From: Alphaproteobacteria bacterium
GTDB taxonomy: Bacteria; Pseudomonadota; Alphaproteobacteria; Micavibrionales; Micavibrionaceae
Direction of reading: 5' to 3'
DNA length: 64,000 nt
Assembly: GCA_002690045.1 (NCBI GenBank)
Contig: NZDE01000011.1
Span: forward strand, 1 to 64,000
In this document: in pieces, positions 1 to 64,000 of the stretch
How positions within the stretch are numbered: position 1 is the stretch's first letter
Layout of the letters: each line of letters begins with the position of its first letter
Notes under the pieces: model-generated
Told to the model about the DNA's origin: nothing
The model's database searches: none
The model's input: the letters and a program-made list of their open reading frames with translations, nothing else
Made by a program: the position numbers and the translations under genes

Positions 1-74
1 ATCATGCAAAAATATTGCAGACCAAGCAAAATAAAGCATTTAATAACAATGCCTTATATTCCTTCTAATTTTAA

Positions 75-96
75 TCGAATCCCTCCTCCTCCGCCA
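75..96 (+). other. tRNA-Ser 3' end remnant (candidate att site)
   Basis: These 22 bases read as the 3' end of a serine tRNA: half of a T loop (TCGAAT), the 3' half of a T stem (CCCTC), a 3' acceptor strand (CTCCTCC), discriminator G and CCA. The 74 bases upstream do not contain the rest of a tRNA. Integrases that use tRNA 3' ends rebuild the gene at one end of the element and leave such a fragment at the other, so an element may lie to the left of the window. This is inference; chance similarity is unlikely but possible. Confidence 0.6.
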
Positions 97-204
97 TTTC
101 CCTTCAATGTTATATTTGCACCTGCACTATAGTTTGTGTTTGCTATGCGTCTGACGTGGGCTTATAATAAATATATTGGGTCTTTTATACTGGGGGAAAC
201 GTTT

Positions 205-1395
205 ATGTTTATGACATTTCGTCAGAAAATTGTGTTGCTTACAGCCTTGTCTGTCCTTCTATCTTCTATAGCAATTGTATCTACGGTATATTCAAAATCA
301 GCTAAAGAAATGAAGCAAGAGGCCATAAAGGTCTTGGCTGGTGACACACGACTTGTGGCGTTAAAGTTTCAAGGGGCATACGACCATATTCGTAACGATA
401 CTTATATTGCAGCAAATGCAACGGCTATAGAAGAGATCGTAAATATTGCTAAAAATAACAAACAAAGCAAAGACGCTTTACCGCTATGGAAGAAGCGCTT
501 AGAAGATAGCTTTATATCTATAATGAAAAAGAAACCGTATTACACGCAAATGCGTTTTATAGGTTATCATGATAATGGGCGTGAAATTGTGCGTGTAAAT
601 CATAATGACACAGGGTATGAGCGCGTTAAAGACACGGACTTACAGTATAAAGGTAAAGAGTTTTATTTTGAACAAGCTGCCGCCCTTGGTTATGGCGAAG
701 ATTATTTTTCTAAAATCACGTACAATAAAGAACATGGTGTGGTGGACCCTGAAAAAGTTCCTACTTTGCGGTCAGTGGTTCCTGTCTTTGACAGTAAGGG
801 TGATAAGTTTGGCTTTATTGTTATAAATGTAGACTATCGTCTCTTACTTATTACACAATATAGAGATATTAAACCGCAGAAAAACACATATATAATAAAT
901 GAATATGGTGATTATATGGAGTATAGTCCGAAATTGGGCTTGCTTGATCTTGTCTTAAGCGGTGCGGATCAGGATAGTTCATTGCAACATTTACAAAACC
1001 CTACCGCAAAGGAGCGGGATGAATATTTCGTCGAAACTACTGATAAAATCATATATACGGTAAAAATAAATATAGCGCCCAATATGGCGGATAATTTCTT
1101 GCGGGCGGTACTTATAGTCCCAAAACGTGAGGTTTTGCACAGTACGAGTGAAGTGCTATATAGTATTTATATTCTGTCGGTCATAATGGTGTTTGTCAGT
1201 GTGTTGTTTTCTATTATTATTTCACACTTTCTTACGCGCAGCCTTATTAAAATGTCGAAGGAATTGTCCCATGCTGCGGATCTGCGTGATTATAGCCTGC
1301 ATGATTTGCCTGTGAACCAGAATGATGAAATTGGCCAGATCGCTAGGGCATTTGATGTTTTAGCTGATGAATTAAATAAACAGCGTACTGGATGA
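205..1395 (+). CDS. Cache-type membrane sensor with HAMP and no output domain
   Basis: 396-aa protein with an N-terminal membrane segment (about residues 8-28), a large periplasmic sensor region of Cache type, a second membrane segment (about residues 325-350) and a C-terminal HAMP-like segment ending in NDEIGQIARAFDVLADEL. It stops right after HAMP, so no kinase, cyclase or chemoreceptor signalling domain follows, and I see no frame-shifted continuation downstream. The start at 205 is preferred over the in-frame ATG at 136 because a GGGGG ribosome-binding site lies 8 bases before it and the signal anchor then begins at once. The ligand is unknown. Confidence 0.7.
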   Translation: MFMTFRQKIVLLTALSVLLSSIAIVSTVYSKSAKEMKQEAIKVLAGDTRLVALKFQGAYDHIRNDTYIAANATAIEEIVNIAKNNKQSKDALPLWKKRLEDSFISIMKKKPYYTQMRFIGYHDNGREIVRVNHNDTGYERVKDTDLQYKGKEFYFEQAAALGYGEDYFSKITYNKEHGVVDPEKVPTLRSVVPVFDSKGDKFGFIVINVDYRLLLITQYRDIKPQKNTYIINEYGDYMEYSPKLGLLDLVLSGADQDSSLQHLQNPTAKERDEYFVETTDKIIYTVKINIAPNMADNFLRAVLIVPKREVLHSTSEVLYSIYILSVIMVFVSVLFSIIISHFLTRSLIKMSKELSHAADLRDYSLHDLPVNQNDEIGQIARAFDVLADELNKQRTG

Positions 1396-1590
1396 TTTCG
1401 TTCTTAAATGGAATAGATTATTGGGTTCCAGCTGTTTATATTTGGCGTGCATTGCTGCTATATGTTGTATAATAAATAACAATGCATAAGAATGTGCTTG
1501 AACTTCTTAATGATATATATATTTTAACATGATGTAATGCCTTTGGGCATGAGTCTCACAAAATATGTCAGAAGAGAGTATTGTATTCAA

Positions 1591-2580
1591 ATGATTGACG
1601 CGGCGCTTATAATTGCGGGTTTAGTTTTATTGTTTCTTGGTGGTGAAGCGCTGGTACGCGGTAGCGTAACAATATCTAAGAAATTAGGTATATCTGCCAT
1701 TTTGATCGGTGTAGTCGTTGTGGGCTTTGGTACTTCTGCGCCAGAGCTTTTAGTCTCTGTTAAGGCATCATTGAATGACCAGCCTGATATTGCTTTGGGT
1801 AATGTGATTGGCAGTAATATTGCCAATATCCTGCTTATTTTAGGGGCCGCGGCGGTTATTACCCCTGTGCTGTGCTATGATAAAGCCATTAAACGTGATG
1901 CTTTCTCTGTTGTGTTGGCTAGTATCGCCTTCCTTGCGCTCGCCTATATGGGCACAATTACACAATTGGCTGGCGGCATTATGGTGACAGCTCTTATTGC
2001 TTATTTGACTTATTCTTATATGTCGGAGCGTAAAGACAAGGCGTTACTTGCAGCAGCGCATGAATCTGCACCAGACATTGAAACAACGCATGAGTATGAA
2101 ACTGATGAATTCGCAGGTAATTTCAGTTTACCACTATCCATTGTGATGACCATTGGCGGTATTGTGATGCTAGTTTTTGGAGCAGATTTTTTAGTACGCG
2201 GCGCAACAAGTGTCGCACGTTCGTTCGGTGTATCTGAGGCTGTAATTGGCTTGACGTTGGTTGCGCTCGGCACATCCCTGCCCGAGCTTGCCACGGCAAT
2301 TGCGGCAGCGGTAAAAAAGAATACAGATGTGATTATCGGTAACGTTCTAGGCTCCAACCTGTTTAACATTTTGAGCATCCTAGGTATTACAGCATTAATA
2401 CAGCCTATACCCGTTAATAAGGATCTGGTGACTTTTGATGTGCCTTTTGCGTTGGCACTATCTGTTCTGACCTTATTAGTCATTGTTGTGTTCAAGAATA
2501 TTAATCGTGTTATGGGCGCGTTGTTCTTACTTGCTTATGCTGCTTATATGGCATGGCTGTTTATTAGCGGTCACGTTTAA
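1591..2580 (+). CDS. YrbG-family calcium/sodium:cation exchanger
   Basis: Inner-membrane antiporter of the CaCA superfamily, about 329 aa with roughly ten membrane segments. The two inverted alpha repeats are visible: GFGTSAPELLVS with GNVIGSNIAN in the first half, and ALGTSLPELATAIAA with GNVLGSNLFN in the second. The acidic residue in each PEL motif is the expected cation ligand. An in-frame ATG exists at 1537, but the start at 1591 fits the family N-terminus and has GAAGAGAG upstream. The tag gene follows after 2 bases, so the two are probably co-transcribed. Ion specificity (Na+, Ca2+ or H+) cannot be read from sequence. Confidence 0.88.
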   Translation: MIDAALIIAGLVLLFLGGEALVRGSVTISKKLGISAILIGVVVVGFGTSAPELLVSVKASLNDQPDIALGNVIGSNIANILLILGAAAVITPVLCYDKAIKRDAFSVVLASIAFLALAYMGTITQLAGGIMVTALIAYLTYSYMSERKDKALLAAAHESAPDIETTHEYETDEFAGNFSLPLSIVMTIGGIVMLVFGADFLVRGATSVARSFGVSEAVIGLTLVALGTSLPELATAIAAAVKKNTDVIIGNVLGSNLFNILSILGITALIQPIPVNKDLVTFDVPFALALSVLTLLVIVVFKNINRVMGALFLLAYAAYMAWLFISGHV

Positions 2581-2582
2581 AC

Positions 2583-3164
2583 ATGGCAGCATCTATTGGC
2601 GCAGATGGCAAAAAACGTTGTTTTGGCAATAAGCCTGGGCAAGCGTTTTATGCTGAATATCACGATAATGAATGGGGCGTCCCTGCGCATGATGATCGCC
2701 ATTTATTTGAAATGCTTATACTTGAAGGTGCGCAGGCTGGATTAAGCTGGGAAACGATTTTACGCCGCCGCGACGGTTATCGTGTAGTCTTTCATAATTT
2801 TGATGTGCACAAGGTTGCAAATCTTACGGATGCGGATTTAGAGGCGCTACGTAGTGATGAGCGTATCATTCGTAATCGCCTTAAAATTTATGCCGCACGT
2901 AAAAATGCTAAAGTCTTTATCGAAATACAAAAAGAGTTTGGTTCGTTTGATGCATATTTGTGGGCGTTTGTAGATGGTAAGCCTATCGTTAATCATTGGA
3001 AGGCTTTTAAAGATGTTCCAGTAACCACAAAAGAAAGTGACGCTTTGTCAAAAGATTTAAAAAGGCGTGGCATGTCATTTGTGGGCTCAACCATAATGTA
3101 TGCTTATATGCAGGCCGTCGGTATGGTGAATGACCATACACAAGAGTGTTGGCTTGCCCCTTGA
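2583..3164 (+). CDS. tag: DNA-3-methyladenine glycosylase I
   Basis: 193-aa base excision repair enzyme that removes 3-methyladenine from alkylated DNA. The zinc-site residues of Tag are all present: Cys13 and His27 near the N-terminus, His185 and Cys189 at the C-terminus. The active-site helix LFEMLILEGAQAGLSWETIL and the segment RLKIYAARKNA match the family, and the length is typical. It starts 2 bases after the exchanger stop codon, suggesting translational coupling. Confidence 0.95.
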   Translation: MAASIGADGKKRCFGNKPGQAFYAEYHDNEWGVPAHDDRHLFEMLILEGAQAGLSWETILRRRDGYRVVFHNFDVHKVANLTDADLEALRSDERIIRNRLKIYAARKNAKVFIEIQKEFGSFDAYLWAFVDGKPIVNHWKAFKDVPVTTKESDALSKDLKRRGMSFVGSTIMYAYMQAVGMVNDHTQECWLAP

Positions 3165-3196
3165 GTTTTCTAAGCGTTGAGGCTATATAAAATTTC

Positions 3197-3640
3197 ATGC
3201 GTAAACATATTATAAAACTTGCCGTTGGCATTGATAACATCGACCATTTCCACCAAATACAACAGGCTGAAGCCGTTGATTATAATGGGCAGCGCGCTGT
3301 GCCGTGCTGGACACGTTATAAGCCAAAAGCGGCGGACGAAATATTGGATAATGACGGGTCAATATATCGTGTAGTGAAAAACCGTATTGTTTGCCGTCAC
3401 AAGATTCTTGGTTTTGAAATGGTGGAAACGGCGGAACATGGTACAATGTGCGCGATCATGCAGGATGCCGAAATGATTGAAACCGTTGCAATGCCTAAAC
3501 GCGCCTTCCAAGGGTGGCGCTATTTGAAGGAAAGCGATGCGCCGTCTGATAAGGGCGCATATCACGGAAGCGCCAGTGTAGAGGCGGAGGATGTTGACCC
3601 TGCAATGCTTGAAGAGCTTAAAGAGGCCGGTTTAATCTAA
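3197..3640 (+). CDS. DUF1489 family protein
   Basis: 147-aa protein matching the alphaproteobacterial DUF1489 family: N-terminal HIIKLAVGIDNID, a central TRYKPKAADEILDNDGSIYRVVK block, and the characteristic PKRAFQGWRYLKESDAPSD segment. No biochemical role is known to me for this family. It follows tag by 32 bases in the same orientation, with GAGG upstream of the start. It ends 3 bases before the convergent flavoprotein gene. Confidence 0.85.
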   Translation: MRKHIIKLAVGIDNIDHFHQIQQAEAVDYNGQRAVPCWTRYKPKAADEILDNDGSIYRVVKNRIVCRHKILGFEMVETAEHGTMCAIMQDAEMIETVAMPKRAFQGWRYLKESDAPSDKGAYHGSASVEAEDVDPAMLEELKEAGLI

Positions 3641-3643
3641 CCT

Positions 3644-4822
3644 TTACACATACTGCCCTGCGACATAGCCTGATGACCACGCCCATTGGAAGTTATAGCC
3701 CCCTAAATGGCCAGTCACATCAGCAACTTCACCAATGAAAAATAGATTTTCTTGCAGTTTGGATTCCATTGTTTTTGATGATATGTCATTCGTGTTTACA
3801 CCGCCGAGCGTGACTTCCGCGGTACGGTAGCCTTCTGACCCGTTTGGTTTAACCTGCCAGTTGTTTATAGCGGTAGCAAGTTTTTCGATGTTCTTACGTG
3901 ATATTTCAGCTATGCGCCCTTTTACATTGTGTTGTTCGCATATTAATTCCGCTAAACGCGCCGGCACGATTTCAGCCACGCTGTTGTGAATTTCTTGTTT
4001 AGGTTGGCTTTTTTGTTTGTCTGTTAAATAGGCTTTTGCATCACAATGCGGCGCAAGGTTAATGGTGATACTGTCCCCCTCTTTCCAATAGGACGATATT
4101 TGTAAGATTGATGGCCCGCTAATACCGCGATGGGTGAACAGCATGCCTTCTGCAAAACTTGTCTTACCGCAAGTAACCACGGCATCTACACTAACGCCTG
4201 TAAGGGCCTTGCAAAAGCCTAAGATTTCATCTGTGAATGTAAGGGGAACAAGGCCTGCGCGTGTTTCTACAAGGTCATGTCCGAATTGCTTAGCGATTGT
4301 ATACCCCCATTTGGTCGCGCCAATTTTGGGTATGGATAAGCCGCCAGTGGCGATAACCAAACTTTCGGCTTTAACCATTCCTTGTGTGGTGGTTAGAACA
4401 TATTTTTCACTATCCTTAGTGATATCCTCAACAGCGGTGTCTTTGCTGATATGGACGCGCGCCTCTTCGCATTCCTTAAGCAGCATATCAATAATGTCTT
4501 GCGCTGTTACATCACAAAATAGCTGCCCGAGTTTTTTCTCATGGTATTTAATGCGATGTTTTTCAACCATTTCAATAAAGTCTTGCTGTGTATATTGGCT
4601 TAGCGCGGATTTGCATAAATGAGGATTTTGTGACAGATAGGCATTAGGCGCGGCGTGTATGTTGGTGAAATTGCATCGCCCACCGCCAGAAATACGGATT
4701 TTCTCACCAATCTTCTTGCTATGGTCTATCAGCCAGACTTTGCGCCCACGTTTGCCGGCCTCTATTGCACACATTAGGCCGGCGGCCCCTGCCCCGACAA
4801 TTACCACATCATATTGTTTCAT
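3644..4822 (-). CDS. HI0933/YhiN-family FAD-dependent oxidoreductase
   Basis: 392-aa flavoprotein of the HI0933/BaiN-like family. An N-terminal dinucleotide-binding motif (VVIVGAGAAGLMCAIEAGKRG) is followed by the family signature around ISGGGRCNFTN. The C-terminal FAD-contact region reads GEVADVTGHLGGYNFQWAWSSG. The family is widespread and its substrate is generally unassigned, so NAD(P)/FAD-dependent oxidoreductase is the safest label. It is divergent from the GIY-YIG gene, with 43 bases between the starts. Confidence 0.9.
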   Translation of the reverse strand: MKQYDVVIVGAGAAGLMCAIEAGKRGRKVWLIDHSKKIGEKIRISGGGRCNFTNIHAAPNAYLSQNPHLCKSALSQYTQQDFIEMVEKHRIKYHEKKLGQLFCDVTAQDIIDMLLKECEEARVHISKDTAVEDITKDSEKYVLTTTQGMVKAESLVIATGGLSIPKIGATKWGYTIAKQFGHDLVETRAGLVPLTFTDEILGFCKALTGVSVDAVVTCGKTSFAEGMLFTHRGISGPSILQISSYWKEGDSITINLAPHCDAKAYLTDKQKSQPKQEIHNSVAEIVPARLAELICEQHNVKGRIAEISRKNIEKLATAINNWQVKPNGSEGYRTAEVTLGGVNTNDISSKTMESKLQENLFFIGEVADVTGHLGGYNFQWAWSSGYVAGQYV

Positions 4823-4865
4823 TTACGCTCTTTCTATCGTTTATAAGCCTTGCTATTATAATGGC

Positions 4866-5108
4866 ATGAGTTGGTTTGTTTACATCGTCGAATGCGCAGA
4901 TAATAGTCTTTATACCGGAATTACAAATGATTTAGACCGGCGTATAGAGCAGCATAATAGCGGCACTGGCGCGAAATATACACGAAATCGTGCCCCAGTA
5001 CAGCTTGTTTATTCCGAGGCCGTGGAAAGCCGCGCCGATGCGTTAAGTCGTGAGTATAAAATCAAACAGCTTCCTCGTATAAAAAAGATTAAGCTTATTA
5101 AAAATTAA
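4866..5108 (+). CDS. GIY-YIG domain protein (UPF0213/YhbQ type)
   Basis: 80-aa single-domain protein with the GIY-YIG nuclease core: VYIVECADNSLYTGITNDLDRRIEQH, then Arg-rich and Glu-containing segments (YSEAVESRADALSREYKIKQL). The longer open frame from 4659 runs into the divergent neighbour, so the ATG at 4866 directly before the domain is chosen. Stand-alone members of this group may act in DNA repair, but the role is not settled. The small size is normal for the family. Confidence 0.88.
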   Translation: MSWFVYIVECADNSLYTGITNDLDRRIEQHNSGTGAKYTRNRAPVQLVYSEAVESRADALSREYKIKQLPRIKKIKLIKN

Positions 5109-5183
5109 TATATTTCTGCTATTATATTAATATTAACTAATATATATTAAAGTTAGATTTCAGATAATTAATTAAAGTGTATT

Positions 5184-5513
5184 ATGCAGGGAAATTTACG
5201 CTATTCGATCTTGGCGTTAATTGTATTACAAATCATTACAATTACACCATTTCTACTTGATAATAATTCTTCGCTTGTTAAGAGTGGGCGAAGCTATGCT
5301 ATTGCCCTTTATCCCTTAAATTTCAGCTTTACTGATGTACTTAATGCTGTGATTGCCTCTGATGGTAGCCTTATAAAAACAGGTGCGTGGCATGGCATAA
5401 GCTTTTCGAGTTCAACAACAGATGATTTTAAACATAGTTTATATGAGAATGGCGCGTGGTTAGTATTATCGCCCGCGATTATTACATTATGTTACCAGAA
5501 GAAAGGGCGTTAA
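5184..5513 (+). CDS. Small membrane-anchored hypothetical protein
   Basis: 109-aa protein I do not recognise. An N-terminal hydrophobic segment (residues 7-26, [18 protein letters not shown]) can be a signal anchor, and a second hydrophobic patch near the C-terminus (ALVLSPAII-like) may be a further membrane segment. It ends 4 bases before the start of a chemoreceptor gene, so the two are probably transcribed together and may work together. No catalytic motif is visible. Confidence 0.55.
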
Positions 5514-5517
5514 AAAG

Positions 5518-6972
5518 ATGAGTAATGCCAATTTAATAAATAAATATCAAAAAATAACATCGTACTTTATCGCAGCACATATATTTATATATGGGGCGGC
5601 TGCATATTTTCTGGGCGCACCATTATTTCTGCCTATTATTATGCAGGCAATTTTGGCTGTAACAGCATATTTAGGAAGCCATGTTTTTTATAAAACATGC
5701 TTGGGAAAAGACCTTAGTGCGATGAGTTTAGTACTTACCCCCGCTGTGCTTGTTTATATTTTAACAGGACATGAATGGCAGATTGACGCACATATGTATT
5801 TCTTTGCGACCCTTGCTATGGTAACGGCCTTTCAAGATGTGCGTGCTACTTTATTTGCTGCTGGTGCGGTTGCCGTTCACCACTTATCCTTGAACTTCGT
5901 TCTGCCTGTTGCGCTATTCCCCGACGATGCTAATTTATGGCGCGTAATATTTCATGCGGTAATTGTGGTCATTGAAACTGGCGTGCTTGTTTTAATTATT
6001 CGGGCGCTTAATAATATGTATAGCGCCGTTAATGCTGATAAAGCACGCGCAGAATCTGCGCTAAAAGATGCTGAGGAAGCAAGGTTAAGTGTCGCACAAT
6101 CACAAGATAAAGCAGAAAGACAACGTCAAGAACATGCGCATAGTATTGCATCTAAGCTAGATGAAACTGCAGATCAAATTATTGCCGTTTTCGTGCGTGA
6201 GGCAGATAGTCTGCAAAATGTATCTGAACAAATTGCACATTTGGTTGAATCAACATCCAATGCGACTAGAGATGTTGCAAGCCAGTCGGATGAAGCTAAA
6301 GAACATGTTGGAACGGTCGTTAGTGCGGCACACCAACTTTCGGCGTCCATACGAACCATATCAGAAAATGTCCGTGATACTATTGAAACGACTAAACATT
6401 GTACCCAGACAGCTAATTTGTCTATGGATACGCTTAATAGCTTACAGCAAGCTGTGGGTGAGATTGATGGTGTTATTCAGGCTATTACGGATGTCGCGGA
6501 GCAGACGAATTTGCTCGCGCTGAATGCAACGATTGAGGCCGCGCGCGCTGGCGAAGCTGGTAAGGGATTCGCTGTTGTTGCAAATGAGGTTAAGGCGCTT
6601 GCCAATCAAACGCATAAAATGACCGATGAAATTACAAATCGTGTGGGCTTGGTAAAAACAAACGCCCAAGAAACTGTCAGCCGTGTTGAAGATATTATTC
6701 GTCAAATTAATGATGTGAATGTCAAAACGACGAGTGTAGCGCAGGCGATTGAAGAACAGTCTTCCGCAACATATGAAATTGAAAATCGTATCAACTTAGT
6801 ATCATCAAGCACGGATAAAATTACGGGTAAAATAAGCGATATTCAAAATGTTTCAAATGAAAGTAATCAGGGCAAAGATGCCCTAATGCTTACAGCCCGA
6901 ACAATTAAAGATAAAAGCAGTGAGCTGCAAAGTGAAGTTAGTAATGTCATTAAAACGATAAGAGAATCGTAG
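5518..6972 (+). CDS. Methyl-accepting chemotaxis protein with multi-pass membrane sensor
   Basis: 484-aa chemoreceptor. Residues about 13-165 form a five- to six-helix membrane domain with histidines in or near the helices (His21, His55, His85, His92, His121, His122, His146). A coiled-coil linker (about 165-215) leads to the signalling domain, whose hairpin tip reads [35 protein letters not shown]. There is no periplasmic sensor domain, so the signal must be sensed within the membrane or via its energy state. It follows the 109-aa gene by 4 bases. The ligand is unknown. Confidence 0.9.
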
Positions 6973-7066
6973 AAACTTTGTGATTACCTTTTGCTTTTTT
7001 CGTGGAGTTCTAATAAAACCAATTATGTGGTCATATTAATCCCAAACAAATTGCAAAAGTGACGTT

Positions 7067-8383
7067 ATGAGTAAAGTTTTTAAGCCTTCCCCGATTAGTG
7101 GTTTCCCAGAATACTTGCCTGAAATTCGCCGTGTAGAACAGCAATGGATTGACCATATACGCGCCGTATTTGAATCGTACGGATTTTGCAATATTGAAAC
7201 GCCTGCGGTTGAAGAAGTTGATGTGCTTATGGCCAAGGGCGAAACCGATAAGGAGATATATTGCCTTAACCGTTTGCAAGCTGACCCTGATGATAATAGC
7301 GATGCGCGCCTTGCATTGCATTTTGACCAAACAGTCCCCCTCGCCCGCTATACAGCGCAGCATTTTAATGATTTAGTTTTCCCATTTAAGCGTTATCAAA
7401 TCCAAAAAGTTTGGCGTGGTGAGCGTCCACAAGTTGGGCGTATGCGTGAATTTTATCAATGTGATATTGATGTAATCGCCGTTGATAACCTGCCCCTTCA
7501 CTTTGATGCAGAAATGCCTGCTGTTATCTACGAGGCTCTAATGGGGCTAAATATCGGCAAAGTACAAATCAAAATATCTAACCGTCGTATATTGATTGGT
7601 TTGCTTGAGTCGCTCGGCATAGAAGATGTTATTTCAACAACGCGCATTATTGATAAGCTAGATAAAATTGGCGTTGATGGCGTGACGGCGGGTTTGAAAG
7701 ATGAAATCGGCCTGACAGATGCGCAAATTGCTAGTGTATTGGCACTGTCCACCATCAAAACGCGCAGCGCAGCAGAAGTGAAAGACAAACTTTCCGCGCT
7801 TAATGTTGAAAATGAAGCATTCCAGCAAGGTGTAGATGAGCTTTGTTTTGTGCTTGATTATTTATCATCCATGCCAGAAGACGCAATGCTTGCCGATTTA
7901 TCTATTGTACGTGGTCTTGATTATTATACAGGCACTGTCTATGAAACGAATTTGTTGGAAATACCTGAATTTACAAGCTCGGTATGTTCTGGCGGTCGTT
8001 ATGATGATCTGGCGAGCAGCTATATTAATAAGAAATTGCCTGGCGTAGGTATTTCTATTGGTTTAACACGCCTGTTTAGTGTTTTGTTAGAGCATGGATA
8101 TATTAAAGCCGCGCCACGTTCCCCTGCGGATATTTTGATGGCGATCCCATCAGAAGAAAAACGTGGCTTAGCACAAGAAACAGCACAGGCCCTACGTAAA
8201 CGTGGTTTTAAGGTTGAACTTTATCACGCGCCACAAAAAATAAAAAAGCAACTTTCTTATGCTGAAAAGAAAAGTATACCATTTGTTTGGTTCCCGCCTT
8301 TTGAAGATGGTCAATCTCATGAAGTTAAAAACATGGATGGTGGCGAACAAATCGCAACCACTGTCGAGAGTTTTACAAAATAA
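7067..8383 (+). CDS. hisS: Histidyl-tRNA synthetase
   Basis: 438-aa class II aminoacyl-tRNA synthetase charging tRNA-His. Visible: motif 2 (KRYQIQKVWRGERPQVGRMREFYQCDIDVI), the histidine-specific motif RGLDYYTGTVYE, the SGGRYDDL segment, motif 3 (PGVGISIGLTRLF) and a C-terminal anticodon-binding domain. The motif 2 region (REFYQCDIDV) resembles eukaryote-like HisRS more than the E. coli form, in line with the divergent HisRS seen in some alphaproteobacteria. No hisZ-like features are seen. Confidence 0.95.
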   Translation: MSKVFKPSPISGFPEYLPEIRRVEQQWIDHIRAVFESYGFCNIETPAVEEVDVLMAKGETDKEIYCLNRLQADPDDNSDARLALHFDQTVPLARYTAQHFNDLVFPFKRYQIQKVWRGERPQVGRMREFYQCDIDVIAVDNLPLHFDAEMPAVIYEALMGLNIGKVQIKISNRRILIGLLESLGIEDVISTTRIIDKLDKIGVDGVTAGLKDEIGLTDAQIASVLALSTIKTRSAAEVKDKLSALNVENEAFQQGVDELCFVLDYLSSMPEDAMLADLSIVRGLDYYTGTVYETNLLEIPEFTSSVCSGGRYDDLASSYINKKLPGVGISIGLTRLFSVLLEHGYIKAAPRSPADILMAIPSEEKRGLAQETAQALRKRGFKVELYHAPQKIKKQLSYAEKKSIPFVWFPPFEDGQSHEVKNMDGGEQIATTVESFTK

Positions 8384-8402
8384 TTGACATAATATTGATG
8401 CA

Positions 8403-9713
8403 ATGTTATCTTCCGTGAACTTTATTACAAAGTTTGGCGGCATGAGAGCGTATATAGACAACCCAATCCAATCATATAAACGTATATCTAGCGCACTGCG
8501 CTTAGATGCCGCGTTGACGTCTGTGCCTGAATTATCATTGCCCGTTGAATATTTACGCAAAGCCATGCAATCTGCAAAAGTCGAAAGGCTTATTACACAA
8601 AATGATTTTGTACGTAATGCACGTGATACGGCCTTACTTGGATTAAAACATCTTAATTTAGAATTTAATTTATCTGCGGCTGACATGGTTGCAGGCTATC
8701 CGCATCGGCCTTTATATAAAGGCGCATATCCCTACCAACCAAGTCTTGCGGCTATTGAAAATAGTCTGGCATTTTTGGATAGTGTAGAGCGCAGCGTTAA
8801 AAAAGATATTCCCCCGCTTTACCATGCAGATCGTTATTTGCACTATTCCTATAGTGTGTGTCATAGCGAAGACATGATTGTCATGCCGACTGCTGAACGT
8901 CTCTCTCTGCGTGATTTAATAAAGATTCGTTCGGTCCCAATAGGTTTGACAGGTGTAAGTGCTGTTACGAGTTTTACTGATGGCTATTACAATACGCCGC
9001 TTGATATATGGGTGCATGATATGAACCATAATCGACGTTTACTTTCTTATAATCAGCGTTATTTTGAGCGTAATAATATCAGTACTCAGGCTGATAAAAA
9101 CCATGCTTATGAGCAATTCGCAAATGTAATTGAAAATGTCATTTTGCCTTCTTGTAATTATGAAGGCGAAATGGATGAGCATGAATGTAATATTCGTAAA
9201 ATTATGGGCGTGCTCTATTTTGAATTTTTACATGAATACGCATATACACCTGACAAGCATTGCTGGTTAGAGGCTTTTAACTTTAAGGGCGGTTCCCCTG
9301 CTCCGTTTGAAGTTATGCTTAAAGATGGTGAGACTATTGAAGATGTAGAGCGCCGTCGCTTGCTGAATTTCAATTTAAAAAGTGGTTTTAATGAATATAT
9401 TGGTGATGCACGCGATGTGAAAGTGCAGTATTTCTTTGATACTGGCCCTAATTTTTTATCTAGCGCGTATAACAAACTGACAACATCATTTTATGATAAC
9501 AATTTCTTTTCTTATGATGAATTACCTGCACAAGATTATCGCACGCCTGAAATGGTCGCAGAAGCTGCTGCACGTATCATTGCTATGATGGGGCTGCAGC
9601 AAGATATACGTTATTCATTGGATGAATTACAATCTATCATAAAAAATGAAGACCACGGGCCGTTAGAGGTCTATCCGCATATGGAGCTCAAACGTCCAGC
9701 ATTGGCGCGTTAG
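8403..9713 (+). CDS. Unrecognised 436-aa protein
   Basis: I do not recognise this protein. It is soluble, with no signal peptide or membrane segments. Conserved-looking clusters include VHDMNHNRRLLSYNQRYFER (about residues 202-221), which could bind metal, and a segment ILPSCNYEGEMDEHECNIRK followed by FEFLHEYAYTPDKHCW. The start at 8403 lacks a good ribosome-binding site; an ATG at 8442 (GGCGGC upstream) is an alternative giving 423 aa. It lies 19 bases after hisS and overlaps the convergent sufE by 4 bases. Confidence 0.6.
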   Translation: MLSSVNFITKFGGMRAYIDNPIQSYKRISSALRLDAALTSVPELSLPVEYLRKAMQSAKVERLITQNDFVRNARDTALLGLKHLNLEFNLSAADMVAGYPHRPLYKGAYPYQPSLAAIENSLAFLDSVERSVKKDIPPLYHADRYLHYSYSVCHSEDMIVMPTAERLSLRDLIKIRSVPIGLTGVSAVTSFTDGYYNTPLDIWVHDMNHNRRLLSYNQRYFERNNISTQADKNHAYEQFANVIENVILPSCNYEGEMDEHECNIRKIMGVLYFEFLHEYAYTPDKHCWLEAFNFKGGSPAPFEVMLKDGETIEDVERRRLLNFNLKSGFNEYIGDARDVKVQYFFDTGPNFLSSAYNKLTTSFYDNNFFSYDELPAQDYRTPEMVAEAAARIIAMMGLQQDIRYSLDELQSIIKNEDHGPLEVYPHMELKRPALAR

Positions 9714-10117
9714 GTTTCAGCGAGCGCTTTAACACGTTCAACCATAGCATAAAAACCATTGCGCCGATTGGGCGATAAATGTGCCTCAAGTCCAAGCTGT
9801 CCAAAAACATCATTAATATCAGTGCTTTTTATCTCGGCTTTGCTTTGGCCACTGTAAACACACATGAGTACGGCGATGAGGCCACGGACGATTTTTGCAT
9901 CACTGTCGGCGATGAGCTGTAATTTACCTTCATCATTAAAATGGCCAACCATCCAGACTTTAGATGTACAGCCTTTGACAAAATTAATGTCATCTTTTAA
10001 GGCGTCATCCATTGGCGGCAATTGTTCGCCAAGGTCAATCAAATAGCCATAACGTTCTTCCCAATCATCAAAGAATCCAAAATTCTCGATTAGTTCATCG
10101 GTGTTAGGCAAAGTCAT
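9710..10117 (-). CDS. sufE: SufE, cysteine desulfuration protein
   Basis: 135-aa sulfur acceptor that takes persulfide sulfur from SufS for Fe-S cluster assembly. The acceptor cysteine lies in FVKGCTSKVWMVGHF, and the Arg-rich C-terminal segment (HLSPNRRNGFYAMVERVKALA) is typical. The ATG at 10117 is chosen because GGAG lies 7 bases upstream; a GTG at 10141 would add 8 residues. It is unlinked to the suf operon at 48-56 kb, a common alphaproteobacterial arrangement. Confidence 0.93.
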   Translation of the reverse strand: MTLPNTDELIENFGFFDDWEERYGYLIDLGEQLPPMDDALKDDINFVKGCTSKVWMVGHFNDEGKLQLIADSDAKIVRGLIAVLMCVYSGQSKAEIKSTDINDVFGQLGLEAHLSPNRRNGFYAMVERVKALAET

Positions 10118-10339
10118 TTTAATACTCCAGTTTATAGGCACATGTGCTTCAACAGCTTTGTTTTATAAAATTTCAGAGATTATTCAAGGATATCTTTAAA
10201 AAAACAAGTAAAAGCCTTGCGCTTCGGACAAATCATTGGCAAATTGATCATATAAGTCGATTTTATCTTTTCGATTTTCGACCTATATCACTTTATATGT
10301 ACTAAACGAAATCAAGTAACTTCTAGGAATAATGCGACA

Positions 10340-11650
10340 ATGAGCAAGTCCGAATCTGATTCAAAAAACACACTCTACTGTTCTTTCTGTGGAAAGAGCC
10401 AACATGAAGTGCGCAAATTAATTGCGGGACCGAATGTTTTTATCTGTAACGAGTGTGTTGAACTCTGTATGGATATCATCCGTGAGGAAGATAAAACACA
10501 GCTAATAAGCGGTGGCGGCGATGGTAAAGTTCCGTCTCCATCTGAAATTAAAGCAGTACTTGATGACTATGTTATTGGTCAGGCTCGTGCGAAGCGTGTT
10601 CTTTCTGTTGCGGTTCATAACCACTATAAGCGTTTGGAACATGGTGCAACTGGCTCAGGCAGTGAAATTGAGCTTTCAAAATCAAACATCTTGCTTGTTG
10701 GTCCAACAGGTTGTGGTAAGACCCTTTTGGCGTCTACCCTTGCAAAAATTATTGATGTGCCATTTACAATGGCGGATGCCACAACATTGACCGAAGCTGG
10801 TTATGTTGGTGAAGATGTTGAAAACATTGTTTTGAAACTTCTGCAAGCATCTGATTATAACGTAGAGCGCGCACAGCGCGGTATTGTCTATATCGATGAG
10901 ATTGATAAGATTTCTCGTAAATCTGATAACCCATCTATTACACGTGACGTATCTGGTGAAGGTGTTCAGCAGGCACTATTGAAATTGATGGAAGGTACAG
11001 TTGCCTCTGTTCCGCCGCAAGGTGGCCGTAAGCACCCACAGCAAGAATTCCTACAAGTTGACACAGTAAATATTCTATTCATTTGTGGCGGTGCATTTGC
11101 GGGTATTGATAAAATTATCTCTGACCGTGGCCGTGACACAACAATTGGTTTTGGTGCTGATGTCCTTGGTCCTGATGAGCGCCGTGTTGGTGAGCTTCTG
11201 GGCGAGCTTGAGCCAGAAGATCTTCTGCGCTTTGGTTTGATTCCTGAATTTATTGGTCGTTTGCCAGTTATTGCTACACTCGAAGACTTAGATGAAGACG
11301 CATTGGTGCAAATTCTTACTGAGCCTAAGAACGCATTGGTTAAGCAATATAAACGCTTATTCTCACTTGAGGATACTGAGCTTACATTTACTGATGATGC
11401 GCTTACCGCAATTGCTAAAGAGGCTATTGCACGTAAAACTGGGGCACGTGGCTTGCGCTCTATTCTTGAGACAATGCTTCTTGATACAATGTTTGAGCTT
11501 CCTGATATTGAAGGGCTTAATGAAGTTGTTGTTGAAGAGGCAACAGTAAAAGATAAAGAAAAGCCAAAATACGTCATAAGTAAAACAAAAAAGAAGAAAA
11601 AAGATGATGACGATGGTGATGATGATAAGAAAGAGAAAAAGAAAGCATAA
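10340..11650 (+). CDS. clpX: ClpX, ATP-dependent Clp protease ATPase subunit
   Basis: 436-aa AAA+ unfoldase feeding substrates to ClpP. The N-terminal zinc finger has Cys14, Cys17, Cys36 and Cys39. The Walker A motif is GPTGCGKT, Walker B is [10 protein letters not shown], and the substrate-pore loop region and GARGLRSI sensor 2 are present. The C-terminus is an unusual Lys/Asp-rich tail (about 20 residues). clpP is not adjacent, unlike the usual clpP-clpX order; it may lie elsewhere. An intrinsic terminator follows at 11677. Confidence 0.97.
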
Positions 11651-11676
11651 AGATTTTTCTTGGTGATTTAATAGGA

Positions 11677-11708
11677 AAGCCCTCATAATAGTATGTGAGG
11701 GCTTTTTT
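11677..11708 (+). terminator. Intrinsic terminator of clpX
   Basis: A GC-rich stem (AGCCCTCA paired with TGAGGGCT) with a short AT loop is followed by a run of six T. It lies 27 bases after the clpX stop codon and before the LD-carboxypeptidase gene. Confidence 0.85.
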
Positions 11709-11730
11709 GCATTAAAAGAAAATAAAAAAC

Positions 11731-12645
11731 ATGGGGCGTAACATTTATAGACCTATTCGCGATAAAAAAATCGGTATATTTGCACCGTCTTCACGCATTG
11801 ACCAAGTAAGGTTTAATGAAGGCGTGGAGCTTTTGCACAATTTCGGCTTTGAAACTGTTGTTTCAGAACAGTGCTATTTAGAACTTGGGCAAAGCGCAGG
11901 TTCGCATGAAGAAAAACTTGATGCTTTGCATGGTTTGCTGTCTGATAATTCCGTTGGTATGATTATGGCTGCGGGCGGTGGTAATCGCGTCTTCCACATA
12001 TTAAATAGTATTAATTATGACGGTTATGACTTAACAGATAAGTTTTACTGCGGGTATAGCGACTCCACGGCACTTCTGTCTAGTTTTTATACAAAAAAGT
12101 CTATGTATGGCATATATGGCCCAATGGTGCAGAACCTGCCTAACTTAACGCCTGAGGATTTAGTTTATTTTATAGAATTAATATCTGGTAACGCCTGTGA
12201 CTATGATTTTGAAGAACATGCAGTCGTTTTAAAGCAAGGTACATCAACAGGGCACTTAATTGGCGGTACACTATCAATGTTACCATGTTTAACAGGCACA
12301 GATTATTTGCCTAAAATTGACGGACATATATTGTATATTGAAGACTGCAATGAAGAATTAAGCCGTATTGATCGTATGCTTGCGCATTTAAAAAGTGCCC
12401 TGCCCTTTGACCGATTGGGCGGGCTTATCATTGGACAGTTTAAAAACTTAACAGATACAGGGCGTCCTTTCGGCTTTTCCTTAGAGGACATTATCAGTGA
12501 GCATATTGATGTTATTAATGGCCCAGTTGTTATTAATGCGCCTATAGGCCACGGCAACCGTATGAAAGCGCTGCCTTTCGGTGTTAAAGCAACATTAAAT
12601 GCGAATGATAAAAAACCACATTTAATTTTTAATTTAGAAAATTAA
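11731..12645 (+). CDS. S66-family LD-carboxypeptidase
   Basis: 304-aa serine peptidase of the S66 family, which trims murein tetrapeptides (LdcA) or cleaves microcin C (MccF). The nucleophile serine lies in CGYSDSTALL (Ser110), the acidic residue in LYIEDCNEE, and the histidine in APIGHGNRMKALPFG. Arrangement and length match LdcA. There is no signal peptide, as expected for the cytoplasmic murein-recycling enzyme. There is no clear ribosome-binding site. It converges with the NTF2-like gene, overlapping by 4 bases. Confidence 0.88.
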   Translation: MGRNIYRPIRDKKIGIFAPSSRIDQVRFNEGVELLHNFGFETVVSEQCYLELGQSAGSHEEKLDALHGLLSDNSVGMIMAAGGGNRVFHILNSINYDGYDLTDKFYCGYSDSTALLSSFYTKKSMYGIYGPMVQNLPNLTPEDLVYFIELISGNACDYDFEEHAVVLKQGTSTGHLIGGTLSMLPCLTGTDYLPKIDGHILYIEDCNEELSRIDRMLAHLKSALPFDRLGGLIIGQFKNLTDTGRPFGFSLEDIISEHIDVINGPVVINAPIGHGNRMKALPFGVKATLNANDKKPHLIFNLEN

Positions 12646-13085
12646 CCAAAAATCTTTTTCTTACCTTTGCTGAAAAGCCAGCGCATTAATGGGTGTGCTG
12701 CCCAAATAGTGGATGCAGAATCCCAGAAATCGTCTTGGGCGATTATGATATTGTTATGATCAAAGGTAATTTCGCTCATACCTTCTAGTGAAGCCATATC
12801 ATCATGCAAGCGGATATGCCATTTAATATAGACCTTATAATCATTTGTATTGCTGTATAAAACATCTGAAACAGTAACTTTCAGTCGTTCGGCAGAGCTA
12901 CACAGAGTCCTTAACAGTTGTTTGCGTTGATCTAGGCTGCCTTGTATGAAGAATGGATCTTTAAAGCTAGCTGCCGGGGATATATGTTTGTCAATTAATG
13001 GCAAGTTGCGAAGCGACATACGCTCAAGGAAGCTTTTATATTCAATTACAGCTCTAACGAGCGCTTTATTTGGCTCTTTTTTCAT
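12642..13085 (-). CDS. SnoaL/NTF2-like family protein
   Basis: 147-aa protein with a single NTF2-like cone fold suggested by the pattern: an N-terminal helix, a segment SFKDPFFIQGSLDQRKQLLRTL, beta strands (LKVTVSDVLYSN, YKVYIKWHIRL) and SEITFDHNNIIIAQDDFWD. Such alphaproteobacterial proteins match nuclear transport factor 2 or SnoaL-like models, and no enzyme activity can be assigned. The basic C-terminus (SKGKKKIFG) is notable. Confidence 0.65.
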   Translation of the reverse strand: MKKEPNKALVRAVIEYKSFLERMSLRNLPLIDKHISPAASFKDPFFIQGSLDQRKQLLRTLCSSAERLKVTVSDVLYSNTNDYKVYIKWHIRLHDDMASLEGMSEITFDHNNIIIAQDDFWDSASTIWAAHPLMRWLFSKGKKKIFG

Positions 13086-13178
13086 TTCGTTAACTAAACT
13101 TGGTTATCATCACTTGAAATTAATTTTGTTTCATCTTATTTATAACGCGCGAATATAGGTCAATAAAGAGATAATATT

Positions 13179-13523
13179 ATGACGTTTGTTGTTACTGATA
13201 TATGTATTAACTGTAAATACACTGACTGTGTAGAGGTTTGTCCAGTGGATTGCTTCTATGAAGGGGAAAATATGCTCGTCATCCATCCTGATGAATGTAT
13301 CGATTGCGGCGTATGTGAGCCAGAATGCCCTATTGACGCAATTGTCCCTGATATGGATGAAAAGGCCGAAGAGTTTTTAGAGCTTAACCGTAAATATTCT
13401 GAAGAAGCAAATTGGCCGGTTCTGACAATCAAGAAAGATGCGCTACCTGAAGCGGAAAAATATAAAAATGTTGAGAATAAATATCCTGAATTTTTCTCAG
13501 AAGAACCTGGTGAAGGTGATTAA
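13179..13523 (+). CDS. fdxA: FdxA-type 7Fe ferredoxin
   Basis: 114-aa electron carrier. The first cluster motif is [17 protein letters not shown] (for the 3Fe-4S site and one ligand of the other cluster), and the second is [14 protein letters not shown] (4Fe-4S). The C-terminal extension ([21 protein letters not shown]) is typical of FdxA. It sits just upstream of carD, an arrangement I regard as common in alphaproteobacteria. The ribosome-binding site is AAAGAGATAATATT. Confidence 0.95.
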
Positions 13524-13830
13524 GGTCGCCTAGTTTATGGGGCCCACCATATTTAACATATTGTTATTTCTTGTAAAATTACGTGTGAATTTTTTCGTTG
13601 AAAATTGACCGTTTTTTTGGTATGGTAACAATCATTGCTAACCGAAAAGCTTTTGCATAATACCTCTCGGTCGACGTATTATCAACCACTTAAGGCTGTT
13701 TTTTAATAAACTGCTTTAAGCAAGTTCGCAATACTGCAATATCAATATAGCAAATTATTTTTGTGGGTATTTTCACAAATACTCAACAAGGATGTTTTGC
13801 GCTAGCGAGAAGTAACGAGGTACTAAAAAC
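13524..13830. other. Intergenic region fdxA-carD
   Basis: 307 bases without a gene. It holds a candidate carD promoter near 13605-13632 and an imperfect hairpin (CTTAAGGC with GCTTTAAG, about 13688-13720) in the probable long carD leader. No ORF with a ribosome-binding site is seen, and no strong terminator follows fdxA, so read-through into carD is possible. Confidence 0.5.
13605..13632 (+). promoter_or_regulatory. Candidate carD promoter
   Basis: A TTGACC -35 hexamer at 13605-13610 is followed after 16 bases by AACAAT (13627-13632) as a weak -10. This would give a 5' leader of almost 190 bases before carD. The -10 matches only four of six consensus positions. Confidence 0.4.
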
Positions 13831-14391
13831 ATGGCAAATAATCAAGCAAGTTTTAAAGAAGGTGATTACGTAGTATACCCAGCACATGGTGTAGGTCAAA
13901 TTGAGGGTATTGAAACACAAACAATTGGCGGTGCGGAAATCATGCTATACGCAATTTCCTTTGAAAAAGACCGCATGCGTTTAAAAGTTCCTGTCTTTAA
14001 GGCTGCCAATGCCGGTTTGCGTCGTCTAAGTACGCATGAGCGTATGAAAGACGCACTAAACACGCTCGAAGGCCGTGCACGTATTCGCCGTACAATGTGG
14101 TCACGTCGCGCACAAGAATATGAAACAAAGATTAACTCAGGCGACCCTGTGTCTATCGCAGAAGTTTTGCGTGACCTTAAGCGCCGTACAGCGGATAGCG
14201 AACAGTCTTACAGTGAGCGTCAAATTTATCAATCAGCGCTAGAACGTCTTGCACGTGAAGTTGCTGCCCTTGAGAGTATCACAGAAGAGCAAGCATCACT
14301 TCGCCTAGAAGAAATCATGGGTGTTCCGCAGTTGGTTAATGAATTTGACCTTGATGATGATATCGAGGAAGAAGAAAAAGAAGCTGCATAA
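13831..14391 (+). CDS. carD: CarD-family transcription regulator
   Basis: 186-aa RNA polymerase-binding regulator. The N-terminal RNAP-interaction domain begins FKEGDYVVYPAHGVGQIEGIETQ and continues with ISFEKDRMRLKVPVFKAANAGLRRLST. The helical C-terminal domain, which contacts promoter DNA in the family, covers about residues 75-165, and an acidic tail (EFDLDDDIEEEEKEAA) ends the protein. It is followed by a strong intrinsic terminator at 14423. Confidence 0.95.
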   Translation: MANNQASFKEGDYVVYPAHGVGQIEGIETQTIGGAEIMLYAISFEKDRMRLKVPVFKAANAGLRRLSTHERMKDALNTLEGRARIRRTMWSRRAQEYETKINSGDPVSIAEVLRDLKRRTADSEQSYSERQIYQSALERLAREVAALESITEEQASLRLEEIMGVPQLVNEFDLDDDIEEEEKEAA

Positions 14392-14422
14392 ATGCAATTT
14401 TGTCTATGATTTTATGGTTTTT

Positions 14423-14454
14423 AAAAGCACCGCCTAGTTTCGGTGCTTTTTTTA
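14423..14454 (+). terminator. Intrinsic terminator of carD
   Basis: A perfect 10-bp stem, AAAAGCACCG with CGGTGCTTTT, encloses an 8-base loop and is followed by a T run. It begins about 30 bases after the carD stop codon. Confidence 0.92.
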
Positions 14455-14508
14455 TTGCTATTTTTTAGCAATCAAATTATACATAAAAAAAATACATTGG
14501 GAGGCATC

Positions 14509-14841
14509 ATGAAATATAATGAAGATTTAAGAGTACTAGCAGGAATAGCTGGTGTTGGCGCGTGTTTAGCTTGGCCAATAACTGCGGCTTCAATGCTTGT
14601 TGGTGGCTATGTTGGCTATAAAGTGTCAGATAAAATAGCACAAAAAGTGTACGGGCCGCGTGATGTTGGTGGCGTATTCCCAGCTGCAGCTCTTGTACTT
14701 TCGATGACGTTTGCTTCGGCGGGATTAGCAACATATGGCGCTCATACAGCTTTGGAAAAGCTTGAAGAAGCTGAACCAACACAAAAAACCTCGCAGCCTG
14801 TGGTGCAAGTTAGCCCTGCATATAACCATCAGCTTACATAG
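14509..14841 (+). CDS. Small membrane protein with glycine-rich helices
   Basis: 110-aa hypothetical protein. The start at 14509 has a strong GGGAGG site 4 bases upstream, so the longer frame from 14443 is rejected. Two hydrophobic segments (about residues 9-40 with GIAGVGACLAWPITAA and GGYVGYKV, and about 55-80) are rich in small residues, like a glycine-zipper membrane protein. The C-terminal 25 residues are polar. I see no family assignment. Confidence 0.6.
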   Translation: MKYNEDLRVLAGIAGVGACLAWPITAASMLVGGYVGYKVSDKIAQKVYGPRDVGGVFPAAALVLSMTFASAGLATYGAHTALEKLEEAEPTQKTSQPVVQVSPAYNHQLT

Positions 14842-14920
14842 GCTGTATTTTATGATATAGTTTTAGAAGTGCGGATTCTTTCTGTCCGTATTTCATTTCT
14901 TACTCAAAACTATCTCTTAT

Positions 14921-15772
14921 ATGTGCTATTGCCGCAGTAACAAAGATTCAATCGTTAATATAAATGCCCGTGGACGCATTTGGGCAATACCTGCCCTGCA
15001 CGCAAATATTAATGCCTTGGTAAATATTCACGATCAGCTATTAGAGCATTTTGAAGCTGGTGATAAAATTATATATTTGGGTAATTACACTGGTCACGGT
15101 GACGCGCCTGTAGAAACCTTAAATGAGATTTTAACTTTCCGCCGCTTGATTTTGTCATTTAGCGGAGTTTTCCCGAATGATCTAGTTTACCTGCGCGGCG
15201 CACAGGAAGAAATATTTGAAAAATTATGGCAGCTACATTTTGCGCCAGATGCTGAAAAAGTCCTTGTCTGGATGCTTGGTAATGGGCTGTCCCCTACTTT
15301 GCAGGCTTGTGGCATTGACCCGCATGATGCGATAAATGCTGTTCGTTACGGTTCAAATTACATGTCGCAGTGGATAAACAAGACCCGCCGTACCATCCGC
15401 TCCAAGGTCGTGTACGATGAATTTTTTATTAATATGAAGCGTGCTGCTACAGCGTCTTATACGGAATATAACCAAGATGATGGGCAAGACCATCAATATC
15501 GCCTGTTGTTTGTTAATGCCGGCCTGTCTCCTGACAAGATTTTAAATGATCAGGCAGATGCTTTTTGGTGGGGCGGTGATGTGTTTGATAAGCTAAAAGA
15601 TCCCTATGAGGATTTTGATGTTGTTCTTCGTGGGTATGACCCTAAGCATCGCGGTATATATATTCGTAAACATTTTGCGACTTTAGATAATGGCAATGGC
15701 TTCGGTGGAGATTTAATCTGCGCGGCTGTAGGGCATAAAGGCGATATACTGCATTATTTAGAAGCAGCATAA
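14921..15772 (+). CDS. Degenerate PPP-type metallophosphoesterase (pseudophosphatase)
   Basis: 283-aa protein whose layout follows bacterial Ser/Thr protein phosphatases, but with the metal ligands replaced. Expected GDIHGN reads PALHAN; expected GDYxDRG reads GNYTGHG; expected RGNHE reads RGAQE; expected HAG reads NAG (FVNAGLSPD); expected GHT reads RGYDP. Only the first-motif His survives. The rest of the scaffold (YLGNYTGHGDAPVETL, DNGNGFGGDLICAAV) is retained, so the fold is likely kept while catalysis is probably lost. It lies 107 bases upstream of rpoH in the same orientation. A regulatory or binding role is inference. Confidence 0.7.
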   Translation: MCYCRSNKDSIVNINARGRIWAIPALHANINALVNIHDQLLEHFEAGDKIIYLGNYTGHGDAPVETLNEILTFRRLILSFSGVFPNDLVYLRGAQEEIFEKLWQLHFAPDAEKVLVWMLGNGLSPTLQACGIDPHDAINAVRYGSNYMSQWINKTRRTIRSKVVYDEFFINMKRAATASYTEYNQDDGQDHQYRLLFVNAGLSPDKILNDQADAFWWGGDVFDKLKDPYEDFDVVLRGYDPKHRGIYIRKHFATLDNGNGFGGDLICAAVGHKGDILHYLEAA

Positions 15773-15879
15773 AATAAATTCCTAAAATTTTATCTTTTTT
15801 ATGATCCAAATGTGAAGGGTCTGCGTATCCATGTACGTATATATAATAAAATGTATAAATTTTAAAAGGGATACCAGAC

Positions 15880-16770
15880 ATGAGCCATATTGATGATCCG
15901 TTCACACAGAAGGCGAACCTTGCATATATTAAGGATTCTATGGAAGCGCCGATGCTTTCGCGTGAGGAAGAGGAAGCCCTTGCTAAAGCATGGGTAGAAG
16001 ATAGAGACCAAAAGGCTATGCACAAAATAGTAAATGCCCACCGTAGACTTGTTGTGTCTATGGCGAATAAGTTTAAAAATTATGGTCTACCACTCGGGGA
16101 CTTGATCCAAGAAGGTAATATAGGTTTGATGCAGGCCGTTGAGCGTTTTGACATTGAAAAAGAAGTGCGCTTTTCAACATATGCGACATGGTGGATACGA
16201 TCAACCATTCAAGATTATGTGCTGCGTAACTGGTCAATTGTGCGTACGGGTACAACTGCCGCACAGAAGTCCCTATTTTTTAATCTTCGCCGTTTAAAAG
16301 CGCAAATAGACAGTCAAGATAACTTCAATGATGCACTTACTTCTGAAGACGTGAACTTTATTGCTGACGAACTTGGTGTTGAGGTGAGAGATGTTGAACA
16401 TATGAATGGTCGTATGAGTGGCGGTGATCAGTCGCTTAATAGCCAGATTAATGATGAAACACGTGAAGAGTGGCAAAACTTCTTAGCTGATGACGGGCCT
16501 ACGCCTGAAGATGTTGTTACGCATATGAAAGACAGTAAAAGTCGTTCTGAATGGCTAAACAGCGCAATGCGTATGTTAAATGACCGTGAAAAACAAATTA
16601 TTCGTGACCGTTATTTACGCTATGAAACGGTAACTTTAGAAACACTTGGCGATCAACTCGGTATAAGTAAAGAGCGCGTACGCCAAATTGAAAAACGTGC
16701 AATGGAAAAGCTAAAAATAAATTTAGAAACATCCGTTGAAAACCCAAGTGATTATTATAGCTTAATGTAA
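15880..16770 (+). CDS. rpoH: RNA polymerase sigma-32 factor RpoH
   Basis: 296-aa heat-shock sigma factor. Region 2 includes LVVSMANKFKNYGLPLGDLIQEGNIGLMQAVERFD and FSTYATWWIRSTIQDYVLRNWSIV. The RpoH box is present as QKSLFFNLRRLK, which separates it from RpoD and stationary-phase factors. Region 4 ends with a helix-turn-helix (TLETLGDQLGISKERVRQIEKRAMEKL). AAAAGGG lies upstream of the start. A terminator follows at 16801. Alphaproteobacteria often carry more than one rpoH; I cannot tell which this is. Confidence 0.95.
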   Translation: MSHIDDPFTQKANLAYIKDSMEAPMLSREEEEALAKAWVEDRDQKAMHKIVNAHRRLVVSMANKFKNYGLPLGDLIQEGNIGLMQAVERFDIEKEVRFSTYATWWIRSTIQDYVLRNWSIVRTGTTAAQKSLFFNLRRLKAQIDSQDNFNDALTSEDVNFIADELGVEVRDVEHMNGRMSGGDQSLNSQINDETREEWQNFLADDGPTPEDVVTHMKDSKSRSEWLNSAMRMLNDREKQIIRDRYLRYETVTLETLGDQLGISKERVRQIEKRAMEKLKINLETSVENPSDYYSLM

Positions 16771-16800
16771 GAACGGGTTAATCCCCCTCACCTAGAGCCT

Positions 16801-16836
16801 AACGCTAACGCATTGAACCGCGTTAGCGTTTTTTTA
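16801..16836 (+). terminator. Intrinsic terminator of rpoH
   Basis: A perfect 11-bp stem, AACGCTAACGC with GCGTTAGCGTT, and an 8-base loop are followed by a run of T. It ends at the 3' edge of the convergent 270-aa gene. The opposite strand lacks a T run, so termination is mainly for the plus strand. Confidence 0.92.
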
Positions 16837-17649
16837 TTATATAATCGGTTCTAAATAAAAAATCGCAATGGCTCTATTTTCTTTTTTATTATGGCTGTGC
16901 ATTGGAGCGCTATGACATAGCGGAATATGTGGCCATGCTGCACATGGGAAGATAGATAATGATAGCGCGCCCCCGTTCCAAGCTTTTACATTAGATGGCA
17001 CAGAATCCCGCATTAAATAGCGGTACTGTTTAAGGGAATTACTTTTATAATCATCCATCACGCTTGCGTTCTTAATCGTATGTACATCATCATTCGCAAA
17101 GAATGCGGTTCCATATTCACTAAGGTTGCATATTGCTTTGGCAGCTTGGCCATGGAAGGCTGTATCCTTATATCGCTCTGTACGGTTTATGTCTGCGCCA
17201 TCAATATGGATATAATGCGCACGCTGCGTTGTATCAGCGCGTATTTCTAGCGTTAAGCTATGGTTTTGTGTCAAATCGAGGAACCCATTGCCCATTGTTG
17301 TGAGCATTTCTTTGTATTGCTCTTCAAGCGCGGCATTACGAAGCTTAATTGGTGTTTTCTTAGCTAAGCGCTGAAAATAATATTGAAGCTCTTCATTATA
17401 CTCATCACGTGTACGGCATGGATTAGTCGTTATGGATGGTAGTTTTTTTGCATTCACTAGAGATTGTAAATATTCACGCAGATTATTATAGGCTGCCTTA
17501 TCTGCAAAATAGTTACATACAGCTAAGTTGATCGGCGCCGTTTTAATAAGGCTCTCCGCTTTATGAATTTGGGATGAAAAATCACTATTATCGCATAGAG
17601 CCATATTGGACGGCAGCTTACTTATTGTTTTGCTGTTTATATATGTCAT
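16837..17649 (-). CDS. Unassigned 270-aa protein (possibly DUF1826-like)
   Basis: Soluble protein with no signal peptide. A His-x-Asp pair (AHYIHIDGADINRTERY, about residues 141-157) and a C-terminal histidine cluster (CHSAPMHSHNKKENRAIAIFYLEP) are spaced as in small non-haem iron or cupin-like folds, and the layout reminds me of the DUF1826 family. That assignment is weak. It is convergent with rpoH and 68 bases from the GNAT gene. Confidence 0.5.
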   Translation of the reverse strand: MTYINSKTISKLPSNMALCDNSDFSSQIHKAESLIKTAPINLAVCNYFADKAAYNNLREYLQSLVNAKKLPSITTNPCRTRDEYNEELQYYFQRLAKKTPIKLRNAALEEQYKEMLTTMGNGFLDLTQNHSLTLEIRADTTQRAHYIHIDGADINRTERYKDTAFHGQAAKAICNLSEYGTAFFANDDVHTIKNASVMDDYKSNSLKQYRYLMRDSVPSNVKAWNGGALSLSIFPCAAWPHIPLCHSAPMHSHNKKENRAIAIFYLEPII

Positions 17650-17717
17650 GCTTACAGGGCATCCCTATTCATTATTATGGGGGCACACTACAATAAGGGG
17701 CTGCGTTATGTCAATAT

Positions 17718-18197
17718 TTATAGATCTTTAATGAGCATCAAACATAAATCATCATCAACCTTATATGATTTACCGTGTTCTACAGGTATGCGGTCATATG
17801 TTACCCCATTACCGTCAACGTTATAACCGCGCGCAATATATATGCGCTGCGCTATAGCAAATTCGGGGCTTACACTTACGCTTATGCCAATTTGGTCTGC
17901 GCCGCGTTTTTTGGCTGTGTTTTCGCAATGGGTTATAAGCTTATCAGCCAATCCTTGGCGGCGGCATTCAGGCGCAATGTATAAATCCTGTATTTCAGGA
18001 ATGCCCAGGCGTTTATATAGCGCATATTTGGGCGCATAATTAAGTGTGACATAGCCACAAATTTGACCACTTTGCGATATGATATATAAATCACGCTCAC
18101 CACGTTCCATGGATGCAAAAATGTCTTCCCAGTCATTTGTTTGCAAATTCGTAAGGAAATCGTAATTTTTTCTTGTGGCGAGCGTAATTTCTGGCAT
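17718..18197 (-). CDS. GNAT-family N-acetyltransferase
   Basis: 159-aa acetyltransferase. The acetyl-CoA-binding motif A is clear: IQDLYIAPECRRQGLADKLITHCENTAKKRGADQIGISV, with the RRQGLA pyrophosphate loop. A following helix and AQRIYIARGYNVDG complete motif B. The substrate cannot be predicted. It is divergent from glyQS, with 78 bases between. Confidence 0.85.
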   Translation of the reverse strand: MPEITLATRKNYDFLTNLQTNDWEDIFASMERGERDLYIISQSGQICGYVTLNYAPKYALYKRLGIPEIQDLYIAPECRRQGLADKLITHCENTAKKRGADQIGISVSVSPEFAIAQRIYIARGYNVDGNGVTYDRIPVEHGKSYKVDDDLCLMLIKDL

Positions 18198-18275
18198 ATC
18201 GGCTATGGATTTTTATAATTCATCAGTTTATAAATATAGTCTTGTAATTTTAACCGAGAATATCAGGAAATACAA

Positions 18276-19820
18276 ATGACTATGGCGGCACAAAAAACGG
18301 AAACTGAAGCACAAGCTGGAAATAAAGATATGAAGGAAATCGTTGCGCTATGTAAGCGTCGCGGCTTTATCTTCCCTGCGTCTGAGATTTATGGCGGCTT
18401 TAACGGCTTTTGGGATTACGGCCCATTGGGTGCAGAGCTTAAAAATAATATCCGTGATTTGTGGTGGAAAGCTATGGTCACAACGCCGCCACTTGGCCCT
18501 GATGGTCAACCATTACAAATCGTGGGCTTAGACAGCTCAATCATTCAGAACCCAAAACTTTGGGAAGCATCTGGCCACACAACCAGTTTCTCTGACCCGA
18601 TGGTTGATTGCCGCGAAACGAAAAAACGTTACCGTGCTGACCACCTTTTAATCTACAAAGATAGAGGCGGCGCATTGCCTTGGGTTGCGGTATTTGAAGG
18701 TGATGAAGCTGATGAAGACGCAGCAAAGCGTATGAAGAAGGTCGCAAAAAATATTTCAGTTGAAAACTGTGATGTTAGCGTTTTAACAGACCTTGAAGTA
18801 TCAGATTTTGAAAAAATCATTGGCCCAGACGCTAAAGAAGTCGGCACATTGACTGAGCCAAAAGAGTTTAACTTGATGTTCAAAACTTATGTTGGTGCGA
18901 CAGCAAGTGAAGATAACGTTGCATACCTTCGTCCAGAGACATGTGGCGGTATATTTGTAAACTACCGTAACGTGCTTGATACAGCGCGCGTAAAAGTGCC
19001 TTTTGGCATTGCGCAAATTGGTAAGGCTTATCGTAACGAAGTTACACCACGTAACTTCATTTTCCGTTCACGTGAATTTGAACAAATGGAAATGGAATGG
19101 TTCTGCCACCCTGATGACGCGGCGGAATGGCGTCAATTCTGGATTGATGAACGTACAAAATGGTGGAAATCCATCGGCCTTAAAGACACAAGCCTTATTC
19201 ACCGCGAACATGATGCAGATGAACTTGCACACTACGCAAAAGAAGGCGTTGGTACAGTGGATATTGAATTCCAATTCCCATTTAGCTGGCCTGGCTTTGG
19301 TGAGCTTGAAGGCGTTGCGCACCGCTGCGATTACGACCTTAGTAAGCACCAAGAGCATTCTGGTCAGAAAATGGAATATATTGACCCACACACAAATGAG
19401 CGTTACATCCCACACGTGATTGAGCCTGCCTCTGGCTTAACACGCGGTGTGTTAGCAGTTATCTGTGATGCATATACAGTTGATGAAAGCCGTCCAAGTG
19501 GTGTGTTTATGGACTTCCACCCGTCTGTAGCGCCTAAGAAAGCTGCGATCCTTCCGCTTACGGCTAAAGGCGCGCACCCAGAGATTGCAACGAAGCTTTA
19601 TATGGAACTGCGTGAACATTACGCGATTGATTTGGATATTAAACAAAACATTGGTAAGCGTTATGCCCGTCAGGATGAGATTGGTACACCATATTGTTTC
19701 ACTATTGATGACCAAACTGCTGAAGATGGTACAGTCACCGTACGTGACCGTAATACAATGGCGCAGGAACGTATCCATCTTGACAACATCTTGTCATTCT
19801 TACGCGAGAAAATAGGTTAA
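18276..19820 (+). CDS. glyQS: Glycyl-tRNA synthetase, single-chain dimeric type
   Basis: 514-aa class II synthetase of the alpha2 type (as in Firmicutes, archaea and eukaryotes). N-terminal motif 1 region: CKRRGFIFPASEIYGGFNGFWDYGPLGAELKNNI, then GLDSSIIQNPKLWEASGHTTSFSDPMVDC; motif 2 includes FGIAQIGKAYRNEVTPRNFIFRSREFEQMEMEWF; motif 3 is PASGLTRGVLAV-like. The C-terminal anticodon domain follows. Most Proteobacteria instead use separate GlyQ and GlyS chains, so this form is unexpected here and may have come by transfer. Gor follows by 4 bases. Confidence 0.95.
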   Translation: MTMAAQKTETEAQAGNKDMKEIVALCKRRGFIFPASEIYGGFNGFWDYGPLGAELKNNIRDLWWKAMVTTPPLGPDGQPLQIVGLDSSIIQNPKLWEASGHTTSFSDPMVDCRETKKRYRADHLLIYKDRGGALPWVAVFEGDEADEDAAKRMKKVAKNISVENCDVSVLTDLEVSDFEKIIGPDAKEVGTLTEPKEFNLMFKTYVGATASEDNVAYLRPETCGGIFVNYRNVLDTARVKVPFGIAQIGKAYRNEVTPRNFIFRSREFEQMEMEWFCHPDDAAEWRQFWIDERTKWWKSIGLKDTSLIHREHDADELAHYAKEGVGTVDIEFQFPFSWPGFGELEGVAHRCDYDLSKHQEHSGQKMEYIDPHTNERYIPHVIEPASGLTRGVLAVICDAYTVDESRPSGVFMDFHPSVAPKKAAILPLTAKGAHPEIATKLYMELREHYAIDLDIKQNIGKRYARQDEIGTPYCFTIDDQTAEDGTVTVRDRNTMAQERIHLDNILSFLREKIG

Positions 19821-19824
19821 TTAA

Positions 19825-21189
19825 ATGCCAAATAATAATCATTATGATTTCTTTGTAATTGGTGCTGGGTCGGGCGGTGTGCGTTCGGCCCGCATTGCTG
19901 CCGGACATGGCGCTAAAGTCGGTATTGCTGAAGGTAATCCGCTTGGTGGGACATGTGTGAACCTTGGCTGCGTTCCTAAAAAGCTTTACGCCTATGCGTC
20001 AGATTACCACATGGATTTTGAAGATTCCCGTGGTTATGGCTGGCATAGCGGAAAGCCCCTTTTTGATTGGAGCGTCCTAAAAGCGAAGAAAGATAATGAA
20101 ATCGCGCGCCTTAATGGTATTTATGGTCGTTTGCTTGAAAATTCAGGTGTAACTTTACATGAAGGTTTTGCAGAGTTTCTTGATGCCAACACCGTAAAAA
20201 TCGGCAAAGATATTATCACGGCAGATAAAATCCTTATTGCCGTTGGCGGCGTGCCAACACGTCCGACATTTGAAGGTGCGGAATATGTTTTGGTGTCTGA
20301 TGATGTGTTTATGCGCGATGAATGGCCGCAGGATATAACCATCCTTGGCGGCGGTTATATTGCTGTTGAAATGGCGCATATCTTCCATGGTTTAGGGCAT
20401 ACAGTGAATTTAATCTATCGCGGTCCCCTATTCTTGCGTGGTTTTGATGATGATTTGCGCCAAGGTCTTGCGCATGAAATGGAAAAACAAGGCATCAATA
20501 TTGTATTTGAAGATAATATCAAGCGCGTTGAATCCAATGATGGTGGCAAGGAAGTCTTCCTTGAAAGCGGTAAGTCCTTTGAAACTGGTGAAATCATCGC
20601 CGCAATTGGACGTACCCCAAAAACAGAGAAGCTTGGCCTTGGTAAGGCGGGCGTAAACACCGATGATAAAGGCAATATCCCTGTTAACGGCAACTACGAA
20701 ACGAATGTGCCGCATATTTATGCTGTGGGTGATGTGTCGAGCATGTATCAGCTAACGCCTGTAGCGATTAAAGAAGGTCACTTTCTTGCTGATGATTTGT
20801 TCGGGCCAAAAGGCAGCGCAAAAACTGTGCAGTATGAAAATGTAGCGACAGCCGTCTTTTCGCATCCGCCAATTGGTACAGTTGGAATGACTGAGGCCGA
20901 GGCACGCGCAAAGGGTTTTGATGTAGAGATATTCAGAACTAGCTTCCGCGCGATGAAATACACATTGCCGGGGCGTGAAGAAAAAACCATGATGAAATTG
21001 GTAGTTGATAAGGCAACGGACAAAGTACTTGGCATTCACATGCTCGGCCTAGATTCGCCTGAAATTATTCAGGCTATGGCAATTGCCCTTAATGCAGGGG
21101 CAACCAAGGCTATATTTGACCGCACGATGCCAGTACACCCAACATCATGTGAAGAATTTGTAACAATGCGTGAGCCCGTATCATCATAA
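19825..21189 (+). CDS. gor: Glutathione-disulfide reductase
   Basis: 454-aa FAD/NADPH enzyme reducing glutathione disulfide. N-terminal FAD motif VIGAGSGGVRSARIAA; redox-active disulfide GGTCVNLGCVPKK (Cys44/Cys49); NAD(P)-binding segment ILGGGYIAVEMAHIFHGLGHTVNLIYRG; FAD-contact YAVGDVSS; and C-terminal catalytic His in MPVHPTSCEEFVTM. The HPTSxEE signature supports glutathione over dihydrolipoamide or mercuric reductases. It lies directly after glyQS and 21 bases before the DAHP synthase gene. Confidence 0.93.
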   Translation: MPNNNHYDFFVIGAGSGGVRSARIAAGHGAKVGIAEGNPLGGTCVNLGCVPKKLYAYASDYHMDFEDSRGYGWHSGKPLFDWSVLKAKKDNEIARLNGIYGRLLENSGVTLHEGFAEFLDANTVKIGKDIITADKILIAVGGVPTRPTFEGAEYVLVSDDVFMRDEWPQDITILGGGYIAVEMAHIFHGLGHTVNLIYRGPLFLRGFDDDLRQGLAHEMEKQGINIVFEDNIKRVESNDGGKEVFLESGKSFETGEIIAAIGRTPKTEKLGLGKAGVNTDDKGNIPVNGNYETNVPHIYAVGDVSSMYQLTPVAIKEGHFLADDLFGPKGSAKTVQYENVATAVFSHPPIGTVGMTEAEARAKGFDVEIFRTSFRAMKYTLPGREEKTMMKLVVDKATDKVLGIHMLGLDSPEIIQAMAIALNAGATKAIFDRTMPVHPTSCEEFVTMREPVSS

Positions 21190-21210
21190 CGGCGTTAAAG
21201 GATTAGAGTA

Positions 21211-22599
21211 ATGGCACAAGAAATTAAGAAAGAGCAAAATGCAATGGCGGATAACTGGGCACCGAATAGCTGGAGATTAAAAGAAGCGCTGCAGCTTCCA
21301 AATTATCCTGACCAAGGAAAGCTACGTGAGACTGAAGAGATTATCGGCCAAATGCCGCCGCTTGTTTTTGCCGGTGAAGCGCGCCGCCTTAAAGAACATT
21401 TGGGTAAGGTTGCCAATGGTCAAGCCTTTGTCTTGCAAGGTGGTGACTGCGCCGAAAGTTTTGCCGAGTTTAATGCTGTTAAAATCCGTGATACATTCCG
21501 TGTGCTCATGCAAATGGCGATTGTCATGACTTATGGCGGGTCAATTCCTGTTGTTAAAATGGGGCGTATGGCCGGTCAATTTGCGAAACCACGTTCATCT
21601 GATACAGAAACAAAAGGCGGCGTAACACTACCAAGTTACCGTGGTGATATTATTAACAGCCTTGAATTCACCGAAGAAGCACGCGTTCCATCGCCTAAAC
21701 GTATGTTACGTGCTTACAACCAATCCGCAGCAACATTAAACTTGCTTCGCGCCTTTGCCAAAGGTGGTTATGCGGATCTACACAAAATCACTAAATGGCA
21801 ACTTGATTTTGCGCAGAATACAGCGCAAGCCAAGCGCTATGAAGCATTAAGCGAGCGTATTACGGATGCCCTACGCTTTATGGAGGCGTGTGGCATTACT
21901 GGTGAACAAATGCCAGAAGTAATCCGCGAAACTGAGTTTTACACATGCCATGAAGCCCTATTGTTGCCTTATGAAGAAGCTTTGGTACGTACGGATAGTA
22001 TCACAGGCGATTATTACGATTGTTCGGCACATTTTCTTTGGATTGGTGCGCGTACAAACCAGGCTGAAAATGCACAAATTGAATTTGTTCGTGGCATTAA
22101 GAACCCACTTGGTCTGAAAGTTCCGCCGAGCACGAATGCCGACGATCTCATTCGTTTGATTGATACATTAAACCCAGAAGATGAAGCTGGTCGCTTAACT
22201 TTAATTGCGCGTATGGGCGCAGGTAATGTTGAAGAAAAACTTACCCCGCTAGTCCGCCGCGTTAAAGAAGAAGGCCGCAAGGTCGCTTGGGTATGTGACC
22301 CAATGCACGGCAATGTTGAAACAGCAGATTCTGGCTACAAAACGCGCCGCTTTGAAAATATCTTGGCCGAAGTGAACGAATTTTTCGATGTTCACCAAAC
22401 CGAAGGTACGCATGCTGGTGGCGTTCATTTAGAAATGACAGGTCAGGACGTGACAGAATGTACTGGCGGACTATATGATATTAAAGATGAAGATTTATCA
22501 AACCGTTATCACACGCATTGTGACCCACGCCTAAATGCGTCACAAGCGCTTGAAATGGCTTTCTTAATTGCGGATCGTCTTAAAGACTTGAAGAAGTAG
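21211..22599 (+). CDS. Class II 3-deoxy-D-arabino-heptulosonate-7-phosphate synthase
   Basis: 462-aa plant-type (AroH-II) DAHP synthase catalysing the first shikimate-pathway step from phosphoenolpyruvate and erythrose 4-phosphate. Typical segments: [61 protein letters not shown] and [20 protein letters not shown], with metal ligands in [20 protein letters not shown]. The start at 21211 has AGGATTAGAG upstream; ATG at 21244 is also possible. It is probably part of a glyQS-gor-DAHPS-nadE transcript. Confidence 0.95.
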
Positions 22600-22610
22600 A
22601 AAGTGGCGTT

Positions 22611-24266
22611 ATGAACGCGGTATTACGCACAACTTTGGCACAAATCAACCCCGTTGTGGGCGATTTAAGCGGTAATGCAGCACGCATTATAACGCTTGCT
22701 AAGCAATATGCTGAAGAAACGGATATCATTGTTTTTCCTGAATTGGTGCTTTGTGGCTACCCACCAGAAGACTTGGTGCTTAAACCATTCTTTTTGGAAC
22801 GCTGTGAGACTGCACTTGATAGTATTGTGAAGGCTAGCGCTGATATAGATGTCGCATTAATTGTTTCTGCACCTGAGGCAGACGGTAAGTTTATCTATAA
22901 CACGGCATTTTTCATTGCTGGCGGCAAAGTGCTACATAAAAGCCGTAAGAAGCATTTGCCAAATTACGGCGTATTCGATGAAAAACGCATCTTTAATGAA
23001 GGTGATTTACCCAAAACCTTTAGCTATAAAGATGTAAATATCGGCATCATGACTTGCGAAGATATGTGGTTTGCGGATGTTACTAAATCATTCGAAAACC
23101 AAGGTGCACAGCTTATTATATCGCTTAACGCTAGCCCTTACGAAGTTGATAAGCACGATATTCGTAGCCATCATGCCCTGCAGCGTGCCCAAGAAAGTGG
23201 CTGCCCGCTTGTCTATTTAAACCAAATTGGTGGACAAGACGAAGTTGTCTTTGATGGGGCATCTTTTGTTATACAGGCAAGTGGTCAGGTGATTTGTAAG
23301 TTAAAAGCTTTTGAAGAAGACTTTGAGACCATTTCTTGGTATCAGGACAATAATAACGGCTATTTAGTAACAGAAACGTACCGCATAGAAGATGATCTAA
23401 GCACTGAAGAAAGCATGTATAGTGCCTGCGTCCTCGGTTTGCGTGATTATGTGTTTAAAAACGGCTTTAAAGGCGGCCTTATTGGCCTTTCAGGCGGCGT
23501 GGATAGCGCTTTGGCTGCTGCGATAGCTGTTGATGCCCTAGATGCATTAAACGTGCGCTGCGTGATGATGCCAACCGAATACACATCACAAATGAGCCTT
23601 GATGATGCGGCAGATTGCGCCAAGCGCCTTGGTGTGGTGTATGAAGATATAAACATTACCCCCGCATTTGATGCTTTCAAGACAATGATTCCTGATTTAC
23701 ATGGCGTTGCACATGAAAATATTCAGTCCCGTAGCCGCGGCGTAACGTTAATGGCATTATCAAACATGCATGGTTATATGGTTATTTCCACGGGAAATAA
23801 ATCAGAAATGGCCGTGGGCTATGCCACGCTATATGGTGACATGTGCGGCGGGTTTAACCCGTTAAAAGACCTTTATAAAACAGAAGTTTATGCCCTGACT
23901 AAGTGGCGAAATGCGCATAAGCCGGCCATAGGCCTAGGCCCTGAAGGTGAAGTTATACCGGAGCGTATAATCACACGCCCACCAAGTGCGGAGCTACGAC
24001 CAGATCAAACAGACCAAGACAGCCTGCCTGATTATGGTGCATTGGATGATATTCTGCGCTGCCTTGTTGAGCGTGATATGAGTATTGAGGCAATTGAGCG
24101 TCGCGGTCATGATAAGGCTTTGATTCAAAAAGTTTGGCGTTTATTGGATATTGCTGAATATAAACGCCGTCAAGCCTGTCCAGGCGTAAAGATTACATCG
24201 CGTGCTTTTGGGCGTGACCGCCGTTATCCCATCACAAATAAATTCTTTAATACAGTTGCAGAATAA
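22611..24266 (+). CDS. nadE: Glutamine-dependent NAD+ synthetase
   Basis: 551-aa two-domain enzyme that amidates nicotinic acid adenine dinucleotide. Residues about 1-260 are a nitrilase-type glutaminase with Glu44 (VFPELVLCGYPPEDLV), a Lys in KSRKKHLPNYGVFDEKR and a Cys in GIMTCEDMWF. Residues about 290-551 form the synthetase with the ATP-pyrophosphatase loop GLSGGVDSALAAA and STGNKSEMAVGYATLYGDMCGG. The presence of the glutaminase domain means glutamine rather than free ammonia can be used. Confidence 0.96.
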   Translation: MNAVLRTTLAQINPVVGDLSGNAARIITLAKQYAEETDIIVFPELVLCGYPPEDLVLKPFFLERCETALDSIVKASADIDVALIVSAPEADGKFIYNTAFFIAGGKVLHKSRKKHLPNYGVFDEKRIFNEGDLPKTFSYKDVNIGIMTCEDMWFADVTKSFENQGAQLIISLNASPYEVDKHDIRSHHALQRAQESGCPLVYLNQIGGQDEVVFDGASFVIQASGQVICKLKAFEEDFETISWYQDNNNGYLVTETYRIEDDLSTEESMYSACVLGLRDYVFKNGFKGGLIGLSGGVDSALAAAIAVDALDALNVRCVMMPTEYTSQMSLDDAADCAKRLGVVYEDINITPAFDAFKTMIPDLHGVAHENIQSRSRGVTLMALSNMHGYMVISTGNKSEMAVGYATLYGDMCGGFNPLKDLYKTEVYALTKWRNAHKPAIGLGPEGEVIPERIITRPPSAELRPDQTDQDSLPDYGALDDILRCLVERDMSIEAIERRGHDKALIQKVWRLLDIAEYKRRQACPGVKITSRAFGRDRRYPITNKFFNTVAE

Positions 24267-24318
24267 CGCAATTCGCGCTATGAAAATACTGTGAACCTAA
24301 CTTAAATAAGAGTAACAA

Positions 24319-25665
24319 ATGTCAGAACAAAACGTAAAAGTCCGCTTTGCCCCCTCTCCTACAGGCATGATGCATGTTGGAAATGCCCGTACAGCCTTAA
24401 TTACTTGGTTATTTGCGCGCTCACAGCAGGGTAAATTTCTTTTGCGTATTGATGATACTGACCAAGAGCGTTCAAAGAAAGAATATGAGGATGCTATCGT
24501 TGAAAGCCTTAAATGGCTCGGTGTTGATTGGGATGAAAATGCCCGCCAACGTGACCGTTTAGATCGCTATGATGAATGTATCGAAAAACTTAAATCTGAA
24601 GGTCGCATTTACGCATGCTATGAAACGGCGGATGAACTTGCGTTAAAGCGTAAAGTACAGCTCAACCGCGGCATGCCACCAATTTATGACCGCGCCGCAC
24701 TTGAATTAACTGACACAGACAAACAAAAATTTGAAGCTGAAGGCCGCACTCCACACTGGCGTTTTAAATTAAACCATACACCAATTGTCTGGAATGACCA
24801 TGTGCGCGGTGAAGTAAGCTTTAAAGGTGAAGATTTATCTGACCCTGTAGTTATCCGTGAAGATGGCAGCCCGCTTTATCACCTTTGTTCGGTTATTGAT
24901 GATGTTGATTATGGCATCACACATATTGTGCGTGGCGAAGACCATGTGTCAAACACGGCAACGCATATTCAAATGTTTGAAGCGCTTGGCGCGAAAGTTC
25001 CTGACTTTGCGCATTTACCGCTTCTGTCTGATGGTGAAGGCGGTAAATTGTCCAAGCGTCTTGGCTCACTTAGCATTATTGATATTCGAGATGACGATGG
25101 CTTAGAGGCCATGGCGGTTGTTAGCCTTATGTCCCGCCTTGGCACATCTGACCCTATTGAAGCATTTACTGATGTTCAGCCGATTATCGACAGCTTCTCA
25201 TTCTCTAAATTTGGACGTGGTACGCCTAAATTTGACCCAAATGAACTTCTACGTCTAAACAAAAAGATTTTGCATGAAACAAGTTATGCGGCTGTAAAAG
25301 ACCGTATCGGCATCGCAGAAATGGATGAAGAATTCTGGAATACAATCCGCCCGAACCTTAACAAGCTTGCGGATGCGAATGAGTGGTGGCATGTTATTAA
25401 CGGCCCTGTAACACCCGTTATTGAAGACGCGGAATATATAGAAGCCGCTGCATCCCTACTTCCAGAAGCGCCATGGAGTGAAGACACTTGGAAAGCATGG
25501 ACGGATGCGATTAAGGCGAAAACTGGCCGCAAGGGTAAGGAATTGTTTATGCCATTACGTCAGGCACTGACCGGAATGGCGCATGGCCCTGAGATGGCGT
25601 TCTTGCTGCCTTTGATTGGCGCGGAACGCACATTAAACCGCCTACAAGCCAAAAAAGCAGATTAA
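24319..25665 (+). CDS. gltX: Glutamyl-tRNA synthetase
   Basis: 448-aa class I synthetase. The HIGH-type signature appears as APSPTGMMHVGNARTAL and the KMSKS-type loop as GGKLSKRLGSLS. Also visible is LYHLCSVIDDVDYGITHIVRGEDHVSNTATHIQMFEALG. GatB is encoded near the right end of the window, so Gln-tRNA is probably made indirectly; many alphaproteobacteria have two gltX genes, one misacylating tRNA-Gln, and I cannot tell which this is. Confidence 0.94.
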   Translation: MSEQNVKVRFAPSPTGMMHVGNARTALITWLFARSQQGKFLLRIDDTDQERSKKEYEDAIVESLKWLGVDWDENARQRDRLDRYDECIEKLKSEGRIYACYETADELALKRKVQLNRGMPPIYDRAALELTDTDKQKFEAEGRTPHWRFKLNHTPIVWNDHVRGEVSFKGEDLSDPVVIREDGSPLYHLCSVIDDVDYGITHIVRGEDHVSNTATHIQMFEALGAKVPDFAHLPLLSDGEGGKLSKRLGSLSIIDIRDDDGLEAMAVVSLMSRLGTSDPIEAFTDVQPIIDSFSFSKFGRGTPKFDPNELLRLNKKILHETSYAAVKDRIGIAEMDEEFWNTIRPNLNKLADANEWWHVINGPVTPVIEDAEYIEAAASLLPEAPWSEDTWKAWTDAIKAKTGRKGKELFMPLRQALTGMAHGPEMAFLLPLIGAERTLNRLQAKKAD

Positions 25666-25686
25666 TAAAGACGTATACAGAGCATC

Positions 25687-26403
25687 ATGGCACACCCATC
25701 GATAATATTAATCAACCCACAAATGGGTGAGAATATTGGCGGCGCGGCGCGTGCCATGCTGAATTGTGGCCTTGATGATCTTAACATTGTGAATCCGCGT
25801 GATGGGTGGCCGAATGAACGCGCAGATGCAATGTCATCTGGCGCGCTTGAAAAAATGCCGCCTGTTGGTGTTTATAGCAATACAGCTGAGGCAATAGCAG
25901 ATTGTCATTACGTTTACGCCACTACGGCGCGCCCACGGGATATGGTTAAACCTGTATTTACAGCTGAAGAAGCAACCAATGATATGGCCGCGCGTATTGC
26001 CAATGGACAAAAATGCGCTGTGTTGTTTGGCGGCGAACGCGCGGGGCTTGATAATGATGATGTCGCGCGTGCGCATGCGATTATTACGATACCGCTAAAC
26101 CCAGACTTCACGTCACTCAATTTGGCGCAGGCGGTACTTCTCGTAAGTTATGAATTTTCCAAGCATATTGATTCGCTGAGGCCGCAAAATATTGATGTTG
26201 AGCCCGCCTCAGCTGAAGATATGAATAATCTGTTCCTACGCCTTGAAAATGCATTGGATGAAAAAGGTTTCTTTCACAACAAACACCGCCAAAGTGCGAC
26301 AATGCGCAACATTAAGAACATGATTTCTCGCGCAGAGCTTACTGACCAAGAAGTGCGCACCTATCATGGGATTATTTCCATGTTAATTAAGAATGATTCT
26401 TAA
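25687..26403 (+). CDS. TrmJ-like tRNA 2'-O-methyltransferase
   Basis: 238-aa SPOUT-class methyltransferase. Motifs: IILINPQMGENIGGAARAMLNCGLDDLNIVNPRDGWPNE (motif 1), VLFGGERAGLDNDDVARAHAIITIPLNPDFTSLNLAQAVLLVSYE (motifs 2 and 3, which form the SAM-binding knot). TrmJ methylates the ribose at position 32 of tRNAs. A C-terminal helical extension of about 70 residues is present as in TrmJ. It lies 21 bases after gltX, suggesting co-transcription. Confidence 0.88.
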   Translation: MAHPSIILINPQMGENIGGAARAMLNCGLDDLNIVNPRDGWPNERADAMSSGALEKMPPVGVYSNTAEAIADCHYVYATTARPRDMVKPVFTAEEATNDMAARIANGQKCAVLFGGERAGLDNDDVARAHAIITIPLNPDFTSLNLAQAVLLVSYEFSKHIDSLRPQNIDVEPASAEDMNNLFLRLENALDEKGFFHNKHRQSATMRNIKNMISRAELTDQEVRTYHGIISMLIKNDS

Positions 26404-26565
26404 ACAGAAAATTTCATCTTTTTTGGGATTTTCCTTGTTTTATCAAAATTAATATGCTTTTATCTTGCCATAATTATAAAAAATAGATGGGTGTGTTAGA
26501 TATATGTTTCGACTTGGTCGGGGCATAAGCTTTTTGTCGATAATCGCCTATTATGGGGGGACCAG

Positions 26566-29500
26566 ATGGCTGCTAACGCATCAAAAGATTTTAACAATAA
26601 TGCTGAATATTCAGCGCTATACAAGCGTGACGACTTACCATCTTTCTTTGGTTTAAACCAAGATCTATTCCACAATAAACAGCGTGAAAAGCGGACAAGT
26701 GTTACGTACTTCCCAAGTACAGGTTCCATCCAAGGTGTTGGCGCATTCGTTGAGCATAAAGATGATGGCAGCATAACATTAAAGATTGAACACTGGCTGC
26801 ACGAACCAAATAATAAAAATACACGCACCCCATTCCTTACACTTAATTTTAAGCCGCAAGATAAGAAACAAAGTACATTAGCCCTTGCAAGCGCTAAACT
26901 GCAAAACAAAAGCTTAAATGTAAATGATCCAAAAGTCGTCGCGCAGATCGAAGCCATGTATACAGAACTTGCGCAAGATTTGCGTAACGAACGTATTCCG
27001 CCAAATTTGATGGAGGCTGCCGCCGAATATAAATTCAAAACAGCAGCCATGCCCGGCATTTTTAAAACAGGCGCCGCTAAAAATGCATATACGCGCGCAG
27101 CAGGCCGCCCACAACGTACACTAGATATTCCAACCGACTACTTAGACAGCTTACTTGGTGTTGATCAGGAAGATACGCTTATAAGCGGTAAAGAACTGCG
27201 CCGGCGCTCAGTCCTTCGTAACCCTGAAGATAAAAGCAGCCAAGTTGTACAAGAACTTAGCTTTCGCCGCGGCAACACAGCGCGTGATAAGAAAACCTAT
27301 TTATCCGCAAATATAAGCTCTTCAAAGGGCCACGTGTCAATTGATGAAGGTAAGTCATCAGAGCTTTTCAATTTAGTCTTGCGTCCAAAGAACCGTGCGG
27401 CTGTTAGTGATGATAAGGCCATAACATCCATTAAGTCACTGACGATATGTGGTGCGAGCCTAGATAATAAAGACCACAAGGACCTTGTCCGCGGCTTGAA
27501 CTTTGTGCGTGACTTTACCGTCCCGACCCTTGCTGGCGTGCCTACTGATCCGCAAGAAATTATTCGTTACACGCACTTACAAGAAGAATTATCGCCCTTG
27601 CCTGAAATGGAAAAAGGCGAAAATTCACAAGTCTTTATCCGCGCTGTCGGCGGCAACCCGACGGACATTCACGTGAAGCATGAAGAAGAAGGCATTGGTG
27701 CGAACACATGGCATTACCATGTGCGCGAGAAAAACAGCAATGGCGGCATTGATGAAATTAATTTCGGTATTGATGCAGGTATTAAGCCGCTAAACACCAA
27801 GAAGACAGGTTATGATGGGTTCTTCTCATATCTAGGTGATTTCTTTGCGCACCGTACGAACGATAAGCACCGTCCTAAATTTCCAACTAAAGATTGGTTG
27901 ATTACCGAACGTCATATTGACCACATCAATGGCCTCGCTTTTGCCATTATGTCAGGGTACAAGATTGATACTGTTCACCTTTCTGAAACGTCAAAAGATG
28001 AGCTTATATCTCTTCTAAAATCGAACCGCGTTAAGCAAGAATGGTATCCTGAGTTCCACATTATTGAGCCAAATGAAGAGTTTAATATTGGTAGCGTCAA
28101 AATCAAAGCCATTGAAACACCACACTCGACCAAATCATATGCCTATCACCTCACCTTCCCGAATGGGACAAAGCATATGCATTTCGGGGATTCTAAGCTT
28201 TCACCTGTTGTTACACATGGTAAAGCGAGTGAAGAGGAATTGCTTGCTCAGCTTGAAGAACTAGGCCCCGTTGAAAGTGCGTTAATTGACTGTACGCGCA
28301 TTACACAAGAAGACGAAGCAAAGCCCGAAGATGACGTCGCGCTAGAAATTTTAGGTGATGTGATGTCTCAAGAAGGTAAGAATATTGTATCTTCGCAAAT
28401 CGGCTCCAACTTCCCGCGTCTACTTAGTAAGCTTGCTGTTGCAGGTCGTACTGGCCATGATATGGTTCTTTTTGGTCAGGCAATACACCGCGCGCGCAAG
28501 CAATTGAACATTAAATGTTTTGAAGATGATGAACGCACCAAGTTTATCGACCTTCTGCAAAAACTTGAATATTCACAGGAAGTCATTGACCGTGTGCGCT
28601 TATGTGAGAATACATTTAATGGCGTGTCAAAAGCTTTGGGTGTTGATGTTGTTAACTACTCCGCAAGCGGCAAAAAAGCACATAGCATTTTGAATAATGA
28701 ATCCCTTAAACCAGGTTGGCTTGTATTCACGGGTTCTCATTTTGAACCTAAATCTTGGATGCATCGTTTTGTGTACCGCACAGAACCCGCGCTTAAAAAT
28801 ATTCAGCATGAAAATTATTGGGTACTTGGCTCGCAATATGCCATACCGGGTAATGAACGTAATTATAACTACGGCTATGCAGATTTAGAGCGCCGTGGCT
28901 TTAATGTAATTCACCGCCATACATCGGGGCACGATGGTCAAGCTGCTTGGAAGAAGATGCTTGATAAAATCAAACCTAAATACGGTATAACTGGGCACGG
29001 TGACCAAGTGCAGCGTAAGGCAGGTACAGACTTCCTTGAAAAAGAAGGCATTGGCCCAGTTAACCCAACTGAACAAGATTTTGTTCAGGTTAAGCCGGGT
29101 AAGCTTTCAATTGAAGCGCAACACCCATCAATTCGTATTTATTATCGCTACCAACGCCCTGAAGACCAATATTACGGCTCAGTTGAGGATATTGATTTCT
29201 ATGCATCAAAATCACAGCCTGCACTTCGCAGTGAGGCTGGTGATTTAATTCGTGAAGCGCATGACCTTATGGCGCATCCGACCAATCAATTTAATGCAAA
29301 ACGTAAATCAGCATCAACATTGGTCGCAAGCGCTGGTGATGTTGAGGACTTTATGCTGAATATTACCGAAGCTAATCTTATCCCGAAAGAGCACCGTGTG
29401 ACGATGTCCCTTCCCGATTGGAAGCTTAGCAATGGTATTCTTAATGAATTTATGTATGACGTTGAAACGACTGGCTTAGGCCCTTATGCGCGCGTCCACC

Positions 29501-31353
29501 AATTCGCAGCTGTGCGCCGTGACACGAACGGCAAAATCATTGAGAACATGAATATCCGCTGTAAACTAGATAAACATATTCTGTTTGATTTGGATGGGAT
29601 GATTGCCACAGGCACGATGCCCGAAAACCTATATAAGGACGGCTATTCGCAGCGTCAATTCTCTATGCTGATGTATGACGCGTTTGAACGCATGCAATAT
29701 GTTGATGACAAGACCCGCGATAGTAAGAAAATTTATATCGACCAGTCAAAGCCACCTGTTGACCCACGTGTACGCGTTAATGCACAAAGGAAGGAAGATG
29801 CTGACAATCCACCTAGCGATGCGGAATTGAAGAAACGTAGTCGTCGTGTGCATCCATATTTGAAGAAGTCTATTAAGGCCATATTCAATAAAAAGGCTGC
29901 GCCGAATCCAGAAGACCTTAAACAAGCACGCGTTAAAGGCCTTGTTGGCGGCTATAACAATACAGGATTTGATGACCCGCGCATTCGTATGGAATGTTTT
30001 GCGGCTGGCTTCGCAAGCTTCTTCCCTACGAACCAATCTATGCGCCGCTATGATACGCGTAATATTGCGCGAGCGTTCTACCATTTCCGCCCTGACCGCT
30101 TTAAGGTTAATACAAAAGGCGAAAACAACCCGCATTGTAAACCAGAAGAGCGCGATATGCTCGACTTCACAGTCAAGGGCTTGGCACTTGCCAATGGCCT
30201 GAGATACAACGAAGACGATGCACATGATGCGGATTATGATGTGAAACTACAGTTCCGTTTGCTCGATACAATGCGCAATATGGATCCAGAGCTGTACACA
30301 CAGATGATTATGAACACGGATAAGAGCCAAATTAAAGGTTTCCTTCGTGGGTCAACCAACGGCCATGTCTATCAGCGCCCATTGGTTAGTTACGTTGATA
30401 ACCGCGCCCTTAACGCGCAGCGCCATTTAGGTTTAATGGTTGGTACGTCAAATATCCCATCTTTGTGCAACAAGGCCGTCATGTTTAATGCTGAGGATTT
30501 TGACCCGAAAGACTTTAATGATATTAGCGCAAGTGATATTGCGGAGATTATGTCTGATCCAAACCATCACTTGCATAAAGCGTTTAATATCATCGACATT
30601 TCTAAAAACCCAATTGTTCTGGAAGCTGATCGTGCCGTACGTTTAGGCACACGTATTCCTTTGGAACAAATTAAAGAACGTAAGCGTTATATGGAACGTA
30701 ACCCTATATTGGCAGAAAAAATAATTAAGGCGCTTGAAAATGCGCGCCTTCTGCCAGATGGTTTACCGTATCATACAATTGAAAAACGCTTCATTAACAT
30801 GGCAAGTTTTAGGCTGTCACCAAATGATAAAGCTGTAGCTAATTTATTCCAGCCTGTGCCAGAAGAGTTTGAGAATGAGCAATTTGCACGTTCACTTAAC
30901 AAGCAACGTGCACAAGCGCTTGATGGCATTGAAATGGATGAATTACGCGAACGTTATGTATTGCAGCTCTATAATGACCCTCTAGGCCGTGAATACCTAC
31001 ATGCGGACGATCAAAAATACGCCCGCGCTATTCAGCGTGCTTATTTCTGTGGTGAGTTAGAGGTCAGCAATCCGTTCCAGTCTCCAGTATCCATCTATCA
31101 GCTTAGAAAGCAGGTTGAAAAAGCCAAGGTGAAATATGCTGATGATATTGAAAACAATACCGTTACAGGACAAATTATTAAGCAAGCCGAAGCTATTGTT
31201 GAAGAACGAATCAATGACGCTGATTTATTGATTACTGCTGAAGATCGCGAAGTTCTGAAGATGTATAGCCCGCGTAAGCAACGAAAATATCGTGTTCCAA
31301 CTGCACGAAACGATAATGCATTTCCAAAAAATATTAAAAAGGGGCTGGGCTAA
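26566..31353 (+). CDS. Fusion of RNase J-like beta-CASP nuclease and exonuclease I
   Basis: 1595-aa two-nuclease protein. Residues 1-345 are unassigned. About 355-830 follow RNase J: opening GG with IGANTWHYHV and FGIDAG, metal motif ITERHIDHINGL (Glu448 in place of the first His of HxHxDH; His450, Asp452, His453 kept), His520, Asp542, then beta-CASP segments FTGSHFEP (about 721-728), SGHDGQ (His789) and ITGHGDQ (His811). About 960-1500 follow E. coli ExoI throughout: YDVETTGLGP (Asp965, Glu967), GYNNTGFDDPRIR (Asp1136), AHDADYDV (His1220, Asp1225), and the C-terminal ISKNPIVLEADRA and YNDPLGREYL regions. A basic insert (about 1055-1120) lies between ExoI motifs I and II. All DEDDh residues are intact. 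The reading frame is unbroken and uses codons like its neighbours. I know of no described protein with this layout. Confidence 0.88.
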   Translation: MAANASKDFNNNAEYSALYKRDDLPSFFGLNQDLFHNKQREKRTSVTYFPSTGSIQGVGAFVEHKDDGSITLKIEHWLHEPNNKNTRTPFLTLNFKPQDKKQSTLALASAKLQNKSLNVNDPKVVAQIEAMYTELAQDLRNERIPPNLMEAAAEYKFKTAAMPGIFKTGAAKNAYTRAAGRPQRTLDIPTDYLDSLLGVDQEDTLISGKELRRRSVLRNPEDKSSQVVQELSFRRGNTARDKKTYLSANISSSKGHVSIDEGKSSELFNLVLRPKNRAAVSDDKAITSIKSLTICGASLDNKDHKDLVRGLNFVRDFTVPTLAGVPTDPQEIIRYTHLQEELSPLPEMEKGENSQVFIRAVGGNPTDIHVKHEEEGIGANTWHYHVREKNSNGGIDEINFGIDAGIKPLNTKKTGYDGFFSYLGDFFAHRTNDKHRPKFPTKDWLITERHIDHINGLAFAIMSGYKIDTVHLSETSKDELISLLKSNRVKQEWYPEFHIIEPNEEFNIGSVKIKAIETPHSTKSYAYHLTFPNGTKHMHFGDSKLSPVVTHGKASEEELLAQLEELGPVESALIDCTRITQEDEAKPEDDVALEILGDVMSQEGKNIVSSQIGSNFPRLLSKLAVAGRTGHDMVLFGQAIHRARKQLNIKCFEDDERTKFIDLLQKLEYSQEVIDRVRLCENTFNGVSKALGVDVVNYSASGKKAHSILNNESLKPGWLVFTGSHFEPKSWMHRFVYRTEPALKNIQHENYWVLGSQYAIPGNERNYNYGYADLERRGFNVIHRHTSGHDGQAAWKKMLDKIKPKYGITGHGDQVQRKAGTDFLEKEGIGPVNPTEQDFVQVKPGKLSIEAQHPSIRIYYRYQRPEDQYYGSVEDIDFYASKSQPALRSEAGDLIREAHDLMAHPTNQFNAKRKSASTLVASAGDVEDFMLNITEANLIPKEHRVTMSLPDWKLSNGILNEFMYDVETTGLGPYARVHQFAAVRRDTNGKIIENMNIRCKLDKHILFDLDGMIATGTMPENLYKDGYSQRQFSMLMYDAFERMQYVDDKTRDSKKIYIDQSKPPVDPRVRVNAQRKEDADNPPSDAELKKRSRRVHPYLKKSIKAIFNKKAAPNPEDLKQARVKGLVGGYNNTGFDDPRIRMECFAAGFASFFPTNQSMRRYDTRNIARAFYHFRPDRFKVNTKGENNPHCKPEERDMLDFTVKGLALANGLRYNEDDAHDADYDVKLQFRLLDTMRNMDPELYTQMIMNTDKSQIKGFLRGSTNGHVYQRPLVSYVDNRALNAQRHLGLMVGTSNIPSLCNKAVMFNAEDFDPKDFNDISASDIAEIMSDPNHHLHKAFNIIDISKNPIVLEADRAVRLGTRIPLEQIKERKRYMERNPILAEKIIKALENARLLPDGLPYHTIEKRFINMASFRLSPNDKAVANLFQPVPEEFENEQFARSLNKQRAQALDGIEMDELRERYVLQLYNDPLGREYLHADDQKYARAIQRAYFCGELEVSNPFQSPVSIYQLRKQVEKAKVKYADDIENNTVTGQIIKQAEAIVEERINDADLLITAEDREVLKMYSPRKQRKYRVPTARNDNAFPKNIKKGLG

Positions 31354-31365
31354 GCCTCTTTTTTT
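31340..31365 (+). terminator. Intrinsic terminator of the nuclease fusion gene
   Basis: A stem AGGGGCT/AGCCTCT (one G-T pair) with loop GGGCTA is followed by a T run. It overlaps the stop codon, so the gene ends at the terminator and is the last of its transcript. Confidence 0.75.
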
Positions 31366-31642
31366 CACTTATTGAAAATACTTTATTTTACTTAATACCA
31401 CACAGCAAAAACCTCATAACTTTGTAAAAACAAAACCGCAGCTTAATTAAAACATATGCTGCAACTTCTGCATGTACGCAATAAAATGATCGTAGCACTA
31501 GTAATCGGAAGTAATTAACTAGTAAAAATCAAAAATATATAGTAATAATAATGATACCGAATACTGGCAATAATAAAAATTAAGTAATTAATTTAATTGA
31601 ATAAAAAATGTAATTTTTTTTCTTTAAACATGTAAAAAAAGC

Positions 31643-31671
31643 TTGCAAGTTAAGATTATTTTTACTATAAC
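31643..31671 (+). promoter_or_regulatory. Promoter of candidate small RNA
   Basis: TTGCAA (31643-31648) and TATAAC (31666-31671) are separated by 17 bases, ideal for a vegetative sigma factor. No ORF follows. Confidence 0.6.
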
Positions 31672-31677
31672 AATAAT

Positions 31678-31734
31678 TACACACCCTCTATTACCGCCGT
31701 TTGTCCGGAGAATTCGTTTCTCCGGACTTTTTTT
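31678..31734 (+). ncRNA. Candidate small RNA
   Basis: Transcription from the promoter at 31643-31671 would start near 31678 and end at a strong intrinsic terminator: stem GTCCGGAGAA/TTCTCCGGAC (10 bp), loop TTCGT, then seven T. The 5' part (containing CACCCTCT and ACCGCCG) is single-stranded and pyrimidine-rich, with CCTCT complementary to a Shine-Dalgarno AGAGG. There is no reading frame of useful length. No RNA family is recognised. Confidence 0.5.
31703..31734 (+). terminator. Strong intrinsic terminator without an upstream ORF
   Basis: 10-bp perfect stem, 5-base loop and seven T on the plus strand. The closest upstream plus-strand gene already ends in its own terminator at 31340, so this one probably serves a separate short transcript. 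Confidence 0.85.
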
Positions 31735-31767
31735 ATGTAACTTGCCAATTTCCGAAATTACGCCCAC

Positions 31768-32631
31768 CTAAGCTTTATGGAATATTATGAAGTCAACATC
31801 TATAGTGATGCTCTTGCAGGATTTAGAAAGCGCTTCTTTATCTTCTTCATACATTTTATAAAAATAAGGGGTCATCTTTAGTAAATGATAAAAATCATCA
31901 GGATGTTTTAATGTGGCCGTGTAGCTCAGGTTGCGCTTCTCTCCCATTACAAAGCCAGCCTTCTCTGCTGCTTCGATTTTACTTGCATGTGTCTGGGGCT
32001 TTATATCGCTATAAATATGCTGTTTTATTTCTAGCAAATGGTTGTTTCCCGCCTCAACAAGCAAGACTTGACCATCCGCCTTAAGTAACTGCGCAAACAT
32101 ATCAAAAACAGGAAAGCCAAACATTGATATTATTTGTGTAAGCGAATTTGCTACAATAGGTGGGCGGCGGTTAGTGGCCACCAACCATGTAATATCAGCT
32201 TTATTGCGTTTGCAGGCCTCTATAACGGCACATTTAGATATATCATACCCTATCAAGCCACACTGCCCGTTACGGGCGTCTTGTTGCAGCTCTTGAAGAA
32301 TATAATCTAGGTAATACCCCTCACCACAGCCTGCATCTAAAATCATATTCTTCTGATCCTCGTTCAGAGCCTCACGAACAATGTGCGCTGTATATGCGGC
32401 AATATCCTTATAATAACCTAGATTAAGGAACTCTTGACGCGCCTTAACCATGTCCTTGGTGTCCCCAGGGCTTTTGGAGCGTTTGTCCTGCACAGGCAAA
32501 AGATTTACGTAGCCTTGGCGTGCAACGTCAAAGCTATGACCGTTCTCACAGATCAAACACTTGTCATTCTCGTATGACAATAAGGCGCTATCTAACGGGC
32601 ATGATAAATTGTCAGGGGAAATGATCTTCAT
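31768..32631 (-). CDS. RlmA-family 23S rRNA (guanine-N1) methyltransferase
   Basis: 287-aa methyltransferase. The N-terminus follows RlmA: zinc-finger region with Cys11, Asp14 (Cys in E. coli), Cys28 and His32, then FDVARQGYVNLLPVQDKRSKSPGDTKDMVKARQEFLNLGYY. A Rossmann-type SAM motif is MILDAGCGEGYYLDYIL. RlmA proteins methylate a guanine in helix 35 of 23S rRNA. One usual zinc ligand is Asp14, while Cys25 is an extra cysteine nearby, so the metal site may be altered. Confidence 0.87.
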   Translation of the reverse strand: MKIISPDNLSCPLDSALLSYENDKCLICENGHSFDVARQGYVNLLPVQDKRSKSPGDTKDMVKARQEFLNLGYYKDIAAYTAHIVREALNEDQKNMILDAGCGEGYYLDYILQELQQDARNGQCGLIGYDISKCAVIEACKRNKADITWLVATNRRPPIVANSLTQIISMFGFPVFDMFAQLLKADGQVLLVEAGNNHLLEIKQHIYSDIKPQTHASKIEAAEKAGFVMGEKRNLSYTATLKHPDDFYHLLKMTPYFYKMYEEDKEALSKSCKSITIDVDFIIFHKA

Positions 32632-32663
32632 AACAGTGGGGCAGTAACATTTAGTAAGAAGAA

Positions 32664-32740
32664 TGGCGCGCCCTGCAGGACTCGAACCTGCAACCGTTCG
32701 CTTAGAAGGCGAGTGCTCTATCCAGTTGAGCTAAGGGCGC
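32664..32740 (-). tRNA. tRNA-Arg (anticodon TCT)
   Basis: Cloverleaf on the minus strand: acceptor GCGCCCT with AGGGCGC, discriminator G and encoded CCA; loop CTTCTAA with anticodon TCT; T arm TGCAGGTTCGAGTCCTGCA. 77 bases with CCA. It lies in the gap between the rlmA-like gene and the complex I accessory gene. Confidence 0.97.
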
Positions 32741-32788
32741 TTTTAAGGTGGCTATTTAATATCACCGCGTGGCGAATCAAACAAGCCT

Positions 32789-33085
32789 TTATTCATCAAA
32801 GGGCACGTATTTAAAGTTATCACTATAGTTGCGCGGGATGACTTTACGCTTGCGCTCTTTATCGACATTCCAGTCCCAGCCCATTTTTTTGGCATAGGAT
32901 ATCGCCTCGTCACATGATGAAAACTTTAAGCGCACCTGATTTGTTGTATCACCTGATTGCGTCCAGCCCATAAGATTTTCGGGCTTACGGTCAGTATATT
33001 GCGCAAACTCTAATAACCAGTTTTTTGTTTTCGCCAAGCCCGACTGCATTGTATTGCGGCTTGGTTTATATATTCGTACTTGCAT
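32789..33085 (-). CDS. NDUFS4-like complex I accessory subunit
   Basis: 98-aa protein similar to the ETC complex I subunit family (mitochondrial NDUFS4/AQDQ), found in alphaproteobacteria. Recognisable: MQVRIYKPSRNTMQSG, WLLEFAQ, LMGWTQSGDTTNQVRLKFSSCDEAISYAKKMGWDWNV. The start at 33085 has AGGA 8 bases upstream; the longer frame from 33205 adds a nonhomologous hydrophobic segment and is rejected. It is a probable assembly/stability subunit of NADH dehydrogenase. Confidence 0.9.
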   Translation of the reverse strand: MQVRIYKPSRNTMQSGLAKTKNWLLEFAQYTDRKPENLMGWTQSGDTTNQVRLKFSSCDEAISYAKKMGWDWNVDKERKRKVIPRNYSDNFKYVPFDE

Positions 33086-33167
33086 TATAGAATCCTGATT
33101 GTGTAAACAAAAAGATAGCCCTATTCTAATAAAGGTTAAGACAAAAAACAATGGCGTTTGATGCTGA

Positions 33168-33866
33168 CTAAATAGATCTAAACAGAAAGCGTGAGAAAAA
33201 CACACTTAAACCGCCTGTAGCAACAAATGGCATGAAGTGGAATATGAACACATGTGCGGGCTCATCATTAGCGCAGCTGAAGCGTAAACAGCCCCAGCCA
33301 AAGCCAGATACAGATAAAACAATCATGATATGCAGCAGCGTTGGCGCTGTAGAAGCCCCACGACGCGCAAATTCAATGAATAGAACCATTGGCGCAATAA
33401 TAAAAATCAACCCATCCCAGAAGCAATGCTTGAAACTATACATCATCATATAGTTATGCTCATGCGCAAGGTCATTGTAAGTTCTCAAGAAAGTCCACGC
33501 CAAGAAAACAACTGCCAATACGGATGGCAAGATAATACGCTTCACAGCTTCTTTAGTATCGCACGGAACCATCAGCGCCAACGCAGCATATAGTGCGCTT
33601 ATGCCGATACCCCATGATAAAACGATATCCACTTGAAACATATCTTCATTAATCATGCTTGTACGCATGGGCATGAACAAATTTAACAGCAGCAAATAAA
33701 CCGCACAGACAGCAATAGAGATTGAAAATCGTGTAACTGCAGCATAATAAGGTCGGCGTGGCTGCAACGAATCTATTAAATGCTTGCTCAACACATCAAG
33801 GCGTGCGCTACGGTTGTGTTCTAGCGCTTCATTTTCCTTGTCTGCAATATCATTATCATTTGTCAT
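33168..33866 (-). CDS. NrsF-type membrane anti-sigma factor
   Basis: 232-aa protein with about six membrane segments (about residues 48-215) and an N-terminal cytoplasmic helix region (LDVLSKHLIDSLQPRRP). The C-terminal segment WGCLRFSCANDEPAHVFIFHFMPFVATGGLSVFFSRFLFRS fits the NrsF (DUF1109) family, membrane anti-sigma factors of ECF sigma factors. It overlaps the sigma-factor gene upstream by 4 bases, as expected for a cognate pair. Confidence 0.82.
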   Translation of the reverse strand: MTNDNDIADKENEALEHNRSARLDVLSKHLIDSLQPRRPYYAAVTRFSISIAVCAVYLLLLNLFMPMRTSMINEDMFQVDIVLSWGIGISALYAALALMVPCDTKEAVKRIILPSVLAVVFLAWTFLRTYNDLAHEHNYMMMYSFKHCFWDGLIFIIAPMVLFIEFARRGASTAPTLLHIMIVLSVSGFGWGCLRFSCANDEPAHVFIFHFMPFVATGGLSVFFSRFLFRSI

Positions 33867-34423
33867 GATAGTAATTCCTTGAGCTTTTTACTGGTCCGAT
33901 GCACGGACACTTTCACTGCTGACTCGCTCATATTCTTCATATTAGCAACTTCCTTAGCTGTATAACCTTCGATACGTGCGAGAATAAATAGATCCCGCTG
34001 TTTCTGTGGTATTTGCTCCAAAAGCTTTTCTACATGATCATATTCGGCAATGTGCGTCGGAATCGTTACATCTGGATCCATATTTTTTTCGATCAGCTCA
34101 TCAAAGGACGATGTCTGATGATTTTTCCGCGCATATACTTTGCGCAGATAATCTGTTTTACGGTAGTACAGAATGGCGGTAAACCATGCTTTGAAGCTTC
34201 TTCCGACTTGATAAGTCGGCAAAGCTTTATGCGCGGAGATCAAGGCATCTTGCACCACATCATCAATCCAATCCAATTCAGCAAGCTTGCCAGCGAGGAC
34301 CGAGCGCGCAAACGGGATGAGCTGCTCAATGAGCGTACTATAGGCACGCTTATCACCAGCTTGCGCCGCGGCGGCAAGTGTATTCCAATTTTTATAAAAG
34401 GCTTTCTGCTCTTCCCCAATCAT
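33863..34423 (-). CDS. ECF-type RNA polymerase sigma factor
   Basis: 186-aa sigma-70 family protein with region 2 (AYSTLIEQLIPFARSVLAGKLAELDWIDDVVQDALISAHKALPTYQVGRSFKAWFTAI) and region 4 (LLEQIPQKQRDLFILARIEGYTAKEVANMKNMSESAVKVSVHRTSKKLKELL). Regions 1 and 3 are absent. It is cotranscribed with the NrsF-like gene through a 4-base overlap, and the two probably form a membrane-controlled stress switch. I see no clear ECF promoter motif upstream. Confidence 0.93.
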   Translation of the reverse strand: MIGEEQKAFYKNWNTLAAAAQAGDKRAYSTLIEQLIPFARSVLAGKLAELDWIDDVVQDALISAHKALPTYQVGRSFKAWFTAILYYRKTDYLRKVYARKNHQTSSFDELIEKNMDPDVTIPTHIAEYDHVEKLLEQIPQKQRDLFILARIEGYTAKEVANMKNMSESAVKVSVHRTSKKLKELLS

Positions 34424-34502
34424 TGCGATAGAATAAAATCAAAAAAAGATTCTGTACAGTAAAACTGCACAAATAATTACAATTGAGATAGCTTGGGGAA
34501 AA

Positions 34503-34579
34503 TGGTCGGAGCGGAGAGATTTGAACTCCCGACCCTCTGTACCCAAAACAGATGCGCTACCAGGCTGCGCTACGCTCCG
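34503..34579 (-). tRNA. tRNA-Pro (anticodon TGG)
   Basis: Cloverleaf on the minus strand: acceptor CGGAGCG with CGCTCCG, discriminator A and CCA; loop TTTGGGT with anticodon TGG in a TCTGT/ACAGA stem; T arm GGGAGTTCAAATCTCTC. 77 bases with CCA. Confidence 0.97.
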
Positions 34580-34629
34580 AACATGGAAAGATTAAATATC
34601 AAACTCGCACCATATGTGCAAGCCTTTTT

Positions 34630-35127
34630 TTACGGATAATCGTTAAAAATTATATGGTCACCAACAGAAATATTATATTTATCTGATAAACCTGCATTAA
34701 TTTCTAAAGCCGCGCGTGCAAAACCGCCTGAAGATATTGGTGTTAAATCATGTGGCTTTGCATTTTTATAGATATGAATAATCTCGTTTTCTGCATTAAT
34801 AAAAATCATATCAAGCGGTATGTAAGTGTTCTTCATCCAAAAGTGCATAGGCGCAGGCTGTGGGTAAATAAAAATCATGCCGCTATCTTGTGCAAGCTTT
34901 TTACGGTGCATAAGCCCTATTTCCATTTCCTTACGTGTTAAGGCACGTTCAACTTGAAACGCCGCACGCTTAAGCGTTTTGTCTTTATTGACGATTGTTA
35001 GTGGATATAGGATTGCGTTCTTATTTACCGTATCTTTGCATGCCCCTAACGGCACAATTAGTAGGCATAAAAAAACAGCCCGTAAAACGTTGATATTTAA
35101 CTTCAGTTTACGGGCTGTTTTACTCAT
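34630..35127 (-). CDS. DUF192 lipoprotein
   Basis: 165-aa exported protein with a lipoprotein signal (VFLCLLIVPLGAC, Cys30). The DUF192 domain follows: LTRKEMEIGLMHRKKLAQDSGMIFIYPQPAPMHFWMKNTYIPLDMIFINAENEIIHIYKNAKPHDLTPISSGG. The function of the family is unsettled. The start at 35127 has AGGA upstream; it is 10 bases downstream of the transporter stop codon. A terminator-like hairpin lies inside codons 2-19 (35072-35121); see the separate entry. Confidence 0.85.
   Translation of the reverse strand: MSKTARKLKLNINVLRAVFLCLLIVPLGACKDTVNKNAILYPLTIVNKDKTLKRAAFQVERALTRKEMEIGLMHRKKLAQDSGMIFIYPQPAPMHFWMKNTYIPLDMIFINAENEIIHIYKNAKPHDLTPISSGGFARAALEINAGLSDKYNISVGDHIIFNDYP
35072..35121 (-). terminator. 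Intrinsic-terminator-like hairpin inside DUF192 signal-peptide codons
   Basis: On the minus strand AAAACAGCCCGTAAA and TTTACGGGCTGTTTT form a perfect 15-bp stem with a 20-base loop, followed by further T (seven in a row). It lies downstream of the transporter stop codon but within the DUF192 coding sequence, so transcription of DUF192 from upstream would depend on ribosomes unfolding it or on read-through. Confidence 0.75.
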
Positions 35128-35137
35128 TTCTTAGATC

Positions 35138-36487
35138 CTATTGATAATAGAAGAAGTATGCATATATTGTTCCGATGACTACTGTAACAAGCATTAGCGG
35201 AAATGCAAGAGCCATAAACTTCAGGAATGAAATCCCCTGCCCTGCACGCGCCGCATAACTTGCGACCATCCCGTTCGCACTGGCACCAACGATCGAGCCG
35301 TTACCGCCAAGACATGCGCCTAGTGACAATGACCACCATAATGGTTCAAGCATATCTTTACCGCCAAAATCAGCTGCCATACTGTTGATGACTGGAATTA
35401 GTGTTGCGACGAATGGGATGTTGTTAATAAAGGCTGATGCAATAGTAGACACCCACATAATGGTCATGCCAGTTAAAGCCAAGTCACCCTGCGTAACTTC
35501 AACAATCCAATGCGCGATAATGGCCAAGAAACCACTTTGCTCAACCCCTGTTACGATGATGAACAAACCAATAAAGAAGAAAATGGTATCCCATTCAACT
35601 TCATGGAACGCCTGATGGACACGCTTATGCACATCATCTTTTTTCACACCTATAGTATCAAGCAGCATTAGTAATGCGCCGCCGGAAAGAGCCACTGTAC
35701 CTGGCTCAAAACCATGATGGTGTCCAACAGTGAAGCCTAGTAGTACCAACAAGAGTACGAATAAAGATTTGTATAAGAGTGGCTTGTCTGTCAATGCGCT
35801 TGCCGCATCATAGCGCATCAGATGCGCACGGGCACGCATAGACGTTTCCATTTTACGTCCCCAAAGTACATCAAAAAAGACGAACAGGAATAAGCTGATA
35901 ATCAGTGCCGGTGGACCAACATTATAAACGAAGTCCATAAAGCCATACCCAACCGCAGAGCCAATCAAAATGTTTGGTGGGTCACCAATTAGGGTTGCTG
36001 TACCGCCAACGTTTGAGAAGAAAATCTGTGAAAAAAGAAATGGATACGGATTTAACTTCAACTGTTCTGTTAAGAGTAGCGTAATTGGGACAATCAACAT
36101 TACTGTTGTCACGTTATCAAGCAAAGCAGAAAAGACTGCGGTAATGATTGATAAGACAATCAATAAAGCCCGCGGGTTCGCTTTCACTGTTTTGGCTGAA
36201 ACAATCGCCACATATTGGAAAAAACCTGAACGCTGCATAATACCGACGAGAACCATCATACCGATAAGCAAGAAGATTGTATTAAAATCAATCCCCTGCA
36301 CCGCTAACTCTTGGTTCAAAAGGCCAAGGTAGATCATTGCGACAGCACCAAGCATAGCAATAATAGTTTGGTGTATTTTTTCAGTAATAATGAAGAAGTA
36401 CACAATAAGAAGTACCGCACAAGCAGCAATCATAGGGCTTACACCCAGAATTGCCTCGGGGACCATAAATTCATGATTAGTAGACAT
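35138..36487 (-). CDS. ArsB/NhaD-type ion transporter (SLC13-like)
   Basis: 449-aa integral membrane protein with roughly 12 segments. The ion-transporter superfamily motifs are visible: AVFSALLDNVTTVMLIVPITLLL, SNVGGTATLIGDPPNILIG and, in the second half, ASAFINNIPFVATLIPVI plus GGNGSIVGASANGMV. The two repeats face each other as in NhaD/ArsB. The NhaD Na+/H+ antiporter is a possible relative; the ion is not known. A CBS protein is encoded 39 bases upstream in the same orientation. Confidence 0.85.
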   Translation of the reverse strand: MSTNHEFMVPEAILGVSPMIAACAVLLIVYFFIITEKIHQTIIAMLGAVAMIYLGLLNQELAVQGIDFNTIFLLIGMMVLVGIMQRSGFFQYVAIVSAKTVKANPRALLIVLSIITAVFSALLDNVTTVMLIVPITLLLTEQLKLNPYPFLFSQIFFSNVGGTATLIGDPPNILIGSAVGYGFMDFVYNVGPPALIISLFLFVFFDVLWGRKMETSMRARAHLMRYDAASALTDKPLLYKSLFVLLLVLLGFTVGHHHGFEPGTVALSGGALLMLLDTIGVKKDDVHKRVHQAFHEVEWDTIFFFIGLFIIVTGVEQSGFLAIIAHWIVEVTQGDLALTGMTIMWVSTIASAFINNIPFVATLIPVINSMAADFGGKDMLEPLWWSLSLGACLGGNGSIVGASANGMVASYAARAGQGISFLKFMALAFPLMLVTVVIGTIYAYFFYYQ

Positions 36488-36526
36488 ATTAAACTCGGAT
36501 TATTTTGTTGTTTTAAGCATAAAAGC

Positions 36527-37027
36527 TTAGTTGTTCTTAGCTTGCTCTTCAGCTTCTTCTTTTTCAACGTCTTCTAATACTTCTAGAAGTTCGCTAAATA
36601 AGGATTGCTCAGAGATCAAACCGACAAATTTACCTGTATTTTCTTCTAAAACAGGCAGTGGGCTGCCGTATTTTACGATCAGGCGTGTTGCTTCCCATGT
36701 TGGTGTATCTGGTGATACAACGACAACATCTTTAAAGCAGTGCTGACTTACAGGGTTTGGGAAAATTTTTCGCATACGTTTTGCAACGCCTGGTGAAGCA
36801 CCAATCACGAAGTTAAGACGCTGTAGGCCGTCTTCCATTTTTACGGATACAGGCAACAAGTCTTTTAAAAGGTGGCTATAACCAAACATTCCAATAAGAA
36901 CATTGTTTTCATCAATGACGGGAACGTGACGGATTTTGTTTTCTTCCATGACGGCCATTACATCTTTAACGGTATCATTAGGACGGCAGAAAATAACGTC
37001 AGTAATCATTGCATTTCTACAAGGCAT
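36527..37027 (-). CDS. CBS-domain protein
   Basis: 166-aa cytoplasmic protein with two CBS motifs: residues 1-60 (MITDVIFCRPNDTVKDVMAVMEENKIRHVPVIDENNVLIGMFGYSHLL) and about 95-150 (CFKDVVVVSPDTPTWEATRLIVKYGSPLPVLEENTGKFVGLISEQSL). The C-terminus is acidic. CBS pairs bind adenosine nucleotides. As it precedes the transporter gene, a regulatory role for the transporter is plausible inference. Confidence 0.9.
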   Translation of the reverse strand: MPCRNAMITDVIFCRPNDTVKDVMAVMEENKIRHVPVIDENNVLIGMFGYSHLLKDLLPVSVKMEDGLQRLNFVIGASPGVAKRMRKIFPNPVSQHCFKDVVVVSPDTPTWEATRLIVKYGSPLPVLEENTGKFVGLISEQSLFSELLEVLEDVEKEEAEEQAKNN

Positions 37028-37261
37028 TGTTACATCTTTCTCTTATTATTTTTATTAACTTAGCCGCTTCAGTTAATCTTCTTCATAAAAGAGAAAACTA
37101 AATAAAATGGCTATACACACCACTCTTATATGAGTTTAGCAACATATATAGAGTTGAGCGCAATATGCGCCTGTTTAAATTTAATTTCAACATTTTTTTT
37201 GCAATGCGGTATAGAACGCGCCCTAATCAATTGAATTACATACAAAATAATTATGTAAAAA

Positions 37262-38077
37262 TTATTGTTTTTCTATAAAATCATAAACACGCTGAAGGTA
37301 ATCAGTTTCATAAATATCATTATGCCCCGCCCCTTTAAATATATGGAGCAGCTTAGGTTCTGATACAGAATTATAAAGGGTCTCACCATGTATAGTTGGA
37401 ATAACATTATCTCGTTCGGCCAACAAAAATAAGCTGCGTCCTTTATAGTTAGCCAGATATTCCACATTATCAAAATTGTCTTTCAACAAATAATCTAAGC
37501 CAATGATGAAGGGGTATTTTTTCTTAGCTACTGCGGCAATAGAATCGTAAGGCACCTGTAAAACAAGTGTAGGCACATCATATTTTGTCGCTACATAACT
37601 TGCAGGGCCGCTACCTAAAGATTCTCCGTAAATGACAATGTCCTTTGCTTCATAGCCTAGTTCAAATAGCTTCTGTATATAGCCATCAGCATCTGCAATG
37701 ATATTGTCTTTGGATGGTTTGCCTTGATTGCCGTTATACCCTGAATACTCGGCAAACAAAGCGCCATAACCTGTTGCGAGCAATGGAAGAAAAGCGGCAT
37801 AGCGTGATGCAACATTACCTGCATTACCGTGAAAATGCAGAATAACGCCCTTATGTACATCAGTGGGAGGAATGAACCAGCCTTCTGGGCTATAACCACG
37901 ATTCTGCGTGTCTATAGCGCTAAGCAGTGATACGCCTTCTGGCGCCTTGTTGATACCAATTGGATAATAAAGAATTTGACGCTGCGCCAGATATAGAACG
38001 ACAATTATGCCGACATAAATGAGCAATAACACACCAAGTACAGACATTATAGCTTCCTTTATATCTTTCCAGTTCAT
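37262..38077 (-). CDS. Alpha/beta hydrolase (BEM46-like), membrane-anchored
   Basis: 271-aa hydrolase with an N-terminal membrane segment (about residues 11-31) and an exported domain. The nucleophile elbow is VIYGESLGSGPASY (Ser in GESLG), the acid is in LAERDNVIPTIHGE, and the catalytic His in FKGAGHNDIYE. The oxyanion region is LHFHGNAGNVASR. This layout matches the alpha/beta hydrolase 12/BEM46 family; the substrate is unknown. It lies 10 bases downstream of the ABC exporter gene. Confidence 0.85.
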   Translation of the reverse strand: MNWKDIKEAIMSVLGVLLLIYVGIIVVLYLAQRQILYYPIGINKAPEGVSLLSAIDTQNRGYSPEGWFIPPTDVHKGVILHFHGNAGNVASRYAAFLPLLATGYGALFAEYSGYNGNQGKPSKDNIIADADGYIQKLFELGYEAKDIVIYGESLGSGPASYVATKYDVPTLVLQVPYDSIAAVAKKKYPFIIGLDYLLKDNFDNVEYLANYKGRSLFLLAERDNVIPTIHGETLYNSVSEPKLLHIFKGAGHNDIYETDYLQRVYDFIEKQ

Positions 38078-38087
38078 CGCCTACCCC

Positions 38088-39863
38088 TTAATGATCTAGT
38101 GCCCCGCTATAAAGAGCTTTATATGGCCCATCACTGGCAATAAGTTCTTCATGTGAACCCTTTTGGACAATGCGCCCTTGGTCAATATAGACAATCATAT
38201 CGGCATCCTTAATGGTAGACAGCCTATGTGCGATTATAAGAGTCGTGCGCCCCTTTTGTATTTTATTGAGCGTTTGCTGAATTTGCTTTTCCGATTCATT
38301 ATCTAGAGCCGATGTCGCTTCATCGAGCAATAAAATTGGCGCTTGCTTTAATAATGCGCGGGCAATCGAAATACGCTGCTTCTGACCGCCAGACAGGCGC
38401 GTACCATGCTCGCCAAGGCGTGTTTCATAGCCATCAGGTAATGATAAAATGAAATCATGGATGGCGGCTTCTTTAGCAGCGGCCTCAATACGGCCTTGAT
38501 CCAGTTCATCCAAGCCATATGCGATATTACGCGCCACCGTATCATCAAATATAAAGACATCCTGCGACACCAAAGCAATATGCTTACGTAGTGATTCCAG
38601 AGTGATATCTTGGATATTTTGCCCGTTAATTTTAATCGCACCTGATTTTATGTCGTAAAAACGCGGCAACATATTCATAAGCGTTGTCTTGCCCCCACCA
38701 GATGGTCCCACGATAGCCGTAACGGTTTGTGGCGCTAATGTCAGGGTAAAGTTATTAATCAGCCCCTTATCTTCATCTTCATAAGAAAATGATACGTCAT
38801 CATATGATATTTCGGCGATGTCAAAAGTCGCAGGCTGTGCATTTGGTTTGTCTTTTATTTGTGGGTCACAATCTTTATAGCGGAATACACGCTCCGCTGC
38901 GCCCAAGCCCTGCTGAATACTGTTATTCAGACGCGCCAATTTTTTCATGGGTTCATAGGCCAGTGAAAATGCACCAATAAACGATATTAATGTACCGGGC
39001 GTTAGTTCACCGGCAGATATTTGATATGCGCCGTAGACCATAATGCCTGAAACAACCAAGCCCACTAAAATTTCATTGATTGGGGTTGATAAATGGCTGA
39101 TCTGGGCAGTTTTTACGTTTAAATCACGTACATTGCTAATGACTTTACCTGTACGCTGTATTTCTGCGTCTTCAGCATTATAGGCCTGAATCTGACGGAT
39201 TCCTTGAAACAAGCCTACAAGCAATGCAGATAAATCTGCAATTTCGCTTTGTAGTTTCTTTGATACTTTGCGGATACGCTTACCAAGACGCATTACGAAG
39301 AATGTCGCAAGCGGGAAAATACCAAAAACGATGAGTGATAATTTCCAATCCTGATAGATCATCAAGCCAAGCAAGCCCAAAAGAGTCAGAACGTTTTTAC
39401 CCAAGCCGACAATAGAATCGGTAACAGTTGCGCGCATAACTGCAACATCACTTATCACGCCAGAGACAAGCATGCCACTAGATTGCCGCTTAAAGAATCC
39501 AAGATCGAGCACCATAAAGTGGCTAAATAGAGATGTTTGAATATCCGCGATGACGGATTGGCTCATTTTACTCATCATGACGCTATGCACATAATGGGCA
39601 GAGCCGCGGATAATAAATGTAACAAGTATCGCAAGTACGTATACCCAAATACCACTCACTTTAGATGGATCATTTTGCACAGCAATCAAAACTTCGTCCA
39701 TAGCAGGCTGAAGCAGCTTGGCAAAGGATACCGTCATCATGGCATCAATCGCCATAAAGAACAGCGCAAAAAGTATTGTACCCTTATAGGGGCGCATATA
39801 TTCACGCCAAATACGCTTAATAAGTTTTGCGCTATGTGTTGATGTGTCTGTGTGATTTTTCAT
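38088..39863 (-). CDS. ABC exporter, MsbA-like (lipid A/multidrug type)
   Basis: 591-aa half transporter with an N-terminal six-helix membrane domain and a C-terminal ATPase. Walker A GPSGGGKTTLMNM; signature LSGGQKQRISIARALL; Walker B ILLLDEATSALD; H loop IIAHRLSTI. The coupling between membrane and ATPase domains (about residue 330) matches MsbA-type exporters. MsbA, a lipid A flippase, is the best guess; a drug exporter is possible. The hydrolase follows by 10 bases. Confidence 0.85.
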   Translation of the reverse strand: MKNHTDTSTHSAKLIKRIWREYMRPYKGTILFALFFMAIDAMMTVSFAKLLQPAMDEVLIAVQNDPSKVSGIWVYVLAILVTFIIRGSAHYVHSVMMSKMSQSVIADIQTSLFSHFMVLDLGFFKRQSSGMLVSGVISDVAVMRATVTDSIVGLGKNVLTLLGLLGLMIYQDWKLSLIVFGIFPLATFFVMRLGKRIRKVSKKLQSEIADLSALLVGLFQGIRQIQAYNAEDAEIQRTGKVISNVRDLNVKTAQISHLSTPINEILVGLVVSGIMVYGAYQISAGELTPGTLISFIGAFSLAYEPMKKLARLNNSIQQGLGAAERVFRYKDCDPQIKDKPNAQPATFDIAEISYDDVSFSYEDEDKGLINNFTLTLAPQTVTAIVGPSGGGKTTLMNMLPRFYDIKSGAIKINGQNIQDITLESLRKHIALVSQDVFIFDDTVARNIAYGLDELDQGRIEAAAKEAAIHDFILSLPDGYETRLGEHGTRLSGGQKQRISIARALLKQAPILLLDEATSALDNESEKQIQQTLNKIQKGRTTLIIAHRLSTIKDADMIVYIDQGRIVQKGSHEELIASDGPYKALYSGALDH

Positions 39864-39898
39864 GAACGTAATTAAGCAGAAGGAAACGCGTTTGTATA

Positions 39899-40816
39899 CT
39901 ATAAAAGTTTACGGCGTCTTTTATGCTTACGATCTGGCAGCGCCTTACCCCATTTGAAATTCTCAAGAAGGTATTTCGGACGCAAGTTATTGTATTGTGT
40001 TGATAAGATGTTCAAGGCACGATCAACATCCGCTGGGCCTTGGCAGTTTTTGAAAGCCGCGGCGTGAATGCCCGTGCGCACAAGACAAGTATCCATACCT
40101 GCAAGTGATGCACCAAGAATATCATGTGCCATGGTGTCCCCAACCATGACTGTGTCACCTGGGAATATATCATTTTCCTGCAGGAAATCTACGCAGGCTT
40201 TGTATATAGGCTTATATGGTTTACCGATATATTCAACAATACCGCCAAAGTCCTTATATTTACTGGCAATTGCATTTGGCCCACCAAGATACGCCGCCCC
40301 CAATAAAGATAAGCTGTCAGGGTTAAGGCACACGGCCTTTAAGTGGCGTTGTACGCCCTTCCTTAGTATTGGCGTAACATCATCAAGGTATTGCCCTTTA
40401 GGCAAGCCAACAATAACTAAGAAATCAGCTTCTTTAATATCATCAACGCGCTCTAAATCTAGGTCATTAATGATAGGGTAATTATCTTCAGGAGAAATAA
40501 GGTAATATTTCTTACCAAAACCGCTTTCTTCATTAGACAGCAAGTCACGTAAATACTGACCCGCTGTAATTATCTTTGAATACATAGTTGGCGTTATACC
40601 CATTTTCTTAAGGCGCGCCTTCATGTCCTTAGCATCAATTGCAGCGTTTGATAATAATATAACTGTTTTGCCGCGCGCACTGAGCTCTTTTAATGCGTAT
40701 GGCACATCATCAAAGGCTTTTTTGCCGTTGTGGAGCACACCCCATAGGTCGAGGATAAAACCCATATAGCTATCGGATATATCTGATACACCAGCACAAA
40801 ATTTAGTCTTATTCAT
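39899..40816 (-). CDS. HAD-superfamily class IIA hydrolase (TIGR01459-like)
   Basis: 305-aa phosphatase. Motif I is FILDLWGVLHNGKKAF (nucleophile Asp in DLWG, class IIA form), motif II reads VILLSNAA, and the C-terminal motif IV is PGDTVMVGDTMAHDILGASLAGMDTCLVRTG. The cap domain includes GLPKGQ. A specific substrate cannot be inferred. The gene lies between the ABC exporter and nuoI. Confidence 0.88.
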   Translation of the reverse strand: MNKTKFCAGVSDISDSYMGFILDLWGVLHNGKKAFDDVPYALKELSARGKTVILLSNAAIDAKDMKARLKKMGITPTMYSKIITAGQYLRDLLSNEESGFGKKYYLISPEDNYPIINDLDLERVDDIKEADFLVIVGLPKGQYLDDVTPILRKGVQRHLKAVCLNPDSLSLLGAAYLGGPNAIASKYKDFGGIVEYIGKPYKPIYKACVDFLQENDIFPGDTVMVGDTMAHDILGASLAGMDTCLVRTGIHAAAFKNCQGPADVDRALNILSTQYNNLRPKYLLENFKWGKALPDRKHKRRRKLL

Positions 40817-40853
40817 TATTACTTAGACCATTCAAAACATTGTTAAACTGAAC

Positions 40854-41339
40854 TTAGCGATACGGCGCATCAGCCACAAGATTCGCAGCAATTTGCGCTT
40901 CCCATTTATCACCGTTTTCCAGTAATTTATCTTTATTGTAGTAAAGCTCTTCACGTGTTTCGGTTGAGAACTCAAAATTAGGACCTTCAACAATTGCATC
41001 TACAGGGCAAGCCTCAGCACATAGGCCGCAGTAAATACATTTTGTCATGTCAATATCATAGCGTGTTGTTCGGCGGGATCCATCTTCACGTGGTTCAGCC
41101 TCAATTGTAATCGCCAAAGCAGGACAAATGGCTTCACAAAGTTTACACGCAATACAGCGTTCCTCACCATTTGGATAACGACGCAGCGCGTGCTCACCGC
41201 GGAAACGTGGGCTAATAGGCCCCTTTTCATTTGGATAGTTAATCGTCACGCGCGGCATGAAAAACATATATTTAAGGGTTAAAAGAAAACCCTTTACAAT
41301 TTCATAGAGCAAAAACGATTTAGCGTATTGAACAAACAT
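40854..41339 (-). CDS. nuoI: NADH-quinone oxidoreductase subunit I
   Basis: 161-aa complex I subunit carrying two 4Fe-4S clusters: [13 protein letters not shown] and [15 protein letters not shown]. The N-terminal helical hairpin and the sequence [28 protein letters not shown] are typical. It follows nuoH in the same orientation (39 bases between). Other nuo genes are not in the window. Confidence 0.97.
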
Positions 41340-41378
41340 ATTTTATAACCTGCAAATTAATATTGATGATTACCCGCA

Positions 41379-42392
41379 TCAATTCGGAAGCGATTCAGTA
41401 TAAACTAAAATGCCTGAAACCAAAACCACCCAAATTAAAGTAAGTGGCAAGAATATTTTCCAGCCCAAACGCATTAACTGATCATAGCGATAACGTGGCA
41501 ATGTTGCACGCGCCCAGAGGAACACAAACAACACCCCGCATGTTTTAAGCACAAACCAAATAACGCCAGGCACTATAGCCAAGGATTCAATGCCAAATGG
41601 AGGCAACCAACCGCCAAGGAAAAGAACTGTTGTAATTGCACTCATAAGAATCATGTTGGCATATTCGCCCAAGAAGAACAGCGCGAATGACATAGATGAA
41701 TATTCAACCATAAAGCCGCCTGTGATTTCAGATTCGCCCTCCGGCAAATCAAATGGCGCACGGTTTGTTTCCGCCAGAATCGAAATCAAGAACACGATAA
41801 ACATAGGGAACAACAATGCCTGTATCCACAATGGACGCTCTGCCAATACAATTTCAGAAAGGTTGAGTGATCCTGTCACAAGCAAGACATTTACTATAAT
41901 CAAACCCATGGAAACTTCATAAGAGATCATCTGCGATGCAGAACGCATGGCGCCCAAGAATGCATATTTAGAGTTCGACGCCCAGCCAGCCATAATAATG
42001 CCATATACCCCCATAGATGAAATGGCAAAGAGGTATAGAATACCGACATTAATATCAGCCAGTACAAGTTTCGCATCGACCGGAATAACCACCCACGAAA
42101 CAAGCGCCAACATAAACAATAACATCGGCGCAATAATAAAGACGGGTTTATTGGACTGGGTCGGAACAATCGTTTCTTTTGATAGCAATTTTATACCATC
42201 AGCAATTGGCTGTAACAAACCAAACGGCCCAACAGTCATTGGCCCTTGGCGCCGCTGCATAGCACCCATAACTTTACGCTCGGCATATGTGAGGTAGGCT
42301 ACGCCACCAAGTACCGCACCGACAAGAATGCCAATATGCAGCAACATGAATAAGCCCGGCATTACATATATGTTCACAAAATCAGGTGACAT
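41379..42392 (-). CDS. nuoH: NADH-quinone oxidoreductase subunit H
   Basis: 337-aa membrane subunit at the quinone-binding site. Characteristic segments: [82 protein letters not shown] and [20 protein letters not shown]. The nuoH-nuoI pair is retained but upstream nuoA-G and downstream nuoJ-N are not adjacent. Confidence 0.97.
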
Positions 42393-42432
42393 GAGACGTC
42401 CTCTTTATAATACTACCATTAAATGTTTTGGA

Positions 42433-43092
42433 TTAATCTAACGCCTTATCGACCAAGCGTTCTAATTCCTTCTTCACTAAGCGCTCCGCTATTGTCGGCA
42501 TATTCTCATCAACCCACTGACGAAGCATTGGACGAAGCATATCACGGACAATATCTTCAAGCGTATGGCCATGAGTACCTGGACGGTTTACAGGAATACT
42601 TTGTGCTAATCTTTCGAATGCACCCAAGGTCGCTTCTGCAGTAACCCCTTCAATAATTGCATCTTTATTATCTTCTTCAATTTTATCAGGCACTTCAGCT
42701 ACTTCTTCTATAGCGGGTTCATCATCTTCATCTTCATCTTCATCTTCATCTTCATCTTCATCTTCATCCGCATCAAAGTCAATGTCCATATCACTCATCA
42801 ACGTCTCATCAGCCTCTGGAAGCTCCTCATCAAAACTATCTTCTTCAGGCAATGCTTCCGTTAGCTCCAGAACATCTTCTTCAACTGGCTCTTCCTCTGC
42901 AACGGGTTCTGGTTCTGGTTCTGGCTCTGGCACAGGTTCAGCCTTTTCTTCAGCAGGCTCAGCTGCAGGAACTTCTTCCTGCTCTACAGCTTCTTCACCA
43001 GAATCATCTTCCTCGTCATCATCAGAAATGATTTGACGGATAGATGCTAAGATCTCTTCGATGGATGGTTCTTCTTGATTATCTTCTGCCAT
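42433..43092 (-). CDS. popZ: PopZ-like polar organising protein (DUF2497)
   Basis: 219-aa protein with PopZ architecture: N-terminal helix EPSIEEILASIRQIISDD, a long acidic, proline-rich disordered middle (about 30-140) with an ED repeat, and a C-terminal helical multimerisation region (LEDIVRDMLRPMLRQWVDENMPTIAERLVKKELERLV). PopZ builds the cell-pole scaffold in alphaproteobacteria. The middle contains the hexamer repeat at 42723-42764. The C-terminal domain is about 55 residues, as expected. Confidence 0.88.
   Translation of the reverse strand: MAEDNQEEPSIEEILASIRQIISDDDEEDDSGEEAVEQEEVPAAEPAEEKAEPVPEPEPEPEPVAEEEPVEEDVLELTEALPEEDSFDEELPEADETLMSDMDIDFDADEDEDEDEDEDEDEDDEPAIEEVAEVPDKIEEDNKDAIIEGVTAEATLGAFERLAQSIPVNRPGTHGHTLEDIVRDMLRPMLRQWVDENMPTIAERLVKKELERLVDKALD
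42723..42764 (-). repeat. Tandem 6-bp repeat coding Asp/Glu pairs in popZ
   Basis: Seven consecutive perfect copies of CATCTT on the plus strand (encoding an acidic ED run on the minus strand). It lies in the disordered linker, so copy-number variation would not break the frame (6 bases each). Confidence 0.95.
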
Positions 43093-43214
43093 AAATGTAA
43101 GCCATTAACGATTCATTAACTTTTATACTATGCACCAGTCTGTATGATGTAGTCTGTTTTGTCAAAGCTGTGTATCCATTAAAAATGGTTTATTCCACTG
43201 CTAACTACATATTT

Positions 43215-43234
43215 TGTAAACGGCGCCGTTTACA
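43215..43234. repeat. Perfect 20-bp palindrome
   Basis: TGTAAACGGC/GCCGTTTACA is a perfect inverted repeat without a spacer. It lies in the 168-base gap downstream of the pcm-like gene and upstream of popZ (both minus strand). It is not followed by a T run, so a protein-binding site is more likely than a terminator. Confidence 0.6.
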
Positions 43235-43260
43235 TTATGATGCCATTCTAAACGTTTATA

Positions 43261-43926
43261 TTAAAAAGAAAATGATTCTTCAGCTGCAAAACCACTAAGC
43301 ACATGACCATTTGTTTCAAATAATACGCGTTTATCGCATTGGTTATCCGCGCGCTTTGTAAGCAAAACAACCTGACCGTAGCTTTTTGCAGATATACGAC
43401 GTTCAATATAACAAAGGCGACCACCAATATTAAGTTGATCCAATAGTGCTTCAGGAATAACCTCTGCCGCACCGTTTATAATTATAACATCATACGGCCC
43501 GTGTTTAGCGTCACCGTCATTAAGCGCATTATCAACATGAAGAATATTTAATAGGTCCATATCAATAAGTGTTGTCTTGGCTTGTTCCAAAAAATCAGCT
43601 TGATTCTCCACCGCAACAACTGTTGTTGCCAGCTGTGATAACACAGCAGCAGAATACCCTGTCGCGCCACCTATATCCAAAACAACATCATCTGGCTTCA
43701 CCTTCGTTGCATGAATCATACGTGCATGTACCATTGGAGAAATAAGGAATCGTTCGTGCCCTAAAGGAAGCTCATTATCCGCATAAGCGATAGAACGTTG
43801 CATTTGCGATACAAAACGCTCACGCGGTGTATTTTTATACGCAGTAAGTACACGTTCATCATTAACGCCACATGGGTGCAACTGACATTCGACCATATTT
43901 TTTCGGGCTACAGAATAATCTGTCAT
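43261..43926 (-). CDS. Protein-L-isoaspartate O-methyltransferase-like protein
   Basis: 221-aa SAM-dependent methyltransferase. N-terminal region ARKNMVECQLHPCGVNDERVLTAYKNTPRERFVSQMQRSIAYADNELPLG is Pcm-like, followed by SAM motif I VVLDIGGATGYSAAVLSQLA and motif II. It differs from the canonical protein repair enzyme in the C-terminal part, typical of the alphaproteobacterial Pcm-like paralogs. The ATG at 43926 (AGG 9 bases upstream) is preferred over the frame start at 44034. Confidence 0.85.
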   Translation of the reverse strand: MTDYSVARKNMVECQLHPCGVNDERVLTAYKNTPRERFVSQMQRSIAYADNELPLGHERFLISPMVHARMIHATKVKPDDVVLDIGGATGYSAAVLSQLATTVVAVENQADFLEQAKTTLIDMDLLNILHVDNALNDGDAKHGPYDVIIINGAAEVIPEALLDQLNIGGRLCYIERRISAKSYGQVVLLTKRADNQCDKRVLFETNGHVLSGFAAEESFSF

Positions 43927-44113
43927 TTTGAAATACCTACAATTTTTTAATATCGATAAAGACTTAGCGCATAATACAAACATATTTTGATACAGAACAA
44001 AATATGAAATATTGCGCGATAAAAAATATAACACGAAAAAATGATATAAAAAGCTGGATTTTCTAATTTAAAGGTGATAATTCATATAAACCTTTTCAGG
44101 TAGCCAGTTTTGC

Positions 44114-44187
44114 GGCGCGATGGCAGAGTGGCGATGCAGCGGATTGCAAATCCGTGTACGCCGGTTCGATTCCGGCTCGTGCCTCCA
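44114..44187 (+). tRNA. tRNA-Cys (anticodon GCA)
   Basis: Acceptor GGCGCGA with TCGTGCC (one G-T pair), discriminator T and CCA; loop TTGCAAA with anticodon GCA; T arm GCCGGTTCGATTCCGGC. 74 bases. tRNA-Asn follows 115 bases downstream. Confidence 0.97.
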
Positions 44188-44255
44188 TTTTTTACTGGTT
44201 ATTTCTAATAAATGAAATAAATCTGCATTTTTTTGGTTTATTAGAAAAAACAGAA

Positions 44256-44283
44256 TTGACAGGCTAAAAAAAATCTGTATTTT
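44256..44283 (+). promoter_or_regulatory. Promoter of tRNA-Asn
   Basis: A consensus TTGACA (44256-44261) and TATTTT (44278-44283) are 16 bases apart; transcription would start about 10 bases before tRNA-Asn. Strong -35, fair -10. Confidence 0.65.
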
Positions 44284-44302
44284 CTGTTTCCACAAACGGT
44301 GT

Positions 44303-44377
44303 TCCCCGGTAGCTCAGTGGTAGAGCAGTTGACTGTTAATCAATTGGTCGCTGGTTCGAATCCGGCCCGGGGAGCCA
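44303..44377 (+). tRNA. tRNA-Asn (anticodon GTT)
   Basis: Acceptor TCCCCGG with CCGGGGA, discriminator G and CCA; loop CTGTTAA with anticodon GTT in a GTTGA/TCAAT stem; T arm GCTGGTTCGAATCCGGC. 75 bases. Its own promoter lies in the gap after tRNA-Cys. Confidence 0.97.
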
Positions 44378-44408
44378 GTTTGTATTTCCCCCTCTTTTTT
44401 TCTAATAT

Positions 44409-46112
44409 TTATATTTGGGTCATTCGTTTTATACGGGCGCTTATATCCTTTACTGAGGATAACGCGCTTTGTGTATTGTGTGATATTTCACGTGTGGCTT
44501 CATCTTGTTTATACAAGGCATCAGCGGAGTTCGTAACATAATCATCAACGGATGCTGCTTGCGAAACAATATTTTCTATACTATCCGCGACATTCGTAGA
44601 TAATCCCTGCACAACTGATATTTGTTGTGCAATGTCATCTGTTGCTTTTGCCGTTTGATTTGCAAGATTCTTCACTTCATTTGCCACAACAGCAAAGCCT
44701 TTACCAGATTCTCCAGCACGCGCGGCCTCAATTGTCGCATTAAGGGCGAGAAGATTAACTTGCTCTGCAATTTCCCTGATAAGCTGTACAACCCCTTCCA
44801 TTGATGCAACTGTGTCCATCAGGCTACCACTCGCTTCACTTGTTGTGCGGATTTTTTGTGTAATATCAGATACCGCATTTTTTGATGATGTCATGTTTTG
44901 ATTAATTTCATCAATTGCAGCAGACATGTTTTGGATCGCGGTTGTGATCTCTTCCATTTTAGGGACGGTTTCATCAGTTAACCCCATAGTGCGCATTAAT
45001 GGTGTTACATTTGTCGCAAACTTAATAACCTTTAATGGCCGTTTATTCATATCGAATATTGGTGTGTAATATGCGTGGATCCATACATCTTTACCTGACT
45101 TAGCAATACGCCGATATATACGCGACTCAGGCTGACCATCACCTAATTTTTGCCAGAATGCTTTGTATTCTGCTGTGTTCCTTTCCTGCGCATCCACAAA
45201 CATACTATGATGCTTACCTCTTACTTCGTCTAAACTATACCCCATTGTTTTAAGGAAATTTTCGTTCGCGTCTATAATTGTGCCATCTAAATTGAACTCA
45301 ATTACGGCCTGCGAACGTTTGATTGCGCTAACCTGCCCATGGAAATTGGCATATTCTAGTTTTTGCCGTGTAATATCAGAAGCATATTTAACAACTTTAA
45401 ATGGCTTACCATTCATATCAAAAATTGGATTATAGCTTGATTGTATCCAGACCTCTTTGCCGCCTTTACCAAAACGCTTATAGATCCCAGCCTCAAACTC
45501 GCCACGCCCTAAATTGTCCCAAAAGGCTTTATATTCTGCACTTTCACCATACGCCTTATCAACAAACAGACTATGATGTTTGCCTTGGACCTCCTGTAAA
45601 GAATAGCCCATAACATTTAAGAAGTTATCATTAGCATCAATAATCGTACCATCTAAATTGAATTCAATTACGGCCTGTGAACGGCTAATTGCAGCTATCT
45701 GGCCTTTGTAATCTGCGTTGGTTAATCTATCCAGTGTTATATCTGTCGCAACCTTCACAACACCATAAGGGCGACCTTTTTTGTCAAGCAAGGGGTTATA
45801 AGATGCTCTTATCCAAATTTCTTTACCATTTTTCCCTATACGCTTATAAATCTTCGAGTCATATTCACCTTGCGCTAGGCGTTCCCAAAAGGCTTTATAT
45901 TCGGCGCTCTGTTTATCTTGCTCCTCAACAAACATGCTATGGTGCTGCCCTTGAATATCTTTCAGAGTATAGCCCATAACATTTAGGAAGTTCTCATTGG
46001 CATCCACGATCATTCCATCAAGCGTGAATTCAATAATTGCTTGAGATCTGCTTATAGCGTTGTATTTATCTAAAGACTTATCTGCGCGTTTGCGCTTAAA
46101 AAGAAAATTCAT
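44409..46112 (-). CDS. Soluble chemoreceptor with three tandem PAS domains
   Basis: 567-aa cytoplasmic methyl-accepting protein without membrane segments. Three near-identical PAS/PAC units begin at about residues 21, 143 and 265, an exact period of 122 residues (each with SQA(V/I)[15 protein letters not shown] and SAEYKAFW-type segments). The chemoreceptor signalling domain (about 385-560) has tip [35 protein letters not shown]. BdlA- or Aer2-like redox or oxygen sensing is plausible; bound cofactors cannot be read from the sequence. The repeats point to recent internal duplication. Confidence 0.92.
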
Positions 46113-46204
46113 TTAAATGCACCCTTAAAATATTTTTTTCGTAATATACAAGAATTATACATTAGTACTTTTTAATATAAGGTTAAGCCATGAATACATT
46201 GGTA

Positions 46205-47116
46205 CTATTCAATGTACGTAGAGAAGAATGACCATATTAAAGAGGATGCATTAAATGCCTCTGATGGACCATCGGCACGCTTTGTGCCCTTCTGACCACC
46301 GGGCCAAGAATGCCCGCCATCATATGTTATATAGTGCATAACATCAGCGTTGATAGGACAGTCAAACTTATCTACCTGATATAGTTGATACTTAGTCGTA
46401 TTTGGACCACTTACTTCACAACCGTTATTAGCCGCCCAGAATGCCCCTTGATACGATATTGGTTTAAGGGGCGTGCCGTCCCACTGATTCTTGGCGCGCC
46501 CTCCAGTATGACCGCCATCTACGGGGATAGATTTATCAAGCACGCTATTTATAATTAGCATTGGCACAGCTTTATGTGGCATCACCTCGTCACCAAACAA
46601 GCCAGAGATAACGGGCGCCGCAGCCTTTAATTTATCAGGTCGTGCTGCGGCATAGTGATGCGTCATCATACCGCCATTAGATAGCCCAGTCATAAAAACG
46701 GCATCTGCATTTGCATCAAAGCGTTTTACAACGTCATCAATAACCGCGGTAAGAAAACCAACATCATCCGCCTGTGATTTCATGGCGTAAGCGCAGCAAT
46801 GTTTTGCATTCCATGTTCTTAAATTCATGCGCCCGCGCGCGTTGCCATCAGGGAAAACGGCAATAAAACCTTCTTGCACAGCTAACTTATCGAAGCCAGT
46901 CATAGCCGCGGCGTTCTGACCATTTCCGCCGCCGCCATGCAGCACAATAACAACAGGCATATTCTTAGTTAGCTGATGCGCAGGATAGGCTGTGTAGTAG
47001 CTACGCGCCTTGCCATGATGCTTTATACTATGCGCGTTTAGTGCATTTGCAGCTGGTGCTGTAGCGCCGAATAAAGCTATAAGAATCAAATATAAGAAAT
47101 AACGTAAACCGCACAT
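46205..47116 (-). CDS. Secreted polyhydroxybutyrate-depolymerase-family esterase
   Basis: About 303-aa exported hydrolase. The start at 47116 has GGGGG upstream and gives a signal peptide (YFLYLILIALFGATAPAANA). The domain has an LHGGGGNGQNAA oxyanion loop, GLSNGGMMTHHY (catalytic Ser), an Asp in INSVLDKSIP and a His in GGHSWPGG, as in LpqC/feruloyl-esterase-type PHB depolymerases. The extracellular or periplasmic substrate is unknown; polyester or ferulate ester are candidates. Confidence 0.82.
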   Translation of the reverse strand: MCGLRYFLYLILIALFGATAPAANALNAHSIKHHGKARSYYTAYPAHQLTKNMPVVIVLHGGGGNGQNAAAMTGFDKLAVQEGFIAVFPDGNARGRMNLRTWNAKHCCAYAMKSQADDVGFLTAVIDDVVKRFDANADAVFMTGLSNGGMMTHHYAAARPDKLKAAAPVISGLFGDEVMPHKAVPMLIINSVLDKSIPVDGGHTGGRAKNQWDGTPLKPISYQGAFWAANNGCEVSGPNTTKYQLYQVDKFDCPINADVMHYITYDGGHSWPGGQKGTKRADGPSEAFNASSLIWSFFSTYIE

Positions 47117-47301
47117 AACACCCCCTTTAAACTGGAACACGCATACATATTAACAACGTGGATTCCTTGATTTCCCTTCGCTATACACAGGCATTCATGC
47201 CAACGCATTGAATAAACAATGAAAAAAATATACTATAAATATAAATTTAACTCATTTTTCTTACAATGGTGAGTATATAACTATTCTTTAATGGGTAATG
47301 A

Positions 47302-47733
47302 ATGAATATAGAAAACATTGCGGATATAGAAAAACTTATTCGCTTAGATAGACAAGATGCGTCGTATAAAAAACTGCTTTTCGAAGCATTGTTAGATATG
47401 GATGTATATATTCTTGCTTCCACAGAATATGTGGCGAATAGCAATGATCCTAATTTAATCCCCGCCAATGAAAGCCGTCCACCCGATGCGGAAGACACGC
47501 ATTTAGCGATCACCTTATGGGAAGATCAGGACGGAAATGCCGCAATACCGTTTTTCTCATCTATCGACATATTACAAAATGCGATTGAGAAAGAAGAAAC
47601 CTATGTACGTCTGAATGCTGTTGAATTATTTGAATTGACGCAAGGGTCGAGCCTTGTGTTAAACCCAGTATCTGAATATAGCCGAAGTTTTAGCCCAGAT
47701 GATGTACAAGATATATTAAAGCTGACGAATTAA
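47302..47733 (+). CDS. SseB-like family protein
   Basis: 143-aa protein similar to the SseB N-terminal domain: FEALLDMDVYILAS, DGNAAIPFFSSIDILQNAI, YVRLNAVELFELTQGSSLVLNPVSEYSRSFSPDDVQDIL. Such domains occur as stand-alone proteins in many bacteria, with no known activity; the name comes from enhanced serine sensitivity. It converges with the deoxyribosyltransferase gene, leaving 1 base between them. Confidence 0.75.
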   Translation: MNIENIADIEKLIRLDRQDASYKKLLFEALLDMDVYILASTEYVANSNDPNLIPANESRPPDAEDTHLAITLWEDQDGNAAIPFFSSIDILQNAIEKEETYVRLNAVELFELTQGSSLVLNPVSEYSRSFSPDDVQDILKLTN

Positions 47734-47734
47734 T

Positions 47735-48322
47735 TTAAGCGGCAGCCTTGTCTTCGAATAATCCTGCATCACGATCCGCCACAATACGCTTTAGACAATC
47801 TTCAAAACCATTCATCAAGAATGCACCCTCCTCTTCGGCGGCGACCTGAATCATCAAGTTCACATTCATATCAAAGATAGAGATTGTAAGCCCGTCTTTA
47901 TCAATATCTTGTTTCATATCCGTAATATACCCGGCACGAAGTACGCGTTCACGATATTCGAGAGTATCATCACAAAAACAGTAAATACGTTTTTGCGGAT
48001 AAGCGGCTTTTAATACGCGCAATGCAGCGTTGAAACCCGCAAACCAACCAACTTCAAATGCTGTACCACCATCAGGCTCAACACCACGGAAAGAATTTAC
48101 ATTGGCAATAATAGCATCACATGCAATCATTTGCTTAATATCCGCTGCATATATATCCGCACGAAATTCAGGGCCAAGCTCTTTTATTTCAAGATTGTTA
48201 TCAAATGGATGTTGGGGCTCTAAGCCATAGCCACGGCAGATAGCCTTTTGCTCTTCAGCAAATTCAACGGCATCATTGCGAAAAATATCTGGGCCCGCTA
48301 GATAAACACTAACTTGTTTCAT
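47735..48322 (-). CDS. Nucleoside 2-deoxyribosyltransferase
   Basis: 195-aa enzyme that swaps nucleobases between deoxyribonucleosides. N-terminal VYLAGPDIFRNDAVEFAEEQKAICRGYGLEPQHPFD and the catalytic-type segment FRGVEPDGGTAFEVGWFAGFNA (Asp and Glu) identify it. The ATG at 48322 is chosen because GGGAGAG lies upstream. It stands alone in a salvage context; upp is also in the window (60716). Confidence 0.88.
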   Translation of the reverse strand: MKQVSVYLAGPDIFRNDAVEFAEEQKAICRGYGLEPQHPFDNNLEIKELGPEFRADIYAADIKQMIACDAIIANVNSFRGVEPDGGTAFEVGWFAGFNAALRVLKAAYPQKRIYCFCDDTLEYRERVLRAGYITDMKQDIDKDGLTISIFDMNVNLMIQVAAEEEGAFLMNGFEDCLKRIVADRDAGLFEDKAAA

Positions 48323-48392
48323 TATATTCTCTCCCTGTTTATTGCGTAAACAGCTTAGCAGGCTATGATATAAATGAAAATAGTGAAAATTC

Positions 48393-49139
48393 TTATCTAA
48401 GCGACGTTGTTTGAAAGGTTTGGCCCACCCCATAATAAGACTTCACCGTATTTACTGACTTATCTAAAGGCTCAACAAGGGCTTTATTCTTTGGTGCAAG
48501 AATATGATATACAGGCACATCATATAACAAGACCGTTTGGAAGCCACCTGCATTCTGCGTAACAAGATTTTGCATGACTTCCCCCATGTAACCATCACTG
48601 GCTAGAAAGCCATCAATATGGTGTCTGGTGAACATATCAGCCAACTGGGATATATTCTCAGCGTATTGAAAGTTTTGCTGCATTTTAGCTAGGCTTTGCA
48701 TCGTCCAGTCTGAACCATAAAGCCCCGCAAAGTTATATTTAGCAAGTAGTGCTTTATCTTTTCTAATATCCACAGCGATCTCAGGGGTTGTAACAAGATA
48801 GCCTTTAAAATTTATCAATGGAGTCGGCACAAAAGGTAAATCGGGATAGTTCATAATTGCAGGCAATGAACGCCCCATTAGCGCATCAATTTGATCATTA
48901 CTAACCATACGCATTAGACGATTATAAGGGTATTCTTCAAAGTTTACGCAGCCACCTATATTGCCATAAACTTCTGATAATGCCGTGATGTAAGGCTTTA
49001 CAATATCGCGCTCTATATCTGCATAACCAATAGTAAAGCATTTCAATTCGTCAGCGTCTGCATGCACCATATTCGGCACTAACATATTAAATGAAATAAA
49101 TAATATTAAAAAAAACTTTAATCTATATAATAAACTCAT
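48393..49139 (-). CDS. Periplasmic solute-binding-type protein (SBP_3-like)
   Basis: 248-aa exported protein: signal peptide (LKFFLILFISFNMLVPNMVHA), then a solute-binding-like fold (CFTIGYADIERDIVKPYITALSEVYGN, DALMGRSLPAIMNYPDLPFVPTPLINFKGYLVTTPE). No ABC permease or ATPase is adjacent. It is the last gene after the second A-type carrier; the longer frame from 49187 overlaps that gene, so the ATG at 49139 is preferred, without a strong ribosome-binding site. Confidence 0.65.
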   Translation of the reverse strand: MSLLYRLKFFLILFISFNMLVPNMVHADADELKCFTIGYADIERDIVKPYITALSEVYGNIGGCVNFEEYPYNRLMRMVSNDQIDALMGRSLPAIMNYPDLPFVPTPLINFKGYLVTTPEIAVDIRKDKALLAKYNFAGLYGSDWTMQSLAKMQQNFQYAENISQLADMFTRHHIDGFLASDGYMGEVMQNLVTQNAGGFQTVLLYDVPVYHILAPKNKALVEPLDKSVNTVKSYYGVGQTFQTTSLR

Positions 49140-49183
49140 AATATTAGAATAATATAATACAATTAAAAGTTTATTAAAATATG

Positions 49184-49549
49184 TCAATTCAACTCATCAA
49201 ATGTGACGGACATACCACAGCCGCATTGGCCACTTTCATTAGGGTTATTAATTAATACCTGCTCAAAGCCAAGGTCACCTTTACCAAAATCAATTGAGGT
49301 GCCAAGCAGACGGAACAGATCTATCGCATTAATATAAAAACCGAACTTATCATTTAAGGGAATATGATCCATCCCTTCTGTGTTTGTAACGACATCAATC
49401 ATATATTCGCTGCCGCCACAGCCCTTCCCGTCTTTAATCCAGAAACGCACGCCCTTAATATCATCCGCAATTTTGTCAGATGATAGCTGACGCAAGAAAT
49501 GTGTGCGGGCATTATCGGTAATGATGATTTCATCTCTGGTTAGCTCCAC
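49184..49549 (-). CDS. A-type Fe-S carrier, HesB/SufA-like (second copy)
   Basis: 121-aa A-type scaffold/carrier that passes Fe-S clusters to apoproteins. The three conserved cysteines are in GKGCGGSEYMIDV and SGQCGCGMSVTF. N-terminal IIITDNARTHFLRQL is family-like. It follows another A-type carrier gene with 12 bases between, so the suf operon ends with two divergent paralogs. The order is sufT, first carrier, this gene. Confidence 0.9.
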   Translation of the reverse strand: MELTRDEIIITDNARTHFLRQLSSDKIADDIKGVRFWIKDGKGCGGSEYMIDVVTNTEGMDHIPLNDKFGFYINAIDLFRLLGTSIDFGKGDLGFEQVLINNPNESGQCGCGMSVTFDELN

Positions 49550-49561
49550 TTTTTTACACTC

Positions 49562-49915
49562 CTACTTATTACCTAAGTCATAAGACTGACCACAACCACA
49601 GGCGCCATTAAGGTTTGGGCCAGTTAGCTTAACAACTTGATTAATACCCTCTGTTGTTAAATCAAGCGTGCCGCCGGCAAAAACATGCATGTCTTTTTGA
49701 TCTAGATATAATTTTAGGTCATCATTTATCATGACGTATGAATCTTGTGTGTTCTGCCCTTTATTCACGACATCAAATTTCAACTCTTGGCCACTACAGC
49801 CACCACGCAAGAAATACGCGCGCAGACCATCAACCATATTGTCGTTTACGGCCTTTTCCCAATGCCCCTTTAGTTTGGGCGTGATGGTTAGATAGTCCTC
49901 ATTCAATTTAAACAT
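49562..49915 (-). CDS. A-type Fe-S carrier, HesB/IscA-like (first copy)
   Basis: 117-aa A-type carrier with Cys in RGGCSGQELKFDVV and the C-terminal pair NGACGCGQSYDL. ATG at 49915 is used; an upstream TTG at 49933 could add 6 residues. The N-terminus is longer and less conserved than SufA (YLTITPKLKGHWEKAVND). It follows sufT by 31 bases. Confidence 0.88.
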   Translation of the reverse strand: MFKLNEDYLTITPKLKGHWEKAVNDNMVDGLRAYFLRGGCSGQELKFDVVNKGQNTQDSYVMINDDLKLYLDQKDMHVFAGGTLDLTTEGINQVVKLTGPNLNGACGCGQSYDLGNK

Positions 49916-49946
49916 TCTTACATTCTTCCCCAATGATATTTAGTTT

Positions 49947-50378
49947 TTAAGTAAACATATTCAATTGTAACTTGGCTGTTTCTGCCATAAAACTTGGGTC
50001 CCATGTTGGATCCCAGACTATTTCAACATCGACCGCACCGACCCTATCAATAGGAAACAGTGCTGACTGGACCATGCCAGGCATTTCCTGTGCCACCGGA
50101 CAGCCTGGTGAAGTTAAAGACATTTGTACATAGACGTCATAATCGCCATTATCCATTTTTGTGAAGGCGAACTTATATATCAGGCCAAGTTCAAATATAT
50201 TAACGGGAATTTCTGGGTCATAAACCTCACAGATGCTCTTATAGACATGCGGCCATAATTCATGTGATGCATCAAATTCACAATATGGTGGGATAGCAAG
50301 TGCATCATATTCATCACCACCGCCAAGCGCATTTTCAACCATATCTTTATCCGCTACTTGTTTCATTGCCATTCCCAT
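49947..50378 (-). CDS. sufT: SufT-type Fe-S assembly protein (DUF59/MIP18)
   Basis: 143-aa protein with the MIP18/DUF59 domain: ICEVYDPEIPVNIFELGLIYKFAF, VQMSLTSPGCPVAQEMPGMVQSALF (conserved Cys) and EIVWDPTWDPSFMAETAKLQL. The longer N-terminal extension before the domain is typical of alphaproteobacterial SufT. It is placed between sufS and the A-type carriers, with 8 bases after sufS. Confidence 0.9.
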   Translation of the reverse strand: MGMAMKQVADKDMVENALGGGDEYDALAIPPYCEFDASHELWPHVYKSICEVYDPEIPVNIFELGLIYKFAFTKMDNGDYDVYVQMSLTSPGCPVAQEMPGMVQSALFPIDRVGAVDVEIVWDPTWDPSFMAETAKLQLNMFT

Positions 50379-50386
50379 TCTGTACT

Positions 50387-51640
50387 CTACCCTAATAATT
50401 TATAGGCCTTATGTAAGGCGTTAATAAACTGATCCACATCGCCTTGTGTGCTATATAGCCCCAATGACGCGCGGACTGTCCCATCAATACCAAAGCGTTC
50501 CATTAAAGGCATTGCACAATGATGACCCGAACGCACGGCAACGCCGCATTGGTCAAGGATTGTCGCAATATCCGACACATGCGCCCAATCAGCTGTAAAT
50601 GATAATATCGGCGCTTTTTCTTCGCCGCTGACATCACCATAAAATGTTAAACCATCAATTTCATCCGCGCGCTTACGCATATAGCTATAGAGCGTTTGCT
50701 CGTGCGCGGCAATGGCATCCATACCAATGGCAGACACATAATCAATCGCCGCCGCAAGGCCAATGGTCTCAAGTATGGCTGGCGTACCTGCCTCAAAACG
50801 TGCTGGTGCTTGCTTATATGTAATACCAGACTTCAAGCTAACCGTCTCAATCATATCGCCGCCGCCTTGATATGGCGGCATAGTGTTGAGCAGATCTTCG
50901 TGCCCCCATAACACACCTATACCTGATGGGCCATATAACTTATGCCCTGTAAACACGATAAAGTCAGCGCCTGAAGCCTGCACATCAATCGCCCTATGAA
51001 CAATGGATTGTGAAGCATCAATCAAAGTTACAACATTGCTATTCGCCGCTTTGATTTTGAGAATTAATGCATGTACATCATTCACCACACCAATAGCATT
51101 TGAAATATGTGTACAGGCAAAAAGCTTTGTTTTATCTGTAACCAATGAATCTATAGCGGTTATATCCAGCCGCCCATCATCAAGGACGGGAATATATTTA
51201 ACGACTGCGCCCGTTGCTTCGGCAATCATCACCCAAGGAACTATATTCGCGTGATGTTCCATTTCAGTGATGAGGATTTCATCACCTGCCTGTAAATGAC
51301 TGCGTCCCCAGCACTGCGCAACGAGGTTGATGGCCTCAGTCGTGTTGCGCGTGAAGATGATTTCATTATCACTCTGCGCCTTAATGAAGGCTGCGACAGT
51401 ATGGCGTGCAGCTTCATAAGCTGATGTTGTTTTCTGTGAAAAATCATAAAGGCCACGATGAATATTCGCATAATGGCTACGCGCAACATCATCCATAGAG
51501 GCCAAAACAGCTTGCGGTTTTTGTGCGGATGCCGCGCTATCCATAAAAGCGACAGGCTTGCCAGCATTATTCAAGGCTGGAAAATCTACGCGCCACGGAT
51601 TAGTGTTTTGGTTATTCACCTGTTGTAAGGGGAAGCCCAT
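50387..51640 (-). CDS. sufS: SufS cysteine desulfurase
   Basis: 417-aa PLP enzyme that mobilises sulfur from cysteine. PLP-binding Lys in IVFTGHKLYGPSG, upstream VTLIDASQSIVHRAI, and catalytic Cys in VRSGHHCAMPLMERFG (conserved SufS form). Class V aminotransferase fold is clear from EHHANIVPW. It overlaps the 3' end of sufD by 29 bases, indicating translational coupling in the operon. The SufE partner is encoded at 9710. Confidence 0.96.
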   Translation of the reverse strand: MGFPLQQVNNQNTNPWRVDFPALNNAGKPVAFMDSAASAQKPQAVLASMDDVARSHYANIHRGLYDFSQKTTSAYEAARHTVAAFIKAQSDNEIIFTRNTTEAINLVAQCWGRSHLQAGDEILITEMEHHANIVPWVMIAEATGAVVKYIPVLDDGRLDITAIDSLVTDKTKLFACTHISNAIGVVNDVHALILKIKAANSNVVTLIDASQSIVHRAIDVQASGADFIVFTGHKLYGPSGIGVLWGHEDLLNTMPPYQGGGDMIETVSLKSGITYKQAPARFEAGTPAILETIGLAAAIDYVSAIGMDAIAAHEQTLYSYMRKRADEIDGLTFYGDVSGEEKAPILSFTADWAHVSDIATILDQCGVAVRSGHHCAMPLMERFGIDGTVRASLGLYSTQGDVDQFINALHKAYKLLG

Positions 51641-52820
51641 CTTTCACCTCCTCCAAAAACGCAGCTACGAGCATAGCGCGCGCGTCTTCATACGGAATGC
51701 CGCGTGAGCGTGCATAAAACAACGACTTTTCATCCATAGCGCCACACGTTGCGCCATGCGCACATTTAACTTCATCAGCATATATCTCAAGCTCTGGCTT
51801 GGCATGCATAGACGCTAACGGCGACAGGAGCAAAGCCTTGGAGCTTTGTGAGCCATCAGTATAGTCCGCACCTTTGGCAACATAAACCTTACCTTGGAAT
51901 ACGCCCGTTGCTTTATCATGCAAAACATTGCGGACAATTTGGTCGGATGTGCATGATTTAACATTGTGATACATGCATGTTGTAAGGTCGATATGTTGAT
52001 CTGCTCCTACATCAGCTGATGAGCGCACGGATGCATGTGCGCCCTCGCCCTCAAATACAATATGGTATTGGTTACGGAACATATGTGCGCCCTTGTTAAG
52101 GGTCAAGCCATAATAACGCGCATCACGCCCTAGGGTCACAGCCGTATTTTGTACATAGGCAGCTTTTAATGAATCATCTTGATTGCGTGTATGCACAAGC
52201 TCCGCATTATCTTCCAGCACAATCTGCGTAACCCAATTTTTGAAATAGGCATGGTCATTTGTTTCGTGCTGATGCTGCTCGTCCATCACCAAACGTGAAT
52301 TACGACCGACCCGAATAAGAATACGCTCCGCATTATAGGTATTATCTTTATTTACCGTTTTAAGTAGTAGAGCTTGATTGACAGATGTGTTCGCCGGAAT
52401 ATCAATGACCCAGCCTTGAACATTCTGTAGATCATTCAAATACCAGAATGCGTTGTCATCTTTAATTTCGTCGCTTTGTGGCGCTGTGGCGCAGAGTAAG
52501 TCCTGCACCCATTGCTCAGAAATCATATCTTTTATAGGCTTAACGAAGCTTAGATCTCCATGCCAAATATCTGTTAACGCAGCAGGCGCAAGATCCATCT
52601 TTTTAAGGACAGGATAGAAATTACTATATTTCCAGCGTTCTAATTTTGGATATGGAACGCCATATTGCGTGAATAGGTTATGCGCAAGTTTTTGCTTTTC
52701 AGCCACCGCCGCAGGTAAATCATTCGCCGCATTTTGTGCAAGCGCAATGATCGGCGCAAAAATTTGTGCCGTTTCTGCCTTATAATATACAGTTTCTTTT
52801 ATAGCCGAAGCGTTACTCAT
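51612..52820 (-). CDS. sufD: SufD, Fe-S assembly scaffold subunit
   Basis: 402-aa SufBCD scaffold subunit. Conserved tracts: RNQYHIVFEGEGAHASVRSSADVGADQHIDLTTCMYHN, GKVYVAKGADYTDGSQSSKALLLSPLASMHAKPELEIYADEVKCAHGATCGAMDEKSLFYARSRGIPYEDARAML. The C-terminal metal/cluster residue area KCAHGA matches SufD. It follows sufC by 1 base; sufS overlaps its end. Confidence 0.95.
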   Translation of the reverse strand: MSNASAIKETVYYKAETAQIFAPIIALAQNAANDLPAAVAEKQKLAHNLFTQYGVPYPKLERWKYSNFYPVLKKMDLAPAALTDIWHGDLSFVKPIKDMISEQWVQDLLCATAPQSDEIKDDNAFWYLNDLQNVQGWVIDIPANTSVNQALLLKTVNKDNTYNAERILIRVGRNSRLVMDEQHQHETNDHAYFKNWVTQIVLEDNAELVHTRNQDDSLKAAYVQNTAVTLGRDARYYGLTLNKGAHMFRNQYHIVFEGEGAHASVRSSADVGADQHIDLTTCMYHNVKSCTSDQIVRNVLHDKATGVFQGKVYVAKGADYTDGSQSSKALLLSPLASMHAKPELEIYADEVKCAHGATCGAMDEKSLFYARSRGIPYEDARAMLVAAFLEEVKDGLPLTTGE

Positions 52821-52821
52821 T

Positions 52822-53571
52822 TTAAGCGGCCTCTCCTACAAATTTGGCGTAACCTTCTTCTTCCAAACGCAAGGCTAGTTCTGGCCCGCCAGTTTCAACG
52901 ATACGTCCATCAGCAAGGACATGCACGACGTCTGGCTTAATATAATCAAGCAAACGCTGATAGTGCGTAATCACAAGGAAGCTGCGCTGTTCATTACGAA
53001 GCGCATTCACCCCGTCTGCGACAACGCGCAATGCATCAATATCCAAACCAGAATCCGTTTCATCCAAAACAGCGAATGTAGGCTCCAACATCGCCATTTG
53101 TAAAACTTCATTACGTTTCTTTTCACCACCAGAACAACCTTCGTTCAATGCACGTTTTAGCATATCATCGGATACACCCAGCGTTTTGGCCAATGGCTTT
53201 ATTTTCTTTAAGTATGCGAGGCTGTCTAGCTCATCTTCGCCGCGTAATTTACGCTGCGCGTTTAACGCCGTACGCATAAATGTATTCATCGGCACACCTG
53301 GAATTTCCAACGGGTACTGAAACGCCATAAACACGCCTTCAGCAGCGCGCTCTTCTGGTTCAAGATCTAGCAAATTTTTACCATTCATGAGGATTTCACC
53401 GTCCGTGACCTCATATTCTTCTCGCCCAGCAATTATACTCGCCAATGTTGACTTACCTGCGCCGTTAGGGCCCATAATCGCATGCACTTTCCCTGCCTCA
53501 ATCTCAAGGGATAATCCTTTGATAATCTCTTTTTCTTCTATTCTGGCATGCAGGTTTTTAATTGAAATCAT
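52822..53571 (-). CDS. sufC: SufC, Fe-S assembly ATPase
   Basis: 249-aa ABC-type ATPase of the SufBCD complex. Walker A GPNGAGKSTLASIIAG; the insertion DGEILMNGKNLLDLEPEERAAEGVFMAFQYPLEIPGV; signature SGGEKKRNEVLQMAML; Walker B AVLDETDSGLDIDAL; and switch VITHYQRLL. It follows the small membrane protein gene after about 20 bases. Confidence 0.97.
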   Translation of the reverse strand: MISIKNLHARIEEKEIIKGLSLEIEAGKVHAIMGPNGAGKSTLASIIAGREEYEVTDGEILMNGKNLLDLEPEERAAEGVFMAFQYPLEIPGVPMNTFMRTALNAQRKLRGEDELDSLAYLKKIKPLAKTLGVSDDMLKRALNEGCSGGEKKRNEVLQMAMLEPTFAVLDETDSGLDIDALRVVADGVNALRNEQRSFLVITHYQRLLDYIKPDVVHVLADGRIVETGGPELALRLEEEGYAKFVGEAA

Positions 53572-53590
53572 AATTTACACCTTAGCTTAT

Positions 53591-54025
53591 CTATTTAAGT
53601 GGCAACTGCACCACAAATGAATATAAAGTTTTTGCTTCATCACCGAAGAAGCGATCCAAGAAATCTAACTTGAGTAGCGTTCCTAATATTGGGTCATATA
53701 CTGCGTCATATGTACAACCAAGAACTGCACAGCCAACACCTGCAAGAATCCCTAAAACACCCATTGCATATAATGGTGCGGCCATGCCAATCATGACTTT
53801 GCGGTAATTATCATCTTCTGGATCAGTTTTAAAAAACAGATACGTGAAGAAGATATACGTTATTAAAAGCGCAATATATAAAACATGAAAGAAGTTCGCC
53901 TCTGGCATGAACTCCGCACCGACTGACACCGCATCAAGATAAAGCAAACGGCCACGCATCATCAAAATCGAGAATGCGGCAAACACAAAAAATAACAAAG
54001 CGATAAAAAACTTTTTAATCATCAT
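53591..54025 (-). CDS. Unknown membrane protein inside the suf operon
   Basis: 144-aa protein with three or four predicted membrane segments: residues 5-25, 46-65, about 83-108 (GMAAPLYAMGVLGILAGVGCAVLGC) and a cytoplasmic or periplasmic tail. Cysteines occur in GVGCAVLGCTYD. I do not recognise it. It lies between sufB and sufC (12 and about 20 bases away), where suf operons normally have no other gene, so co-regulation is likely. The role is unknown. Confidence 0.75.
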   Translation of the reverse strand: MMIKKFFIALLFFVFAAFSILMMRGRLLYLDAVSVGAEFMPEANFFHVLYIALLITYIFFTYLFFKTDPEDDNYRKVMIGMAAPLYAMGVLGILAGVGCAVLGCTYDAVYDPILGTLLKLDFLDRFFGDEAKTLYSFVVQLPLK

Positions 54026-54037
54026 TCTATCCTTGGT

Positions 54038-55498
54038 TTATCCTACACTTCCTTCAAGACTTACGCCGACAAGTTTCTGTGCCTCAACCGCAAACTCCAT
54101 GGGCAAGTTCTGCATAACTTCACGGCAGAAGCCATTAACAATTAAGGCCACAGCCTCTTCCTCGTTTAAGCCGCGCTGACGGCAATAGAAAAGCTGTGCA
54201 TCAGCAATCTTTGATGTTGTCGCCTCGTGCTCCAAAACGGCGCTGCTATTCTTACTATCTATATAAGGTACTGTATGCGCGCCACATTCCTTCCCAATTA
54301 GCAAGCTATCGCATTGCGTAAAGTTACGCGCCCCTTCTGCACCGGGCAGGACTTTCACCTGACCTCGATAGGTTTGGTTTGATTTACCTGCACTGATCCC
54401 TTTAGAGATAATACGTGATTTCGTATTTTTACCCATATGAATCATTTTTGTGCCTGTATCCGCCTGCTGTTGATTATTCGTTATTGCTACAGAATAAAAT
54501 TCACCGACGCTGTCGTTACCTTTTAGGATGCATGATGGGTACTTCCATGTGACAGCCGATCCTGTTTCAACTTGCGTCCATGAAATTTTGGAACGGTCAC
54601 CTGCGCATATACCACGCTTAGTTACAAAGTTATAAATACCGCCTTTACCGTCTTCATCACCAGGGTACCAGTTTTGAACAGTCGAATATTTTATCTCCGC
54701 ATCTTCAAGTGCGATAAGTTCTACCACTGCCGCATGTAATTGACGTTCATCACGCATAGGCGCGGTGCAGCCTTCTAAGTACGAAACGTAAGAGCCCTTA
54801 TCAGCAATAATCAATGTACGCTCAAACTGACCCGTATTAAGTTCATTGATACGGAAGTAAGTTGAAAGTTCCATCGGGCAGCGCACCCCCGGTGGGATAT
54901 AAACAAAACTACCATCCGTAAACACGGCGCTGTTGAGGCATGCATGTTTGTTATCGTGAAACGGAACAACTGATCCCATATATTTACGCACTAGCTCAGG
55001 GTGTTCTTTAACGGCCTCTGAAATTGAGCAAAATATAATACCTTCTTCCGCAAGCTTATCTTTATAGGTTGTACCAACAGAGACCGAGTCAAACACAGCA
55101 TCGACGGCTACACCTGCCAGAATCTCACGTTCACGCAGAGGAATACCAAGCTTCTCATATGTCTCAAGAAGTTTTGGGTCAACTTCATCTAATGACTTTG
55201 GTTGGTTAGCCATTTTGGGTGCCGCGAAATAATATGCGTCCTGATAATCAATTTCAGGAATATCCAGTTTTGCCCATTTCGGGTCTGGCATCGTCTCCCA
55301 GTGACGATAGGCTTTTAAGCGCCATTCAAGCAACCATTCAGGGTCACCCTTTTTGGCAGAAATAAAACGAACAATATCTTCGTTCAAGCCTTTGGGCGCT
55401 TTTTCAGATTCAATATCCGTTACAAAGCCTGCCTTATATGTTTTTAAAGCATCAATATGGGATTTGATTTCCGTGTTATCTGGTGCAGTATCACTCAT
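54038..55498 (-). CDS. sufB: SufB, Fe-S assembly scaffold subunit
   Basis: 486-aa scaffold protein on which new clusters form. Conserved SufB tracts: [114 protein letters not shown] and [21 protein letters not shown]. It overlaps the rrf2-type regulator gene by 4 bases and is the first structural gene of the operon. Confidence 0.97.
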
Positions 55499-55923
55499 TC
55501 TCTTATCTCTATTGTTTTTGCCTTGTCTAGTACACCGGCTAAACTAAAACTGTTCAGTGTATTCAAAACAGCCTTGTTAATTTCCGTCCAGCCACCATCC
55601 ATGGGGCATATTTCTTTATTTGCGCATTCATGGGTAATACAGCTCGCACAATCCGTTAGTGAAATATCACCTTCTATAATTTCAATGACCTTTGTGAGCG
55701 ACACAGCCTCATAATCACCATTAACTTGATAGCCACCTTTAACACCGCGCGTCGATGTAACAAGGTCACTTGCGGAAAGCTGCTTTAATATCTTGGATGT
55801 TGTCGGTTCAGGAATGCCTGTAACTTCTGCTAAAACAGATGCAGAAAAGCTGCGCGTTTTATTTTTGTATAAAACACTTAACAAAGTAATTGCATAGTCT
55901 GTCAATTTTGATAGTTTAATCAT
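55495..55923 (-). CDS. Rrf2-family Fe-S-responsive regulator (SufR/IscR-like)
   Basis: 142-aa winged helix-turn-helix regulator. N-terminal [15 protein letters not shown]; recognition helix region [35 protein letters not shown]; and a cluster-ligand loop [24 protein letters not shown] with several cysteines, as in Fe-S binding IscR/SufR. It is the first gene of the suf operon and the divergent upstream region has a dyad in its own promoter, consistent with autoregulation by Fe-S status. Confidence 0.92.
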
Positions 55924-55999
55924 ATCAATTCACGCAGTTTAGCCTATTTAATTCCTGGCCTTGTATCGCATTTTCTCCTTATTATATCAAGCATTGTTT

Positions 56000-56028
56000 T
56001 ATATAGTACTAATTTTGTACCATTTCAA
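56000..56028 (-). promoter_or_regulatory. suf operon promoter and operator
   Basis: On the minus strand a TTGAAA -35 (plus-strand 56023-56028) and TATATA -10 (56000-56005) are separated by 17 bases. The spacer contains an inverted repeat, GTAC at 56006-56009 and GTAC at 56017-56020, which is placed to block polymerase when a regulator such as the Rrf2 protein binds. Start of rrf2 is about 75 bases downstream. Confidence 0.65.
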
Positions 56029-56135
56029 TAAAAACAATCGTATAAAATGCAATCTATTATTAACATAAATTTAAACCTGCTCCGCTATGATGACCTTAGT
56101 GAGAGACAATAATACTGGTTAGTGAGGAAAAAATT

Positions 56136-56294
56136 ATGTTGAGATCAGGTGATACATTTAAAACAGCAGCACGCAACGGCATTGCTATGAATGCATTTGG
56201 ATTAGGCGCAACAGGCGCATTACAAGTTGGTAATTTCGCGCTTACAGACGCGCCAGAGGCTGCACCAGCGCAAAACATTGCCAATAAACTTTAA
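56136..56294 (+). CDS. Small protein of 52 aa
   Basis: A 53-codon frame with a GAGGA site before ATG. The product begins MLRSGDTFKTAARNGIAMNA and is otherwise small-residue rich (GLGATGALQVGNFALTDAPEAAPAQ). It lies divergent from the suf regulator. There is no known family. The opposite-strand frame of 62 codons here lacks a ribosome-binding site and is rejected. Confidence 0.5.
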   Translation: MLRSGDTFKTAARNGIAMNAFGLGATGALQVGNFALTDAPEAAPAQNIANKL

Positions 56295-56317
56295 TTAGCA
56301 TTTTTTAATAATTTGGG

Positions 56318-56391
56318 TTTTATCAAGTTTTGTATACATATTCCACAAACTTGATATTTAGGAAAGCTAATTGGGCCAAAACTTGATAAAA
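56318..56391. repeat. Inverted and direct copies of an AACTTGATA motif
   Basis: A perfect 15-bp inverted repeat, TTTTATCAAGTTTTG at 56318-56332 and CAAAACTTGATAAAA at 56377-56391, with a further copy CAAACTTGATAT (about 56346-56357) between. The spacing and position upstream of the 57-aa gene suggest regulator-binding sites. Confidence 0.7.
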
Positions 56392-56418
56392 TACTCAATT
56401 AAATTATTGCATATTTTG

Positions 56419-56427
56419 TGGTATAAT
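56419..56427 (+). promoter_or_regulatory. Extended -10 promoter of the 57-aa gene
   Basis: TGG directly before TATAAT (56422-56427) is an extended -10 element. No consensus -35 is present at the right distance. The gene starts 33 bases downstream. Confidence 0.55.
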
Positions 56428-56459
56428 AGTAAACTGTGTATAACTTTTAAGGATAACCT

Positions 56460-56633
56460 ATGAAAATAGATTTTAACGGAGCAACGACCTTGAGCAAATT
56501 AGTCGCCCTAACAGCTGCACAAAATGAGCAAGTAAATGCAAATGCGAGTTTCCTACAGCGCGCCGAACAAAAATTTGGTGATAAGCTTAGCAATCAGCAA
56601 ACTGCTACATTTGACGTACGTGCAGGCCTGTAA
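56460..56633 (+). CDS. Small protein of 57 aa
   Basis: 58-codon frame with AAGG 7 bases before ATG. Product starts MKIDFNGATTLSKLVALTAA and has a Gln/Asn-rich soluble sequence with heptad-like pattern (SFLQRAEQKFGDKLSNQQ). I recognise no family. It is preceded by a TATAAT extended promoter and three repeat copies, and is followed by a hairpin at 56649. Confidence 0.55.
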   Translation: MKIDFNGATTLSKLVALTAAQNEQVNANASFLQRAEQKFGDKLSNQQTATFDVRAGL

Positions 56634-56648
56634 ATAAACAAAAACAAC

Positions 56649-56676
56649 GGCACGCGCCCACTTTGCGTGCCTTTAT
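56649..56676 (+). terminator. Hairpin between the 57-aa gene and prfC
   Basis: A 7-bp stem GGCACGC/GCGTGCC with a 9-base loop; weak T run on the plus strand, and a T-rich run on the minus strand after the stem, so it may end both the 57-aa gene and prfC. Confidence 0.5.
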
Positions 56677-56725
56677 GCTGTATCCCCTACGGCATTTTTA
56701 TCATTTTGATAATTAATTTAAGTTT

Positions 56726-58300
56726 CTATTTAGTTGATACAAAGCGAATATCGCTGTTTTTATCCTGTGCGTCTTGTAGATGCCATGCATTGCGCGCAAG
56801 GAAAACAGGATCTTCGTCGTGGTCATAGCCTATTGCGCTGCCACTTGCATCTATAAAGGCTTTTAACTTCTTAGGATCATCACTTTCAACCCAACGCGCT
56901 GTATACAAGCTTGTTGCCTCAAACTTTGCGGGTACGTTAAATTCCGTACGGATGCGGTCGATGAGTACATCAAACTGCAATGTTCCGATTACACCAACAA
57001 TATAATAAGATTCAATTGCCGATTTAAAGATACGGGCAGCCCCCTCTTCGGCAATCTGTTCCAAGGCACGCGCCAAATGTTTCGCCTTCATAGGGTCTTC
57101 AGGGACACAGCGCTGCATTATTTCAGGAGCGAAGCTTGGAATACCTGTGAAATGCAAATCTTCGCCCTCGGTCAAGCCGTCACCAATGCGTAAGTTACCA
57201 TGGTTAGGGATGCCGATAATATCACCGGCAAAAGCGTATTCAGCCATTTCACGGTCTTGCGCAAAGAACATTTGCGGTGAATGAAGCGTAATATTCTTAC
57301 CTGAACGGACATGTTTTAACTTCATGCCGCGGCGGAAAGAACCTGAACATATGCGCGCAAACGCCATACGGTCACGGTGCTTTGGGTCCATATTTGCCTG
57401 AATTTTGAAAACGAAGGCGTTTACCTTCTTCTCATCTGGTTGAATTTCGCGTTCCTGAGTCGCTTGAGGACGCGGTGCAGGCGCAAAACTCTTCACGCCC
57501 CCCAAAATTTCACGGACACCGAAGCTGTTGATTGCTGAACCACAATAAACAGGGGTCATATGCCCCTCTAAATAACTTTGGTGGTCAAACTCACTATACA
57601 CGCCGCGGATCATTTCAACTTCTTCACGTAGCCTTTCAGCTAAGTCCGCAGGTAGAAGCTCATCAATTTTAGGATCATCTAGGCCATTACAAGTAATTGC
57701 ATCAGAGACGCTATCGCCTTTGCCGCGTTCAAACATGATAAGCTGATCATTAAAGATGTCATAACAGCCTTTAAAGTCACGCCCCATGCCGATTGGCCAA
57801 CTCGCAGGCACGACATTTAACTGTAGCTTGTCTTCAATCTCATCAAGCGTTTCAAAAAGGTCACGTCCATCACGGTCGAGTTTGTTGATAAATGTAATGA
57901 TTGGAATATCACGAAGGCGACAGACCTCAAAAAGCTTCAATGTTTGCGCCTCAATACCTTTCGCAGCATCAAGCACCATGATTGCGCTATCGACCGCAGT
58001 TAATACGCGATAAGTATCCTCGGAGAAATCTTCGTGACCTGGCGTATCAAGCAGGTTATGCATGATGTCATCATATTCAAATGTCATCACAGATGATGCC
58101 ACAGAAATCCCGCGCTCTTGCTCCACCTTCATCCAGTCAGATGTTGCGCGACGACGGTCACCACGTGCTTTTACTTGCCCTGCAAGCTGAATAGCACCAC
58201 CGAATAACAGCAATTTTTCGGTTAATGTTGTTTTACCGGCATCAGGGTGCGAAATAATCGCATATGTGCGGCGTGGGCTGTGGTTCTCATTTGCAGGCAT
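56726..58300 (-). CDS. prfC: Peptide chain release factor 3
   Basis: 524-aa translational GTPase that recycles RF1/RF2 after termination. G1 motif AIISHPDAGKTTLTEKLLLFGGAIQ, G3 DTPGHEDFSEDT, G4 NKLDR; specific domains with GCYDIFNDQLIMFERGKG. Length is as in E. coli RF3. The nearby Rrf2/suf region is not functionally linked. Confidence 0.96.
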   Translation of the reverse strand: MPANENHSPRRTYAIISHPDAGKTTLTEKLLLFGGAIQLAGQVKARGDRRRATSDWMKVEQERGISVASSVMTFEYDDIMHNLLDTPGHEDFSEDTYRVLTAVDSAIMVLDAAKGIEAQTLKLFEVCRLRDIPIITFINKLDRDGRDLFETLDEIEDKLQLNVVPASWPIGMGRDFKGCYDIFNDQLIMFERGKGDSVSDAITCNGLDDPKIDELLPADLAERLREEVEMIRGVYSEFDHQSYLEGHMTPVYCGSAINSFGVREILGGVKSFAPAPRPQATQEREIQPDEKKVNAFVFKIQANMDPKHRDRMAFARICSGSFRRGMKLKHVRSGKNITLHSPQMFFAQDREMAEYAFAGDIIGIPNHGNLRIGDGLTEGEDLHFTGIPSFAPEIMQRCVPEDPMKAKHLARALEQIAEEGAARIFKSAIESYYIVGVIGTLQFDVLIDRIRTEFNVPAKFEATSLYTARWVESDDPKKLKAFIDASGSAIGYDHDEDPVFLARNAWHLQDAQDKNSDIRFVSTK

Positions 58301-58361
58301 TGTTGTTACTTACTCTATATTGATCTGAACATTTGGCTTATAAACGAAGTTTGTGTAAATC

Positions 58362-58715
58362 TCAAGTCATGTTAAGAAAGTCATCATTATCAAACGGGTT
58401 CAAAAACTCATTTAATTCAAACTCAATAACCCATAAATCTGGGTCCATTGATATTTCGCCTTGGATATATTGATCCGCTTCGCTTTCATGCTTTATACCG
58501 TCTTCAAAGACGTTATACCACTTTAATTCACCATCCATATCGCGCATTTGTCCGTATAAACATGCGCCCTGACCAGCAACATAAACCTTACACAATATGG
58601 CACAGCCATCATGCCCGCCTGTATTAACAATGTAATAAGGTACACCCGCAATATTACAGCGGTGCAAAAGACCATCAATTATAAGTTTGGTTTGCTGGCG
58701 GACAGTTTCAAACAT
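58362..58715 (-). CDS. DUF1491 family protein
   Basis: 117-aa protein similar to the alphaproteobacterial DUF1491 family: LIIDGLLHRCNIAGVPYYIVNTGGHDGCAILCKVYV and DPDLWVIEFELNEFLNPF. It is located between prfC and fur, 9 bases from fur. No function is known to me. An acidic C-terminus is notable. Confidence 0.8.
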   Translation of the reverse strand: MFETVRQQTKLIIDGLLHRCNIAGVPYYIVNTGGHDGCAILCKVYVAGQGACLYGQMRDMDGELKWYNVFEDGIKHESEADQYIQGEISMDPDLWVIEFELNEFLNPFDNDDFLNMT

Positions 58716-58724
58716 CGGCTTTAC

Positions 58725-59132
58725 TTAAGCCTTTTTCTTGTGCCCATAAACTTCAAGGCGGTGATCGACTAAGTCATATCCTAACTCTGCTGCGACCTTA
58801 CGTACGATGGCCTCAACTTCACTATTTTCAAACTCAACGACTTCGCTAGTCTCTGTGTCAATAAGATGGTAATGATCATCAATATTCACATCATAACGGG
58901 AAAAGCTTTCATTGAAATCATGACGGATAACGAGGTCAAGCTCATCTAACAAATTCATGGTGCGGTAAACTGTCGCCAAAGAAATAGACGAATCCTCAGC
59001 CTTTGCGCGCTCATAAACCATCTCAACTGATAAATGGTTATCTGAATTTTCAAGGACACTTATAATAACTTTACGCTGCCCTGTCATTTTTAGGCCTGCG
59101 GCTATACATCTGTCTTGCAAAGTCTTGCCCAT
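58725..59132 (-). CDS. fur: Fur-family metal regulator
   Basis: 135-aa metalloregulator. Recognition helix LATVYRTMNLLDELDLVIRH; metal residues HYH (His87, His89) and His124, with Glu75. The CxxC structural zinc site of E. coli Fur is absent (DHYHLIDTETSEVVEF), as in many alphaproteobacterial Fur/Mur proteins, so it may respond to iron or manganese. It follows the sensor kinase gene by 24 bases and could share its transcript. Confidence 0.93.
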   Translation of the reverse strand: MGKTLQDRCIAAGLKMTGQRKVIISVLENSDNHLSVEMVYERAKAEDSSISLATVYRTMNLLDELDLVIRHDFNESFSRYDVNIDDHYHLIDTETSEVVEFENSEVEAIVRKVAAELGYDLVDHRLEVYGHKKKA

Positions 59133-59156
59133 GTTTAAATGCCTTTTTATCTATTG

Positions 59157-60689
59157 TTATTTGAAACGGTTAATATCGTCAGGATTGTGCAGTACACGCT
59201 GTTCCGGCAAGTAAAGCGTAACGACCGTACCCATTCCTTCGTCTGATTTCAAGAACAATTCACCGCCATGCAGCTCCATCATTGCTTTCGCAAGCGGTAA
59301 ACCGAGCCCTGTACCTTGTTGGTTTTTCGCAGCCAATGTGGAATCCTTCACCTGACCAAATGGTTCAAGCGCTTCTTTAACGCGGTCTTTGGGAATGCCG
59401 ACACCATCATCTGATACGACTATTTGCATACCGCCATTATCAACAACTTCAACCTTAACAAAAATATGGCCGCCGCGTTCACAGAATTTTACGGAGTTAC
59501 TAATCAAATTAATAAGAACCTGACGGATCAAACGAGAATCTACATATATTTTAGGTAGATTATCTGGCACTTCGTCATCAAGCTCTATACCGCTGCTAAA
59601 CGCGCGCGAAGCCATCATACGCATAACAGATTCCATTAGACCTGCTAAATCAACGGGCTCCTCATCTAGCTCCAAACGCCCAGCTTCAATTTTAGACATA
59701 TCGAGCACTTCGTTGATGATTTCCAATAAGTGACGCGCACTTAATAGAACATCCCCCATATATTCTTTGTATTTCTCATTAGCGAGCGCGCCGAATGTTT
59801 CATTGAGCATAAGCTCACTAAAACCGATAATCGCATTGAGCGGCGTGCGCAACTCATGCGACATATTGGCAAGGAATGAGGATTTTGCATGGTTAGCAGC
59901 ATCCGCCTGTTCCTTCGCAACATGGAGCGATACCTCCATCTGCTTACGCATGGTGATATCCATCAAATTGGTCACTTGAAAACGCCGACGCTGCGAAAGT
60001 TCAAGCGTAGCTGTGGTAAAGATTACGTTAGCAATTGTACCGTCCTTACGGATCAACTTCATCTCACCGCTCGAACGTTCACCCGATACGATATAGTTTT
60101 CATGATTATCCCGTGCCAAGCGGCGCTCATCCGGCGTAAGGAGCATGGCAAAGTCATAGCCGATAATATCATCCCGTTTCCAGCCATAATTACGCACAAA
60201 GCTGTCATTCACACGGACGATACGGCCATTATGATCGGTCACGACAATACCAATCTCACTCACATCAAAGATAGATGTTAGAAGGCTGATCGCATCATCA
60301 CGTTCACGCTGGAGTATAGATTCATCCGAAGCATCAGGCTGCGCCATAATGTCTAAATATGTAACATTGCCATGCTCATCCAATAATGGATTAATCCAAA
60401 AACCATGCACACGGATACTGCCCGGTAAATTTGGCAATGCCTGTATAGTCACGGGTACTTTCTGGCCAACGCAAACCTCAAAAGATTGATTAAAATGACG
60501 TGCGTTTTCGCTATCCATAAAATCATCAACCGATTTGCCCATAATAGTTTCACGGCGGCGGTCAAAATATTCTAATGCGCGGTTGTTAATCTCAACGACT
60601 TTAAATTCATCACCCTCAACCGAAACCAAGAATCTTGGTACGGGCATAGTGTCAAATAGGCTTTTATGGTCGATGATAATGTCTGTCAT
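59157..60689 (-). CDS. PAS-domain sensor histidine kinase
   Basis: 510-aa cytoplasmic kinase without membrane segments. PAS-like regions span about residues 12-115 and 135-250. HisKA: SSFLANMSHELRTPLNAIIGF with phospho-acceptor His278. HATPase: N box LISNSVKF, G1 VSDDGVGIP, G2 GTGLGLPLAKAMMELHGG. Signals probably arise inside the cell (redox, ligand). No response regulator gene is adjacent. It is upstream of fur in transcription order. Confidence 0.93.
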   Translation of the reverse strand: MTDIIIDHKSLFDTMPVPRFLVSVEGDEFKVVEINNRALEYFDRRRETIMGKSVDDFMDSENARHFNQSFEVCVGQKVPVTIQALPNLPGSIRVHGFWINPLLDEHGNVTYLDIMAQPDASDESILQRERDDAISLLTSIFDVSEIGIVVTDHNGRIVRVNDSFVRNYGWKRDDIIGYDFAMLLTPDERRLARDNHENYIVSGERSSGEMKLIRKDGTIANVIFTTATLELSQRRRFQVTNLMDITMRKQMEVSLHVAKEQADAANHAKSSFLANMSHELRTPLNAIIGFSELMLNETFGALANEKYKEYMGDVLLSARHLLEIINEVLDMSKIEAGRLELDEEPVDLAGLMESVMRMMASRAFSSGIELDDEVPDNLPKIYVDSRLIRQVLINLISNSVKFCERGGHIFVKVEVVDNGGMQIVVSDDGVGIPKDRVKEALEPFGQVKDSTLAAKNQQGTGLGLPLAKAMMELHGGELFLKSDEGMGTVVTLYLPEQRVLHNPDDINRFK

Positions 60690-60715
60690 ATAATTATTAT
60701 TGTTTTATTTATCCA

Positions 60716-61366
60716 TTATACCGTGCCGAAGCTACGGTCACCTGCATCGCCCAAACCTGGGACAATATATGCGTTTTCATTTAAGTGGCTGTCTAAGGCT
60801 GCAGTGTAAATTTTTAACGCAGGATACTTGTCCTGCATTAACTTCACACCTTCTGGGGCAGCTACAAGCACCACAAATTTTACCCGCGCCATATCAGCGC
60901 CTTTGGCTTTAATCATATCTAGTGCAAGCGCCGCAGAATGCCCCGTGGCAAGCATTGGATCAACCAAAAGCACATCACGGCCCGCTAAGTCAGGTAGCTT
61001 ATTTAAGTATTCAACGGCCTCTAATGTATCATGGTCACGATACATACCAATATGCGCAACACTGGCTTCGGGTAGTACATCTTCTAATCCATCAGCCATA
61101 GCGAGCCCTGCGCGTAATATAGGTACAATCACAGGAAATTCATTCTTAAGCACAGGTGCATCAAAACGTTCAAGCGGCGTTTCCACAGACTGCGTAGCAC
61201 GCGGCAAATCCTGTGTAACGCTATACGCCATCATTTGGGCGATATGTTTAACGTTTTGTCGAAACATACGCTTATCCGTATTAATCGCACGAATTTCTGA
61301 AAGACGATGGTCTATAACTGGGTTATCTGCAACCCACAAATTGTCAAAATCTGCATGTTTATGCAT
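60716..61366 (-). CDS. upp: Uracil phosphoribosyltransferase
   Basis: 216-aa salvage enzyme forming UMP from uracil and PRPP. The PRPP loop is LLVDPMLATGHSAALALD, the flexible segment VPILRAGLAMADGLEDVLPEASVAHIGMYRD, and C-terminal uracil-site segment YIVPGLGDAGDRSFGTV. It overlaps the upstream GGDEF-like gene by 8 bases, which hints at co-expression. Confidence 0.96.
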   Translation of the reverse strand: MHKHADFDNLWVADNPVIDHRLSEIRAINTDKRMFRQNVKHIAQMMAYSVTQDLPRATQSVETPLERFDAPVLKNEFPVIVPILRAGLAMADGLEDVLPEASVAHIGMYRDHDTLEAVEYLNKLPDLAGRDVLLVDPMLATGHSAALALDMIKAKGADMARVKFVVLVAAPEGVKLMQDKYPALKIYTAALDSHLNENAYIVPGLGDAGDRSFGTV

Positions 61367-62204
61367 CTTTATTCTCCTGCATAAATAATTCGAGGGCGCT
61401 GACTTCCTTATGGATCACTGATGAGGGGTCATCACCTTGAAGGCGCTGCACTTCTAAACGCATATGCTTGATTAAATGATCAATCTTATCACCCGGAACA
61501 GGCTCTGACGCACAGAATAAAAGCTTACTGGTCGTATTATCTAATATCTGATCCAAGCGCTTATAAAAACGAATGCCGCCATCACTATCTGTTTCTTTTA
61601 GCATTACGGCGAACTCATTATCAGACAGGACATATGCATCATCAAATACACGCATACATTTTTTAATGCCCGCGGCCGTAGCAAAGAAGTCTTGTGTGCT
61701 GCGCCCTTTTACATCCTGATCATCAGTTGCTTTTAATGTCACAAGCCCCAAGACAAAGCTTGAGCCATGACGCGCACGACGCTCAATTTCTATTTCAAAG
61801 TCTTTGACAAGTTGTGCCTGCGCATTAAGGCCTGAGCGAATAATTAAATCTTCTTGGTCACCATCATTATCAAGATTAGCCTGCACCATCTGGTCACAAA
61901 TGCTGGTAATGGCCTTATTTAGCCTTTCAAGGACAGCGTAAGATTGTTCTGTATTAATTTTTGGCGTATCAATAAATTCATTGGCCAGCTTAATAACCTC
62001 CTCAACCTGCACAATCATATCATCATAGAAATTTTGCTGATCAGATGATGATGTCGATGAGTTTTGCAGCCAGTCTAATAAAATATAAGGCGGCTTAATA
62101 ACTTCATTACCCTTAACATAGGCATGAAAGACCTGCATATACCAATCCAGCAGCTTTTTAATAATCAGCGCGACATGATCTGCACTGGTGTTAACCTTAT
62201 TCAT
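61359..62204 (-). CDS. Degenerate GGDEF-like protein
   Basis: 281-aa protein with an N-terminal helical region (about 1-120) and a C-terminal part resembling a diguanylate cyclase fold: LNAQAQLVKDFEIEIERRARHGSSFVLGLVTLKATDD, then DDAYVLSDNEFAVMLKETDSDGGIRFYKRL. The GGDEF signature is replaced by SDNEF, so cyclase activity is unlikely. Its gene overlaps upp by 8 bases. It may bind nucleotide or act as a sensor; that is inference. Confidence 0.65.
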   Translation of the reverse strand: MNKVNTSADHVALIIKKLLDWYMQVFHAYVKGNEVIKPPYILLDWLQNSSTSSSDQQNFYDDMIVQVEEVIKLANEFIDTPKINTEQSYAVLERLNKAITSICDQMVQANLDNDGDQEDLIIRSGLNAQAQLVKDFEIEIERRARHGSSFVLGLVTLKATDDQDVKGRSTQDFFATAAGIKKCMRVFDDAYVLSDNEFAVMLKETDSDGGIRFYKRLDQILDNTTSKLLFCASEPVPGDKIDHLIKHMRLEVQRLQGDDPSSVIHKEVSALELFMQENKDA

Positions 62205-62222
62205 TACGACCTCAATTTAAAA

Positions 62223-62253
62223 GAAGCGCAGATACGATTAATATCTGCGCTTC
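62223..62253 (-). terminator. Intrinsic terminator of gatB
   Basis: A perfect 12-bp stem, GAAGCGCAGATA with TATCTGCGCTTC, and a 7-base loop lie about 22 bases after the gatB stop codon on the minus strand, followed by TTTT. Confidence 0.85.
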
Positions 62254-62275
62254 AAAAATAACACATAACACATTG

Positions 62276-63730
62276 TTATGATAGTTTCTTCTTAAGAAGC
62301 TCGTTGACCATTTGCGGGTTCGCCTTACCTTGGCTTTCCTTCATAACCTGTCCAACAAAGAAGCCAAACAATTTATCCTTACCGGATTTATATTGTTCAA
62401 CCTTATCTTGGTTGTCTGCAATTACTTTATCAATAATCGCCTCAATAGCGCCCGTATCTGTGACTTGCTTCAAGCCTTTTTCTTCAACAATCTTTTCAGG
62501 ATCAGCGCCACTTTCATACATTTCAGCAAAAACATCCTTAGCGATACGGCCTGAAATTGTGTTGTCTTCAATCAAACCGACAAGCTTACCTAGATTTTCA
62601 GATGTAATTGGCGATTCCTCAATTGTCTTACCATCTTTATTCAAAATACCAAGCAATTCATTGATAACCCAGTTTGCTGCTAGCTTAGCATCACGATCAT
62701 TTGCAACAGTTTCAAAATAATCTGCACGTGAACGAGACGAAATCAAAACACTCGCATCATAAGCACCAAGGCCATAGCTATCCATGAAACGGTGCTTCTT
62801 CTCATCTGGCAATTCAGGCAATGTTTTCTTGATATCATCAACATAACCTTGTTCTAATTCCAGTGGCAGCAAGTCTGGGTCAGGGAAATAACGGTAATCA
62901 TGTGCATCTTCTTTGGAGCGCATAGAGCGTGTGACGTTTTGCGCAGGATCCCAAAGGCGTGTTTCCTGATCAACGCTGCCGCCATCTTCAAGTAATTCAA
63001 TTTGACGACGAGATTCATAATCAATAGCCGCCTGTGCCGCTTTGATTGAGTTTACATTTTTTATCTCGCAGCGCGTGCCATATTCGGTCTCGCCCACTTT
63101 ACGGACTGAGATGTTTACATCGGCGCGCATTGAGCCTTCGTCCATGTTACCATCACATGTACCAAGGTAACGCAAAATCATACGCAACTTTGTTAAATAA
63201 GCACCTACTTCAATACCATCGCGCAAATCTGGCTCTGATACAATTTCCATCAATGTGTTGCCTGAACGGTTCAAGTCAACATATGACTTTGTTGGGTGTT
63301 GATCGTGAATAGATTTACCAGCATCTTGTTCAAGGTGCAGGCGTGTAATGCCAACTTTCTTAACTTCACCATTTGGCAAGTCAATTTCGATTTCACCTTC
63401 CCCAACGATTGGGTGAAGATATTGTGAAATCTGGTAGCCTTGCGGCAAATCAGGGTAAAAATAATTTTTACGCTCAAAAACAGAATAAAGGTTAATTTTT
63501 GAATTTAAGCCTAGGCCAGTACGCACAGCTTGTTCAACAGACTTCATGTTTAACACGGGCAGCATGCCGGGCATCGCTGCATCAACCAATGACACTTGTG
63601 TATTTGGCGCTGCGCCGAATGCAGTTGCCGCACCTGAGAATAGCTTAGATTCTGTGATGGCCTGTGCATGGACTTCAAGCCCGATCACCATTTCCCAATC
63701 ACCTGTGTTGCCTCTAATAATTTCAGCCAT
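62276..63730 (-). CDS. gatB: Aspartyl/glutamyl-tRNA amidotransferase subunit B
   Basis: 484-aa GatCAB subunit that helps convert Glu-tRNA-Gln (and Asp-tRNA-Asn) to the amidated form. Conserved: [68 protein letters not shown], and [19 protein letters not shown] with a C-terminal GatB/YqeY tail ([28 protein letters not shown]). The start has a TAAGGA site. GatA and GatC are not within the window. Confidence 0.97.
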
Positions 63731-63776
63731 TTTTATTTCCTTACAAAGACTTATCTTAAGTTTCTATCTTATAAAA

Positions 63777-64000
63777 TTAACGCCACTGCATGAATGCAGG
63801 TTGGATACAGGCTTGAATGCCTGTTCTGACATAATTTTGGTATACAGGGGAACGTATAAACGATTCTTCCGGCGTATATTCCGCGTTCATTTCCATACCA
63901 GTATAGTGCCCAACAATATCATTCGCGCCACGTTCACGAAGCATGCGGCCAGCTATGTCTCCAACGCAAGAACAATAGGCAGGAAAGCTGCGTATACGAT
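63777..64000 (-). CDS. Partial unknown protein (C-terminal part)
   Basis: A gene that runs off the right edge; only its last 74 codons are visible. The protein ends ...FIRSPVYQNYVRTGIQACIQPAFMQWR-like (short pieces) and contains a CSCVGDIAGRML segment with closely spaced cysteines. The family is not recognised. It lies 46 bases upstream of gatB in the same orientation. Confidence 0.5.
   Translation of the reverse strand, partial: RIRSFPAYCSCVGDIAGRMLRERGANDIVGHYTGMEMNAEYTPEESFIRSPVYQNYVRTGIQACIQPAFMQWR

Follow-up and report, generated by a model that had tools for sequence, protein, structure and literature searches.

The DNA analyzed here, referred to as the window, is a 64,000-nucleotide stretch of contig 11 of a 2.88 Mb Micavibrionales genome. 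A single open frame of 1595 codons runs through part of it without a stop (Table 1), and the opposite strand of the same segment is full of stops. The encoded protein consists of an N-terminal domain, an RNase J-like part and an exonuclease I (ExoI)-like part, and the named records closest to it come from Micavibrio and alphaproteobacterial MAGs. The flanking genes, named by eye, are a tRNA/rRNA methyltransferase-like gene on one side and a divergent methyltransferase-like gene on the other. An upstream gap of 162 bases and a possible terminator downstream make the fused gene in the window look monocistronic.

Table 1. Positions of the fused gene, its parts and residues, and associated features. 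Coordinates are those of the window unless a locus is given.
Feature	Position	Strand	Basis
Whole gene, 1595 aa: N-terminal domain, RNase J-like and ExoI-like parts in one frame	26566..31353	+	Translation; full-length homologues; purifying selection
N-terminal domain, residues 1-351	26566..27618	+	Profile; AlphaFold2; common to all fused members; without known family
First copy of ~170-residue unit, residues 12-164	26599..27057	+	hhalign of the two halves; helix/strand order in model
Second copy of ~170-residue unit, residues 181-347	27106..27606	+	hhalign; helix/strand order in model
RNase J-like part (metallo-beta-lactamase and beta-CASP), residues 352-944	27619..29397	+	Profile to PDB RNase J1, E = 5e-41; TIGR00649, E = 3.6e-17
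Metal motif TERHIDH, residues 447-453: His450, Asp452, His453; first His is Glu448	27904..27924	+	Alignment of 14 fused members
His520, metal ligand	28123..28125	+	Invariant in 14 fused and 19 split proteins
Asp542, metal ligand	28189..28191	+	Invariant in 14 fused and 19 split proteins
Beta-CASP TGSHFEP motif, residues 722-728; Gly723 and Glu727 invariant	28729..28749	+	Alignment of fused members
Ser787-Gly788-His789 motif, invariant	28924..28932	+	Alignment of fused members
His811-Gly812, RNase J C-terminal metal His, invariant	28996..29001	+	Alignment of fused members
ExoI-like part, residues 945-1595	29398..31350	+	Profile to PDB ExoI, E = 7e-24; hhalign to ExoI alignment, E = 1.4e-42
Asp965 and Glu967, first D and E of DEDDh, invariant	29458..29466	+	Fused alignment; 19/19 split proteins
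Asp1136, invariant	29971..29973	+	Fused alignment; 19/19 split proteins
His1220 and Asp1225, invariant	30223..30240	+	Fused alignment; 19/19 split proteins
Likely intrinsic terminator, 10-pair stem with 6 G-C, run of 7 T	31703..31727	+	Pattern match only; match count near chance
PF06189 5'-nucleotidase beside type-2 fused gene	L028:6456-7598, L030:6284-7315, L033:6166-7236, L066:13013-14053, L067:5720-6748

A search covering 95 relatives was followed by a profile search of 142 Micavibrionales genomes, 20 of which carry homologues with the same fused layout. These belong to 13 genera in three families; the gene is a full-length open frame in 19 of them and is cut by a contig end in the remaining one (G001). 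Two of the assemblies are closed chromosomes, one being that of Micavibrio aeruginosavorus ARL-13 (G053, 2,481,983 bp), for which the same length was published (PMC3189940). Among 385 genomes sampled across the class, none outside Micavibrionales had a fused form. Between two species of the window's genus, the fused proteins share 80% amino acid identity, and their genes differ by 0.16, 0.10 and 0.51 at codon positions 1, 2 and 3, with dN of about 0.15 against a saturated dS of about 2.2. The fused gene is under purifying selection across all three parts. The original prediction had allowed that the joining region might be an assembly error. This is excluded, since the layout recurs in independent assemblies, and the selection spanning all three parts likewise speaks against a misassembly or misread frame that links two unrelated genes. 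Such an artefact, ruled out by the independent homologues, has practically no probability left.

The RNase J-like part matched TIGR00649 and PDB RNase J1 (E = 1.7e-8) as a single sequence, and the match to PDB RNase J became far stronger with a profile of 14 family members (Table 1). Regarding the C-terminal dimerisation domain, the best match of this profile ends at residue 442 of the 555 residues of RNase J1. The fused protein scores 62 bits on TIGR00649, for which the curated cut-off is 400 bits; canonical RNase J of Micavibrionales also stays under this cut-off (327-397 bits). In an alignment of 14 fused members, some of which are only 19-22% identical to the window protein, His450, His453, His520, Asp542, His789, His811, Asp965, Glu967, Asp1136, His1220 and Asp1225 are invariant, and Asp452 is nearly so. 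Hence, the RNase J metal ligands (HxHxDH, the next His and Asp, and the C-terminal His) are invariant or nearly so in the fused family. The landmarks previously listed for the window protein were all found, namely His520, Asp542, FTGSHFEP (721-728), SGHDGQ (787-792) and ITGHGDQ (around 808-814), and an HxHxDH-like motif, which reads TERHIDH (447-453) and lacks the first His. This position is Glu448 (27907-27909) in the window's genus (the window, G001 and G002), and is His in all aligned fused members outside it. The substitution is unusual; a metallo-beta-lactamase site might tolerate it, and an altered or weaker RNase J site in this genus could be its consequence. In a tree of RNase J sequences, canonical RNase J formed its own clade (100/100) with the fused proteins outside, the split proteins described below formed one clade, and the two fused types formed two groups, which leaves room for a joint origin of their RNase J parts. 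The tree also set apart from canonical RNase J another kind of stand-alone RNase J-like protein (~480-580 aa), which was observed in family f3 of the order and once in family f5 (L039-L045, L054-L058).

The ExoI-like part matched PRK11779 exodeoxyribonuclease I (E = 1.1e-21) and PDB ExoI (E = 1.2e-7) as a single sequence, and PDB ExoI again with the profile of 14 family members. It aligned with a probability of 100% to profile positions 10-477 of an ExoI alignment headed by E. coli SbcB, so that the SH3-like and C-terminal regions are covered, as had been proposed. All five DEDDh residues named in the original prediction are present. The protein scores 77 bits on NF008746 (curated cut-off 260 bits), and the tested stand-alone ExoI genes of the order are likewise below this cut-off. 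The profile of this part also matches RNase T. No other family gave a better match to either half than RNase J and ExoI, and the predicted single-frame fusion of an RNase J-like nuclease with a full ExoI is thereby upheld. In a quick tree, the fused proteins formed one clade on a branch apart from E. coli ExoI and the stand-alone ExoI proteins. ExoI is usually regarded as gammaproteobacterial, and its occurrence here had been called unusual. This was half right: the fused genomes tested contain no separate ExoI match, leaving this part as their sole ExoI-like match, but stand-alone ExoI exists in other families of the order. Such stand-alone genes of alphaproteobacteria were seen in f3 and f5 (L046, L048-L053, L105, L106).

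The original prediction left undescribed the N-terminal domain, as well as the split operon with its third gene and the 5'-nucleotidase partner that are treated below. Residues 1-351 matched no Pfam, NCBIfam or PDB sequence family. The two halves of this domain align with each other (hhalign, 97.5%, E = 7e-12), and the order of helices and strands appears twice in its AlphaFold2 model (pLDDT 83), which confirms a tandem duplication of about 170 residues. A Foldseek search with the model gave no match at E <= 0.001, and the best VIA-align Z of 4.5 means little; such absence of a fold match is not proof of a new fold. The domain is kept in all fused members and occurs in a diverged form in the split RNase J-like proteins.

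Two types of fused protein, about 20% identical to each other, were distinguished, of which type 1 includes the window and Micavibrio. Several members of both types have the gene at a common chromosomal site next to prmA and fatty-acid genes, a pattern that speaks for old vertical inheritance; in the window's genus, the gene lies elsewhere. In Micavibrio (g23), the fused gene is immediately preceded, on its own strand, by a gene for a protein of 210-310 aa whose family was not recognised (c8) (L024, L025, L068, L069, L070). The loci selected for annotation are flanked by housekeeping genes (prmA, thiolase, gltB, bipA, thrS and dnaE), and no defence island was found at those examined. No relatives were detected among IMG/VR viral contigs or INPHARED phages, and PLSDB plasmids matched only ordinary RNase J; a phage or plasmid gene was rejected on these grounds. 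Canonical RNase J was detected in all 23 genomes tested, including that of the window, and XseA and RecJ in 132 and 131 of the 142 Micavibrionales genomes, respectively. Since these genomes have separate canonical RNase J, RecJ and ExoVII, the fused protein represents an added function, and its identification as a housekeeping RNase J or a RecJ/ExoVII substitute was ruled out.

Weak matches to the N-terminal domain led us to a split form, in which a gene for the N-terminal domain and RNase J-like part (1013-1262 aa) adjoins a gene for an ExoI-like protein (1088-1351 aa). These two genes are usually preceded by a third one encoding a protein of about 750-900 aa, designated c5, and every c5 gene with complete flanks adjoins both an RNase J-like and an ExoI-like gene (L071-L077, L083-L096, L098). 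The same order was observed in one genome outside Micavibrionales (G358), and another such genome (G447) has the order RNase J-like, ExoI-like, c5, with a shorter RNase J-like protein (670 aa) whose start lies at the edge of the extracted stretch. The split and fused proteins are homologous in the RNase J-like part (99.9%, E = 2e-34), the ExoI-like part (100%, E = 9e-42) and the N-terminal part (hhalign, 99.2%, E = 8e-20). Furthermore, HxHxDH, the next His and Asp and both late His residues are retained in 19/19 split RNase J-like proteins, and all five DEDDh residues in 19/19 split ExoI-like proteins. The c5 gene is present in 22 of the 142 genomes and the fused gene in 20, with no overlap, for which the chance is 0.026 if the genomes are treated as independent, though they are related. 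This mutual exclusion, together with the homologous parts, suggests that the fused protein and the three-gene operon do the same job. For c5, no Pfam or PDB match was obtained, a single weak local match to PHROGs (E = 0.0016) is unconvincing, and the AlphaFold model is weak (pLDDT 63) and gave no fold match. A nucleoside deoxyribosyltransferase-like repeat, guessed for c5 from its sequence pattern, was not supported. The operon of G067 contains an additional open frame of 299 codons, which overlaps the beginning of its ExoI-like gene (L089:11206-12105 and 11955-15704).

A 5'-nucleotidase of family PF06189 directly follows the fused gene in six type-2 loci, five of which were scanned (E = 1e-44 to 1e-55). 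This nucleotidase was detected in 16/20 fused genomes and in 2/104 others outside f3, a family left out of the count because it has its own strong copy (Fisher p = 1.3e-14, an optimistic value as the genomes are related). Both non-fused genomes with the nucleotidase carry c5, and the four fused genomes in which it was not detected are 85-92% complete. In the window genome (G000:C11:650598-651527), Micavibrio and another three genera (G020, G071, G061), the nucleotidase gene is not linked to the fused gene yet co-occurs with it, indicating that the association is not only one of adjacency. The unlinked copies have no clear conserved neighbours beyond the genus. One nucleotidase was compared with PADLOC and matched the phage-defence candidate PDC-S08 (E = 1.8e-49).

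The chemistry of RNase J and ExoI releases 5'-mononucleotides, which are the substrates of such a nucleotidase. We infer the polarity and products of the fused protein from the biochemistry of these two enzymes: the RNase J-like part would digest single strands starting at the 5' end and may also act as an endonuclease, and the ExoI part would degrade them from the 3' end. The two-ended nuclease machine that had been suggested is therefore plausible. Both activities would yield 5'-mononucleotides, which the co-inherited nucleotidase would turn into nucleosides, and the N-terminal tandem-repeat domain probably serves in positioning or choosing the substrate or in keeping the assembly together. 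In the sister genomes, the operon would do the same with the two nucleases separate beside the ~800-residue c5. No signal peptide is evident by eye in the fused protein; extracellular digestion of prey nucleic acid thus lacks support, and a location in the cytoplasm appears probable. The substrate may be RNA, single-stranded DNA or both, and the role may lie in catabolism, defence or repair. We tentatively favour a cytoplasmic two-ended single-strand exonuclease feeding the nucleotidase (probability roughly 0.4), most likely for disposal and recycling of nucleic acid that enters or is released in the cell. The invariance of the active sites over long divergence (down to 19% identity) counts for the two-ended exonuclease, and the co-occurring nucleotidase with its six adjacent loci for the feeding of nucleotides. 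On the other side, Glu448 in place of the first metal His counts against the two-ended exonuclease in the window's genus, and the ARL-13 genome paper reported no known nucleotide transporters (PMC3189940), which counts against the favoured reading.

The strongest competitor, possible but clearly less probable, is defence against phages or plasmids, in which invading nucleic acid, single-stranded or processed, would be destroyed by the two nucleases, with nucleotides removed or the system regulated by the nucleotidase or c5. The PDC-S08 match of the nucleotidase suits this equally well, and the ExoI part matches the PADLOC model of RT-associated SbcB (PDLC03817, E = 3e-20). Within genera, the gene also occurs patchily, in a single genome of each of g35, g6, g8 and g29, and has the nucleotidase alongside; the two architectures are mutually exclusive, and c5 is a large third component. 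However, the examined neighbours are housekeeping genes rather than defence islands, the site beside prmA is kept in members of both types, viral contigs and phages hold no relatives and plasmids only ordinary RNase J, and no PADLOC system model covers the fused protein, the partial matches being those to the SbcB-like model and PDC-S08. A nuclease of DNA repair or recombination, whose two parts resect or clear single-stranded DNA in the manner of beta-CASP DNA nucleases and ExoI, is unlikely. E. coli ExoI does act on single-stranded DNA, and the tested fused genomes have no other ExoI match. In addition, the RecJ3/RecJ4-aRNase J complex of the archaeon Haloferax volcanii, which pairs RNase J with a RecJ-type partner, acts on RNA and single-stranded DNA and matters for survival of DNA damage (PMC10470531). 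Against this, the fused gene is an accessory one of patchy occurrence, whereas nearly all genomes of the order have RecJ and ExoVII, and a co-inherited 5'-nucleotidase is not expected of a repair enzyme. Still less probable is an additional degradosome-like machine for the turnover of particular RNAs, whose ExoI half would have adapted to RNA. In its favour, the RNase J of most bacteria works on RNA, as do DEDDh relatives such as RNase T, matched by the ExoI-part profile; on the other hand, canonical RNase J is already present and the neighbourhood has no pointer to a specific RNA.

With disposal and recycling thus placed ahead of defence, repair and RNA turnover, the chances seem evenly balanced that the fused protein with its 5'-nucleotidase and the c5 operon are two interchangeable forms of a previously undescribed nucleic-acid degradation system of Micavibrionales. 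One assembly would attack both ends of its substrate under the control of the new domains, in the service of a predator's use of nucleic acid or of a new immunity. Within a lineage to which obligate predators belong, two exonuclease families of opposite polarity always occur together, in one protein or in adjacent genes, which makes the system directly testable. It suggests how such bacteria might handle much nucleic acid, or else a new immune system; it supplies two so far unnamed protein families, the N-terminal repeat domain and c5, and the fused form may be useful for removing single strands from both ends with one enzyme.

The original prediction knew of no described protein joining these two nucleases, and we likewise found no description of the fusion, or of its homologues as a known enzyme, in the open-access literature. 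The fused protein resembles RNase J (TIGR00649 / NF047419) in its metallo-beta-lactamase and beta-CASP core, with all metal and motif residues bar the one substitution in the window's genus, but scores far lower, branches apart from the canonical RNase J of the same genomes, and adds an N-terminal domain and a second nuclease. It resembles exonuclease I SbcB (NF008746, PF00929 and PF08411) in the DEDDh residues and in homology throughout the ExoI alignment (positions 10-477), but its score is again low, and the ExoI part resides within a larger protein on a separate branch. The SbcB associated with the reverse transcriptase of DRT defence shares the ExoI-like domain, but there is no reverse transcriptase in the fused protein or among the annotated neighbour genes. 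Exonuclease VII (XseA/XseB) degrades single-stranded DNA from both ends and is thus similar to the attack proposed here, but its family and subunits are unrelated, and it is present separately in the same genomes. To our knowledge, the RecJ3/RecJ4-aRNase J complex has no N-terminal repeat domain. This complex is nevertheless the nearest described parallel, since RNase J is paired in it with a second exonuclease, although it is archaeal and built of separate subunits with a RecJ-type partner instead of a DEDDh ExoI (PMC10470531).
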